This document shows positions 1-64,000 of a DNA stretch of 64,000 nt, in pieces. A program made the position numbers and the translations under genes. Within the stretch, counting starts at the first letter, position 1. Each line of letters starts with the position of its first letter. Below the pieces are notes generated by a model. It had not been told where the DNA came from. It saw nothing but the letters and a program-made list of their open reading frames with translations, and did not search any database. The DNA comes from Leucocoprinus leucothites. Its lineage: Eukaryota > Basidiomycota > Agaricomycetes > Agaricales > Agaricaceae. The stretch spans positions 1,488,001 through 1,552,000 of the forward strand of contig JAACJO010000009.1 of the NCBI GenBank assembly GCA_013368445.1, in the 5' to 3' direction.

Positions 1-1
1 C

Positions 2-679
2 TACATTACTCCAATCAATCAAAAGAAGTGACCTACATGGGCATGCCAGCATTCTGATTGGACTGTTGAAGACTGGAAGGAGGACATTTTCTCAGATCAG
101 TCAAAATTCCTCCTTTTCAAGTCAGATGGTCATCAATATGTGTGGGTGAAGCCTGGACAGGCTCTAGACCCTCAATTTACAAAGAAGAACATCAAGCATG
201 AGGGAGGTAATCTTATGGTATGGGAGTGCATCACTAGTTGGGGAGTAGGGTGGCTTCATCAGGTTTCAGGGATTATGTGTGGCCTGGATTATGTCAAGAT
301 CCTTCAGGAATCATGTCTAGGGACATTGAAGGATTATAAATTGAGGTCAACAGGTTGAAGCGTGCCGATTTTCCAACAGGATAACAACCCAAAGCACAGG
401 AGTAGGGTTGCTGATGAATTTTTTAGAAAGAAAAAAATTCGTCACTTGGACTGGCCACCCTCAAGCCCTGATTTGAACATCATAGAGCATGCATGGGATC
501 AATTGGACTGTCTCGTGCATGCTCCCACTGTCCTTCCTTGCAACCAGGAGGAGATGTGGGCTGCACTCCAGGAGGAGTGGGGGAATATATCTCAGGAGTC
601 ATTGGACTCCCTTTTTGAGAGCATGCCACATCATGTTCAAGCTGTCATAAAGGCCCAGGGTGGAAACACCAAGTACTAA
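2..679 (+). pseudogene. Tc1-like DD34E transposase, broken
   Basis: This frame encodes the C-terminal catalytic half of a Tc1/mariner transposase, the enzyme that cuts and pastes the element at TA sites. The first catalytic Asp is in an FSDQS motif (codon 95-97). The second is in FQQDNNPKH (codon 380-382). The Glu is in PDLNIIEHAW (codon 485-487), with 34 residues between the second Asp and the Glu, so the class is DD34E. The frame is interrupted by TGA at about 32-34 and at 356-358. In both places Arg is plausible, which fits a CGA-to-TGA change. The natural stop is TAA at 677-679. The N-terminal helix-turn-helix part lies outside the window. It is a dead copy. Confidence 0.88.
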
Positions 680-742
680 TTGTTTTGAGGTGAGCAGTTC
701 TGTTTTCATCTCAAAAAGCCCTCATCTTATCTCACAATAGAT

Positions 743-955
743 GATGTCCAAAAGAATTGCACCATTATTTTCGCATTATAGTCTTTTTTTTGTTTTCATT
801 CTTCTTTTTTGCACTATTATTCTACTTTCTCTCAATGATATATATCCTTAGCTCTCTGTAAACATTTTTTTCGAATTAAACGACATTGATCTCAGACAGA
901 TAGGGAGATAACATTGGTGAGTCACATGATAGTGCAATACTTTTGGACACCACTG
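743..955. repeat. Right terminal inverted repeat region of Tc1-A
   Basis: The outer end (932-955) has an inverted partner at 743-762 that matches it at about 18 of 20 positions. The two copies bound a ~211-bp region, the same size as each terminal repeat of the second Tc1 element at 30940-32530. This suggests paired transposase-binding sites at each end. Confidence 0.6.
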
Positions 956-957
956 TA

Positions 958-2841
958 ACTAGAGGACTGAAATCAAATTGTTATACCATTCCCCAATGAA
1001 GGAACTCTAAGCATGAACTAACAATATGACCAACAATTGAAACAAAGAACAAGAGAAGGATCAAAGTAACAGCACTAGTGGATTCAGGCTGTTTGTATAC
1101 AGCAATCAACAAAAAACTGGTAGAAGAAGAAGAGATCCTGACAGAACAAATAGAATGACCCCTAGAGGTCTTCAATACAAACAGTACACCAAATGGCCAA
1201 GGAACAATCACAAAGACAGCCCCAATCACACTAGATTCCAATGGACACAAGAAACACATCCATGCAGTAGTCACCAACCTGGACAATGTGGACATCTTTC
1301 TAGGACATGACTGGCTAGTCAAACATAATCCAGAGGTAGATTGGAAAGAAGGGATGGTACAGTTTACAAGATGCCCAGACAACTGCAGAGTCAACCATCA
1401 AACAATCCCATTCACCATACACACCTGACAATTATTCCCAAAGGAACTCACCACAGAAGATGATGACATGGAAAAGGAGCCAGACACAACTAACCCAGAA
1501 GACTTACCAGACTACATATGACCATTCACACACCTGTTCAACAAAAAGAAATTTGAATCACTACCAGAAAGGAGAGAATGGAATCATGAGATTAACCTAT
1601 TGGAAAAAGCATCCAAGGAACTAAACACAAAGGTCTACCCCATGACACTGAAGGAGGAAAACAAGCTACACACATGGATCAATGAACAACTCAGAGCAGG
1701 ACTGATCACAGAATCCAAATCCCAATATGCCTCTCCATGCTTCTTTATACCAAAGAAAGATGGATCACTATGACTGGTACAGGATTATAGATACTTAAAC
1801 CAACACACAATCAAGGACAAAATACTGCTACCACTTATAGGGGAAGTCATCAACAAACTGAAGGATGCTAAATACTTCAACAAACTCAACCTCATCTGGG
1901 GATATAATAATGTCTGGATCAAGGAAGGCAACAAATGGAAGGTGGCATTCTTAACAAACAAAGGCCTCTTTGAACCAAAGGTCATGTTCTTTGGGATGTG
2001 TAACTCCCCAGGAACATTCCAAAGAATGATGACAAGCATATTCCGGGAGTTAATCCACGAAGGAGTACTGGCCAACTACATGGACAATTTCATAGTACCT
2101 GCCTCATCCACAAAAGAACTCCAAGAGCAAACAATTGAATTCCTCAAAGTTGCAGAAAAGCACAACCTATGTTTCAAGCAATCCAAATGCAAATTCAATG
2201 CCACAGAAATACCAATCCTTGGAGTATGGGTAGGAGGGGGAGAAGTGAAAATGGAATATGACAAAGTCTCAACAGTCAGAAATTGGGAAACACTGAAAAA
2301 CACCAAGGGCATTGAAAGTTTCCTAGAATTTGTCAACTTCTATAGGCAGTTCATACAGAACTTCAGCCACATCACAGCCCCACTCAACAAACTCACAGGG
2401 AAAGGAGAATGGAAGTGGGAGGAAGATGAACAGAAAGTGTTTGATGAACTCAAGAAACTAGTCATGGAAGAACCAGTCCTTGCCCTACCACAGTGAACAG
2501 GACAATTCAGAGTAGAGGTGGATGCATCAGGACATGCCATAGGTGGAGTACTATCACAAGAACAGGAAAGTAAATAGAAACCCATCACATTTCTATCATG
2601 CACCATGAACCCAGCAGAATGAAACAAGATATATGACAAGGAACTCCTCCACAAACTGAGTGAACAACAAGCACAATGGTACCTCAAACTCCAGGACTAT
2701 GACTTCACAATCAAACACATACCAGGAAAAACAAACACAAAAGCAGATATACTCTCACAAAAATGGGTTTTGACACAAAGAACAACAATAGAGACATCAC
2801 TCTACTGGGGAGAAAGCATTCATCTGAGGAATGACAGGTGA
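958..2841 (+). pseudogene. Ty3/gypsy pol remnant (G1): protease, RT, RNase H
   Basis: One reading frame (positions equal to 1 mod 3) runs through a retropepsin (VDSGCLYTAI near 1075-1110), a full reverse transcriptase, and the start of RNase H (VEVDASGHAIGG near 2516). It ends in an HIPGKTNTKADILS box near 2720. The frame is kept throughout but is cut by many in-frame stops, mostly TGA where Arg is expected in this family, for example in the segment S-L-stop-L-V-Q-D-Y-R near 1768. The RT catalytic box reads YMDN instead of YMDD (near 2080), so it would be inactive even without the stops. No integrase and no flanking LTR were recognised. It is probably the oldest Ty3 copy here because CpG is nearly absent. 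Confidence 0.85.
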
Positions 2842-3197
2842 AGAAGAGACCACAATGGTGAAGAGGCAGTAATGGGGTTGTTAAGGCAATAAAGGGAATG
2901 TAATCAGATAGTGAATGATAGGTAATGATGATCACAATAACAACCAACACTCCTATACTCAATACAAGTTCATGGGAGGTTAATCAATAAAAAAAGATGT
3001 TTTGCAAAAGTGCAAAGATTAATAATGATAGATAATTGGAGTTGTCTGTAGACTGGTTTTGTACTGGAATGACCAGTTCATGAAAGGTACTCAACAATCC
3101 TTGTTATGCAATGCTGCACAACTACAAGTCCCTTAGAATGCAGAAGTGTAATAGACCAGTATTTGCAAATTGTCACTTTCACTAACACTTGGCACTA
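2842..3197. other. No gene seen
   Basis: AT-rich sequence between the Ty3 remnant and the solo LTR. It could hold decayed downstream parts of the Ty3 element. No coding frame, repeat or RNA gene could be supported. Confidence 0.5.
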
Positions 3198-3800
3198 TGT
3201 CAAGAACTGGGTTACTAAAGGATGGTGGATGGAGCCAATGTTCAAGACCTGGTCTCTAGGACAGAGGAGCAGAGATCACTGATCCAGGCATTGAAACACA
3301 GGAGCAGGTCTTGGCCTCAACTTATGTGTTGTGCCACTACTGACACTGACCCAGATTTCGGAAATAGATAGAGATGGGAGGACAAGGAGAGAGTAGAGGT
3401 CAGACAAGGTAGTAACATGTGACTTAGTCAATTATCAGACTGGGGAGTATGGTACAAGTTCAACTACTTATATATGATATGGCAGATAGGGTCAGGTAGT
3501 AACAAAACAAAGATATTGCAGAAAAAGGATAAGAGCAGAATTATTGTCCAACATTTCAGAAAGGCTAGAAGATAAGAATATCCAAGACATTGGAAGGGAA
3601 CTAAAAATGATGAGGGGAATGGAACATGACATGACATGGGAAAGTCTGAATACAACGCACAAGAAGACACAGGGCAAAGAAGAGTGGAGTGAATGAAGTG
3701 GAAGTGAGCCAATGCAATGAGATGGAAGGCAAAGTGTGTGTAAAAAGATTCTAAGTAAGATATTGCCAACCAGGCTGGTCGGGAGGATCAGGTCATGACA
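3198..3800 (-). mobile_element. Solo LTR, same family as 25652-26252
   Basis: 603 bp on the minus strand, with TGTCATGAC and TTCTTGACA ends. It matches the LTR at 25652-26252 along its length, including the region downstream of the TATA box. The flanking 5-mers are CACTA (3193-3197) and TACTA (3801-3805), a target duplication with one transition. There is no internal element region, so it arose by LTR-LTR recombination. Confidence 0.8.
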
Positions 3801-4882
3801 TACTATCACAATACAACTGACACTGACTAGCACCACTCCTGGATACTAGATGCAATATACAGCTTATAAGTCTTTTCCAGACTTCTTCACACTCTGAACT
3901 TATATGAATCTTGCAGTAATGTTCTTTCTCGAAAGGTGTTTTCCAATTCTTTAATGGTCTATGACTGAAGGATGCTCAATACACTTTTTACTACTCACTC
4001 AGATATGTCATGTGGGACAGTCTCTAAGAGTAGCCTTAGCAGGTGAGATTCCTTGCTAGACTATATGCTTGAGAGAGGTTTATATTGGTTTTGTGAAAGT
4101 ACTAAAGGAGTAATTACATGGATGATGCATACACATTGTTGATAATAAAAGGAGATTTATTGAAAGGTTGTCCAATAGAAGTATCTCTGGGTTTTCTTTG
4201 GGGTCTAAGTGCTGACATGTCCTTTTGCAAAGGTGTGCTTACCCCTGCTCATCTGATATTATGAGATCTTTATCACTGCTGATTGTTGTCTTATTCTGTG
4301 AAAGCTCATTCCTGACTGTAACAATGGCTACTAGTCAGTAGTCAAGTGCTGACATGTCCTGTTAGTTTCCACTAATCTGGTTCTATAGTCAAGTGGGTCA
4401 TTCAGTGCCCATGTGGAATTTCTCCATCTTTCACAAGGGTATACTTCTGCTGTAGCAATGTTGGAATGATAGGACTTCCACAAATGTGCACAAGTGCCTG
4501 TCTAGATCAGAAGGCTACAGTAATAGACCATTCTGGTGTACACCAAATTAGTGTAAAGGTTGCTGCGGCCTCATGGCATGCAATAAAATCACAAAAAAAA
4601 TATGGTATCTAGATTAGCATGTGAACTAATTACTACGACAATTTCTAAGGAATAGACCTGGTGATTCTGTGCCACGACCTCAAACAGTTTGACAAGTGCT
4701 TTTTTGAAAACTCCAAGTCACTTGTACACTGTGACATATGTGGCAGTCACACTGTACAGTTTGCATACATTGTGACAATCAGTAATTGGTGTCTGGCTCC
4801 ATAGCTAGTCTTTGTCATTGCTCTTGTCTTCCCACACTGACTCTTTATCCAGACTTGCTATGGTGTCTGCAGTATCAATTTT
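3801..4882. other. No gene seen
   Basis: About 1.1 kb with only short random open frames. A short phrase (AAGTGCTGACATGTCCT) occurs twice, near 4209 and 4345. Part of this stretch is presumably the 3' flank of the pogo element, but I could not find its terminal inverted repeat. Confidence 0.45.
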
Positions 4883-6935
4883 TCATATTTTTGGCTTGGG
4901 AAGAGCCTCAGATAAGTAGTCTTTTTGCTTGGGTTTTGGGTGTGCTTTATCCCAGTCCTTCAACTTCTCACCATTTGCCTTCGCTGCCTTTCACCTTGTG
5001 TCCCAGTCAACCACATCCTCCTTCCACTGCAACATATGCCTCTCATTAGACTGCTTCCAATCCTCCTCTGACTTGAGCCAAATCCCAAGCTCCTGCTCAT
5101 ACACAGCTCTAGCTTCTTTCCTTGCACCCTGGATATGTGCCTTCTGCTCCTGCTCAGCCTCATATTGGTCAATGGCTTTGAACACCTCATCACCCGTAAG
5201 AAGCTTTGCTTGACCATCTGCCAAAACCCTTCCACCCTTTGCCTTTTTTTTATTCTTTGTCTCGCATGCATTCAACTGGCAATGGACCCAACCACAATAG
5301 ACATGCTGCAAGATCATAGCAGATTGTAGGCAAAGCACCTGGCTCCAATACACATCAGCCTCATCTGCCTTGTCTGTTAATGCTTCCTGTAAGTCCTTTT
5401 TGAGCCTTGTATGAGTGACCACACTGAGAAGTTGTTCCAGAGGTGTCTTGTAGTTTCATGCTTTTCTGATTGGCAGGAGCTGGATTGGTGGAGTTTTGGG
5501 AAGTGGGGATGAAGCCTTGATTGGGGAATCAGAGACAAGGAAGTGAGCATTGGTAGTAGCAAGATTGGAGAGTGCATGTTGTAATGGTAGTGACTGTGAA
5601 TATTGAACTTCACTAGGCCTGGTGTCACCCTCTATGGGCATGGAGGGTTGAACAGCATCTATGATAAGCTCAGTCATGATCCAAATAGGTGTTGGAGGGG
5701 GGATGGGTGTGAAATGTTGGAAGGAGGTGTTGCAGCTGGGCACAAACTTATCTTTGCTGATGGCATTACAGTTGAAGGGCACAAGGCCAGTTGCTGAGAA
5801 GGCCTTTCTAATCAATGCAGGCTGAAGAGCTGCAAGGTGTGCCTTGCTGTATACGGTGAGGAAATTCTCCTTTGAGATATGACTACCTTTATCTCGAAGG
5901 AGCTGATCATGATACTTGCCATACTCAACTTTGAGAGGACTGAAAACAACCACATCCAAACCTTGGTAAATGTGGGTTGTATGTGGTGGATAACACATCA
6001 CTTTGATGTTGTGACTCCAGCAGTATTCCAAAAAGGAACAAGTAACATATGAAGCATGACTGTCAAGGTACAGTACATGAGTACAACCATGTGCTGTTGA
6101 GCATGTCAAAGCCTCAAAGTGCTTTGCATACTCAAGGCCAATAATATTATCAGTCCAGCCTTTTTTGGAGTGCCTTAGCCTAGTAAAAATATATGAGCAT
6201 TTGTCACAATATTCATAGAGACTAACACAGACATAGCATTAGCAGGATTATCCTGCTTCTATTTAACAAGGTATCCTTGTCCTGCATATAGAACTGCTGG
6301 CAGAAGGGCATTTCCATCAGCACCGATTGTCACAAGAATAGTGATGTTCTTGTGTGAACCAGCTTGTTGCTGGTATTGAACCTTCTTTCCCGCTCATCCA
6401 ATAACCTTTTTACCACCTCTTCCCTCATTGCCATTTGCCTGGAAACCACTCTCATCCATTGCCCAGGTACACTCAGGAGCAATGGGTGCTCCATTATCTC
6501 CAGTGAACTGAACTTCCTCCACCAAATCAAAGTATTGCCTGTGAGTCTCTGGATTTACTGCCTGGCCACATTGAGTATCAAGAGCATGACTCATACATGT
6601 GGAGTTGATCACTGTGCTTCTCAATAAAGTGGTAAGTCCAGTTTTTTCCAACTCCAGCCACCAGAAATTTAGATTGCCATCGTGCTTGAGCAATCTCATC
6701 AACATGCTCCTTGAGTCAGCAGTGATCCAGTGGAAATCCCATTTCCACAACCTCCACTGCATAATCAATCACTTGGTTTGCTTCTTCATCTGATAACCAG
6801 CTCTTCTCAGCATTAGAGTCCATTCTGAGTTGCCCTCCATTGACCAAGCTCCGAAGTGTGTTATGATTAAGATGAATATGGATTCCCTTGGCATGAAAGA
6901 ATTCCTTTTCAACAACATCACAGACTTTATGGAGA
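4883..6935 (-). pseudogene. pogo/Fot1-type DD35D transposase, main part
   Basis: The minus strand encodes a pogo-superfamily (DDE_1) transposase. The first catalytic Asp is in the TWAMDESGFQ motif (near 6460), the second in VLYLDSHAS (near 6075). The third is in THIYQGLDVVVF (near 5965), 35 residues after the second, so the class is DD35D. A charged, coiled-coil-like C-terminal part follows down to the TGA at 4883-4885. The frame is broken by TGA codons in several places where Arg fits (for example near 6730, 6405, 5457 and 4991), by one TAG where Trp fits near 6260, and by at least one shift near 6240. The first part of the gene lies 16.8 kb away at 23734-23866, because chromovirus G2 inserted at 6935/23734. 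Confidence 0.85.
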
Positions 6936-7493
6936 TGTTATGAGCTGGTCCTCTAGAACAGCTGAAGGTTCGGACTTAGTAATATTCTCATGAACTCTTA
7001 TCCACTTTTGCCTATTGGTTACATCAGTTCTATTGGTCTTTCGCCTTCGGATTTATTCTGACATCTTCCATGTTATTAATTCATACTGCCTTGTCGAAAT
7101 TTTCTGACAATCGTTTAATAGTAAATTTTATACCTTCTAGCCTTGTAAAATTTGCGGACTCCACTTTGATTATTTCTCTGTTTACTACTTTGCTTGTTTT
7201 CCTTATCCAATCCTATATTCCACATTGTATATAAGTAGCATGATTTTGTACTTGGATTCCTCAGTCTGATAATCAACTTAGCGATATGCTACTGTCCTCT
7301 GCTCTCTGTTTGTCCTCTGCTCTCTTATCTTGTCTGAAATCCGGGTCAAGCATCAGTAGTCAGGACAATACATAAGTTGAGGCCACAACCCACTCCTGCA
7401 TCCAACAACCAGCTCCTGCCTTACCTCTGTCCCACCTCTGTCCATCCAGTCCTAGACGTCGGCTTCCCACCTGTAGTGTTTGCGCGTTTAGCA
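6936..7493 (+). repeat. 5' LTR of G2
   Basis: 558 bp, equal in length to the 3' LTR. By hand count the two LTRs differ at roughly 35-40 sites, nearly all transitions and often as TG/CA pairs, which is the trace of a CpG that decayed on opposite strands in the two copies. The last bases are TAGCA here and TAACA in the 3' LTR. Confidence 0.92.
7228..7273 (+). promoter_or_regulatory. TATA box and predicted start of the G2 transcript
   Basis: TATATAA lies at 7228-7234. The 11-mer AGTCTGATAAT (7263-7273) lies 35 bases after the first T, where a fungal or metazoan TATA promoter would start. Its exact reverse complement forms the primer-binding site just after the LTR, which supports it as the RNA 5' end. 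Confidence 0.65.
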
Positions 7494-7495
7494 GT

Positions 7496-7506
7496 ATTAT
7501 CAGACT
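7496..7506 (+). other. Self-complementary primer-binding site of G2
   Basis: ATTATCAGACT starts two bases after the LTR and is the exact reverse complement of 7263-7273 in the R region. The first 11 nt of the RNA could fold back and prime minus-strand synthesis, as established for Tf1 of fission yeast. I saw no tRNA 3'-end complement there. Confidence 0.7.
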
Positions 7507-7540
7507 CAGATTCTACTGTCACACTCACACTTCTGTCATC

Positions 7541-9127
7541 ATGGTCAACACTCATACTATCAAGGGCAAGACCTCCACTGTTGTGCAACCAGAGCAGAAA
7601 CGCTCTCACACTCCTCCTCCTGTCCCAAGCTCTTCTTGTCTGACTGATAATAATTCTTGTATCAGTATCTGCACTTGTCATTCACGTCATCTTAATCCTA
7701 ATCTCCCAGAAACTCCTCGATCTGCTAGTTCTCCTCCACCGCCTCCTCGTCATTTTCGAAATATCCATCCTCCCAGAACTCCTGCCCCACCTGGTGGTCT
7801 GCCATCTGACAGAGATCCATCTGACCCCTTGGAACCAGGTGACTCTGATGGTCCAGACTACGCTGATAGTCAATCTATGGGTCACAATGGTGATGATGAA
7901 GACAATGAACCCGTCTATAACGGCTCTCCCAGTGGTCCTAGTGACCCCAATGACAATGATCCTGAAGACCCTTCCCACTCTTCCAATGATGAGCCTCTCC
8001 CTCCTCAACGGGCACCTCATCCCTGAGCTCCCTGACAGGATCCCAACAACAATCATCTAGCCAATGCCTTGGGTAGGCTCGCTGACAATCTTGATTACCA
8101 AGCGGCTGCACAAGCCAACCAGACTTGCGTCAATAAGGCTCACCTCCCAGACACTTTCAGCAGCTCTGACCCTGAAAAACTCAACACTTTCCTAATCCAA
8201 TGCTGTCTATATTTCTGAGCCAACCCCACTCAGTTCCAGCATGACAATTAGAAAGTCGACTTTGCCATGACCTACCTTGCTGGTGTTGCACTTGACTGGT
8301 TTGAGGTCAGCCTCAGTCAGGAAGAACAGGGTGTCTTTCATGACTGGTTTGATGATTGGAATGCATTTGTCTGCGAACTCCGTACGCATTTTGGCATTGC
8401 CAACCCAAAGGGAGAAGCAGCCGAGATGCTCAATACCCTTTGTATGAAACTGGGTGACAAGATTGCCACCTACAATGTAGAGTTCCTCAAATATGCCTCT
8501 CAACTCGGTTGGAACAATGAGGTCCTCTGTTACCATTACTACAAGGGACTTCCAAACTGCATCCAAGACCCTCTCAGTACCCACAAGCAGGGTAAACCCA
8601 CTACTTTCAAGGAAATGCATCACTTGGCTATTGTTTACAATGGACGCTACTGGGAGCGTGACCATGAACATGTTCATGCCTGTGCTGCAGAGAAGGATGC
8701 TGCTGATTCTCTCAGTTGGAAGCAGCCCAACAAGCCCTCTATGTCCAATACTTCCAACCTGAATCCGTCATGTGGCCAGTCTCAACCTGGCAACAACAAC
8801 AACAACAATCAAGGCAACAACAGTAACAGCAACAACAACAGCAACTGTAATCAGTCACAGGCCCCGAGTACCAAATCCAACACCCCTGCTCCATCCACAT
8901 CCAGTACCCAATGTCCTATGCCAAAATTCGACCTCTCTAGCAAACTCAGCCAAAATGGCAAACTGACACCTGAGGAGTGAAAACAATGCCTCAATGAAGA
9001 TCTCTGTCTATTCTGCAGTGGCAAAGGCCACAAGGTTGAGAATTGCCATAGGAAACAAAATTGGGCCAAGATCCGCAAGGTCAAAGCAGCTCTGCCCAAG
9101 GACTCTGAAAAGAGTCCAGAAAAATAG
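7541..9127 (+). pseudogene. G2 gag (capsid/nucleocapsid), broken
   Basis: The frame starts at ATG 7541 and runs to TAG 9125-9127, about 528 codons. The N-terminal third is Pro/Asp/Ser rich. It is followed by a Ty3-type capsid region (about 8110-8690, with motifs such as ALDWFE and a GLP box) and an Asn-rich stretch near 8790-8850. A CCHC zinc knuckle (CLFCSGKGHKVENC, near 9003) closes it. In-frame stops are TGA 8024, TGA 8033, TGA 8216, TAG 8249 and TGA 8978; most are explained by CGA to TGA. The protein would assemble the virus-like particle and bind the RNA. Pol continues in the -1 frame at the gag stop, next to a run of five A. Confidence 0.88.
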
Positions 9128-12100
9128 AGGGTGACCCTCAGGACTCTGCACAGACTGGGGGTCACATTGAGCTCATCTGTGCACCAGAGAGTATCCTCCG
9201 CCTCAATGTGTCCGCTCTTTCTGACCCAAATTCTCTTATCGCTTCCCTCACTTCTTCTCTTATTTGCTCATCCAATAATATTCAACGGATACCGTTTTGT
9301 GCTCTTGTCGATTCTGGCTTGACTCATTGCTTCATAGATTCTGATTTTGTCTGCACTCACTCTCTTCCAACCTCACCCTTACCTCCTATCAAGCTTCACC
9401 TATTTGATAGATCATCGAATAGTTATATTACTGAACTTGTGAATCTGCCTGTTACTTTATCTACTGGTGAATCTATGACTATTGACCTTTATGTCACTCA
9501 GCTTGATTCTTCCTGCTCTGTGGTACTAGAACACAACTGGCTCACCCGCTACAATCCATTGATTGACTGGGTTTTGAGCAGCATATCTTTCCAATTGCAT
9601 TTGCAGGATAATCTTGCCCCTTCTGCCCATGTCACATCCACTCCCATAGTGGCTCCTACATCGTCACCCACTCCTAGCCCAACGGCTGACACTCCTCCTC
9701 TGAATTCACCATCCTCTGGGACTTCTATGTCTACTCCTGGTATTGCAACAGCTCCTCACATTTCTATCATCAACACTGCTGCATACATTCGTGCTTCACA
9801 CCTTCTTGGTTCAGTAAACTTCCACCTCAATCTCAGCTTGCCTTCTGCTTCCGCCAATTCAGCTCAGGTTTCCGACAAGTCAATTGACCTTTCTAAAGTG
9901 CCCAATGAATATCATGAATTTGCTGATGTGTTCAGCAAAGCTCGTGCTGACAGCCTTGCACCCCATCACCCTTATGATCTCAAAATCAATATTGAAGAGA
10001 GTGCTCAACCTCCTATTGGCACCATTTATTCATTATCTCCATCCAAGCTTGAGTTGCTCCATGAATTCATTGACAAACACCTATCTATTGGATTTATCCA
10101 CCCCACTTCCTCACCTCACAGCACACCCATTCTCTTCATTCGGAAGAAAGACAGTTCATTATGACTTTGTGTCAATTTCTGTGGCCTTAATTGTATCACC
10201 AAGAAGGATTGCTATCCACTTCCACTCATTTCTGACTTACTCAACTCTCCTTGCAAAGCCTGCATTTATACCAAGATAGACCTTTGACATGCTTACCACC
10301 TCGTTCGGATTGCTGAAGGAGACGAATGGAAAATGGCTTTCAGGACCCAGTATGGATCCTTTGAATGGCTGGTTATGCCTTTTGGACTCACCAATGCACC
10401 TGCAGCTTTCCAGTGGTTCATGAACAACATCTTTTCCAACCTCCTTGATGTCTGCATCATGGTCTATCTCGACAACATCCTCATCTACTCTGACAACCTT
10501 GACACACACAAGAAACATGTTCGAGATGTCCTCAAGCAGCTCCACAAGCATGGCCTATATGCTAAAGTGGAAAAATGCGAGTTCCATTCCAAGTCTGTCG
10601 AATACCTTGGGTATATCCTCTCACCAGATGGTCTCGAAATGTTGGAAGACAAGATTAAAATCATCCAGGAGTGGCCTGAACCGAAGAAAGTCAAAGACAT
10701 TCAGTCTTTTCTAAGTTTCACCAATTTCTATTGATGCTTCATTTACAACTATTCTGATATCGTCGTCCCACTTACATGCCTCACCCAAAAAGCATCTAAG
10801 TGGAATTTCGACAAACAGTGTTGCGAAGCCTTTAACTCCCCCAAAGAAGTGTTCACTACTGCTCCTATCCTCACTCACTGGATACCCAATGCCCAAATCA
10901 TCATTGAGACTGATGCTTCTGATTATGTGCTAGCTGCCATCCTGTCCATTGTTGCAGACAACAACAAAGTCCACCCAATTGCATTCCATTCCCACACCTT
11001 CAACACAGCTGAGTTAAACTATGACACTCACGACAAAGAGCTCCTTGCTATCTTCAAGGCTTTCCGCACCTGGCAGCATTACCTTGAAGGAGCCTCACTC
11101 CCTATCAATGTTGTTACTGATCACAAGAACCTGGAATACTTCTGCACTATGAAGATCCTAACTCATTGACAGGCTCATTGGTCTGAGTTCATATCACAGT
11201 TCAACCTCATCATCCATTTCCGACCCGGCCAACTTGGAACCAAGCCTGATGCTCTCACTAGACGATGGGATGTCTACCCTAAAGGGGGGAATAATGGCTA
11301 TGCTTCAGTCAATCCTCATAATTACTGTCCTGTATTTTCGCATAAACAGTTATCAGCTTCAGTTCAAGCTACTTATTTTTCAACTCCTTCCCTTTGCGCT
11401 GCCACCATACTAGATCTCGAGAAACTTCATTCTGATATCCTTACTTCGCTTCCTCAAGACCTGATCACATCTACCCACATCACTCATCCTGAAGGCCGCT
11501 GGTTGGTCAATTCCACTAGTTTTCTTTGGCTCGATGACAGGATCTAGGTACCCGATGTCAACAATCTTCAACTCAGAGTTCTACAATACAAACATGATCA
11601 TGTCCTTTCTGGCCATTTCGGTCAGAACAAGACCCTTGAACTCATCCGATGTGAGTACACCTGACCTGACATCTGATCTCAGGTCAACGCTTTCTGTAAA
11701 TCCTGTGTTACCTGTATGCAATCCAAGTCTCAGCACCATAAGCCATACAGTAACCTCAAGCAACTCCCCATTCCTGAATGCCTGTGGAATTTGATTTCAA
11801 TGGACTTCATTGAGAAACTCCCTTCATCCTCTGGCTTTGACACTATCCTTGTTATTGTTGACCAACTCTCCAAACAGGCTGTATTCATTCTGACCCACAA
11901 CACTATCACTTCAGCAGAACTGGCACAGTTATTCATCATTCACGTATTCTCTAAGCATGGTATTCCTTCTCATGTCACTTCTGATCATGGTTCAGAGTTT
12001 GTCTCACACTTGTTCCATTCCCTTGGCATGGCTCTGGACATGCGCCTTCACTTCACATCCAGTTATCATCCTGAAGGTGACGGACAGATGGAACGAACTA

Positions 12101-12456
12101 ACCAAACGCTAGAGCAGTACCTTCGCATTTACTGCAACTATCAGCAGAACAACTGGTCTGACCTCCTCCTACTTGCAGAATTCACATACAACAACATGCC
12201 CAGTGCTACCACCGGAATTTCGCCCTTGTTCGCCAACAAGGGTTATCACCCTAACATTACAGTCCATCCTGAACACAATATTGCATTGGCTTGCACATGT
12301 GACTTCGCAGTCAACCTCGATGAATTACACACTACTCTCAAAGCTGAGATAGCCACTGCTCAAGAATGCTACCAATGATCCGCTGATGCACATCGGTTAC
12401 CAGCCCCGGAGTTCAAAGTTGGCCAGAAAGTTTTTGTGAAAGCTCAATTCTTCCAC
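9122..12456 (+). pseudogene. G2 pol, first part: protease, RT, RNase H, integrase
   Basis: The whole polyprotein is in one frame (1 mod 3), -1 relative to gag. The retropepsin has CALVDSGLTHCFID near 9300. The RT core runs from about 10020 to 10730, and its catalytic box reads [10 protein letters not shown] (near 10465), so the second Asp is Asn. RNase H begins with ETDASDYVLAA near 10905. The integrase has an HHCC finger near 11585-11725 and an intact DDE triad: SMDFIEKLP near 11800, TSDHGSEF near 11980, and the Glu in GQMERTNQ near 12085. In-frame stops include TGA at 10162, 10285-10290, 10732, 11167 and 12376. G3 interrupts the coding sequence at 12457; it resumes at 21085. This copy cannot make active enzyme. 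Confidence 0.9.
11279..11294 (+). other. Internal purine tract resembling the G2 3' PPT
   Basis: AAAGGGGGGAATA at 11281-11293 nearly repeats the 3' polypurine tract at 23162-23175. It lies between RNase H and integrase, as central PPTs do in some retroelements. It also encodes ordinary pol residues, so it may be coincidence. Confidence 0.35.
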
Positions 12457-13120
12457 TGTTATGTATATTGATTATATCTAGCATTTGTTCCATCTACAAT
12501 ACGAAGTCGATATTAGCTTTACTTAAGTAATATCGCAATTATGTTTTCCTCTTATTTGTTCTTGTATTTTCTCATTTGTTTTGACTCATTTACTTTGTCT
12601 GGTTACGACTCGTTATGACTTGTTTGGTTTTGTTTATATTTTGATGACATGTGATTGTTAAATATAGCTGTGCTATATTTGGACTTACCTTGTGATCGAT
12701 CAGATGATCAAAGAAGAACTTCTTTAGAAGAACTTCTAAAGCTTCTTTGACAGATCGCGTCTTATATAGTTTAATTAGTGTTAAGGAAGCTGTATGCTTC
12801 TCTTCTTTGATTAGAAGCCCTTAGCCCTAGTTAATATTAGATACCAACTTGTATCATATATAAGTCGTCGACATCTACCAAGGAGAAGCATCGTTTCTAC
12901 TTGGTTAGGTGGAGACTCAATACGAGCCTTTATCTATACAAAGTTGAATTGAACTTAAGCTTTAAAGATCTCAATTACTAAAGTCTTAACTCTATAATCG
13001 CTGTATTATAACTCTGACTTAGTAAACGACTTTGTCGCTTACCAAGAAGGAGTCCCCTTTGATAAGATCAACTCGATACTTATCGCACCAGCTTAGGACT
13101 GGGCCAGCATCACTATAACA
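12457..13120 (+). repeat. 5' LTR of G3
   Basis: 664 bp with perfect TGTTAT...ATAACA ends. A diverged copy in the opposite orientation lies at 25561-26819. Confidence 0.9.
12857..12902 (+). promoter_or_regulatory. TATA box and predicted start of the G3 transcript
   Basis: TATATAA at 12857-12863 is followed 33 bases later by ATCGTTTCTACTT (12890-12902). The reverse complement of that 13-mer lies two bases after the LTR, which marks it as the likely RNA 5' end. Confidence 0.7.
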
Positions 13121-13122
13121 TT

Positions 13123-13135
13123 AAGTAGAAACGAT
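13123..13135 (+). other. Self-complementary primer-binding site of G3
   Basis: AAGTAGAAACGAT is the exact reverse complement of 12890-12902. The spacing (two bases after the LTR) equals that of G2, but the sequence is unrelated to the G2 site, so each element matches only its own transcript start. The stretch 13136-13687 is untranslated leader without a supported ORF. Confidence 0.75.
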
Positions 13136-14629
13136 CCTTCTCTGTTAGCACAGAGCCATTACTTTGCCCAGTAACCCAACAATGTTGCAAACACTGTCGA
13201 TTTGGGTTATCGCAGTTATAGCACAAGCTGTCCCAAAACTATTGTACATAACAATGAAGAGAGGGTCAACACACATTGCCAACTAGTGGATTAGTTGAGG
13301 ATCACTCTTATTGATCTGAGTGAATACCCACGCTCTTAAAACATTTGGAGGCTTGTGAGAGCTAAGGTCATTGTACCTGAATCTCAAATAAGATACCAGA
13401 CCCGAGGGTAGATACTCAGAAGGGAGAAAATTGCCAGAAGATTAGGCATATCTCTGAAGAATACCAGACCCGAGAGTAAATACTCAGAAGACAGTCTATC
13501 TGTTGAAAGTCTTAAGAGACTATAAATACACAGTCCTAGTGACTATAAAAGTGAGTCCATAGCGACTATAAACTAATTTTCCAACCACGGCAGAATCAAA
13601 CTGCAAGTGTGATAATTGTCTTAAGGACAATTTACCATTTAAGACCATACCAGGTGTCTCTATAGGCACCCATAAAAATAGTCCACAACGGACCCAGCAG
13701 AGTTTGCAAGACAGGTCAAAATCTTCGCAAGAAGAGAATTCCCAGAGGAATCCTACAGTACCTACTACAGTGAAACCCAAAGAACAAGGTTCTACAGAAG
13801 TAAAGGATCAGGAAGATTCTACTACATCAAAGAACACAAAGGGAAAGTTGCCTATGTCCCAATCAAGAAAGAACAAGAAGGAGTCCTTGAAGCCGAATAC
13901 GCAGCACTTGGTCACAAGCAACTTCATAGAACTGTCAAACAACAAATCGAAAAAGGAGCTGGTCTTGAAGAACTTTGAGACATTACCCAAGAACAGTACA
14001 CTGAAGAAGCAAGAAGAAGACAAACTCCGTTTCCAGAAACCCCTGCAGAATCTAGCAGGACCATCGAACCAGAACCAGTCCTTGACATTACCCCAAGAAC
14101 TGAAGACACCTCACAAGACAATCATTCAGAGCCCAGAGTTAACACTCCAAGTTCAGAAGAATCTGAATTTGATGAAGAAGACAAAGAAGAAGACAAAGAA
14201 GGAACAGATAGTGGAGAAAGAAGCCAACAGGAATCTGAAGGAAATCGAACAGAAGAGGAAGCAGAAGCACTTGCAAGGGCAATCGACAATCTCAAACTTA
14301 AATCCCCAGAGAAACCCAGACTCGATAGACCCCCTTCTTACTCCTCGAGCCCAGCTTTTGGACATAGCCCAAGGTTCCTCAGTCCCATTACAAACCCTAT
14401 CCCCTTTAGCTTTACCAATTCCCCCACTGGTATTGCCAGTACCAGTACCTTACCAACAACCAATCCCAACATTACTACAGCCAGTACCACCATCACTGTA
14501 CCTGCTAACACCCAAACAAAAGGGAAAGCAAAGGCAGCTGTCACCAACACAGGAGGTTCTTCAAATTGAAGAAGCCCCACACCGCCACTACCAAATCCAC
14601 AAGGAGGACCACCAAGTCCTGGAGGTAAT

Positions 14630-14692
14630 CCGCCTGGAGGACCAGGAGGACCAGGAGGACCAGGAGGACCAGGAGGACCAGGAGGAGGACCA
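14630..14692 (+). repeat. 9-bp tandem repeat coding Gly-Gly-Pro in G3 gag
   Basis: About six direct copies of AGGAGGACC, in the gag frame giving a collagen-like Gly-Gly-Pro stretch between the linker and the capsid domain. Confidence 0.8.
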
Positions 14693-15912
14693 CCAAATCC
14701 TAATCCAAACCCCCTGCCAAACCCAATGGCACAACCTCAAGCAGGATTCCAGCTTAAGTACCCAAAGACCAACAGGTTTGATGGCAACCCAAGCTATTAC
14801 AGACCATGGATGGCCGAAGTCGAACTCTACTTCGACTCATATGGTGTCACAGATGACCAATCAAGAATCAACTACACCCTTGGATTACTCGATGGAGCTG
14901 CCAAGTTATGGCAACAGGATTACAGACTTAGTCGAGCAGCTGCAGCTACCCAAGCAGGATACACCCCACACACATTCGATGAGTTCAAGGATGCGCTCGA
15001 ACAGTCATTTGCTCCAACACAACAGAGCTTTGAGGCTGAAAGAGAGCTCTGCTATTATAGACAATGAAACAAATACATCGAAGAATACATTGCCAATTTT
15101 TCCATCCTTGCCTCATGTGCAGGACTTACTGACAGCACTTCTCTCCGATCCTACTTCGCCGAAGGACTCGACAACAACGTCAGATTCGAAGCAATCCGAG
15201 CTGACCCCCAAACCCTCACAGAATGGAAAACTGCTGCAAGGCAGGCATACAAAGTTGTCCAAGAGCAAAGGAGATACCACATTGGAAATTCTAATCCAGG
15301 ATCTTCAAACAGATCAAGAAAGACCAAAAAGAATAGTAGACAACATGGATCCCAACCACGATATAATGATGTCTATAGTCAACCCCTATCTAGACCCAGA
15401 CGATCCGAGTGGGACATGGATATTGACAGAATATCAAGAGGAATATACCGATTATCAATCGAAGATGATTGGGAAGCAGACGACGGAGGTATATACGAAC
15501 TTGGCACAGAGGATGATGATAATCCTGAAGAAGAGGAGAGTGAAGGAGAAGACATCAACCAAATGTACAATGAAGGACCAAGCAACACAGACAGAGATGT
15601 CTATGGTTCACTATACTCCCACATCATCAATAATGTTCTCACCGACAAACAGAGAATTGCACTCAAGAGAGGAGAATGCTTCTTCTGCCACAAGAAAGGA
15701 CATTTTGCTAAATCTTGTCCAGCAAGGAAGGTTTGGTTTAAGTCAAGAGGAAACACAAACATGGGATCGAAGCAGACGCAGAAGTCCCAGTCCAAACTGA
15801 AACAAGGGAATCGTAGACCTTTCAAGCCTAAAAGGAAAGATCCAGATGCCATGGTTTACAAAATAGAACAAGCTAGCGATGAAGACGACCCGTTTCAAGA
15901 ATATTCAAATGA

Positions 15913-15922
15913 AAATTTTTGA
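15913..15922 (+). promoter_or_regulatory. Putative -1 frameshift site at the G3 gag stop
   Basis: In the gag frame the heptamer A AAT TTT (15913-15919) fits the X XXY YYZ slippery pattern and is followed at once by TGA. The pol frame opens at 15913 (a stop lies at 15910-15912) and is exactly -1, so slippage would fuse Gag to Pol. Confidence 0.6.
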
Positions 15923-18900
15923 GTACTCATGAAGATCAGATAGACATCATCGATCTTCAATCAAACAAAGGATTAACAGTACATGTACCCATCTTGCTCC
16001 ATACAACTAGAGCAAAACACAATCTACAAGCACTACTCGACTCAGGAGCTAGTGGAGAATTTATTGACCCACAACTAGTCGATACCTACAACTTGCCAAA
16101 ATTCAAGATGAAAAAGGCAATCAAAATCCGTAACGCCGATGGAACACAAAACCTATCAGGAAGTTGTACTCACTATACAAAATTAAAAATAGAAGTGAAC
16201 AACAAAATTATGATGATCTCTCCAAGAATAGTCAAACTAGGATCAAACCAACTATTCTTAGGAATCACATGGTTAAAGAGATTCAATCCCGATGTTGATT
16301 GGCAGAAACTGTCATTACGTTGGCAAGATGAAAATTCTCATACAATCAAATTAACCAAAGCGAAAACTGATTCCATCAATCAGTTGTATTATGAAATCAA
16401 TGTGAAATCTAACACATCACAACAACTTCACAACTTGGCTACTAAACCTAAAAGGGAATCAGACCCTGTGAAAGCCATACCAAAGAAATTTCATCAGTTT
16501 CTCAAAGTCTTCAACAAAGATGAATCTGAGAAATTACCACCCAGACGTCCTTGGGATCACAAAATCGAGACTATACCTGAATTTGAACCCAAACGAATGC
16601 CAGTTTATCACCTGACACCTCAGGAAAGAACTGAACTTGACAAGTTTATTTCCGAAAATCTACGAAAAGGATATATTCGGAAATCCAAATCACCAATGGC
16701 CTCTTCTTTCTTCTTTGTAGGAAAGAAAGGAGGAGACTTACGTCCATGCCAAGATTATCGATTCCTTAACAAGAATATGATAAAGAATGCTCACCCAATA
16801 CCAAGCATATCACAAATCATGGATAAACTTAAAGGATCTAATTGGTTCACCAAGTTAGATGTCCGACTAGGATATAATAATGTCCGAATCCAAGAAGGAC
16901 ATGAATGGAAAGCGGCATTCCGCACTCCAAATGGGTTATATGAACCCACAGTCATGTTCTTTGGAATGACAAATTCCCCTGCTACTTTCCAATCCATGAT
17001 GGATCACATCTTTAAAGACCTTACTGAGAAAGGCAGAGTTATTATTTACATGGATGACATCCTTATCCATGTGAAAACAAAGGAACAACTCGAAAGACTT
17101 ACTAAACAAGTCCTGAAGATTCTACAACAGAATGAATTGTATTTAAAGACTGAGAAATGCGAATTCGAGAAGCAACGCCTAGAGTACCTCGGAGCTATCA
17201 TAACTCCTGACTCTATCGAGATGGACCCAGTTAAACTTAAGGGAATACAGGATTGGCCTGTACCCAAGTCTGTCTGAAATATCAGACAATTCATTGGATT
17301 TTGCAACTTCTATCGCAAATTCATTCACAACTTCTCAGCTATCGCACAACCACTTAATGCATTACTTCATAAAACAACGAAATTCGAATGGAACCTAGAA
17401 GCACAGAAAAGCTTTGAGAAGCTCAAGGAACAATTCCTTAAGCAACCTATACTTCAAATAGTTGATGAATTAAAACCATTCGAAATTGAATGTGATGCTT
17501 CCACATTTGCTACTGGTGCAGTACTACTCCAAAGAGATTCAAATGGAGATAAGCACCCTGTGGCTTATTATTCACAAACCCTCAACCCTGCAGAACGAAA
17601 CTATCATGTGTCTGACCAAGAATTCCTTGCTATTATTAGAGCACTAAAGGAATGGCGACACTACCTCAAAGAATCAGCACACCCTATTATCATATGGTCT
17701 GATCATGAGAATCTCACCAGATGGCGAGAACCACAACAATTAAATCGAAGACAAGCCAGATGGATGCTATACATGACACGCTTCCATTACTCCATAAAGT
17801 ACTTGGCTGGAAATAAAAACACTCTTGCTGACGCATTGAGTAGAAGACCAGACCTAGTCCCAGAAGGGAAAGATAACGAAGATCTTGTTGTGATACCATC
17901 AGAAAAATTCATTAACTTCCTTTCTGAGGAAATTAAAGAAGAAATTAAAAATAAACAAGAGAAGATCAACCCATCTGAAAGATTCACAGAAGATGATGGC
18001 ATTTATAAATATCAGGGAAGACATGTGATACCTGAAGATGCCGAACTAAAAAGAAGACTTCTACAATGTGTACATGATCACGAGACATCAGGACACCCAG
18101 GAACAGCCAAACATTCCATAAACTATCTAAGTTAGTTTACTGGCCTGGAATGAACACATATGTTCAGAACTACGTGAAGGATGCCCTATTTGTTAACAGT
18201 ACAAAATCAACCATCATCCGGTTAAACCACCAATGCAACCGATTAAAGGCCCTTCTTCCACAAGGCCCTTTTCCCAAATATCCATGGATCTTATCACAGA
18301 TCTACCACCTGACAATGGATATGATTGTATATTGTCCATAGTGGACCATGGACTTATGAAAGGGATAATCCTAACTCCAACAAAGAAGACAGTAAATGCT
18401 GATGGCATTGCTGAAATTCTTATTGACAAAGTATTTTCGAAATACGGAACACCCAATAAAATAATCTCAGATCGAGATCCACGATTTGCTGCTAAATCAA
18501 TGCAAAACTATACGAAAAACTCAATATTACCCCAGCCCTGTCTACAGCATATCATCCACAGACAGATGGAACTACTGAAAGGTACAACCAAGAAATCGAG
18601 TTCTATTTAGCAGTTTACACATCACAAAACCCAACCATATGGAAACGAGCACTTCCAATGATTGAATTCATACACAATACGAAACCCCATTCTGGAAGAA
18701 AACACTCACCATACAAATTAATCCTAGGATATAACCCACAAGCGTTTATCTCAGACATAGAGACAGACACACCTTCTATCAATGAGAAGTCTCTATTCTT
18801 GGAACAAGTCCGAGAAGCAGCTTTAGAGGCACATGAACGAACACGTCTCATGATGGCTCAAAGAAAGAACCAACCATGGACACCATTCAAAGTAGGAGAC

Positions 18901-19326
18901 CGAGTTTGGTTAGATAACCGAAATCTCCCTTTACCCTATGCTTCTAAGAAGCTTAATCAAAGAAGAGAAGGTCCATTTACTATTATTAGAAAGACCTCTC
19001 CAGTCAACTACGAACTCAAACTACCACAAAAATGGAAGATTCACAACAAGTTCCACACCTCACTTCTCATGCCAGTAACTGAGAATGACGTTTATAGTAA
19101 ACACAACCCTAAACCACCACCTGTTCTAGTCTCAGGAGAAGAACAATATGAAGTCAAAGCAGTCCTAAATCATAGAACCCACAGACTACGTTCTGGAACA
19201 AAAATAGAATACCTAATTCGTTGGAAAGGATACAGACCTACTGAAGACTCATGGGAACCAGAGAAAAATCTTGAAAATTCAAAAGAAATAATTCAAGAGT
19301 ATAAAAACCAGCACAATCTCTCTTAA
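15919..19326 (+). pseudogene. G3 pol: protease, RT, RNase H, integrase, chromodomain
   Basis: Frame 1 mod 3 carries a retropepsin (ALLDSGASGEFID near 16035) and an RT with an intact YMDDILIH box near 17050. RNase H begins with ECDASTFATGAVL near 17490 and ends with NTLADALSRR near 17820. The integrase has its HHCC finger near 18075-18200 and the DDE residues in SMDLITDLP, SDRDPRF and GTTERYNQ (near 18290, 18470, 18575). A C-terminal chromodomain with YLIRWKGYRPTEDSWEPE (near 19215) follows. Damage: TGA 17275 (Arg expected), small indels near 18130 and 18178, TAA where Gln is expected near 18195, and a shift near 18500. The second half is otherwise open to 19326. The chromodomain would direct integration to marked chromatin in this family. 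Confidence 0.92.
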
Positions 19327-19341
19327 CATTCCCCAGCTTCA

Positions 19342-20696
19342 ATGACTACTTCAGAAGTCAGTGAACAACCAACAGTACCAGTCTTTGGAACTATTATCTG
19401 CAAATCACCCTCACCTAATACCCCTCCTACTACACTGACCAACACCATCGACGATGCGAACAAGGTCAAAGAAAGTCCTGGTCTTGCCTCATCGCAAGAA
19501 CAAGGCACCAAATCCCCTGCCGGAGATAGTGCAGGTGGAGACACTAGCAGTGAAAACTCTTCACCCTATAAAGAGAATGCCACCCTACAATGAGCATTTC
19601 TTCGAGAACAGACAGCCGTTGACTTTCTGTCCGCCTACAGCAGCAATCCTAGACTCACTTCATATGTCTACAACATCGGGAATTGGATTGATGCTCTCAC
19701 TTCTGCAAGAAGTGAATACAAGCGTCTCCAGGAAGAAATGGACTTCCATCTTAGTAACCTGGCACGCCATATCCCTAGGGGTCCCTATACTCAGAACATC
19801 GTCCAACGCATCCAATGCACCGACCCGGACAGAGATTACCTCACTACACTCAAGTGTCAACAAGCTCCAGAGTGACGTGCACAGAATTCTGAGCGCGCCT
19901 CAGCGGATGATGAGGGAAAAACTTCCCCACCTAGCGTCAAACCTCAACAACGTCATGATGTGGCTACACACAATGCCATATTACCAAGTACACCCCCTCC
20001 AACGCCTACTAACAAGCCTCCTCGAAATACCAATCGAGACACGACTCGCCCTGGACGTACTAGTCGAACCTGCAACATATGTCATGGAATGGGTCATATC
20101 AAGACGCTTTGCCTGGGATATCATTGCACCTGGTGCAACAATTTCACCCCCGGCCATTTCACCAAGTATTGTTCCCAAAATCCTTATAAAGGAATTGCTC
20201 GACAGGATCTACCCCCAGTCGCCCTGGCAGCACTTTCAATTACCGAAGGAGTCGATGCCGCCAAGGCTCTTGCTCTGCAGTCCATCTCCGGATCTGCCAG
20301 AATACAGCCCCGACAGTCCGGTGTACCAACCGGCAATCACAGTGCCCCCATCACCGATGCCATCGGACTTCGATCCGAATGACATAATCCAACATCCACA
20401 GCCGTTAACACCACCTCCCTTGGCCCAACCTACAACCCTACTTTTACTGTACGCTGCGACGAGGTCATAAACCCGCACCACAAGGAAGACAATATGGTCA
20501 TCTCCAGACCTCAGTCTGTTCCTCCCATCCAAACCATCGAGGACGCAGTCCGAGTGGACGTCCCCATCACGGTCGAACTTCTCACATCTATGAAGGAGAA
20601 CACCCCCTTACACCCCCATACGAAGATGGCAATTACAAATCTCATTACAATGATGAAGCCAACTTCAACATAGACGGTGAAGGTAATTTAAATTAG
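19342..20696 (+). pseudogene. G3 third ORF with double zinc knuckle
   Basis: An extra reading frame follows pol by 15 bases and ends before the polypurine tract. From ATG 19342 (frame 1) it has a Ser/Thr-rich start, a helical middle (near 19660-19760), and two Cys/His motifs: CNICHGMGHIKTLC (C-x2-C-x4-H-x4-C) and CTWCNNFTPGHFTKYC (C-x2-C-x6-H-x4-C), near 20070-20170. Stops at 19591, near 19873 and at 20380 are all TGA where Arg fits. After about 20260 the protein-like frame seems to move to frame 2 and then frame 0. The last part is acidic, aromatic and Asn-rich and ends at TAG 20694-20696, so indels are likely. I know no Ty3 function for it. By position it matches accessory or env-like ORFs, but no signal peptide or membrane segment is visible. 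Confidence 0.6.
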
Positions 20697-20732
20697 TAAC
20701 TTAGATAGTTACTAAGATGTGGACATCTTAGC

Positions 20733-20746
20733 TAGGAAAGGGATAA
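20733..20746 (+). other. Polypurine tract of G3
   Basis: TAGGAAAGGGATAA directly precedes the 3' LTR and would prime plus-strand synthesis. Confidence 0.7.
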
Positions 20747-21084
20747 TGTTATGTATATTGATTATATCTAGCATTTGTTCCATCTACAATACGAAGTTGA
20801 TATTAGCTTTACTTAAGTAATATCGCAATTATGTTTTCCTCTTATTTGTTCTTGTATTTTCTCATTTGTTTTGACTCATTTACTTTGTCTGGTTACGACT
20901 CGTTATGACTTGTTTGGTTTTGTTTATATTTTGATGACATGTGATTGTTAAATATAGCTGTGCTATATTTGGACTTACCTTGTGATCGATCAGATGATCA
21001 AAGAAGAACTTCTTTAGAAGAACTTCTAAAGCTTCTTTGACAGATCGCGTCTTATATAGTTTAATTAGTGTTAAGGAAGCTGTA
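20747..21084 (+). repeat. Truncated 3' LTR of G3
   Basis: Matches 12457-12794 with a single C/T difference, then changes abruptly into G2 integrase coding sequence. About 326 bp of LTR are missing. Confidence 0.9.
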
Positions 21085-21477
21085 AAATGTCTCGGTCCAT
21101 ACGAAATTATCACTCAACCTGGCTCTCACTCGTTCACCCTTCGCCTTCCAGATTCCATGTGCGCTGTTTATCCTGTCTTTCATGTTTCCATGCTTGAGCT
21201 GACCACACCCAATCCATTTTCCAATGGCACAGAACTGGCTCCTGTTCCCATTGTCATTGATGACAAACCAGAGTATGAGATTGCCCGCATCGTAGACTCG
21301 AAGATTGATTGATGTCGCATATGCAAACTCCTTTACAAGGTCATCTGGCTGGGATATGAAGATACTGACAAAGAATCTTCATGGTTACCTGCTACCAAAC
21401 TTATGCACACAACTGAACTTCTTTCTGATTTCCATTCTGCTTATCCTGACAAGCCTGGTCCGCTTCCATTACCCTAG
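21085..21477 (+). pseudogene. G2 pol, last part: integrase C-terminus and chromodomain
   Basis: The frame continues the G2 integrase with CLGPYEIITQPG and FHVSMLEL, typical of the integrase C-terminal region, then a chromodomain-like segment with KVIWLGYEDTDKESSWLP near 21340-21395. A TGA at 21310-21312 stands where Arg fits. The natural stop is TAG 21475-21477. About a dozen codons between 12456 and 21085 were lost with the G3 right end. From 21478 to 21788 I see no gene; this is G2 spacer between the convergent pol and antisense genes. Confidence 0.85.
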
Positions 21478-21788
21478 TTCTTTTTCTGCCACACATTTTC
21501 ATTATCCATCTTCTGATATCGGCTCTCTCGCTTTCTTCTTATTTGGACTTGAACAATTTTTCATACTTTCTTACTTACTGTTCTGGTTTTACTTACACTC
21601 AATAGCCTCATCTCCCTTGGACCCTTTTTCTTACTTCGGATGTTCTATTCACACCTCTAATGCCCAAGAAAAACCGAATTCATTCTCCACAAAGTCCAAC
21701 ACCAGAAGTACAAAATAGGACATGTGACAAAAATACAATTGAGATCAAGAAGCTGAGCTGCATAGGAGGAGCAGGAGGGACAAGATGG

Positions 21789-23046
21789 CTACTTACTCCC
21801 ATGTTCACCTTCATCCTCTCCCTCACCTTCCTCCTCTCCAACCTCCCCCTCATTCCCAGACCCAGCATCCGATGTTTCCGGCACAGTTTTCTTCTTAGCG
21901 GCCAATTTGGCATCCAATTCCACCCATGCCTTTTCATGTGCCTCATCATCCATCACCTTGTCATCAAGGACAAGCCAGTTGTAAAACTCCTTGAAGTCCT
22001 TAGCCAGCCCATCCACAACCTTGGTCTGAGACTGGATACTCAACACCATTGCCAAGTGCTGAGTTCCCAACTTGGCCCAGATCCCCTTCAGCTCCTTGAG
22101 AATGGCCAATTGGATGGCCCGGGTCTTCCTCTGCTCAACGATGAGCTCATATGTTTGCTCATGAGGCTGTTTGTCAGCCTCTGTTGGAACCGCACACTTC
22201 TGTTTTGAAGTGTGGCATGGCTTGCACATATACTTGCCGCTGTGAATGTTGTCAGTTGATCAGCTGACCCAAGGGATCAGGAGTTACTCACATGTCACTT
22301 TGCTTGGTGCAGTTCTTGCCCAGATGCAAGCACTGCCTGCACTCATTGTCTCTGCCCATCTTTATCTTCCCTCCCTTAGCATCATAGTTTCCACGTTTTC
22401 GGAGGGCAGCAGTCTCGTCTCTTCCATCTCCGGCCAAACCTGAGCCAGGCCTCCACAATGGATCATTGTCTTGATCATCCAGCTCCATAAGTTGATACTT
22501 GGAGGGACCAGCAGCCACACTCTGTTGAGTCAACCTAGCCATCTCAGCCAGCCTACTTGTTGGTTTCACACAAGGTTTTCGAACCCCATTTCCTGCCTTT
22601 GCATTCTCTGTCATTTTCTTCTTCTTTGCTGGACTCTCCACTATCTCCACTTCTACCTCCATTGCTGTTCTCTTCCCTTTCCCCTTCTCTTTCTCCTGTC
22701 TTTCCTTTTCCTTTTTCTCGGCCTCCAACTGAATCTGTTCCACCAGTTCGGCCTCTTCCTTCTCCTTTTGTAACTGCTCCGCTTCCTCAGCCTCCTTCCT
22801 CTTCTTCTTAGCTTCCTCCGCCTCTTTCCACTTCTTCTCTGCCATCTTCCTCCACAACTCTTCCTTTCTCTTCCGTTGTTCCTCCTCCTTATGTTTCTTT
22901 TTCTCAGCCTCCTCAGCCTCTCGCTTCTTCTGTTCTTCTTCTTTGGCTGCCTTCCGGTTGTCCTCTTCTTCCAGTTTGCACAACTTGTTCTCCAAGTCGC
23001 TATCACTCAATGGGTTGGATCCATGGGTCACGGAGCTGGGTGTCAT
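21789..23046 (-). CDS. Antisense two-exon gene in G2 with Zn2Cys6-like cluster
   Basis: On the strand opposite to gag-pol, between pol and the 3' LTR. Exon 1 is 23046-22292 and exon 2 is 22239-21789, about 401 codons. The N-terminal ~170 residues form a highly charged Glu/Lys/Arg coiled coil. Then come a basic PAKKKK stretch, a Cys-rich region and an acidic C-terminus ending at TAG. Six cysteines are spaced C-x2-C-x6-C-x10-C-x2-C-x6-C, which meets the GAL4-type binuclear cluster rule; the intron falls between the third and fourth cysteine, so splicing builds the cluster. Established: such clusters bind DNA in fungal regulators. Inference: a nuclear, DNA-binding accessory protein of the retrotransposon. 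There is no in-frame stop, in contrast to G2 gag-pol. The start context is ACC-ATG, about 130 bp from the 3' LTR. Alternative: a captured host exon pair. Confidence 0.65.
22240..22291 (-). other. Predicted 52-nt intron in the antisense gene
   Basis: Donor GTGAGT, acceptor CACAG, and CTGAC branch-like sequence 13 nt before the acceptor AG. Removal keeps the frame (2 + 1 bases across the junction), while reading through meets TGA at once. Confidence 0.7.
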
Positions 23047-23161
23047 GGTAGTGTTAAGGGATTAAGTTGTGAGAAAGCTTAATTTTTTCCTCAGAGCGGA
23101 ATTTATACGGAGTTTGAATTGGTTCCCATGATCAAGTCACATGGCTTTGAGGGCTTAGCCC

Positions 23162-23175
23162 TAAGGGGGGAATAC
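23162..23175 (+). other. Polypurine tract of G2
   Basis: TAAGGGGGGAATAC lies immediately before the 3' LTR. Confidence 0.75.
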
Positions 23176-23733
23176 TGTCACAAGCTGGTCCTCTAGAATA
23201 GCTGAAGGTTCGGACTTAGTAATATTCTCATGAACTCTTATCTGCTTTCACCTATCAGTTACATTAGTTCTATCAGTATTTTGCCTTCAGATTTATTCTG
23301 ACATCTTCCATGTTATTAATTCATACTGCCTTGTCGAAATTTTCTGACAATCGTTTAATAGTAAATTTTATACCTTCTAGCCTTGTAAAATTTGCGGACT
23401 CCACTTTGATTATTTCTCTGTTTACTACTTTGCTTGTTTTCCTTATCCAATCCTATATTCCACATTGTATATAAGTAGCATGATTTTGTACTTGGATTCC
23501 TCAGTCTGATAATCAACTTAGCGATATGCTACTATCCTCTGCTCTCTGTTCGTCCTCTGCTCTCTTATCTTGTCTGAAATCTGGGTCAAGTGTCAGTAGT
23601 CAGGACAACACATAAGTTGAGGCTACGATCCGCTCCCACATCCAACGACCAGCTCCTGCCTTACCTCTGTCCCACCTCTGTCCATCCAGTCCTAGATGTC
23701 AGCTTCCCACCCATAGTGTTTGTGTGTTTAACA
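23176..23733 (+). repeat. 3' LTR of G2
   Basis: 558 bp, TGTCAC...TTTAACA, followed by the GGAGA target duplication at 23734-23738 and then by pogo coding sequence. A related solo LTR in minus orientation lies at 27202-27763. Confidence 0.93.
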
Positions 23734-23866
23734 GGAGACCAAGCTGTTCCTTCTTGTCTTTCTCAAGTTGATGTTTGTATAATGCCACAGCCTTGGTCAT
23801 ACATTCCTTGTACAGTTCATGATCAATTTGAGATTTTTTGGTCAAGGAGAGAGCTTTGTGAGGCAT
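23734..23866 (-). pseudogene. pogo transposase, N-terminal part
   Basis: The minus strand starts with ATG at 23866-23864 (MPHKALSLTKKS) and stays open for about 44 codons up to the G2 insertion point. Joined to 6935 and below with one GGAGA removed, the frame continues into the next part of the transposase without a shift. The part after the junction resembles the DNA-binding domain that precedes the DDE domain in this superfamily. The upstream region contains no further coding sequence that I can recognise, and I could not locate the pogo terminal repeat. Confidence 0.75.
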
Positions 23867-25531
23867 AGCAAGTGAGAAATGAGAAATAATGCAAGAGGAT
23901 GGTTTCCAGTACTCATTTATATACTTCTTATAACTACTACAGGAGTTTTACAGCTGCCAGATGGATTCTACAATGGCCATTGAGGCAACAATGGGCACAA
24001 TGATGGGGACAATGGACAGCTACTATCACACTCTGTCATGCTTCACCATTGAGGTGATCTCTGGACCCAAAGTATTGTTCTGAACAATGCAGTTCATAAT
24101 CAATAAGCACCAAAGTTTGCAGGTGTACTCCTTCATAATATCCATGCATTATTTACTCTGAATTTAGCTTCTAAATCAGACAGAAGATGAAGAAATACTC
24201 AATCTTAAATTCAAGAACTTTGGAAAAACATACAAAAACCTCTATTCCACCTCTAACAGGGGTAGATATACTCCAAGAATATTACTACAAGTACATCTAT
24301 CATACATGCATTGCACGTAGTAAAAGACTTGGTGTAATTCTGTGCAGGGGACATAGAAATCTACTTTGTACAAGTGAGTGATGGTGTATGCATGACCAGT
24401 CTATTACTGTAAGCCTTTGATCTCTGATTAGTTAGGCCATTATTGTTCTTTCAAAAAAGACTTCGACTGGATCAATACCCAGGTTACAGGCTAAGTCATA
24501 GGGTACACATCCCAACTGTATTTGCTAAGTCTCAACATCATCCTGTAGCCTCTTGCTACTTTTGATCATTAATGGTTGTTCCACAAATGCACTGTGCTTT
24601 TGCAAATGTGTGTGTTACACTAGGGTCTTACAGTAGGGTTCCTTAATATCTATACAGTTGCCCAATATATTGACTATATCATTGAAATTGATGATTTCAC
24701 AGCTAATGCTGTTTGGGCTGTAATATCTCCCCCTCACTATAAATGACTACCCTCAGTCTCTGCTCATTGTGGACTTAGGAGATCAAATCTTATGTCCTTT
24801 CGCTAACAAATGGCCTCTACATGATTAAGTTGTCTTCATTTTCATTGTTATGGCATTTTTATCCTTTGTTTGCAAATGCTATAGGCTACACATGCATTGT
24901 AGGATAATTAAACCACCCATAGCTGGGATCGGCTCCAAATCACCTGGTACCCAGTCCAGATTTCTTTCAGATTTGTTCTAGAACATTCTGGAACATCCAC
25001 TTCCTAATTCAACCTCTGCAATTGATCAAGGCCAAGAACCAGCTTGCAATTGGATGCATGGTGTTTTATTTAAACTGATCCCAAGGGTCTACTATTGATC
25101 TGTGATCAGATCTGATCAATCACCCTCACTATTGACCTATGTGGACGCCCTATTTTTCTTATTATTACTGCTGCGCTCTCCCTATTAGATTAGCTACCCC
25201 CCCTTGTAGTGATTTACTCTTTTTTGACTTTTTGTTTAAGTCCTTCCCATTTTCTAGAGTTCCACAATGCCAGGTTCATGTTTGTTCATGTTTTTCCTAA
25301 TTCTAGACTCTGAAAGCCAGCATGCTGCCTGCTTGCTTCTTTTTTGAGCCTATTCTTGCATTGATTGGTTTTTAAAGTCCCAGCCCTTGGAACTTAATCT
25401 TCTTTCTCAACCTCCACCTACTCTGTGTCGATGTCATCCACAAACCCCCCTGTTTTGTCCTAGTGTAAGCTATACAACCCGTCAATTGCTCCTGACTTAT
25501 CTCCCTCTTTCAGCATTGAGGCAAAACTGTA
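23867..25531. other. No gene seen
   Basis: About 1.7 kb, AT-rich. Its first part is presumably pogo 5' flank. Only short random frames occur (for example 64 codons from 24187). It could be the least TE-dense, possibly ancestral, sequence of the window. Confidence 0.45.
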
Positions 25532-26819
25532 GCTAACAGAGAAGGATCATTTCTACTTAATGTTATAGTGATGCTAGCCTGGTCCTGAGCTGGTGTGATA
25601 AGTATTGAGTAGATCTTATCAAAGGGGACTCCTTCTTGGTAAGCAACAAAGTGTCATGACCCGATCCTCGCCACCGGCCCGGCTGACAATTTCTCAACTT
25701 AGAATCTTTTACGCATCCCACTCTTCCGTCCTATCGCTTCAGCTTGCTTCCACTCCATTCGCTCCACTCTTCTTCTTTACCCTTTGGCTTCTGGTGCATT
25801 GTGTTCGGACTTTCTCACGTCATGTCATATTTCATTCCTCTTGTCATTTCTAGTCTTCTTCCAATGTCGGATATTATTATTCTTCTAGCCTTTCCGAAAT
25901 GTCGGATGCTTATTATCCTCTTATCTTTTTTCTGTTATGTCTTTGTTTCTTGCTATCCGACCCTATCCGCCGCCTCGTATATAAGTAGTCGAACTTGTAC
26001 CATATTCCTCAGTCTGATAATCGACTAAGTCACATGTTACTACTCTGTCTGATCTCTGCTCTCTCTTTGCCCTCCCGTCTCTATCTGTTTCCGAAATCCG
26101 GGTTAGCATCAGTAGTGGCGCAACACATAAGTTGAGGCCAAGACCCGCTCCCGTGTTCATCAACCAGATCAGTCATCTCTGTTCCCCTGTCTTAGACACC
26201 CAGTCTTGAACATTGGCTTCATTTCCCGTCCTTAGTAACCTAGTTCTTGACACAAAGTCATTTACAAAGTCAGAGTTATAATACAGCAATTATAGAGTTA
26301 AGACTTTAGTAATTGAGATCTTAGAGCTTAAGTTCAATTCAACTTTGTTTAGATAAAGGCTCGTATTGAGTCTCCATCTAACCAAGTAGAAACAATGTTT
26401 TTCCTTGGTAGATGTCAACAGCTTATATGCAATACAAGTCTGTATCTATTATTAACTAGGGCTAAGGGCTTCTAATGAAGAAAAGAAGCGTACAGCTTCC
26501 TTAACACTAATTAAACTATATAAGATGCAATCTGTCAAAGAAGCTTTAAAAGTTCTTCTAAAGAAGTTCTTCTTTGATCATCTGATTGATCACAAGGTAA
26601 GTCCAAATATAGCACAGCTATATTTAACAATCACATGTCAAAGAAAGGTAAACAAAACTAAACAAGTCATAACAGGGATAAGTAAATGAGTCAAAACAAA
26701 CTAAAGAAAATAATAGCAAATAGAAAGGAAAACATAATTGCAATATTACTTAAGTAAAGCTAATATTGACTTCGTATTGTAGATAAAAAGAATGCTAGAT
26801 ATAATCAATATACATAACA
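25532..26819 (-). mobile_element. G3-family LTR with primer-site stub, split by a solo LTR
   Basis: Minus-strand LTR from 26819 to 25561 (about 653 bp without the insert), followed by ~29 bp of leader including the primer-binding site at 25558-25546. The rest of the element is missing. Both the predicted transcript start and the primer site lost a CpG, one as CA and one as TG, compared with G3. Confidence 0.85.
25652..26252 (+). mobile_element. Solo LTR (third Ty3-like family)
   Basis: 601 bp, TGTCATGAC...TTCTTGACA, with a perfect CAAAG duplication at 25647-25651 and 26253-26257. It contains TATATAA at 25978-25984 and, 33 bases on, AGTCTGATAAT at 26011-26021, the same start 11-mer as G2, so the families are related. 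It inserted in the G3-family LTR. The related minus copy is at 3198-3800. Confidence 0.9.
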
Positions 26820-26850
26820 CTCCCTACCTGTAGTGTTTGCACACTTAACA
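26820..26850 (+). repeat. 31-bp end of a G2-family LTR
   Basis: CCTGTAGTGTTTGCACACTT followed by AACA matches the last bases of the G2 LTR. The rest is missing. Confidence 0.6.
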
Positions 26851-28171
26851 CGGTGAAGCATGGGATATCAACAATCTTGAGGAAAGATCATGATTGGGGG
26901 ATGGCCACATCAACCTGACAGTTGACAGTGGGCCAGACATGCTGAGAAAAGCCCTTGTGAACAAGTTCTAGCTGAGCAGGATTGGGAATGACATTGGTCT
27001 GGAGGGACTATCTGCCATAAGTGATGATACCATTCTTGAGACAAAGATGATTCTTCTTCTTGGAGAGGCAACAGTTGACTTGGTACATTGCCTCAGTGGG
27101 GTTCAACTGCAATGAAGAGTTGTTAGTTGTAAGGAGGACCACCTTCCAGAATGGCCCTGAGGTGGTGGTGCAAAGACACTTCCTAGGGGACTTGTCCACC
27201 CTGTTAAATACACAAATGCTACAGATGGGGAGCCAACATCTAGGATCAGATAGACAGAGGTGGGACAGAGGTAAGGCAGGAGCTGGTTGCTCAACACAGG
27301 AGCAGGTTGTGGCCTCAACTTATGTGTTGTGCCAACTACTGACGCTTGACCTGGATTTCAGACAAGGGAAAAGAGCAGAGGATGAATAGAGAGCAGAGAG
27401 AACACTAGCATATTGCTAAGTTGATTATCAGACTAAGGACTTCAAGTACAAAGTTGTGCTACTTATATATGATGCAGAATATAGGATCAGATAAGGAAAA
27501 CAAGCAAAGTAGTAAACAGAGAAATAATCAAAGTGGAGCCTGCAAATTTTACAAGGCTAGAAGATATAAAATTTACTATTAAACAGTTGTCAGAAAATTT
27601 CAACATGGTGGTATGAATTAATAAAATGGAAGATGTCAGAATAAGTCCAAAGGTGAAAGACCAATAAAAACCAAAGTAACTGATATGTGAAAGTGGATAA
27701 GAGTTTATAAAAAATAATACCAAGTTCAAACTGTCAACCATTCTCGAGGACTGGCTCATGACACATCCTACTACTAGGTGATGATCCTTGCTTATGCAAG
27801 TGAAGGAGCTCATCAGGGGAGAGGTGGGGAAAAGCACAAGCTAGGAGAACTAGGGATGAGTCCTCAGAGCCCTGCTGGCCCTTTGGCACCACATGGGAGG
27901 AGGAGGTTGCCACCACCTGGGCAAAAGAGTGCTTGGTGGGGGTTGACTTTGGATTGAGGGTAGCCTCTGTCACAGGGACATTGGCATACTTAGTAGGGCA
28001 CTTGCCCTTATTAGCTGGCTTGGGCGGTATAGCAGAGGACCCCTGTCCAGCTGTCCTAGCCCTTGGGGGAGGGGCTGGGGCAGCAGCCTTGGGCACATTG
28101 GGTACCATCAGTCTGGAGGACGACAGGGGAGCAGACACTGGCTGGGCAGGGACCAAAGCCTGCCCAGGACC
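26851..28171 (-). pseudogene. LINE-D ORF1 (gag-like) fragment D1
   Basis: The minus strand is homologous over its whole length to the ORF1 region of the LINE-D copy at 60730-61614. Shared segments include the Pro/Ala-rich part with FPHLSPDELLHLHKQG (near 27790) and the downstream region with matching sequence near 26851-27050. It lacks the zinc-knuckle end and ORF2, because the fragment stops at 26851. A copia LTR cuts it at 28172. It is split by a solo LTR at 27202-27763; the paralog at 61480 shows the uninterrupted sequence. Several stops are present. The role in an intact element would be RNA binding with the LINE transcript. Confidence 0.7.
27202..27763 (-). mobile_element. Solo LTR of the G2 family in LINE-D
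   Basis: 562 bp, minus orientation, similar to the G2 LTRs throughout. It is flanked by CACCC (27197-27201) and CATCC (27764-27768), a target duplication with one transition. The empty site is visible in the LINE-D paralog near 61490. Confidence 0.85.
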
Positions 28172-29212
28172 TGTCAGATGTGCTCTGAACAGTCTACAAG
28201 TATTTGTGATTGATTTGTTAATGTGTGAACTTAGAGTTGATGCAGAGGTTGCTTAGTCAGTTGTAGATCACCTGACTGGATATTCAACTCTCCTGTGGAT
28301 GCTTTCTTGACTCTCAGTCATTTACAGTTGTCCACAGATTCCTGTGTGAGTTGTGAGCTCCCTGGGTGATTTCTCTGGTTTCTAGGACCTCCTACACGTC
28401 TCCTGTGCGTCACCTTCTAAAAGGTTATGGGCCCCGGCCTCTAGAAGCCTCAGACAATGACTTTTGCTCCATTTCTTCCCCAACTGTCTTCCTCTTCTCC
28501 AATCCAACCGTTTTTGCGTTTTCTCCTTCGTTTTCGCGTCGCTCCAGTCGCCTCTGCGCACACCCATCGATCTTGCGTGTCTCCATGACTTCAGCAAGTT
28601 TCGCTGTGATCCAACCATTCCTCTTTCCACTATACAACTTCCATTTCTAATCACTATATCCTAATCCTAATTTTCCTCCATCCTCTGGCTTTCCACTGCT
28701 CTCAGATGAAGGGGGTGATGTTGACCAGCCTCCAGAACGTTAATCTGAGCCTCCTGAGCTGCCTAGAGCACCAGCTCAGCCTCAGTAGCCTCCAGAGTCT
28801 CCTAGTCACTCTCCCAAGTCTGAGGAGCAATCTCTGCCTCCCAGTCCATCTGTAGAGCCATATGACACTCCAGAGACTCCCAAGGCCAGTCCTAGTGAGC
28901 CTCTTTGATTTGGTGACTCCCCATCGGACTCTGATGATTCTGACATCTCCTATGCCACTCCTATCAGTCCAGCACCTCCCAGAATGCCTCCTTGGGTTCC
29001 TATACCTCTTGTGCAGCCCCCACTGCCTCAGCAATGCTCCACACAACCTCCAGCACCCAGGACAGCCTACTGGCTACTGGGGAAACCTCTGCTCTTCCCT
29101 CCAAAGGACCAGGAGTGAGACAACAATGTTGATGCTGACTATGAGGTTGTAGAGTTTGCTGGAAGTATTTCTGGGCCTGATCCTTGCAACTACAAGATTG
29201 CTATGAAGGCAA
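28172..29212 (+). mobile_element. Ty1/copia remnant with short LTR
   Basis: LTR 28172-28422 (251 bp, TGTCAGATG...TTCTAAAA), primer site, leader to about 28680, then after an internal deletion a Pro/Ser-rich segment. That segment reads into GPDPCNYKIAMKA, the region just before the copia RT, with stops. It is cut at 29213 by LINE-A sequence. The LTR lacks a 52-nt segment present in the other copies of this family. Confidence 0.75.
28423..28437 (+). other. copia primer-binding site
   Basis: GGTTATGGGCCCCGG follows the LTR directly. From memory of the family, Drosophila copia has GGTTATGGGCCC in this place and uses the 5' half of initiator tRNA-Met as primer. The same site occurs at 34556 and, on the minus strand, at 38404. 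Confidence 0.6.
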
Positions 29213-29272
29213 CATCCCTCCTTGACCTCTTACCACCACCATCTCTTAGTTGGTGCATTGTTAGACATCTAG
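29213..29272 (+). mobile_element. LINE-A 5' end stub
   Basis: About 60 bp matching the LINE-A 5' UTR start (CATCCCTCCTTGACCTCT and on). It then runs into the poly-T end of an opposite LINE. Confidence 0.7.
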
Positions 29273-29899
29273 TTTTATTTTTATTTTTTTTAAAAAAATC
29301 AGTGGACCCTGGAGGGGTCCAAATTTATAACGCAGTGTGTGATAGCAGTCCACACCCAACTACTACAACATGCAGAAAGTACTGCTACCAACTACACATC
29401 TATATAGCTAGGTATAAATACAAGTCTGAAGTCCATCTAGTACAAATGACATCTTCATGCAGTGGTACATAGTTCAAAATGAAAGCTCACTACTATACAA
29501 GTTGGGCTGATCTGATTTGCTGGCAGATAGAAAGTGCATGGCATGGATCTCCAGGGCCTACCACATGTGGTGCAGAGGTGGACAATGTGACCTGCAGGGA
29601 AGAGAACCCTACAGATGTGTCCAAGTGGCATCATGATGATGGTATTCAAGCCAAAGCCAGTCAAACTGGTGTCACCAGAATGGGCATTTGTGATTGTCAG
29701 CTGCATGCAACTTGGCACAGTTGATGCACTTGATGTGGGGACAGAGATCTCCAGTAGTGGTAGGTGGAATGGGGGAATTTGCCTTCAGACTCCCCTTACA
29801 ACAGCTCAAGTGGAAGCAGTGGTTCTCAGTATGATGAGGACTACTGCAAGCAGTGCATCACAACACATGGGTGTGGCACAATGGGGTAGAATATACACA
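29273..29899 (-). mobile_element. LINE-A 3' fragment (5' truncated)
   Basis: Minus orientation: T-rich tail, 3' hairpin (29304-29320, GGACCC...GGGTCC), 3' UTR, then the C-terminal zinc-knuckle part of ORF1 up to about 29890, with several stops. 5' truncation is typical of LINE insertion. Confidence 0.8.
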
Positions 29900-30939
29900 C
29901 ATCCTCCTTTCCCTCTAACCACCATTATCGATTTCTTTGATGGTGTCTACATACATATTGACTATGAATACCATTGAATTGACTGTACCATCATATTGGG
30001 TTGACATTAAGGGTACCCCACTACCATCTTCAGACCCTATTAACATCACTGACACTGAAACATATGTCTCATCCAGCAAGCACAACCACTCAGTTTTGCC
30101 TGTATTATCCATCAAATCGACTAGGCACTCTGTCCACAATGATGCCAAGACTGCTGCCTCATTCAGAGCTGGCTCAGATGAAGAGAAGACTGGTGAGAGT
30201 GATTCTGATTCATCTGATGTCTTAACCCCCTCCCCCATAATTGTTCCCATTGCACTATTGTGTGCAGCATTGCACTCATCCCTTAGAACTCCTCCTCCCC
30301 CCTCATTGTGTGCCAAGCAAGCTCATGCTCATAAAGCTTGTCAAAGTCTGGACACCACCCCGAAAGCCATCTCAAGAGTAGCATCCATGAGCACATATGA
30401 TGGCTTTAAATTGTCTATTCCCTTCTGTCCTTATGGCAAGGAGTTCATAGGTAAGGTCAAACAACCTGATCCTTTGAATTTGAACTCTCGTGGGAATGCA
30501 TGGAGTAACCAAGAGGATGGGATACTCAGTAATGGGGTACCAAACACTTGCTTCTTTGGACCCCCACCTACCTCAAGGCTGCCTCATGCAATCCATGGAT
30601 CTGCTGAGTCAGCAAATGCTGTGTCATCTGGCTCTCTGGCTACTTTCTTTGCTGGATCATCTGATACTAATGATGTCACACATGATGTCACTGATGATGT
30701 CACTGCACAGCTGCAGGGGCCTAGACCTGCACAGCCACATCTTCCAGATCTCAAGGATCCATCTAACACAGCCACCAAAGAAACTTTAATGGTCGGTGAA
30801 GCTGCCTTCAAAGTACTTGAGGTGCTTAAATATGTTACTAATTTCTTCAAACATCATGCTGCTCTGGGATTAAGACCTGGGGAAAAGGACCTGAGGTTTC
30901 CCCAAATGGGGGAACCAATTTATTGCCTACTTACAACTA

Positions 30940-31150
30940 CAGTAGCTCAAAAAACTGTTCCAATAATTTCGCATTTTGGACATATTTGCTAATACCAGGG
31001 CAGACATATGGCCTAGTATCCTGAAAATACTCACACAGGTACCTTAACATAGTGAGAGCATATATTCCCATGATCACATGACCTTGTACATCAATGAATT
31101 ATTAATGAATTATTGAAAACATCTACTCATTGGGACAGTTTCTTGATCCC
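30940..31150. repeat. Left TIR of Tc1-B
   Basis: 211 bp, inverted match to 32320-32530. Its outer end (CAGTAGCTCAAAAAACTG) has an inverted partner at its inner end (31126-31150). Confidence 0.92.
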
Positions 31151-31286
31151 CTGTCAGCCTCCCAGTATCTACCTTGTAACATGCCAGGAGAACATCAGGG
31201 CAGGCATTGGAGTAATAAACAAGATTATGTGACCTTTGCTGACATGTTGAGATGGTTTCAACTGTCTTTCTTCCTACCACTACATC

Positions 31287-32304
31287 ATGAAAGCTATCAC
31301 CTCTACCCAATACTCTTAAGTCACTTCTCTTCTCAAAGATGGCTACTCCTTGCACCAGATTGAACATAAAACTGGTCTAGGCAAGTCTACTGTTGGGAGG
31401 ATCAAGACAGAAATTGATGGGTATAAGGAAAACAATAAGGGAGGATGTCCTTCCAAGCTTTCCTCTCATGATAAAAATGCAATAATTCACTAAATAACCT
31501 CTGGAAAGCTAGACAATGCTGTCTAGGCTACAAATTTCATTAACTCTACTCTGTCTAGCCCTGTCACACCCCAAACTGTCAGAAATACCCTTCAGGACAA
31601 TGGATCTCACTCTGTAACCAAGATCAAATGACCTCTACTCAAAAAGCAACATTGTGAGGGATGCCTTGACTTTGTACATGAACATAGGAATTTGGACAGT
31701 AGAGGACTGGAAAAGGGTGTTGTAGACAGATGAAACAAAGATCAACAGGTTTGGGTCAGAAGGAAAGGTGTATACCTGGAAGGAGAGGGGGGAACCACTG
31801 TCAGATAGGACCACTCTCCCTACTGTCAAACATAGAGGTGGTAACATGATGGTGTGGGGGTGTATGGGGTGGAATGGGATAGGAAGGCTGATAGAGGTTC
31901 AAGGGAATATGGATGCAGTGCAATACTGTGAGACTTTGGACATTGGGGTGGTGGAAAGCTTTGAAAAGTCAGAGATAGAGGAGGAGGAGAGGATATTCCA
32001 GCAGGATAATGACCCAAAACACACCTCAAAACTGGGACAACAATAGTTTGTGGACAACAACATTCAAGTTCTGTCATGACCTGCACAATCCCCTGACCTA
32101 AATCCCATTGAACACCTCTGGATCTACCTGAAGAACCAGCAGAAGGCATATGAAAGACCACCCAAGGGAGTATTTGAATTGTGGGAGATGTTAGTAGAGG
32201 AGTGGAATAAGATTCCAGCAGAAATGTGCCAAAGGCTGATAGAAAGCATGCTCAGAAGGATTGAGGCAGATATCAGGGCAAGAGGAGGTCATACAAAGTA
32301 TTGA
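31287..32304 (+). pseudogene. Tc1-like DD34E transposase of element B
   Basis: About 340 codons, the usual Tc1 length. The N-terminal region near 31335-31420 has a helix-turn-helix pattern with GLGKSTVGRIK. The catalytic Asp residues are in TDETKINRFG (near 31735) and FQQDNDPKH (near 32005), and the Glu in PDLNPIEHLW (near 32100). The natural stop is TGA 32302-32304. Damage: a one-base insertion near 31693, and stops at several places including before TDET, at 32047 and near 32077, where Trp (TGG) fits better than Arg. Unlike most stops in the window these are not CpG changes. The element could only move if a relative supplied transposase. Confidence 0.85.
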
Positions 32305-32319
32305 GTGGGTAAATAACAA

Positions 32320-32530
32320 GGGGTCAAAAAACTGTCCCAATGAGTAGATATTTGTGATAATTCATTAATAATTCATTGATGTACAAGGTCATGTGATCAT
32401 GGGAATATATGCTCCCAATATGTCAAGGTACCTGTGTGAATATTTTCAGGATGCTAGGCCATATATCTGCCCTGGTATTAGCAAATATGTCCAAAATGCA
32501 AAATCATTAGGACATTTTTTTGAGCCACTG
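32320..32530. repeat. Right TIR of Tc1-B
   Basis: 211 bp, inverted match to 30940-31150, with the same internal inverted pair (32320-32345 and the outer end). Confidence 0.92.
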
Positions 32531-34252
32531 TATGTTTGAATCAGGTTGGGACCACCTACCCATCAATGGTGAAAGCAGCCTCATGATCATTGAGGTGCTG
32601 AGACAATATCTCAGCCCCCCCTCTGATATCCCCATGATGGACTCTTCTCCCCCTCCAAAGGGTAAAGGCAAGGGAAAGAAGGCATGTAAACCCTCTCTGT
32701 CTATCATCCCCACCTGGCATTATCATTGGGCATACTAACTCCACAGCACACATTGACAATGAAAATATGAATGTCAACCAAGCCCCTCCTGTGGAGGGCA
32801 CTCTTCCTCCCCCCCAGAATGATATTTCATCTTCTGGTAAGGCACATGACATTTCATCTGTGTCAGGCTCCCAAAAGGCAAAGTATGATGTTATGTCTTC
32901 TAAGCCTGCTGGCCCTATTTGTGTCTCCTGGGCTCCCCCTCCACCTTCCAATCACGTGACTCCAAGGAATAGGAATGGAAACTTTGAGTGCTCAGTTAGG
33001 TGCCCTTCTTCTAATGGCCAGGCTCAGTCATCAAAACCTAATTCTAAGGGTGCCTCTGAAATGCTGCCCCCCATTTCCCCTCCTGACCATTAGGCATCCA
33101 CCAAACCCCTTACAGAACATTTTAATAAGAAGAATGTGTTGTTCACTGATGCTGCCTAATGGGGTGCCTAGCCAGCGGCTTCCTCTTCCACCTCTCCCTC
33201 TATTGATGGGGTTAAGATGCAAGAAATGATACTCACCTTCCCTGAACTCTCTTATGACAAAGTCCTTGCCATGTACAAGGCAGGCTTTGGTGGTGCCCAA
33301 CCTCAAGTACCCAAACCTTTGACTTCAAGCACTCAACACACTAAGCCTAAAATGACAATGCATGGCCCTACCCATTGCCAAGTCCTCATCCCCTTCAAGG
33401 GAAATATCATTGCAGACTGAATCAAAGACTTCAACAAAGTGGCTGAATTCTGCAACCGTGGCCTTACTGCTGCCCAATCCAAACTTCATGTTGAATCTGT
33501 TTACAAGTCATATAATGGAATATCCATTACCACTTCAGGCATCACCACTCCTACTGACCTCAACACTATCAAATCCTGGATGAAAAAAGCCTGGCAACTT
33601 GGAGATGCTATTCCCATTGAGTCCTGTCACCCACAGTCTAATCATTTCTCAAAATTGTTGGCATCCCATACTGGGTAGCCAATTCTTCCAATCCTCTTTC
33701 CTCTGCTTTTGTTGAGCAGGCCCTTGGCCAATTCCCCCTCTTCAAAAATGTTATTCTCACTGCTTGTCCTCATATTATGAAAGCCTCCCCCAAATCTGAC
33801 ACTGCCATTGTATGGTTTGACATCTGGGACTCCCAAAATGGCACCAAGGCCAAGACGCTGATCAACTGTACCATTAACTTCGGCTGTCATATTGGCACTA
33901 TTTGCACCACCAGTATGCACCCTGGTGTGGCCCAATGCAGAAACTGTTGGCAATGGGGCCATCCCACACATGTGTGTTGTGCCCTTGGTGTCCACTGTCA
34001 AATTTGTGGTGGCCCTTATTGTGTTGAGAATTATTGTTCCATGGCCTAGTGTTGTAAGGCCAACCCCAAATCAAACCCCCCTCATGATGCCACCCCTGAC
34101 GGCATCCCATCCCCTCATCTTGAGAATTTCAAATGGCTCAACTGCAAAGGTGACCACCATGCTAACGACACTAAATGCCTATTTTGGAGGAACAGGTTTG
34201 ACTACACCTGGCACTTTAACAAAGCTGCCAAGTCATGCACTGCATGTGCTGT

Positions 34253-35237
34253 TGTCAGATATGCTCTGGACAGTCTACAAGTATTTGTGATTGATTTGTT
34301 GATGTGTGAAGTTAGAGTTGATGCAGAGCTTGCTTAGTCAGTTGTAGATCACCTGACTGGATGTTCAACTCTCCTGTGGACGCTTTCTTGACTCTCAGTC
34401 ATTTACAGTTGTCCACAGGTGAGTACAAGTCTCTATCTTGTTACTCTTAGTCATTTACAGTTGTCCACAGATTTCTGTGTGAGCTGTGAGCTCTCTGGGC
34501 GATTTCTCTGGTTTCTAGGACCTCCTACATGTCCCCTGTGCATCACCTTCTAACAGGTTATGGGCCCTGGCCTCTAGAAGCCTCAGACAATGACTTTTGC
34601 TCCATTTCTTTCTCAACTGTCTTCCTATTCTCCTATCCGCCGTTTTCACGTTTTCTCCTTTGTTTTCGCGTCGCTCCGGTCACCTCCGCGCACACCCGTC
34701 GATCTCGCGTGTCTCCATGACTTCACCAAGTTTCGCTGCGTTCCGACCATTTCCCATTCCACTATCCCACTTCCATTCCTAATCACTCTATCCTAATCCT
34801 AATATTCCTCTGCTCCTTCCATGCCAACCATTGCTCCGTTCCACTCTGAACTTCACCAGTCCGTCGATCCCACTGTTTGCCACATATACCCCTTGTTACA
34901 TGACCACCAACCCTTTCCTCATCGCTATACACTGCATTTCAGCTTCCTAGTCTGTCCAGATGTCTTCCTCTGGCCCCAACTTTGACAAGCTCAATGCCAC
35001 CAACTACTCTACCTGGGCAGGCGAGATGCAGGCATGGCTCCAGGCCTCTGGCCTGTGGAGACTGGTCAAGGGTGAACTCCTCAAGCCTGAGATCCCTTCC
35101 CCTACTATCCAAGCCACCTTTGACTCTAGGGAGGCCTGGAATGTGAAGGCTGACAAGGCTGCTGGCTGGCTTTATCTCATGGTGGAACCGGACCAGAGGG
35201 TTCACTTCACTGATAGGGATGATCCTCATGTAAAGTA
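34253..35237 (+). mobile_element. copia left arm: LTR, primer site, start of gag
   Basis: LTR 34253-34555 (303 bp), primer site at 34556, leader, then the start of a copia gag. 34253-35225 is repeated in inverted orientation at 37735-38707 with the same length and, as far as I compared, one mismatch. Twelve bases (35226-35237) separate it from LINE A1. Confidence 0.9.
34960..35225 (+). pseudogene. copia gag, N-terminal fragment
   Basis: Starts MSSSGPNFDKLNATNYSTWA, the start typical of copia gag (LNATNYSTW is the usual box). The match with the inverted copy stops after 89 codons at 35225. It is identical in translation to the first part of the inverted copy at 38000-37735. No stop is present, but the protein is cut short by the rearrangement. 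Confidence 0.85.
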
Positions 35238-35323
35238 CATCCCTCCTTGACCTCTTACCACCACCATTGAAAGTTGATGTTTGATTAGACGTCTAGTTAC
35301 ACATCGTATTCTACCTATTCTAC

Positions 35324-37192
35324 ATGGGTAAACGAAAGTCCAAAGCCAAACAGGCTATATGCCAAACAACCAAGTCCGCCAATGCCTCCGATGATGAGCT
35401 CAACATCGCTGAGATGTCCGAGGACGAACATCTCGACCCATATGACGACCCGCGCAATGTCCGCGGCTTCTCTGGACCTCGGTCCATTCCCCCTGAGGCT
35501 GACCTTGAGTCGCCTCCTCGCCCAGTGCCTGGTGACATTTCATCCCTCGCACCTACTACTCAACCTCCGGTGGCTTTGAGCCCCGCAGGTCCTTCCACTG
35601 CTGCCCCCAGCAGCTCTATCGCACCCCAGGCTGGCCCCTCTGCTCCCTCTTCCGTCGGACCTGACTTGGAGGAGGAGGCCCTCACCACCTATGAAGGTCT
35701 TCATCGATTTGGGAGATGGTTCTCAAATCTTGATCCCGCTGCTGTCATGACTGACATGGCCCAATGCTCATTCACTCTCTACACTGTTGGGAGTGTGTGG
35801 GAATTCAGGAAGAGAGGCTGGGCTGATACCCAGCTCACTCCAATGTTCCAGAAGCAGGGGTGGCCCACAGTCGACTCCTTCCTTCACTCTGGGGGCTTTC
35901 CGACTGGCCCTAATCAACCACACAGCAACCACGAGTCATCCCACGGATCTGCTGACAAAGCGGGTCCTCGTGACATTAGCATGGGTGAACCCGAGGCGCC
36001 CAAGCAAACGCCCCCAGATCATCGGCCCACCCCGGCCCGTCCCACTCTACTGCCCAAGCATGCGCCTGTCAAAGCGCACGCTAGTGGCCCTCCCCAAGCT
36101 AGGGTTAGGTCTGATGGCCAAGCCCAGTGAGCGCCCACCAAAGTGCCCCCTCCTCCCACCTCGGTCAAGAAGTCCTTCGCCGAGGCGGCCTGCCCCACCA
36201 GGGTTGCATCACTCATCAAGTTGGTGCAGTCCCATCCCGATCTCAACCCTGATCGCATCACCGCTATGCATCAGGCCACTCAAGCCACCGCTCCCACCAC
36301 TCGGAAGCTACGCATGACAACCGTGGGCCCTACCTGCCGCCAACTCTTCCTCAACTTCGCCGGTAGCACCGATGAGGTCACCTATCTCCATCACAAGGCC
36401 ATGTGCCTTCTCAATGACTCCCTCTCCTGCGCCAAGTCAATCTTGCGTGTGGAGAACATCACCAAGGTGTATAGCACGATCACGCTGCACACCTCCTCCA
36501 TTCCCTCTGACGCTGACTGTGACGTCATTGAGTCCTCCATCCCCTCCTTCTTCACCGCCCCCTTCGCGATCAAGACGCGCCGTCCCAGGTCGAGGTCCTA
36601 CCTCAAGGTCCTCAATGTCCCCTACTTTGTGAACGGTGTCCGCATCACGCCGAATCACGTGACCAACCACATGCGACTGTCCGCCTTCAAGGACATTTTT
36701 GCAGATGTTTCATCCATGCACATTATGCGCAACTCCACCAGAGCCGACACCACCACCATTTGGTTTGACCTCTGGGATTCTCAATCAGGAGCGAGCGCCA
36801 AGAAGCTCCTGGGCAAGTACCTTCACTTCGAGGGTGTGCAGTCCGTCATCCGGGCTGTGCGCGCTCATCCAGGCAGTCCTCAGTGTCAGCATTGCTGGCG
36901 CTGGGGGCATTCTACCTTATTGTGCCACGCCCGTGCATTGCAATGTGCCACCTGCGGCAGTCCTCATCGTACTGAGAACCACCACTCCCACTCGAGCTGT
37001 TGTAAGGGGAGTCCGAAGGCAAATCCCCCTATCCCACCCACCGCTGCTGAGGATCCCTGTCCTCATATCAAGTGCGTCAACTGTGCCAAGGCGCATGCAG
37101 CTGACGATCGCAAATGCCCATTCTGGTGACACCGGTTTGACCAGCTTTGGCTTGAAAACCATTGCCGTGATGCTGCTCGGTCGTGTCTGTAG
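35324..37192 (+). pseudogene. LINE-A1 ORF1 (gag-like), two TGA stops
   Basis: ATG 35324 (MGKRKSKAKQ) to TAG 37190-37192, 622 codons in one frame. Order: short basic start, acidic segment (SEDEHLDPYDDP), Pro/Ser-rich linker, a helical segment (near 35690-35850), a second linker, and a conserved gag-like core (36240-36840). Three Cys/His motifs end it: CQHCWRWGHSTLLC near 36888, CATCGSPHRTENH near 36945, CVNCAKAHAADDRKC near 37077. Only two TGA codons interrupt it (36128-36130 and 37127-37129); at both places copy A2 has CGA. The protein should bind RNA or single-stranded DNA. There is no endonuclease or RT. Confidence 0.88.
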
Positions 37193-37478
37193 GGTTCTCT
37201 TCCCTGCAGGTCGCATTGTCTACCCCCGTGCCTTGTGTGGTGGGCCTGGATATCCATGCCGTGCATTTCCATCCACCGGTAAAACAGAACAGCCCGACTT
37301 GTATTGTAGTATGCTTTCATTTTGAACTATGTACCACTGTGTGAAGATGTCGTTTGTACTAGGCAGACTTCAGACTCGTATTTATACCTAGCTATGTAGA
37401 TGTGTAGTTGGTAGCGGTACTTTCTGCATGTTGTAGTAGTTGGGTGCAGACTGCTATTGCGCACCGTGTTATAAATTG

Positions 37479-37497
37479 GCGACCCCTCCGGGGTCGC
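37479..37497 (+). other. 3' terminal hairpin of LINE A1
   Basis: GCGACCCC-TCC-GGGGTCGC is a perfect 8-bp stem with a 3-nt loop, 4 bases after ATAAATTG and just before the tail. It is likely the RNA structure recognised by the RT. Confidence 0.7.
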
Positions 37498-37527
37498 ACT
37501 TGAATTAAAAAAAAAAAAAAAAAAAAA

Positions 37528-38000
37528 GCGAGCTCCTCATCCAGGCCTTTGAGGTCAAAGTCATCAGGGCGAAGATTTTGGATTTGCTTCATGCTCTCCT
37601 CCACCCTGTTGATGAGGGACTGCAGGGACTCATCCTCAGCCTTCCTGATGTTGAAGAGGTCATCATAGGCATTAAAATGAGTGCTAGGACGCCTCTGGAG
37701 GTGCACAGCTTGCAAATCTGTCCACATCTTGACAGGATCATCCCTATCAGTGAAGTGAACCCTCTGGTCCGGTTCCACCATGAGATAAAGCCAGCCAGCA
37801 GCCTTGTCAGCCTTCACATTCCAGGCCTCCCTAGAGTCAAAGGTGGCTTGGATAGTAGGGGAAGGGATCTCAGGCTTGAGGAGTTCACCCTTGACCAGTC
37901 TCCACAGGCCAGAGGCCTGGAGCCATGCCTGCATCTCGCCTGCCCAGGTAGAGTAGTTGGTGGCATTGAGCTTGTCAAAGTTGGGGCCAGAGGAAGACAT
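37528..38000 (-). pseudogene. copia gag, longer N-terminal fragment
   Basis: The minus-strand frame starts at 38000 with the same MSSSGPNFDK start and runs about 157 codons before meeting the LINE A1 poly-A (read as poly-Phe). The part beyond the left arm contains the usual copia gag features: a Trp-containing segment (KMWTDLQAVH), an SLQSLINRVEE helix and a following helical region. No stop is present. The gag zinc knuckle and pol are missing. Confidence 0.85.
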
Positions 38001-38707
38001 CTGGACAGACTAGGAAGCTGAAATGCAGTGTATAGCGATGAGGAAAGGGTTGGTGGTCATGTAACAAGGGGTATATGTGGCAAACAGTGGGATCGACGGA
38101 CTGGTGAAGTTCAGAGTGGAACGGAGCAATGGTTGGCATGGAAGGAGCAGAGGAATATTAGGATTAGGATAGAGTGATTAGGAATGGAAGTGGGATAGTG
38201 GAATGGGAAATGGTCGGAACGCAGCGAAACTTGGTGAAGTCATGGAGACACGCGAGATCGACGGGTGTGCGCGGAGGTGACCGGAGCGACGCGAAAACAA
38301 AGGAGAAAACGTGAAAACGGCGGATAGGAGAATAGGAAGACAGTTGAGAAAGAAATGGAGCAAAAGTCATTGTCTGAGGCTTCTAGAGGCCAGGGCCCAT
38401 AACCTGTTAGAAGGTGATGCACAGGGGACATGTAGGAGGTCCTAGAAACCAGAGAAATCGCCCAGAGAGCTCACAGCTCACACAGAAATCTGTGGACAAC
38501 TGTAAATGACTAAGAGTAACAAGATAGAGACTTGTACTCACCTGTGGACAACTGTAAATGACTGAGAGTCAAGAAAGCGTCCACAGGAGAGTTGAACATC
38601 CAGTCAGGTGATCTACAACTGACTAAGCAAGCTCTGCATCAACTCTAACTTCACACATCAACAAATCAATCACAAATACTTGTAGACTGTCCAGAGCACA
38701 TCTGACA
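37528..38707 (-). mobile_element. copia right arm: LTR, primer site, gag start
   Basis: Minus orientation: LTR 38707-38405 (303 bp), primer site at 38404, gag from 38000 down to the LINE A1 tail at 37528. The outer 973 bp mirror 34253-35225. The inner 207 bp (37528-37734) extend the gag further than the left arm does. Confidence 0.9.
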
Positions 38708-39324
38708 CAAACCCCTCCCTCAGCCCTGAACACATCACAGCAATGCATCAGGCCCCCACCACCACCACCAGCTCTGCCAAGAAGCTGCGCATGACCACTG
38801 CTGGGCCCACCTGCTGCCAACTGTTCCTTGATTTCACTGGGGATGCCAGTGAGATCATGTATCCCCACCATAAGGCCATGTACCTTCTCAACAACGCCCT
38901 CTCATGTGCCAAGTCTTCTTTGTGCATTGAGAATATCACCAAGGCATACAGCACCATCTCACTGTACACCTCTGCCATACCCTCAGACTCCGACATTACT
39001 GTCGTCAAGTCTGCTATCCCCTCCATCTTCACTGCCCTGTTCAAGCTGAAGATGTGTCACCCCAGGTCAAGGTCTTATCTCAAGATCCTCAATGTCCCCT
39101 TCCACATGAATGGCATTCATATTACACCAGTTCAGATCACTGATCACATGTGATTGTCTCCATTCAAGGACACTTTTGCTGACATTTCATCTGTGCACAT
39201 TATGCACAACTCTCCCAAGGCCAACACTGCTACTGTCTGGTTCGACCTATGGGACTCTTAGTCAGGAGCTGGCACCAAGAAGCTCCTCAGCAAGTACCTT
39301 GACTTCAACAGTATGCAGGCTGTC
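38708..39324 (+). pseudogene. LINE-A7 ORF1, central gag-like part
   Basis: Homologous to residues of the gag-like core of A1 (MHQAPTTTTSSAKKLRMTT near 38743, then FLDFTGDASEIMY and LKMCHPRSRSYLKILNVPF). TGA at 39151-39153 stands where A1 has CGA; a further stop (TAG) is at 39259. The frame continues across the A6 insertion into 54499 onward. Upstream parts of ORF1 are lost. Confidence 0.8.
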
Positions 39325-39407
39325 CATCCCTTCCTTGTCCTCTTACCACCACCATCAAAAGTTGGTTGTTGCTTTGAGGCACTTATACATTGTCTATCTA
39401 CTGTAAC

Positions 39408-39755
39408 ATGGGTAGACATAAGTCTAGAAACACCACGAATCAGTGTGCATTGCTTGAAACCGAGTATGCCACCATATCTGACAACAAGCTCAACATTGCC
39501 AAGATGGCCAACAATAACCACCTCGACCCATACAATGATCCCCACAATGAGTGCAGGTTCTTTGGTCCTCCCTGGGATGACTTTCAGTCTCCTGGCCCCC
39601 TCCCCTCGATGTCTGGTGATGTTCCATCCCAGGTGTCTACTACTCAACCTCTGGTGACTTCTGTCCCTGAGGCTCCCCTCAAGCCCTTCATAGCTGGTGG
39701 AACCACATTCTACCCTGTGGAGCAACCCCCTGCCCCACCTGCCCCCCCATCAACC
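39408..39755 (+). pseudogene. LINE-A6 ORF1, first part
   Basis: ATG 39408 (MGRHKSRNTTNQ), an acidic segment NNNHLDPYNDPHNECRF matching that of A1, and a Pro/Ser-rich linker, open up to the LINE-B3 insertion at 39756. The frame resumes at 52609 with SSKGKKKTPVQKG. Basic start and order of segments are as in A1. Confidence 0.8.
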
Positions 39756-40805
39756 TTTTTTTTTTTTTTTATCAATTTATATAGCAGTGCTTGATTGCAG
39801 TCTGCTTTCAACTAAATAGTACAGACAGATGGTACACTATGGCAAGCCAGGGTACATGAAGTGGTTGAAGACTGCTTAAGACAAAGACTATATACAATTA
39901 GTCCAGTGAAATAGAGAAGACTCGAGAGAGGCTATGAAACGAGGTGTTATACACAGAGATTGGACTCAAAGGAAAAGAGAAGAGATGAAATGAAAGAATT
40001 TAGTTCACCTTCATTTGGTTCGGTGGGCACAGGAGCTTGAAGCAGCAGTGGACGTGTGTTGTGATTGGTGAAGGCAAAAGCAGCCAGGTTCTTTTTCAAG
40101 AACTCGACAAGGAACTCGTATTGAGGGAAGGCACATTGCACCCATTGGGTGCAGATGGGATAGAGGGGACAATAGCATAGGATATGATGTCGTGTTTCCA
40201 GGCAGTGGCCACAATGACAGGATTTGGGCTTGAGGGGGAAGAACCTCTTGCGATAAGCTCCAATTGGAGCATGGTTTAGAATAGCATGAGTCATGCATGC
40301 ACATAATGATGGCAACTTGTTAGCTAGAGGAAGCCAGGTGCCCCCTTTGATGTAAGTGGGGGTGAGGAACTTGCGGTTCTTTTTTGAAAGAAGGAAACTA
40401 TTGCTGCAGTACTTCTTCTTCCAGAATATAGACTCCCAGGATTTCTGGCAGTCATTGGTGGCTTTGCATCACAAGAAGTCGAGGGTGGCACCTGTATGGG
40501 GAGGGGTGTGGATATGTGTGGAAGTGACATCATTATGGACTTTGAGGTGGGGCTTCCAACACCACTTGAATGGGACATCCCAGAAGTTGATGGAATGAGA
40601 TGGTTTTTTTTTTAAAATCAAATGTGACCCTGGAGGGGTCGCCAATTTATAATACAGTGCGCAATAGCAGTCTGTGCCCAACTACTACAATATGCAGAAA
40701 GTACTGCTACCAACTACACATCTACATAGCTAGGTATAAATACGAGTCCGAAGTCCGCTTAGTACATACAACATCTTCACACAGTGGTACATAGTCCAAG
40801 ATGAA

Positions 40806-41790
40806 GCACTTATCAAGCTAGCCCAGTCCCACCCCACCCTCGAGCCCGATCACGTCACTGTGATGCATCAGGCTGCCCTCGCTGATGCACCTTCTGCGAA
40901 GAAGCCCTGCATGACCACATCAGGCCCCACCCGATGCCAACTCTTCCTCGATTTCACTGGCAATTCCAGTGATATCACTTACCTCCACCACAAGGCCATG
41001 CGCCTTCTCAATGATTCCCTCACTCACGTGAAGAGTTCACTTTGCGTCGAGAACATTGCTCAGGTGTACGACACCATCTTGTTGTACACCAACTCCGTCG
41101 CCACTGATGCTGATGCATTAGTGATTGAATCCTCCCTCTCTTCAGCCTTCACTGCCCCGTTTGAGCTGAAGACCAAACGCCCTAGGTCCAGGTCTTACCT
41201 CAAGATCCTGGATGTCCCTTACTACACGAGTGGCCATCCGCACCACTCCACAACACGTCACTGACCGTATGCATCTGTCTCCCTTCAAGGAGACATTCGC
41301 TAACGTATCCTCCATGCACATCATGCGCAACTCTGCCAAAGCTGACACTGCCACCGTTTGGGTCGACCTTTGGGATTCTCAGTCCGGCGCTAATGCTAAG
41401 TGCCTGGTCGGCAAATACCTCAACTTCAACAGTGTCCAGTCTATGATCAAGGCTGCACGCGCCCACCCCGGGACCCCCCAGTGTCAACGATGCTGGCGCT
41501 GGGGCCACACTACCACCACCTGTTGCAACCGTGCACTCAGGTGCTCACAATGCAGTAGGCCACATCGGTCCAAGAATCACTGCACCACCTCCTCCTCCTG
41601 TAAGGGATCACCGAAGGCCAACTCTCCCATCCAGCCCACACCCGCCGGAGATCCCTGTCCCCATATCAAGTGCGTTAATTGTGGCAAGCAACATGCTGCT
41701 ACTGACTGTAAGTGCATGTTCTGGCGCCACCGGTTTGATCGGGATTGGCTGCAAAGTCATTCTGGTTCTGCCAGTTGGCCCCAGGCCTAG
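40806..41790 (+). pseudogene. LINE-A5 ORF1, 5'-truncated
   Basis: Gag-like core starting LIKLAQSHPTLEPDHVTVMH, then FLDFTGNSSDITYLHHKAM. Three Cys/His motifs lie near 41481 (CQRCWRWGHTTTTC), 41550 (CSQCSRPHRSKNHC) and 41672 (CVNCGKQHAATDCKC), ending FWRHRFDRDW before TAG 41788-41790. A one-base shift near 41230 separates the first part (to 41264) from the rest. It is CpG-rich, in agreement with it being the innermost and youngest insertion here. The sequence resembles the A7/A10 branch more than A1. Confidence 0.83.
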
Positions 41791-42101
41791 GGGGAGCTCC
41801 CTAGTGTCAACGCATCGTCCCCCACCCATCGCCGGTCGCCAGATGGGCTTCCACCAACCACAAGGCCTGCCATCAGATGCAGTGATATCGGTATATGTTT
41901 CATTCTTTGTATTTTGTCACATGCCTAGCCCCCCTTCTGCTGTCGTTTCACATATTGTCTCGGACAGGACTATCATGTATTTCTGGTTGTCTACTCTTGT
42001 GTAGTCGGTAGTGGTATCGGTTCCCTGTAGTAGATAGTCAGGCACGGACTGCTATCACGCACCACGTTATAAATTGGCGACCCCTCCGGGGTCGCACTTG
42101 A

Positions 42102-42132
<31 letters not shown>

Positions 42133-42133
42133 A
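40806..42133 (+). mobile_element. LINE-A5, 5'-truncated, inserted in A3
   Basis: Plus orientation with T11-A21 tail after the hairpin (GCGACCCCTCCGGGGTCGC near 42077). Target duplication GTCCAAGATGAA at 40794-40805 and 42134-42145, in the 3' UTR of A3. It starts within ORF1. Confidence 0.93.
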
Positions 42134-42269
42134 GTCCAAGATGAAAGAAAGATACTATACAAATCAACTTGTTCTGATTTGCCAGTGGATGGAAATGCAC
42201 AGCATGGATCTCCGGGGCCCACCATGTACAGCACCAGGACAGACAATACAACTTGCAGGGAAGAGAACC

Positions 42270-44143
42270 CTACAGACACGACCGAGCAGCATCATGGCAG
42301 TGGTTTTCAAGCCAAAGCCAGTCAAACCAGTGTCACCAGAATGGGCATTTGCAATTGTTAGCTGCATGCGACTTGGCACAGTTGATGCACTTGATGTGGG
42401 GACAGGGATCCCTGGTGGCAGTGGGCAGAATGGGGGGATTCGCCTTCAGACTCCCCTTACAACAGCTCGAGTGAGAGCAGTGGTTCTCAGTATGGTGAGG
42501 ACTGCTGCATGTGGCACATCGCAATGCATGGGGATGGCACGATGAAGTAGAGTGCCCCCAGTGCCAGCAATACTGACACTGAGGACTACCTGGGTGAGTG
42601 CACGCGGCCCAGATCACAGACTGAACACCCTCGAAGTGGAGGTACTTGCCCAGGAGCTTCTTGGCACTCACTCCTATTGAGAGTCCCAGAGGTCGAACCA
42701 GATGGTGGTAGTATCAGCCCTGGAGGAGTTGTGCATGATGCACATGGAGGAAAAATCTGCAAAAATGTCCTTGAAGGCAGACAATCACATGCAGTCAGTC
42801 ATGTGATTCAGTGTGATGCAGACACCATTCACAAAGTAAGGGACATCAAGGACCTTGAGGTAGGACCTCGACCTGGGGTGGTGCATCTTAATTGTGAAGG
42901 GGGCGGTAAAGACAGAGGAGATGGAGGACTCAATGACGTCGCAATTGGCATCAGAGGAAATGGAGGAGGTGTGCAGCATGATCGTGCTGTACACCTTGGT
43001 GATGTTCTCCACACACAAGATTGACTTGGCATGGGAGAGGGAGTTGTTGAGAAGGCACATGGCCTTGTGATGGAGATAGGTGACTTCATCGGCACTGCTG
43101 ACAAAGTCGAGGAAAAGTTGGCAGAGGGTGGGGCCTGTGGTTCTTATGCATGGCTTCTGGGTGGTGGGAGTGGCAGCTTGGGCAGCCTGATGCATAGCAG
43201 TGATGAGATCAAGGTCAAGATCAGGGTGGGACTATGCCAACTTGATCAGTGATGCAACCCCAGCAGGCTGATGGGCTGCCTCAGCAAAGGACTTCTTGAC
43301 TGAGGTGAGGGGAGGAGGCACCTGAGTGGACGCTTGCTGGGCTTGGCCATCAGACCTAACCCTAGCTTGAGGAGGGCCACTAGTGCACACTTTGGGAGGC
43401 ACTTGCTTGGACAGTAAGGGTGGACAGGCCGGGGCAGGCCAACAATCTGGGGGTGGTTGTTTGGGTGCTTCAGGGTCACCCATGCTGATGTCACATAGAC
43501 CTGCTTTGTCAGCAGATCCATGGGACAACTTGTGGTTGCTGTGTGGTTGATTAGGGCTGGTTGGAAAGCCCCTAGAGTGAAGGAAGGAGTTGACTGTAGG
43601 CCACCCCTGCTTCTGAAACATCGGAGTGAGCTGGGTATCGGCCCAGCCCCTCTTCCTGAATTCCCATATGCTCCCAACAACATAGAGAGCAAATGAGTGT
43701 TAGGCCATGTCAGTCATGGCAGCAGTGGGATCAAGATTTGAGAACCATCTCCTAAATTGATGGAGACCTTCATAGGCGGTGAGGCCTTCCTCCTCTAGGT
43801 CAGGTCCGACAGAGGAAGGAGCAGAGGGGCCAGCCCAGGGTGCAATGGAGCCACTAGGAATGGCAGAGGAGGGACCTATAGGGCTCAAAGCCACCGGAGG
43901 TTGAGTAGTAGGCACAAGGGACAAAACATCACTAGGCACTGGGCAAGGAGGTGACTCAAAGTCAGCCTCAGGGGGGATTGAGGACCAAGGTCCCAAGAAG
44001 CCACAGATGTTGTGCAGGTCATCGTATGGGTTGAGATGTTCGTCCTCAGACATCTCGGCAATGTTGAGCTTGTCATCGGAGGCATTGGCAGACTCAGTTG
44101 TTTGGTGTACAGCCTGTTTAGCTTTAGACTTTCATTTACCCAT
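42270..44143 (-). pseudogene. LINE-A3 ORF1 (gag-like)
   Basis: ATG at 44143 (MGK-stop-KSKAKQA: the TGA stands where A1 has CGA). The order of segments equals A1: acidic segment SEDEHLNPYDD, linkers, gag-like core (43195-42680), and knuckles (CQYCWHWGHSTSSC near 42590, CATCSSPHHTENH, CINCAKSHAANNCKC near 42345). The natural TAG is at 42270-42272, but a TGA stands at CPFW-stop near 42333. Shifts near 43240 and 42785 are present. It is CpG-depleted. The 3' UTR follows directly and is interrupted by A5 at 42133. Confidence 0.83.
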
Positions 44144-45401
44144 GTAGAATAGGTAGAATATGATGTGGAACTAGACATCTAATCAAATACCAACTATCAA
44201 TGGTGGTGGTAAGAGGTCAAGGAGGGATAGGAATGAGATGGTTTGGCAGAAAGCCAGTCAGATAGAAGTTGACAAACTTGGATGGATTGTGACTGGCTCA
44301 AGTGGATGGAAGGATTGACTGCCAGCTTGGCTGCTGGAAGACAGTCAGTGATGAGGATAGTGTGATCACACTGGAGGGAGATGGCCTTGGCAATACCAAT
44401 GCAGATGGAATAGAGTTCAGCGTCTGTGGAAGATGCCTGGCCACTTGCCTGTTTTGCATGGGACACTTGTCATCCACTGCAATATAAGTGTGCTGCTGAA
44501 ACCACCTGAAGGGAACCTACAAGGGGAACAGATGCGTCAGTAATAACTGATATACAACTACAATCAGAAGCAGAGGAAGAGAAAACCAAATCAAGAGACA
44601 ATATGTGTTTGTACATCTCATGCTTGTCCAGGTGATTACAAGGATGGAAATGAATAGAATCAGAAAAGATATCCATAAGACAAGACCCAGGCTTGGATTC
44701 AAGAGCGAAAGGATAAAAGGAATCAGAAAGATGAGAAAGAGAGCTATCTACATCAACAATAGGGCCTTTGACTTTAGCTTTTTTGGCAGGAGTGAGAAGG
44801 CAAAGCAATTGGGGATGGGGGGGAGAATTAAGAGAGAAATGATCAGACAAAAGAGAACGTAATGCATGATTTGAAGGTAAAGTAGAAACTCGATAAGAAG
44901 AGCAAATAGCTAATTTATGGAGATGAAGGTGAATAGGAATAAGTCCAGCAATACTTTCAGTGCCACTAGATGGAGATGTGCGGAAGGTGCCAGTGATCTA
45001 TAGAGCCATGCACCTTTGCATGGAGGATAAAGACTTGAGAAGTGCCTTGTTGTGAGCACCCTCGTAGTACCATAGTCGATAGCCATACATTGCTATGGGG
45101 ACAACACATGACCTATATAGGAGTCGCTTTTGGAAGGGGAGAAGTCCTCAGGTTGAGTTACCTAGCATGCCCATAGCTTTCACTGTGGATAATGCTTTGG
45201 TAGAGTAATATCGAACATGCTCTTAGAACGAGAGTTGATGGTCAAAATAGAATCCAAGGTACCACCAGAAGCATTTCAGGTGAAGGAGAGGACCACCAAC
45301 ATTGGACAGGTCGAGAGGGGGATTAGAATCATTATGGCAGTGAGAGAAGTGGAAGACCTCAGATTTATCGTGTTCTACAACTAGTCTGAGATCAGTGCAT
45401 A

Positions 45402-47622
45402 CATCCCTCCTTGACCTCTTACCACCACCATCGAAAGTTGATGTTTGATTAGACGTCTAGTTACACATCGTATTCTACCTATTCTACATGGGTAAATGAA
45501 AGTCCAAAGCCAAACAGGCTATATGCCAACCAACCGAGTCCACCAACGCCTCCGATGACGAGCTCAACATCGCCAAGATGTCCGAGGACGAACATCTCGA
45601 CCCATACGACGACCCGCGCAACGTCTGCGGCTTCTCTGGACCTCGGTCCATTCCCCCTGAGGCTGACCTTGAGTCGCCTCCTCGCCCAGTGCCTGGTGAC
45701 GTTCCGTCCCTCGTGCCTACTACTCAACCTCCAGTGGCTTTGAGCCCTGCAGGTCTTTCCACCGCTGCCCCTAGCGGCTCTTTTGCACCCCGGGCTGGCC
45801 CCTCTGCTCCCTCTTCCGTTGGACCTGACTTGGAGGAGGAGGCCCTTGCCGCCTATGAAGGTCTTCATCGATTTGGGAGATGGTTCTCAAATCTTGATCC
45901 TGCTGCTGTCATGACCGACACGGCCCGACGCTCATTTGCTCTCTACCTCGTGGGGAGCCTATGGGAATTCAGGAAGAGGGGCTGGGCCGATACCCAGCTC
46001 ACTCTGATGTTTCAGAAGCAGGGGTGGCCCACGGTCGACTCCTTCCTTCGCTCTGGGGGCTTTTCGACCGGCCCTAATCAACCACACGGCGACCATGAGT
46101 CGTCCTGCGGATCTGTTGACAAAGCAGGTCCTCGTGACATTAGCATGGGTGAACCCGAAGTGCCCAAGCAAACACCCCCGGATCGTCGGCCCGCCCTGGC
46201 CCGTCCCACTCTACTGCCCAAGCAAGCGCCTGTTAAAGCGCATGCTAGTGGCCCTCCCCAAGCTAGGGCTAGGTCTGATGGCCAAGCCCAGCGAGCGCCC
46301 ACCAAAGCGCCCCCTCCTCCCACCTCGGTCAAGAAGTCCTTTGCCAAGGTGGCCTGCCCTGCCAGGGTTGCGTCACTGATCAAACTGGCACAGTCCCACC
46401 CCAATCTTGACCCTGATTGCATCACCACTATGCATCAGGCTGCCCAAGCCACCACTCCCGCCACTCGGAAGCCGTGCATGACAACCGCGGGCCATGCGCC
46501 TTCTCAACCACTCCCTCTCCCATGCCAAATTGATCTTGCATGTGGAGAACATCACCAAGGCGTACAGCATGATTGCGCTGCACACCTCCGTTCCCTCTGA
46601 CACCGACTGTGACATCATTGAGTCCTCCATCCCCTCCGTCTTCACCGCCCCTTTTGTAATCAAGACGCACCGCCCCAGGTCGAGGTCCTACCTCAAGGTC
46701 CTCAATGTCCCCTACTTTGTGAATGGTGTCCGCATTATGCTGAATCACGTGACCGACCACATGTGATTGTCTGCCTTCAAGGACATTTTCACAGATGTTT
46801 CCTCTGTGTGTATTATGCGCAACTCCACCAGAGCCAACACTGCCACCATTTGGTTCGACCTCTGGGACTCTCAATCAGGAGTGAGCGCCAAGAAGCTCCT
46901 GGGCAAGTACCTCCACTTTGAGGGTGTTCAGTCTGTCATCCGGGCTGCACGCGCTCACCCAGGCAGTCCACAGTGTCAGCATTGCTGGCGCTGGGGGCAT
47001 TCTACCTCATTGTGCCATGCCTGTGCGTTGCGATGTGCCGCCTGCAGCGGTCCTCATTGTACTGAGAACCACCGCTCCCACTCAAGCTGTTGTAAGGGGA
47101 GTCCAAAGGCAAATCCTCCTATCCCGCCCACCGCCGCTGAGGATCCCTGTCCTCATATCAAGTGTGTCAACTGCACCAAGTCACACGCAGCTGATGATCA
47201 CAAATGCCCATTCTGGCGACACCAGTTTGACCGGCTTTGGCTTGAAAACCATCGCCATGATGCCGCTCGGTCACGTCTGTAGGGTTCTCTTCCCTACAGG
47301 TCATATTGTCTGCCCCCGCGCTGTGCGTAGTGGGCCCTGGAGATCCATGCCATGCACTTCCATCCGCCGGTAAAACAGAACAGCCCGACTTGTATTGTAG
47401 TATGCTTTCATTTCAAACTATGTACCACTGCATGAAGATGTCGTTTGTACTAGGCGGACTTCAGACTCGTATTTATACCTAGCTATGTAGATGTGTAGTT
47501 GGTAGCAGTACTTTCTGCATGTTGTAGTAGTTGGGCGCGGACTGCTATTGTGCACCGCGTTATAAATTGGCGACCCCTCCAGGGTCACACTTGAAGAAAA
47601 AAAAAAAAAAAAAAAAAAAAAA
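45402..47622 (+). mobile_element. Gag-only half-LINE A2, full length
   Basis: From CATCCCTCCTTGACC to a poly-A tail (about 27 A). Perfect 14-bp duplication GAGATCAGTGCATA at 45388-45401 and 47623-47636. It inserted in the RT region of LINE B3. It lacks 71 + 3 bp relative to A1 and is otherwise colinear with it. Confidence 0.95.
45488..47282 (+). pseudogene. LINE-A2 ORF1 (gag-like)
   Basis: ATG 45488; the fourth codon is TGA where A1 has CGA, then the frame is open to about 46490. A 71-bp deletion between short GCC repeats shifts the frame there; the remainder reads in the next phase to TAG 47280-47282, with one TGA at 46764 (CGA in A1). At the two places where A1 has TGA, A2 keeps CGA (46288 region and 47218 region). 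Domains are as in A1, with Cys/His motifs near 46977, 47040 and 47167 and a final CPFWRHQFDRLWLENH. Overall the two copies are very similar and CpG-rich. Confidence 0.88.
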
Positions 47623-49860
47623 GAGATCAGTGCATATGGAGTTAATGATGGAGTAAGCTGCTTTAAGGGAAGAAGTAGTGTCAGTGTAGTTCTTTGCTTG
47701 AGATATACAAAGCCCATCATCAACAAAAGATAGGAGGGATGAAGGAATGGATTGTAGATGGGCATGTTGGTCGAACATAAACATGAGAGGTGCCAAGTAA
47801 AGCCCTGATAGTATGGGAGAGAGAGCAGAGCCTTCCCCTATGCCAACATCTGCCTTATGGGCATCAGATATGAAAGTATTCCACATGAATTGGGTGGATT
47901 GACCTATAAGATAATGAGAAAAGAATTTAAACAAGTTCAGGGGCAAACCCCTGGCATCATAAGATATCAGTAAGAATTTCATGGTTAAGGGAGGGGAAGA
48001 ATTGGGCAATGTCAAAGGCACAGACACTAGTGATCATACCTTTGGCCCATCCAGCCCAAATAACATGAGTAAGGAAAACACCTGCATCCTTGGTAGAGTG
48101 TTGGATAACTCCTCCCATCTGATTAGGGTGGAGAGCTCCTGAAGATACGGCCTCAAATTGCATGCAACGAGCGATCATCTTCTCAATAAGTTTACCTAAA
48201 GTGTTTAGTAGAACAATAGGATGAAATGCTTTAGGGGTGTCATAGGCCAATTTGTTTGGCTTGGGGATGATGATGGAGACCAAGTCCTTGAAGTGACTCG
48301 GCCAATAAGAAAGATGTACACATGCATTAGCAATGAGTATAATGTTCTTGAGACATTTGTCATGGGCAACAATAGATTTCAGATGTCTCCAGGAGATGTG
48401 ATCGGGTCTGGGTGCTGAGGAGTTAGCACAAGAAGAGAGAGATTTGGTGAGTTCAAGAGCAGAGAAGTTCACCCAAGAATAGGGAGGGAGGGATTTCATT
48501 TCATTCAAAATATGTGGACATACCAGTCTTCTGGAAGCAGAATGGTATGATGAGTGGAGTGCATTCCATAAGTCTGTGAGATCATTGTAAGGTTGTCCTT
48601 GAAATCGAATGCCCTCGATAGCAGGGAGTTTTCATTGTTTAACCCATTCCATGAGATCCCAGGGTTGTTTGTTGGTCGACACAATTTCGTGAATGTGTTC
48701 ATCAAAGAAAGAATGTTTGGTGGCTTGAATAGCCGATCTGAATGCTTGCCAGTCTTTTTGATCTTTCGTTCTTCTGTAAGTGAGTAGGGTCTTAGAGCAG
48801 TAGGGGGACCACCATTCTTTCAATCAGTTAGTAATCCATACAACTTTAGAGTTTGTATTCCATGAATCAGATAATATGTGAGACAAAGAATCAGAGATAT
48901 TGTCCAAGTCAGAGGTGGAGTGAATGTTCAAACAATCAAGGGCTGCTAGATGCTCTGAGACCTGAGAAATAAAAGTGGCCTCTTCATCACTATCTTTTGG
49001 CAATACATGCTTTTTGTAATTAATATAGTCCAGGCGAATCGGGAGATCAATGATCAAAGGTGCATGATCTAAAGGCAGTCTCAAATTTGCATCAATGACG
49101 TGAGAGGTGTAATTGTTAGCACAAAATATAAGGTCGATCACTGAGTTGTCATGATTTTCAATCAGAGAGAAATGGGTTGGAGAGAACACGGTTGGTATTG
49201 ACCTGGTAAGATTGAAACAATCCACTAACTCCATTAGAGTTATCACAGAATGAGGGACATGGGTAGCTCAGGGATCCCATTCTGGAGAGCGACAGTTGAA
49301 GTCACCTCCCATATACACAATATTAGGAATTTTGATGAAGTTTGTTGAAAGGAAATTTATCGCTGTGGATGATGAGTCAGAATATATGTTGAGAAAATGA
49401 ATATAATTACCCCAGTTGAATAGCCCCAGGATTTGGATATCAAGGTGATTGACCCAATCCTGTCAAAGGATAGGTCTCATGCGAAGTAGATGTCTATGAA
49501 TGTAAGTCAAAGTACAGGGATGGGAATCATTGGGCTTAGTAGGGCAAACTATACACAGCCACTCAGGGTGAATAGGGGCACCTATGACATCATCCCCTTC
49601 AGGGTTAACTGTAGAGGGTGCTTTGCAGATGTGATTCCACAGGGGTTTCTGTAGAAAAATAATATTGAAGTCCAGTTTCTTGGACTCGAGAATGGTGTCA
49701 ACCAGGACATAAGACTGTCCCACATTCTGTGAATAGATACGAACAGAGGAAATAATATTGTTCTTACCAGACATATTTAAATTGCAGCTCCACCACCGGA
49801 ACAATTGGAGTAGGCACAGATAGCATGTGCAGTGCGTGACTTGGTGGCTTTGTTAGAGTG

Positions 49861-52553
49861 CTAGGTCTGATTGAACCTGTTTCTCCAAAATGGACATTTG
49901 GTGTTGTTAGGGTGGTGATCACCTTTGCAGTTAAGGCATTTGAAGTTCTCAAGATGAGGACATGGGATGCCATCAGGAGTGGCATCACGAGGGGGATTTG
50001 ATTTGGGGTTGGCCTTGCAGCACCAGGCCATGGATCGATGATTCTCAACACAATGGGGACCACCACAAATTTGACAGTGAGTGCCAAGAGCTTGACACAC
50101 ATGGGTGGGGTGGCCCCACCGCCAATAGTTTCTACATTGTGCAATACCAGGGTGCATACTGGTAGCTCTGATGGTGCCAACATGTTGGCCAAAGTTAATA
50201 GTATGATTAACCAATGTCTTGGCTTTAGTACCATTTTGGGAATCCCAGATGTCAAACCATACAACAGCTGTGTCTGACTTAGGGAAGGCCTTTATGATGC
50301 AAGGGCAAGCAGCAAGGATGACATTCTCAAAGAGGGGTGATTGACCAAGGGCTTGCTCAACAAAAGTGGAAGAGGGAGGGTTGGAGGAATTGGCTACCCA
50401 ATAAGGGACGCTGACAATTTTGAGGAAGGACTTAGATTGTGGGAGACAGAGCTCAACAGGAATAGTGTCTCTGAGTTGCCAGGCTTTCTTTAGCCAGGAC
50501 TTAATGGTTTTGAGATTGGCAATAGAGGTGACACCCAAGGTGGCAGTGGATATGCCATTGTATGATTTATGTACAGATTTAACACCAAGTGTGGATTGAG
50601 CAGCAGTAAGACCATGGTTACAGAATTCAGTCACTTTGTTGAAGTCTTTGATGCAATCTGCAATGATGTTTCCCTCAAAGGGAATAAGGACTTGATGATG
50701 AGTAGGATCATGTGTCATCATTTTTGGTTTAGCACATTGAGCACTCGATGTCAAAGGTTCAGGCACCTGAGACTAGGCATTAATGAAACCTGCCTTGTAC
50801 ATGGCAAGGACTTTGTCGTATGAGAGTTTGGGGAAGGCAAGTATCATTTCTCACATCTTCACCCCATCAATAGAGGGAGTGGATGAAGAGGAAGTTGAAG
50901 GCTGGACACCCTGTCGGGTAGCATCAGTGAATGACACATTCTTCTTGTTAAAATGTTCCATAAGGGGTTTGATGGATGCCTTATGGTTAGGAGGGGGGAT
51001 AGGGGGTGGCATATCAGAGGTGTCCTTAGGGTTAGGTTTTGATGGCTGAGCCTGGCTACCAACTGAACACTCAAAGTTTCCATTCCCATTCCTGGGAGTC
51101 ACGTGATTAGAAGGTGGAGGGGGAGCCCGAGATACACAGATAGGACTGGCAGGCTTAGAAGATGAAATGTTATTCTTTGTCTTTTGGGAGCCTGGCTCGG
51201 ACAAAACATCACAAGCCTTACCAGAAGACAAAATGTCATTCTGGGGGGGAAGAGGGTTGCCCTCTGTGGGAGGGGCTTTGTTAATATTCATGGAGTCATC
51301 ATCAATATGTGCTGTGGGGTTAGTTTACCCAATGACAATGCCAGGTGGAAATAGGGGGGTTGGGATAAAAGATGGAGAGAGTTTATGTGCCTTCTTTCCC
51401 TTGCCCTTGCCCTTTGGAAGGGGGGAAGAATCCATCATCAGTATATTGGAGGGAGGGCTGAGGTATTGTCTCAGCACTTCAACAATCATGAGGCCACTTT
51501 CACTGTTGATGGGCAAGTGATCCTAGCCTGATTCAAACATAATTGTTAATAGACAATATAAGGGTTCCCCTATTTGGGGAAACCTTGGGTCTTTCTCTCC
51601 GGGCTGTAATCCCAGATTGGCGTGATGTCTGAAGAAGTTTGTAACATATTTAAGCACCTCAAGTGCTTTAAAGGCAGCTTTACCGACAATAACAGTTTCT
51701 TTAGTGGCTGTGTTTAATGGATCCTTAAGATCCAGGAGATGTGCCTGTGCAGGCCTAGAATCCTGCAGTTGTGTGGTGATGTCACCAGTGACATCATGTG
51801 TGACATCAGGTGTGATGTCATTATTATCAGAGGATCCGGCAAAAAAAGTAGCTGGAGTACCAGATGGCACAGCATTTGCTGACTCAGCAGATCCATGGAT
51901 TGCATGAGGCAGTCTTGAGGTGGGTGGGGGTCCAAAAAACTGAGTGGTGGGTGCCCCATTCTTGAATACCCCATCCTCTTGGTTGCTCCACATGTCCCTG
52001 TAAGAGTTCAAATTCAGAGGATCAGGAGTTTTAAGCTCACCTATGAATCCCTCATGGAAAGGTTGGAAGGGTATAGGTGATTTGAAGCCATCATATATGT
52101 TCATAGATGCTGTTCTTGAGATGGCTTTGGGCATGATATCCAGGCCTCAACAGGCTTCACGAGCACAGGCTTGCTTAGCATGTGATGATGGTGGAGGGGG
52201 AGTTCTGAGGGATGAGTGCAACACTGCATGTGAAAGTGCAATGGGGATGATTTTGGGGGAAGAGAGGTTGAGATGTCAGATGAATCCAAATCACTCACAC
52301 CACTTTCTTCTTCATTGGAACCAGCTCTAGACAAGGTGGCAGACTTGGCATCATCATAGACAGAGTGCCTAGTCAATTTGATAGAAAGTGCAGGCAAATT
52401 GGAGTGGTCGCGCTTGTTGATTGAGACATGTGTTTCAGTGTTGGCAATGTTCATAGGGTTCAAAGATGGTGGTGGGGTACCCTTAAGGTCCACCCAATGC
52501 AATGGTGTAGTCATTTTGATAGTATTTGTAGCCAATATGTATGTAGACACCAT
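49861..52553 (-). pseudogene. LINE-B3 ORF1 (gag-like, zinc knuckles)
   Basis: ATG at 52553 (MVSTYILA). Segments in order: an acidic Ser-rich N-terminus, a conserved region around 52134-51523 (AIHGSAESANAVPSG), a Lys-rich GKGKGKKAHK near 51400, a Pro-rich linker, and a gag-like core (50766-50300). Cys/His motifs close it: RNYWRWGHPTHVC near 50130, where one Cys is Tyr, then CQICGGPHCVENH and CLNCKGDHHPNNTKC. Frameshifts near 52110 and stops near 51523, 51325 and 50851 break it. The TGA at 49861 is premature compared with B2, where ORF1 goes on to a TAG 13 nt before ORF2. About 890 codons when intact. Confidence 0.82.
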
Positions 52554-52594
52554 CAAAGAAATTGATGATGGTGGTAAGAGGGAAAGGAGGAATG

Positions 52595-54177
52595 CCCCCC
52601 TGTCAACCTCCTCCAAGGGAAAGAAGAAGACCCCAGTCCAGAAAGGCCTCACTGGACTACACTGCTTCCTCTCCTAGTTAGAGAAGTGTGCTGACTCTCA
52701 CTCCTCCATCCCGGAAGAGGATGCCTCTGCTGCCATCACATGCCTTGCTAAGGCAGCCTTTATCATTGTTGATGACCTGGAGCTCGATGGTACCCCCCTC
52801 ACCTCGCATTCGCTCATCACCCATGGGCTGACTGACTTCGGGGATGTAATGTATGACCTCAGGTGCAAGTGTGGCCTGCCCAAGGCCAGCCCTAAAGCAA
52901 CACGCATTGTCCATGAGGCAACCCATGGATCTGCTGACTCAGTAGGTCCATGTGACATCAACATGGGTTCCCCCAAGGTGCCCACTATACCCCCTCCAGA
53001 TTGTCAGCCTGCCCCAGCCTGGCCCCCCCTACTGCCCAAGCAAGCACCCATCAAGGCACATACTAGTGGCCCTCCACAAGCCCAGTTGCAGCCCAATGGC
53101 CCAGCCCAGTGAGCGCCCACCAAGGCACCTCCTCCTCCCTCCTCAGCCAAGAAGTCCTTTGCCAAAGCAGCCCGTACTCCCACTGTGGCTGCATTGCTGA
53201 TCAAGCTGGCACAGTCCTACCCTACCCTCAAGCCTGAGCATGTTGCTGCAATGCACCAGGCTGCCCAAGCCCCCACTCCTGCCACCCAGAAGCCATGCAT
53301 AACAACCATGGGCCCCACCTGCCACCAACTCTTCCTTGACTTCACCAGCAGTACTGATGAAGTCACCTATCTCCACTACAAGGCCATGCACCTTCTCAAC
53401 AATTCCCTCTCCTGCACTAAGTTGATCTTGCATATAGAGAACATTACCAAGGTGTACAGCACAATTGTACTGCACACCTCCTCCATTCCCTCTGACACTG
53501 ATTGCAACATCATTGAGGCCTCCATTCCCTCTGTCTTCACTGCCCCCTTTGTGATCAAGATGTGCTGCCCCAGGTTGAGGTCCTACCTCAAGGTCCTTGA
53601 CGTCCCTTACTTTGTGAATGGTGTCCATATTATGCCAAATCACATTACCGACTGCATGTGATTGTCTGTCTTCAAGGACATTTTCGCAGATGTTTCATCC
53701 ATATGCATTATGTGCAATTCCTCCAGAGCCAATACTGCCACCATCTGGTTCGACCTCTAGGACTCTCAATCAGGAGCAAGCATCAAGAAGCTCCTGGGCA
53801 AGTACCTCTACTTCAAGGGTGTTCAGTCTGTGATCTAGGCCGCATGCACTCACCCAGGCAGTCCACAGTGTCAGCATTGCTGGTGCTGGGGACATTCTAC
53901 CCCATCATGCCATGCCTGTGTGTTGTGATGCACCACTTGCAGTGGCCCTCATTGTACTGAGAACCACCGCTCCCACTTGAGCTGTTGTAAGGGGAGTCTG
54001 AAGGCAAATCCCCCCATTCCACCTACCACCGCCAGGGATCCCTGTCCCCACAACAAGTGCATCAATTGCACCAAGTTGCATGCAGCTGACAATCACAAAT
54101 GCCCATTCTGGCAACACCAGTTTGACCAGCTTTGGCTTGAACGCCATCATCACAATGCTGCTCAGTCACATCTGTAG
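52595..54177 (+). pseudogene. LINE-A6 ORF1, remaining part
   Basis: Continuation of A6 ORF1. It has the helical segment, the linker, the gag-like core from about 53185 (LIKLAQSYPTLKPEHVAAMH), and knuckles near 53867-54110 ending ADNHKCPFWQHQFDQLW. TAG at 54175-54177 is the natural stop. In-frame stops include TAG 52675, TGA 53110, TGA 53659, TAG near 53758 and TAG near 53836. Two of them (TGA at 53110 and 53659) coincide with CGA codons preserved in A2 or A1. The protein would have been an RNA-binding ORF1 product like that of A1. Confidence 0.85.
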
Positions 54178-54498
54178 GGTTCTCTTCCTTCCAGGATGCA
54201 TTGTCCTCCCCCATGCTGTGTGTGGTGGGCCCTGGAGATCCATGCCATGCATCTTCCATCTGCCGGTGAATCAGAACAATTTGATTTGTATAGTATCTCT
54301 CTTTCATCTCAGACTATGTACCACTGCATGAAGATATCATATGTACTATGCAGACTTCGGACATGTATTTATACCTAACTATGTAGATGTGTAGTTGGTA
54401 GCAGTACTTTCTGCATGTTGTAGTAGTTGGGCGCAGACTGCTATCATGCACTGCATCATAAATTTGGATCCCTTTGGGGTCCACTGATTACAAAAAAA

Positions 54499-54854
54499 GT
54501 ATGCAGGCTGTCATCAAGCCTGCCCATGCCCACCCCGGTGTCCCCCAGTGCCAGTGCTGCTGGTGCTTTGGTCACTCTACCCCCACCTGCTGCAACTGTG
54601 CACTCAGGTGTTCCCAGTGTGGTGGTCCTCACCATAGTGAGAATCATTGCTCCACATCATCATGCTGTAAGGGGAGTCTGAAGGCAAACCCCCCCATCCT
54701 GCCCACATCCACCGGGGAGCCCTGTCCCCACATCTCATATATCAACTGTAAGGGTGACCATGCAGCTGATGATCGAAAGTACCCATTCTGGCACCACCAG
54801 TTCAACTGTAATTGGCTTAGCCATCACAAGGAGGACAATAGGAGGCTCCAGTAG
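54499..54854 (+). pseudogene. LINE-A7 ORF1, zinc-knuckle end
   Basis: Continuation of the A7 ORF1 after the A6 insertion: MQAVIKPAHAHPGVPQC, then Cys/His motifs CQCCWCFGHSTPTC, CSQCGGPHHSENHC and INCKGDHAADDRKYPFW, in which the last Cys is Tyr. The stop is TAG near 54852-54854. The same end is found at 63535-63888. A 3' UTR follows, not ORF2, so A7 has the same gag-only end as LINE A. Confidence 0.82.
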
Positions 54855-55153
54855 TAGGTCACATACCTGCTTCAACATATCTTCCAACCCCATTGGTTCA
54901 TTGCTAGGGCCACACACACATGTAAGCTTACTGTTAGAGGTTTGTGAGTTGGACTTTAGTTTCATTTCATTTTGTTACTATGCCACGTCTCTTTGCTATC
55001 AAGTAGTGTACTATATTTGGACAGGACTTTATCTATTCTTGTCTCTGTAGTGTTTGGCTTAGGTAGCAGTACCTAGGCCCTGTATTATGTTGGTGAGCAC
55101 AGACTGTGACCAGGTACCATGTAATAAATTATTGATTTTTTTTAAAAAAAAAA

Positions 55154-55472
55154 GTTAACATTTTGGAAGAAGTACCGCAGCAATGGTTTCCTTCTTTCAA
55201 AAAACAATCACAAGTTCCTCATCCCCACATATGTCAAGGGAGGCACTTGGCTTCCTCTAGCCAACAAGTCACCATCACTATGCACATGCATGACTCAAGC
55301 TATCCTAAACCATGCTCCAATTGGCACCTTTTGCAAGAGGTTCTTTCCCCTTAAGCCCAAATCCTGTCATTGTGGCCATCATCTGGAAACATGACACCAT
55401 ATCCTATGCTACTGTCCACTCTATCCCATCTGCACTCAATGGGTGCAATGCGCTTTTCCACAGTATGAGTTC
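55154..55472 (+). pseudogene. LINE-B ORF2 C-terminal fragment
   Basis: Plus-strand piece homologous to the end of B3 ORF2 (near 40430-40120). It has the region before the Cys/His domain (FLIPTYVKGGTWLPLANK) and the domain itself (CHCGHHLET...HHILCYCPLYPICTQW), ending at CAFPQYEF, where a copia LTR starts. A7 inserted at its left end, so this is the outer target of that insertion. Too short to tell the subfamily. Confidence 0.75.
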
Positions 55473-55774
55473 TGTTAGAAGGTGATGCACAGGGGATGTG
55501 TAGGAGGTCCTAGAAACCAGAGAAATTGCCCAGGGAGCTCACAACTCACACAGGAATCTGTGGACAACTGTAAATGACTGTATTAACAAGATAGAGACTT
55601 GTACTCACCTGTGGACAACTGTAAATGACTGAGAGTCAAGAAAGCGTCCACAGGAGAGTTGAACATCCAGTCAGGTGATCTACAACTGACTAAGCAACCT
55701 CTGTATCAACTCTAACTTCACACATCAACAAATCAATCACAAATACTTATAGACTATCCAGAGCACATCTGACA
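55473..55774 (-). mobile_element. Solo copia LTR
   Basis: 302 bp, same family and orientation as 38405-38707, including the 52-nt segment. The flanking 5-mers AGTTC and TATTC do not match and the two flanks belong to different LINEs, so it probably marks an ectopic recombination between two copia LTRs. Confidence 0.85.
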
Positions 55775-56152
55775 TATTCTCCACATGCAAGATTGACTTG
55801 GCGTGGGAGAGGGAATCATTAAGACGGTGCATGGCCTTATGTGGAGATAAATGACTTCATTGGCACTGCCAGTGAAGTTGAGGAAGAGTTGGTGGCAGGT
55901 GGGGCCTGTGGTTGTCATGTGCAGCTTCCAGGTGGCAGGAGCAGCAGCTTAGGCAGCCTGGTGCATCACAGCAACACACTCAGACTTGAGGGTAGGGTGG
56001 GACTGTGCCAGCTTGATCAGCGATGCAGCCACAGTGGGGGTGCAGGCCACCTCAGCAAAGGACTTCTTGACTGAGGTGGGGGGAGGAGGCGCCTTGGTGG
56101 GCTAGGCCATTGGGCTACGACCAGGCTTGGGGAGGGCCACTAGTGCAATCAT
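55775..56152 (-). mobile_element. LINE-A ORF1 fragment
   Basis: Minus-strand piece of the ORF1 gag-like core and the linker before it (match to A3 near 43000-43390), truncated on both sides, with stops. It joins LINE B2 at about 56150 without any visible duplication. Confidence 0.7.
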
Positions 56153-57566
56153 TATGGGTGACAATAGATTTTAGATGTCTCCAAGAGATGTGATTGGGTC
56201 CTGGTGCTGAGGAGTTAGCACAAGACAAAAGGGATTCAGTGAGTTCAAGAGTGGAGAATTCCACCCAAGAACAGGGAGGGAGAGATTTCATTTCGTTCAA
56301 AATATGAGGACTTACTGGTCATCCCAATGCAGAGTTGTATGACAAGTGAAGTGCATTCCACAAGTCTGGAAGATCATTGCATGGGTGACCTTGATATCAA
56401 ATGCCCTTGATGGCCAGGAGTTTCTGCTGTTTGACCCATTCCATGAGATCCCAGGGTTGTTTGTTGGTCAACACAATTTCATGTATGTGTTTGTCAAAGA
56501 AAGAACATTTGGCAGCATGAGTAGCCACTCTGAATGCTTGCCAGTCTTTTTGGTCCTTGGTTCTCCTATAAGTAAGTAAAGTCTCAGAGCAGTGGAGGTT
56601 CCACCATTCCTTTGACTGGTTAGTAATCCATACATTTTTAGAGTTTGTGTTCCATGAATCAGAAAGTATACAGGAAATGGAGTCAGAGATAATGTCCAAA
56701 CAAGAAGTGGAATGAATGTTTGAACAATTGATAGCTGCTAGGTGCTCTGAGATCTGAGAAATAAAAGCAGTCTCTTCATCACTATCCTTTGGTAACACAC
56801 ATTTTCCATAATTAATATAATCCGGACAAATCAGAAGATCAATGAGTAGGGGAGTGTGATCCAAAGGCAGTCTCGAATTCACATCAACAATGTGAGGAGT
56901 CAAGTTATTAGCACAGAAAATGAGATCAATAACAGAATTATCATACTCTTCAATGGAAGAAAAATGGGTAGGGGAGAAGAAGGTTGGTAGGGACCTGGTT
57001 AGATTGAAGCAATCCACTAGCTCCATTAGAGTTATGGTAGAATGAGGGAGGTGAGAGGCCAAGGGATCCCATTCTAGTGACCAACAATTGAAATCGCCAC
57101 CCATATATAAAATATTGGGAATATCAATAAAGTTTGTCAAAAGAAAGTTAATCACCAATGATGATGAGTCAGAATATATGTTGAGGAAATAAGTATAATT
57201 ACCCTGGTTGAATAATCCCAAAATTTGAATATCATGGTGATTAACCCACTCCTGTTGAAGGATGGGTCTCATACAAGTCAAACGTCTGTGAACATAAGTC
57301 AAAGTACAGGGGCAGGGGTCATTGGGCTTAGTAGGGCGAACCATACACAGCCACTCAGGATGGATAGGGGCACCAATGACATTGTCCCCTTCAGGGTTAG
57401 TCATAGAGGGTGCTTTGCAGATGTGATTCTATGGGGGTTCCTGTAGAAAAAAGATGTCAAAGTCCAGCTTCTTGGACTCAAGAATGGTGTCAACAAGGGC
57501 ATAAGACCATCCCATGTTTTGCAAATAGATATGACCAGAGGACATAGTATTGCTCTTACCAGACAT
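56153..57566 (-). pseudogene. LINE-B2 ORF2, endonuclease part
   Basis: ATG 57566 (MSGKSNTMSS), 13 nt after the ORF1 stop. EEP endonuclease: FLQEPP near 57435, then an open stretch of 335 codons (57404-56397) with NILYMGGDFNCWSLEWDP, an FSPTHFSS box and SVIDLIFCANN. Near 56397 a TAA or TGA follows AIKGI. The RT N-terminal region up to SAPGPNHISWRHLKS (near 56190) is present; RT proper is missing. This is the longest intact endonuclease reading of the window, with the GDFN motif preserved. Confidence 0.85.
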
Positions 57567-57579
57567 ATTTAAGCTGCAA

Positions 57580-59285
57580 CTATGCCACCAGAGCAATTGG
57601 TTTGGCATGAACAGCACATGCAGTGCATGACTCAGCAGCTTTGTTAGAGTGCCAGGTCCAGTCAAACCTGTTTCTCCAAAATGGACACTTAGTATCATTA
57701 GCATAGTGATCACCTTTGCAGTTGAGACATTTGAAGTTCTCGAGATGAGGACATGGGATGCCATCAGGAGTGGCATTGTGAGGGAGGTTTGATTTTGGAT
57801 TGGCCTTGCAGTACCAGGCCATAGATTGATGATTCTCAACTCAATGAGGACCACCACATATTTGACAGCGAGTGCCAAGGGCATGACATGCATGAGTGGG
57901 GTGGCCCCACTGCCAACAATTCCTGCATTGTGCAATACCAGGGTGCATACTGGTAGCTCTGATGGTACTGACATGTTGGCCGAAGTTGATAGTACAGTTG
58001 ACTAATGTCTTAGCTTTAGTACCATTTTGGGAGTCCCAAATGTTGATCCATACAATGGCTGTATCTGACTTGGGGAAGGCTTTCATGATGCAAGGGTGAG
58101 TGGCAAGGATGACATTTTTGAAGAGGGATGATTGGCCAAGGGCCTGCTAAATGAAGGCGGGAGAGAGAGGGTTGGAGGAATTGGCTACCCAGTAAGGGAC
58201 ACTGACGATTTTGAGGAATGATTTAGATTGCGGAAGATGGGGCTCAATGGGGATAGCATCTCCAAGTTGCCAGGCTTTTTTTAACCAGGATTTAATGGTG
58301 TCAAGGTCGGTAGGAGTGGTGATGTCCGAATTGGCAATAGATATACCATTGTATGACTTGTGGACTGATTCAACACGAAGTTTGGACTAGGCAGCAGTAA
58401 GGCTGTGGTTACAGAACTCAGCCACTTTGTTAAAGTCTTTGATTTGGTCTGCAATGATGTTTCCTTCGAAAGGAATGAGAACTTGGCAATGGGTAGGACC
58501 ATGTGTTGTCATTTTTGGTTTAGTGCATTGAGTGCTTGAGGTTGAAGGTCCAGGTGCTTGATGTGGGGCAGTACCAAAGCCTACCTTGTACATAGCAAGG
58601 ACTTTGTTGTAAGAAAGTTCGGGGAAGGTGAGTATCATTTCTCACATCTTGACCCCATCAATAGAGGGAGAGGAGGAAGAAGAAGTCAAAGGCTGGACAC
58701 CCTGTTGGGCGGCATCAGTGAACAACACATTCTTCTTGTTGAAATGTTCCATAAGGGGTTTGGTGGATGCCTTACAGTCAGGAGGGAGAATAGGGGGGAG
58801 CATTTCAGAGGCACCCTTAGGGTTAGGTTTAGATGGCTGAGCCTGACCATCAAAAGAAGGGCACCCAACTGAGCGCTTGAAGTTTCCATTCCCGATCCTT
58901 GGAGTCACATGATTGGAAGGTGGAGGGGGAGCCCTAGATATGCAGATAGGACCAGCAGGCTTAGAAGACAATATGTCATTCTTTGCCTTATGGGAGCCTG
59001 GCATGGACAGAATGTCACATGCCTTACCAGAAGACGAGATGTCATTCTGGGGGGGAGGAAGGGTGCCCTCAGCCGGAGGGGCTTGATCAATATTCATGTT
59101 GTCGTCATTGATACAAGCTGTAAGGTTAGTTTGCCCAATGACAATGCCAGGCGGGAATAGGGGGGTGGGGATGAAAGACAGAGAAGGTTTATGTGCCTTC
59201 TTTCCCTTGCCCTTGCCCTTTGGAGGGGGAAAAGAATCATTCATAGGTATATCAGAGAGAGGGCTGAGGTATTGTCTCAGTGCTT
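57580..59285 (-). pseudogene. LINE-B2 ORF1, C-terminal two thirds
   Basis: Runs from RQYLSPLSDIP near 59280 through the Lys-rich GKGKGKKAHK, a Pro/Ser-rich linker and the gag-like core. The Cys/His motifs are CRNCWQWGHPTHAC near 57920, CQICGG near 57860 and CLNCKGDHYANDTKC near 57720. It ends with a natural TAG at 57582-57580. TGA near 58644 and TAG near 58388 and 58149, plus a few shifts, interrupt it. This copy shows the true C-terminus (SCTACAVHAKPIALVA) that is lost in B1 and B3. Confidence 0.82.
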
Positions 59286-60209
59286 TGTATCTCAAGGTCC
59301 TCGATGTCCCCTACTTTGTGAATGGTGTCCGCATCATGCCGAATCATGTGACTGACCACATGGGACTGTCCACCTTCAAGGACATTTTCACAGATGTTTC
59401 TTCCATATGCATCATGTACAACTCCACCAGAGCTGACACTGCCACCATCTGGTTCCACCTCTGGGACTCTCAATCAGGAGCAAGCACTAAGAAGCTCCTG
59501 GGCAAGTAGCTCCACTTTGAGGGTGTTCAGTCTATGATCTGGGCCGCATGTGCTCATCTAGACAGTCCACAGTGTCAGTGTTGCTGGCACTGGGGATACT
59601 CTACCTCATCATGCTGCACCTGTGCGTTGTGATGTGCTGCCTGCAGCAGTTCTCATTGTACTGAGAACCACCGCTCCCACTTGAGCTGTTACAAGGGGAG
59701 GCCAAAGGTGAATCCCCCCATTCTACCTGCTGCTACTGAGGATCCCTGTCCTCACATCAAGTGCATCAACTGCGCCAAGTTGCATGCAGCTAACAATCAC
59801 AAATGCCCATTCTGGCGACACTGGTTTGACTGGCTTTGGCTTGAAAACTATTGCTGTGATGCCACTCAGTCACATCTGTAGGGTTCTCTTCCCTGCTGGT
59901 TGCATTGTCTGCCCCTGCACTGTATGTGGTGGGCCCTGGAGATCCATGCCATGCAATTTCCATCCACCAGTGAATTAGAACAACCCGATCTGTATTGTAG
60001 TATGCTTTCACTTCAAACTATGTGCCACTGCATGAAGATGTCGTTTGTACTAGGCAGACTTCAGACTCGTATTTATACCTAGCTATGTAGATGTGTAGTT
60101 GGTAGCGGTACTTTCTGCATGTCATAGTAGTTGGGTGCAGACTGCTATCACACACCACGTTATAAATTTGGACCCCTTTGGGGTCCACTGATTTAAAAAA
60201 AAAAAAAAA
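59286..60209 (+). mobile_element. LINE-A8, 5'-truncated
   Basis: Plus orientation: C-terminal part of ORF1 from YLKVLDVPYFVNGVRIM (near 59290), with TAG at 59507 and a stop where others have Cys/Trp; Cys/His motifs near 59570-59800; TAG 59879-59881. The 3' UTR has the hairpin variant GGACCCC-TTT-GGGGTCC (near 60169-60185) and a tail to 60209. No target duplication was found between 59285 and 60210. Confidence 0.82.
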
Positions 60210-60665
60210 GGAAGGGATGTCGAAGGGCATCAATCTCCTTCGAGAGGAGGTTGATAGCTGTATGCATGTCATCAGAATAGATGTTCATGAGATTAAGTGG
60301 CTCTCCTCTGGAGAACAGGGAGAGAACCAAAATATTGCAATGGTCGATGAGGTCCCACCAGAGGGCAGGCCTCAGTTTCAAAAGGTGTTTATGGACATAA
60401 GCCATGACATGAGGAGGGCTGTCTGGTGCAGGGCATGCACTATGTATAGCCAGTCTGGATGCTTGGGGGCACCCACCACCTCATCCCCCTCTGGAGAGGA
60501 GGTTGAGACAGTACCTCTAATGGAGTACCAAGGCAGCTCCTGAAGAAAGAGAATATCAGTGTTGTTCCATATATTATCCAAGAGGTAGTCAATGTGTGTG
60601 TAGTTACAGTTAACATTCTGACTGAATATCCTTAGCTCTGTAATTGTACTAGGTTCCCCAGACAT
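60210..60665 (-). pseudogene. LINE-D2 ORF2, endonuclease N-terminus
   Basis: ATG 60665 (MSGEPSTITELRIFSQN) about 64 nt after the ORF1 stop. EEP endonuclease start with FSQNVNCNYTHIDYLL and LFLQELPWYS, then SPEGDEVVGAPKHPDW. The last is the same box as in LINE B (NPEGDDVIGAPIHPEW), which shows that B and D are related. A stop and shift near 60380 are present. It is cut at 60210 before the GDFN box. Confidence 0.8.
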
Positions 60666-60729
60666 GAATACGTGAGCTTCAGGCTGAGGTAGGGGGACAA
60701 GACCAATGGTCACATACCTCTGCATATGC

Positions 60730-61614
60730 TCACTTTATCCATGCCACGTCAAAGTGGTGCTTCCAGAACAGGCAAGCCTTTGAAGAGGCTGGGTGGTCAC
60801 CCTTGCAATTGGGACATACCACTGAGTGAGGGCAGGCCTGCCCCTGAGGGGTGGGCTGCTTAGGGGGATTTGTGTTAAGATTACCCTGGCAACAGGTAGC
60901 CAATGCATGATGCAAGTCCTTGTAGTGTGGCTGAGCACACCAAGGGCACTTGGGGTTCATCTGCTTACACAGATGGGTCTTGTGGCCCCATCGCCAGCAA
61001 TGCTGGCAGACAGGGACACCTGGGCGGGCCTGCACCTTGTGGATATGACAAGGATGCTGGCCAATATAGAGAGCCTTACTGATGAGGCTCTTGGCCCAGG
61101 AACCAGCTTTGGAATCCCAGACCTCAAAGAAGCAGGTGACAGTGTCAGACCCACAAGTAGGGGGAAGGACATATGGAGCCCTTTCCAGAGCAAAGAGGTG
61201 ACAGTGGGCAGACTGATGCATTGCCTCTTCCACAATGTTAGCACCCATTGTAGCGCCACTAGAGGTAAAGCGTGGGATGTCAACAATCTTGAGGAAAGAC
61301 TGTGACTGGGGAACGGCCATGTCTACTTGGCAGTTGACTGTAGGCCAGACATGCTGAGCAAAGCCCTCACAAATGAGTTCCAGCTGAGCAGGACTGGGAA
61401 CAATGTTGGTCTGGAAAGACCATCTGCCATAGGCAATGATACCACTCTCAAGGCAAATGAGGTGGTGGTATGAGGATGCTTCCTGGGGGAGTTGTCTGCC
61501 CTGCCACTGGGTGATGAACCTTGTTTGTGAAGGTGAAGGAGCTCATCAGGGGAGAGGTGAGGAAAGGCATGAGCAAGAAGAACCAAGGATGAGTCCCCAG
61601 AGCTCTGCTGGGCC
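60730..61614 (-). pseudogene. LINE-D2 ORF1 (gag-like, zinc knuckles)
   Basis: Begins within the linker (LVLLAHAFPHLSPDELLHLH near 61580), passes stops near 61323, and then has an open 196-codon stretch from 61320. That stretch has the gag-like core (QSFLKIVDIPRFTSSG, FEVWDSKAGSWAKSLI) and Cys/His motifs CQHCWRWGHKTHLC near 61005, CPWCAQPHYKDLH near 60935 and CPNCKGDHPASSKAC near 60800. These are followed by FWKHHFDVAWIK and a stop at 60730-60732. It differs clearly from A and B ORF1 but has the same three-knuckle end. Homolog: 26851-28171. Confidence 0.82.
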
Positions 61615-62081
61615 CCCTCCTTGACCTCTTACCACCACCATCTATTCATTGGTGTGAAGTTAGACATCTAGTGTACACCATTTCTATCTATCTAACATGG
61701 GCAGATGCAAATCTAAAGCTATCACTTGTGAAATTGTGAACATGGACCTCAACTCTGACATCACGTCTGGTGATGACAAGCTTGATATGATTGAAGAGGC
61801 CCCCAGGCCCTCCACCTCCATCCAGCCAGCCCACACAATGGCAGATTTCAAGGCTGCCATAAAGGCTGACTTTCAGTTGCCCTCACTCCTCCCCTTGGTG
61901 CCTGCTGATGTTCCATCGCTGGCACCTACTACTTAGCCTCCAGTGACCTTTGGTCCCAAGGCCCCTCTTGTTGCTGGTGGTACTACATACTACCCAGTTC
62001 CCACTCCTGCCCTGATTGCACCATCCACCCCATTGTCCTCCACTGGGACCATGCCTGGAGACAATGCCATGGCCAAGCAGG
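61615..62081 (+). mobile_element. LINE-A-type 5' part (A9)
   Basis: 5' box (CCCTCCTTGACCTCTTACC), 5' UTR, then ORF1 from ATG 61697 (MGRCKSKAITC) through an acidic segment and a Pro-rich linker, with TAG near 61936, until a LINE in opposite orientation begins at about 62082. The start box MGR/K-x-KSK is shared with A1, A2, A3 and A6, but the following sequence is diverged. Confidence 0.75.
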
Positions 62082-63456
62082 CTTTTTATTTTATTTTATA
62101 TCAGTGGACCCCAGAGGGGTCCAAATTTATAACATGGTGCACAATAGCAGTCTGCACCCAACTATCTACTACAGGGAACCAATACTGCTACCGACTATGC
62201 AAGAGTAAACAACTGGGAATATATAAGAGTCCTGTCTGAGACAATACATGAATTAATAGCAGAAGGGGGGCTAGGCACATGACAACATATGAAGAGATGA
62301 AACATATACTGATATCACTGCATCTGAAAGTGGCAGGCCTTGGGGTTCGTGAGGGCCCACCCAGTGACTGGCAATGGATGGGGGACAATGCATTGATACT
62401 AGGGAGCTCCCCCTAGGCCTGGGGCCAACCAGCAGGACCAGAATGACTTTGCAGCCAATCCCAATCAAACCAGTGGCACCAGAACACACATTTGCGGTCA
62501 GTAGCAGCATGTTGCATGCTGCAATTGATGCACTTGATGTGGGGACAGGGTTCCACAGCAGGTGTGGGCTGAAGGGGGGGTTAGCTTTTGGCGACCCCTT
62601 ACAGCAGGAGGAGGTGGTGCAGTGATTCTCAGACCAATGTGGCCCACTGCATTGTGAGCACCTGAGAGTGTAGTTGCAACAGGTGGTGGTAATGTGGCCC
62701 CAACACCAGCATCATTGACACTGGGGGGTCCCAGGATGAGCACGCGCAGCCCTAATCATAGACTGCATGCCATCAAAGTTGTGTTAGAATGTAAAATGAT
62801 AGAGAGTAGAGGATGATAAGAGAGTGGAGGAAAGCTCAGACACTGACACTGACACACATACAAAAGTGGGGAAGAAGATAATTGATTGGGAGGCTGAGGC
62901 CCTCCTTATATACCTAGCTACATGGTCTGTGCGCAGTATGGTCATGTGACTACAACTATCCCCATTTAGACAAAGGGGGTGAGGCTGAAGCTGGTCATAA
63001 TCTAACAAGTTGAGGTATTTGCCAACCAGGCACTTAGTGTTAGCACTGGACTGAGAATCCCAAAGGTTGACCCAAACAGTGGTGGTGTCAGCTTTGGCAG
63101 AGTTGCCCATAATGTACATGGAGGAGACATTGGCAAATATCTCCTTGAAGGGAGACAAATGCATATGGTCAGAGATGTGTTGTGGGTGGTGCGAATACCA
63201 CTCATGTAGTAAGGGACGTCCAGGATCTTGAGGTAAGACCTGGACCTGGGATGTTTAGTCTTCAGCTCAAACAGGGCTGTGAAGGCTGAAGAGAGGGAGG
63301 ATTCAATCACTGATACCTCAGCATCAGTGGTGACAGAGTTGGTGTACAACGAGATGGTGTTGTATGCCCCCGCAATATTCTCAACACGAAGTGAGCTCTT
63401 TGTGCAAGTGAGGGAGTCATTGAGAAGGTGCATGGCCTTGTGATGGAGGTAGGTGA
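62082..63456 (-). mobile_element. LINE-A10, with a short solo LTR inside
   Basis: Minus orientation: T-rich tail, hairpin variant (GGACCCC...GGGGTCC near 62106-62122), and a 3' UTR. ORF1 knuckles lie near 62480-62730 and the gag-like core from 63433 (MHLLNDSLTCTKSSLRVENIAG). Stops and shifts are present. It is cut at about 63456 by another LINE. The core continues on both sides of the LTR at 62782-63007. Confidence 0.8.
62782..63007. mobile_element. 226-bp solo LTR
   Basis: TGTTAGAATG...AATCTAACA with a perfect AGTTG duplication at 62777-62781 and 63008-63012. Its ends (TGTTAGA/TCTAACA) read the same on both strands, so orientation is not set. Short length and ends suggest a copia-type element. 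No internal copy is in the window. Confidence 0.85.
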
Positions 63457-64000
63457 TACTGGTTCAACCTATGGGACTCTCAGTCAGGAGCCAGCACCAA
63501 GAAGCTCCTCAACAAGTACCTCAACTTCAATGGTATGCAGGCTGTCATCAAGTCCACCCATGCCCACTCTGGTGCTCCCCAGTGCCAGCGCTGCTGGCAC
63601 TTCAGTCACTCCACTCCCACCTGCCGCAACTGCGCACTCAGGTGTTCCCAGTGTGGTGGTCCTCACTGTAGTGAGAATCATTGCTTAACATCATTGTGCT
63701 GTAAAGGAAGTCCAAAGGCAAACCCCCCCATCCTGCCCACACCCACCAGGGAACCCTGTCCCCCTATCTCATGTATCAACTGCAAGGGTGACCATGCAGC
63801 TGATGATCGAAAGTGCCCATTCTGGTACCACCAGTTTGACCATGACTGGCTTAGCCATCACAAGGAGGACAATAGGAGGCCCTGGTAGTAGGTCATGTAC
63901 CTGCTTCAATGCATCTTCCAACCCTGTTGGTACATCACTAGGGCCACATGTGCATGTAAGCTTACTGTCAGAGGTCTGCAAGTTGGACTTTAGTTTCATT
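63457..64000 (+). mobile_element. LINE-A11 (A7 subfamily), runs off the window
   Basis: Starts in the gag-like core (WDSQSGASTKKLLNKYLNFNG, read from frame 3 mod). It continues MQAVIKSTHAHSGAPQC with knuckles CQRCWHFSHSTPTC, in which the Gly before His is Ser, then CSQCGGPHCSENHC and INCKGDHAADDRKCPFW. It stops at TAG 63886-63888. The 3' UTR continues past the window end and matches 54855 onward. No ORF2 follows, as in A7. Confidence 0.8.

Follow-up and report, generated by a model that had tools for sequence, protein, structure and literature searches.

A spliced antisense gene with a zinc-cluster-like cysteine pattern in chromoviruses of Leucocoprinus leucothites

Structure of the antisense gene and its host element

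Within the window, the whole 64,000-nucleotide stretch of Leucocoprinus leucothites DNA analyzed here, an LTR retrotransposon carries an open, apparently spliced reading frame on the strand opposite its gag-pol, which raises the question of whether this frame is a functional gene and what its product might do for the element. The preliminary description had proposed a two-exon antisense gene of 401 codons with a 52-nt GT-AG intron and no in-frame stop. When we recomputed the coordinates and the frame from the sequence, the same structure was obtained (Table 1), with the joined minus-strand frame running through 401 codons to its stop without interruption. The proposed six cysteines, in the spacing 2-6-10-2-6 and split by the intron, were likewise found in the window sequence (CX2CX6C-X10-CX2CX6C; Cys 236, 239, 246, 257, 260, and 267 of the window product). 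Two public gene models of L. leucothites, P0001 and P0002, both annotated as "hypothetical protein," correspond to the same spliced product.

Table 1. Features of the outer chromovirus and its antisense gene, in positions of the window
Feature	Position	Strand	Remarks
5' LTR, outer chromovirus	6936..7494	+	
gag-pol part upstream of the nested insertion, outer chromovirus	7495..12456	+	87-91% identical to ten stretches elsewhere in the genome
Nested Ty3-type element inside the outer element	12457..21084	+	LTR repeats 99.7% identical
3' end of outer pol (integrase C terminus, chromodomain region)	21085..21478	+	Chromodomain shown in the relative L045
Exon 2	21789..22239	-	451 nt; second half of cluster, conserved C-terminal region, acidic tail, stop
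Intron, GT-AG (GTGAGT...CACAG)	22240..22291	-	52 nt; splits the cluster between Cys 3 and Cys 4
Exon 1	22292..23046	-	755 nt; N terminus, long K/E/R-rich stretch (presumed coiled coil), basic stretch, first half of cluster
TATAAAT	23101..23107	-	61 nt before the ATG; candidate core promoter of the antisense gene
CCAAT box	23118..23122	-	Upstream of the TATA; putative promoter motif
Palindrome AGGGCTNAGCCCT	23150..23162		Beside the polypurine tract; candidate operator or part of the polypurine tract signal
Polypurine tract AAGGGGGGAA, outer element	23163..23172	+	Assigned by sequence
3' LTR, outer chromovirus	23176..23735	+	94% to the 5' LTR

In the outer element, the antisense gene has the end of pol on one side and the 3' LTR on the other, and the outer element is interrupted by a younger, nested element. 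The preliminary description had called the host element a chromovirus. This assignment was borne out by L045, a complete element related to that of the window, whose pol contains, by Pfam, protease, reverse transcriptase (RT), RNase H, integrase, and chromodomain, i.e., the Ty3-type order with a C-terminal chromodomain that defines a chromovirus. L045 has LTRs that share 99.8% identity and are bordered by a GACCA target duplication, and its gag (558 aa) and its 1,292-aa pol frame are open; by its sequence, L045 is a recent insertion, and the antisense copy that it carries (L020) is intact. When 10-kb stretches around ten copies were compared, eight showed LTR, gag-pol, tail, antisense gene, spacer, and second LTR in that sequence, one of them (L052) with an LTR-like insertion within gag-pol, while L049 and L050 were interrupted or lacked one LTR inside the 10-kb stretch. 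The idea that a separate nested mobile element bears the gene was unsupported, since the gene keeps the usual distance to RT and abuts the spacer and polypurine tract.

Upstream of the gene, TATAAAT was present within 150 nt in 37 of 40 aligned copies (61 nt before the ATG in the six copies inspected), and CCAAT was present within the same distance in 39 of 40. The palindrome took the form AGGGCTGAGCCCT in 34 of 40 copies, from which the window copy differs at the center base. TATA and palindrome also occurred in L057, L059, and L054, which carry the related gene type B described below, and no such TATA was seen upstream of the type C gene of L058. The conserved TATA and CCAAT boxes suggest that the antisense gene may have its own promoter in types A and B. 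An antisense promoter is not the only possible reason for the conservation of the spacer, which also houses the polypurine tract; part of the conservation may serve reverse transcription. CGG triplets were considered as Gal4-like sites in the L045 LTR and were unconvincing, as 12 CGG and 14 CCG were counted against simulated means of 7.5 (standard deviation, 2.6) and 8.4, weakly above expectation.

Several other features of the window were recorded. The younger nested Ty3 element has a 338-aa sense ORF between its pol and 3' LTR (19454-20470, plus strand); motifs resembling cysteine/histidine knuckles can be made out in it by eye, and Pfam gave no match at 0.01. From 28000 to 64000, repeats present in up to 7 copies form a mosaic that contains ORFs of 268 to 351 aa; six of these ORFs were examined and gave no Pfam match at 0.01. 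A 974-nt inverted repeat (34253-35226 and 37734-38707) is 100% complementary, with its arms 2,507 nt apart, which suggests either a very recent origin or the long inverted termini of a DNA element.

Copies, gene types, and selection

Relatives of the protein in other insertions had been called for by the preliminary description, and they proved to be numerous. A DNA search of the 47-Mb genome, in which 40 of 66 candidates were scored, gave at least 41 matches to the antisense gene, namely, the window copy, 39 others of near-full length, and one 37-nt fragment. The 40 near-full-length copies, including the window, were aligned, and the fragment was left out. A 52-nt intron ending in CAG was found in 40 of 40 aligned copies, with the donor GTGAGT in 29 copies and ATGAGT in the other 11. 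The gene was intact (ATG, GT-AG, frame open to the stop) in 11 of the 40, several of them being near-identical relatives and hence not 11 independent observations. Cysteines 1 to 6 of the cluster were kept in 36, 39, 38, 40, 39, and 36 of 40 copies, respectively, and the window's two non-cluster cysteines were poorly kept (position 23 in 4 of 39 copies, position 159 in 14 of 40). At the level of copies, where related copies share events that are thus not independent, 26 exon indels were counted, 17 of them in frame; the 9 frameshifts are what the decay of copies would produce.

A spliced intron on the strand of the genomic RNA would vanish on retrotransposition. Since the genomic RNA of these elements comes from the other strand, the antisense intron is no intron there and survives, and its retention in every aligned copy fits expression from the antisense strand.

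The preliminary description had also proposed a comparison of dN/dS among copies. By the Nei-Gojobori method, applied to 15 of the 40 copies chosen by eye (105 pairs; type A only), dN/dS was 0.06 to 0.24 in pairs with dS > 0.3 and 0.17 to 1.9 in pairs with dS < 0.3, so that the ratios were non-neutral in the more diverged pairs and neutral only between close copies. Since CpG transitions abound in old copies, our neutral null kept CpG classes: the changes of each pair were re-placed at random within the same base and CpG classes, with 1,000 simulations for each of 13 pairs. In 8 of the 13 (119 to 207 differences), the amino-acid-changing count was under that of all 1,000 simulations, and in the 5 close pairs (19 to 91 differences), it was inside the simulated range. 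The pair L012/L020, for example (dN, 0.050; dS, 0.706), had 46 amino-acid-changing and 117 silent changes against null means of 110 and 49. This combination of constraint in diverged pairs with neutral-like ratios in close ones implies that the gene is selected while the elements are active and is free to decay once they are inserted.

The antisense gene is therefore a selected protein gene that decays after insertion. A chance ORF is ruled out by the conserved copies, the dN/dS values, and the neutral simulations. Coding on the sense strand was rejected as the cause of the conservation, as no stop-free plus-strand frame covers either exon in any of the 40 copies and the variable site in diverged pairs is the third codon position of the antisense frame. 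Among the older copies (the gene pairs L012/L001, L012/L006, L002/L003, and L032/L040 and the elements L049 and L046), transitions had hit about 31 to 39% of CpG sites, severalfold the rate at other C/G sites, which is a mark that cytosine methylation of inserted copies would leave; L043/L048 had fewer (8%), and L045/L043 had no CpG excess.

How general the gene is was assessed with the RT of L045 as a query, for which 118 matches among 490 candidates were scored. Among those scored, 100 lay at 70 to 100% identity and, after a gap, 18 at 44 to 45%. P0002-like genes alone were found downstream on the opposite strand at 39 of the 100 close matches, and 19 of 60 P0002-like rows had no RT in reach. 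When two further gene types, B and C, were included (five distant rows having been reassigned from type A to type B before coordinates were paired), an opposite-strand gene was present within 6.5 kb downstream of RT at 88 of 100 matches (35 A, 23 B, and 30 C). Control placements for the same matches gave 6 genes on the same strand and 1 upstream on the opposite strand. By hand count, the distance from RT to gene was 2.2 to 3.5 kb in 75 of the 88; some of the 13 genes outside this range may belong to neighboring or interrupted elements. The window's own element was counted among the 12 that lack a gene because the nested insertion widens its RT-gene distance. The type totals of 55, 25, and 47 (A, B, and C) count matched rows rather than copies, as a single copy may be represented by several fragments.

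Types B and C were read at the expected place downstream of RT in three elements, which gave two intact type B copies (L057 and L059) and one type C copy (L058). The two type B genes are about 49% identical to type A and have a 52-nt intron at the same place; two damaged type B genes, L054 and L055, retain the complete set of six cysteines, and in L054 a stop codon falls within the cluster. The exon break of type C lies past the cluster, as more than 30 of 98 rows have exon 1 matches that stop at residue 278. Types A and B could be aligned over 135 residues (51%; E = 1e-46), and types A and C could be aligned over the cluster only, with the six cysteines in register (BLASTP E = 0.017; profile comparison probability, 29%, with E = 6e-4 for a single comparison). 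All three have the pattern CX2CX6C-X8/10-CX2CX6C, and this cluster is the one part in which type C is similar to A and B. Common descent of the A and C cluster domains is likely on these comparisons, and convergence is possible.

The gene does not simply follow the rest of the element. In 300-nt windows, L043 and L045 differed by 1 to 5% over most of gag-pol and by 8 to 23% over the antisense gene, and elements whose RT is 92 to 94% like that of L045 carried either A or B. Across eight elements, the gag-pol and gene trees conflicted: on the gene data, the gag-pol tree fell short by 260 log-likelihood units, and on the gag-pol data, the gene tree fell short by 54, with too few AU replicates according to the program's warning. 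The simplest reading of this conflict is recombination between lineages, to which a faster-evolving gene may contribute.

The cysteine cluster and known antisense genes

The Zn2Cys6 spacing rule is CX2CX6CX5-12CX2CX6-8C, and the antisense cluster conforms to it. The part of the preliminary description that named a Zn2Cys6-like cluster held for the spacing and for the six conserved cysteines and did not extend to the family model, as types A and B scored 8.1 to 13.2 bits against PF00172, below its 21-bit cutoff, and type C had no listed match. In addition to sharing CX2CX6C-X8/10-CX2CX6C with Gal4-type factors, types A and B have a basic stretch and a presumed coiled coil. The lysine-rich half of the cluster comes first in Gal4. 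In the antisense protein, by contrast, it comes second, the long K/E/R-rich stretch of types A and B stands before the cluster, and the gene is not a host gene. With the family model below its cutoff, membership of the antisense protein in the Gal4 family is unproven.

The search for relatives of the spliced protein succeeded in other insertions of the same genome and returned none from other fungi in a search requiring shared 5-residue words, which makes this weak evidence: queries with types A and C matched own-species models plus one metagenome protein only, and no Botrytis protein was among the matches. The metagenome protein shares 99% identity with type C across 74% of its length. A sequence search of the PDB with P0002 gave eight weak matches (best E = 0.005), none of them a zinc-cluster protein.

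An antisense accessory gene in an LTR retrotransposon is an already known kind of gene, according to the accessible parts of the literature. Those parts describe antisense genes at the same place in Grande, RIRE2, Retand, and PvRetro13 and in Boty of Botrytis and Sclerotinia; gene23 of Grande is preceded by a promoter of its own and encodes a nuclear product, and TRP28 of Retand is predicted to bind DNA (PMC7264820, PMC11963269). The gene described here has several hallmarks of an aORF-3R, lying on the opposite strand between pol and the 3' LTR, occurring in most copies of the family, and showing coding conservation (type A). It is thus of the same antisense additional-ORF kind in Ty3/gypsy elements as Grande gene23, RIRE2, and Retand/TRP28. 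These differ, however, in having plant hosts, Retand is not a chromovirus, and the accessible parts of the two papers mention no Zn2Cys6-like cluster for the plant genes (PMC7264820, PMC11963269). Unlike TRP28, types A, B, and C gave no match to PF04195 (the TRP28/Transposase_28 model) up to E = 10.

Closer in host is brtn, the antisense gene of Boty-like chromoviruses in Botrytis cinerea, which, in the portions of the papers available, likewise combines a fungal chromodomain element with an antisense gene (PMC7264820, PMC8365987, PMC4227169, PMC5987419). The Boty host is an ascomycete, and since brtn was compared by description only, an overlap with the antisense gene described here is possible. 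Among retroviruses, HTLV-1 encodes HBZ, a bZIP protein whose initiation lies in the 3' LTR. HBZ and its HTLV-2 counterpart APH-2 are antisense proteins located in the nucleus (PMC11963269) and are likened to the present gene by description only. An antisense zinc-cluster gene in a basidiomycete retrotransposon was not found in the literature searched, most subscription papers being outside its scope; the accessible parts of PMC12810828 and PMC12477816 contained nothing on such a gene, and the word "antisense" was absent from the main text of PMC2864245 in a term search. As far as this literature shows, the basidiomycete host, the conserved intron, the zinc-cluster-like pattern, and the presence of three alternative proteins in one clade are new.

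Possible roles of the antisense protein

Reports of antisense genes in LTR retrotransposons go back years, and, to our knowledge, the function of these genes is not known. The reading that we favor, and regard as reasonably probable, is that the gene is an accessory gene of the chromovirus with its own promoter and a single splicing event, whose cluster protein tunes its own element family. Transcription would most likely start from the gene's own TATA promoter in the ~130-nt spacer just inside the 3' LTR, and single splicing would yield a protein that is rich in K, E, and R, probably forms a coiled coil, and contains the six-cysteine cluster. As the most likely mechanism, this protein would dimerize and bind nucleic acid through the cluster and, by analogy with other antisense retroelement proteins, could tune the transcription or chromatin state of its own family through the LTR or spacer. 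We infer that the gene would be expressed and that its product would bind zinc and DNA, act in the nucleus, and regulate the element.

A more specific role, which we hold to be unlikely, is that the protein binds the DNA of its own family and counters host cytosine methylation. In idea, this role resembles that of VANC of the plant VANDAL elements. Such a factor would explain fast, family-specific divergence, and strongly different antisense genes were indeed found on similar gag-pol. CpG decay is also in keeping with it: in four gene pairs, transitions were present at 31 to 39% of CpG sites versus 2 to 10% of other C/G sites, while the young elements L045 and L043 differed by 3.0% at CpG and 3.9% elsewhere. 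Decay in older copies with none extra in young elements implies that the elements look methylated after insertion. The link from protein to methylation is, however, indirect, and methylation itself was deduced from mutations. We consider it less likely still that the protein targets or tethers the element at integration together with the pol chromodomain. The element does have a chromodomain, and a cluster combined with a coiled coil could bridge DNA and integrase, but antisense encoding is not needed for this role. A nucleocapsid-like protein or particle cofactor would agree with a basic protein of about 400 aa with a cysteine cluster; we think this very improbable, as an antisense arrangement is better suited to a regulator than to a structural protein needed in stoichiometric amounts and the spacing is unlike that of a CCHC knuckle.

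Two further explanations would make the protein itself irrelevant to the element. If the antisense RNA alone mattered, through double-stranded RNA or interference, the protein would be incidental, and the layout would indeed bring transcription convergent with that of pol. The strong amino acid constraint, the in-frame indels (17 of 26, among related copies), and the conserved cysteines largely refute this explanation, to which we give little credence. That a host gene was lately captured and travels as a neutral passenger is the explanation to which we give the least: it would agree with the lack of known relatives elsewhere, but the presence of the gene at 88 of the clade's 100 RT matches and the selection on it speak against it.

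For the clade as a whole, it is a tentative possibility that the antisense position in these mushroom chromoviruses is a slot for zinc-cluster proteins (A, B, and C) that are exchangeable, diverge fast, and serve as family-specific DNA-binding regulators or anti-silencers. If this is true, lineages of elements would exchange such cassettes through recombination, and the transposons would be a source of new fungal zinc-cluster proteins. With dozens of copies, three types with a common cluster pattern, codon-level selection, and a persistent intron in one genome, function becomes directly testable. The finding also calls for caution in annotation, since some fungal "hypothetical" proteins, such as P0001 and P0002, are retrotransposon genes.
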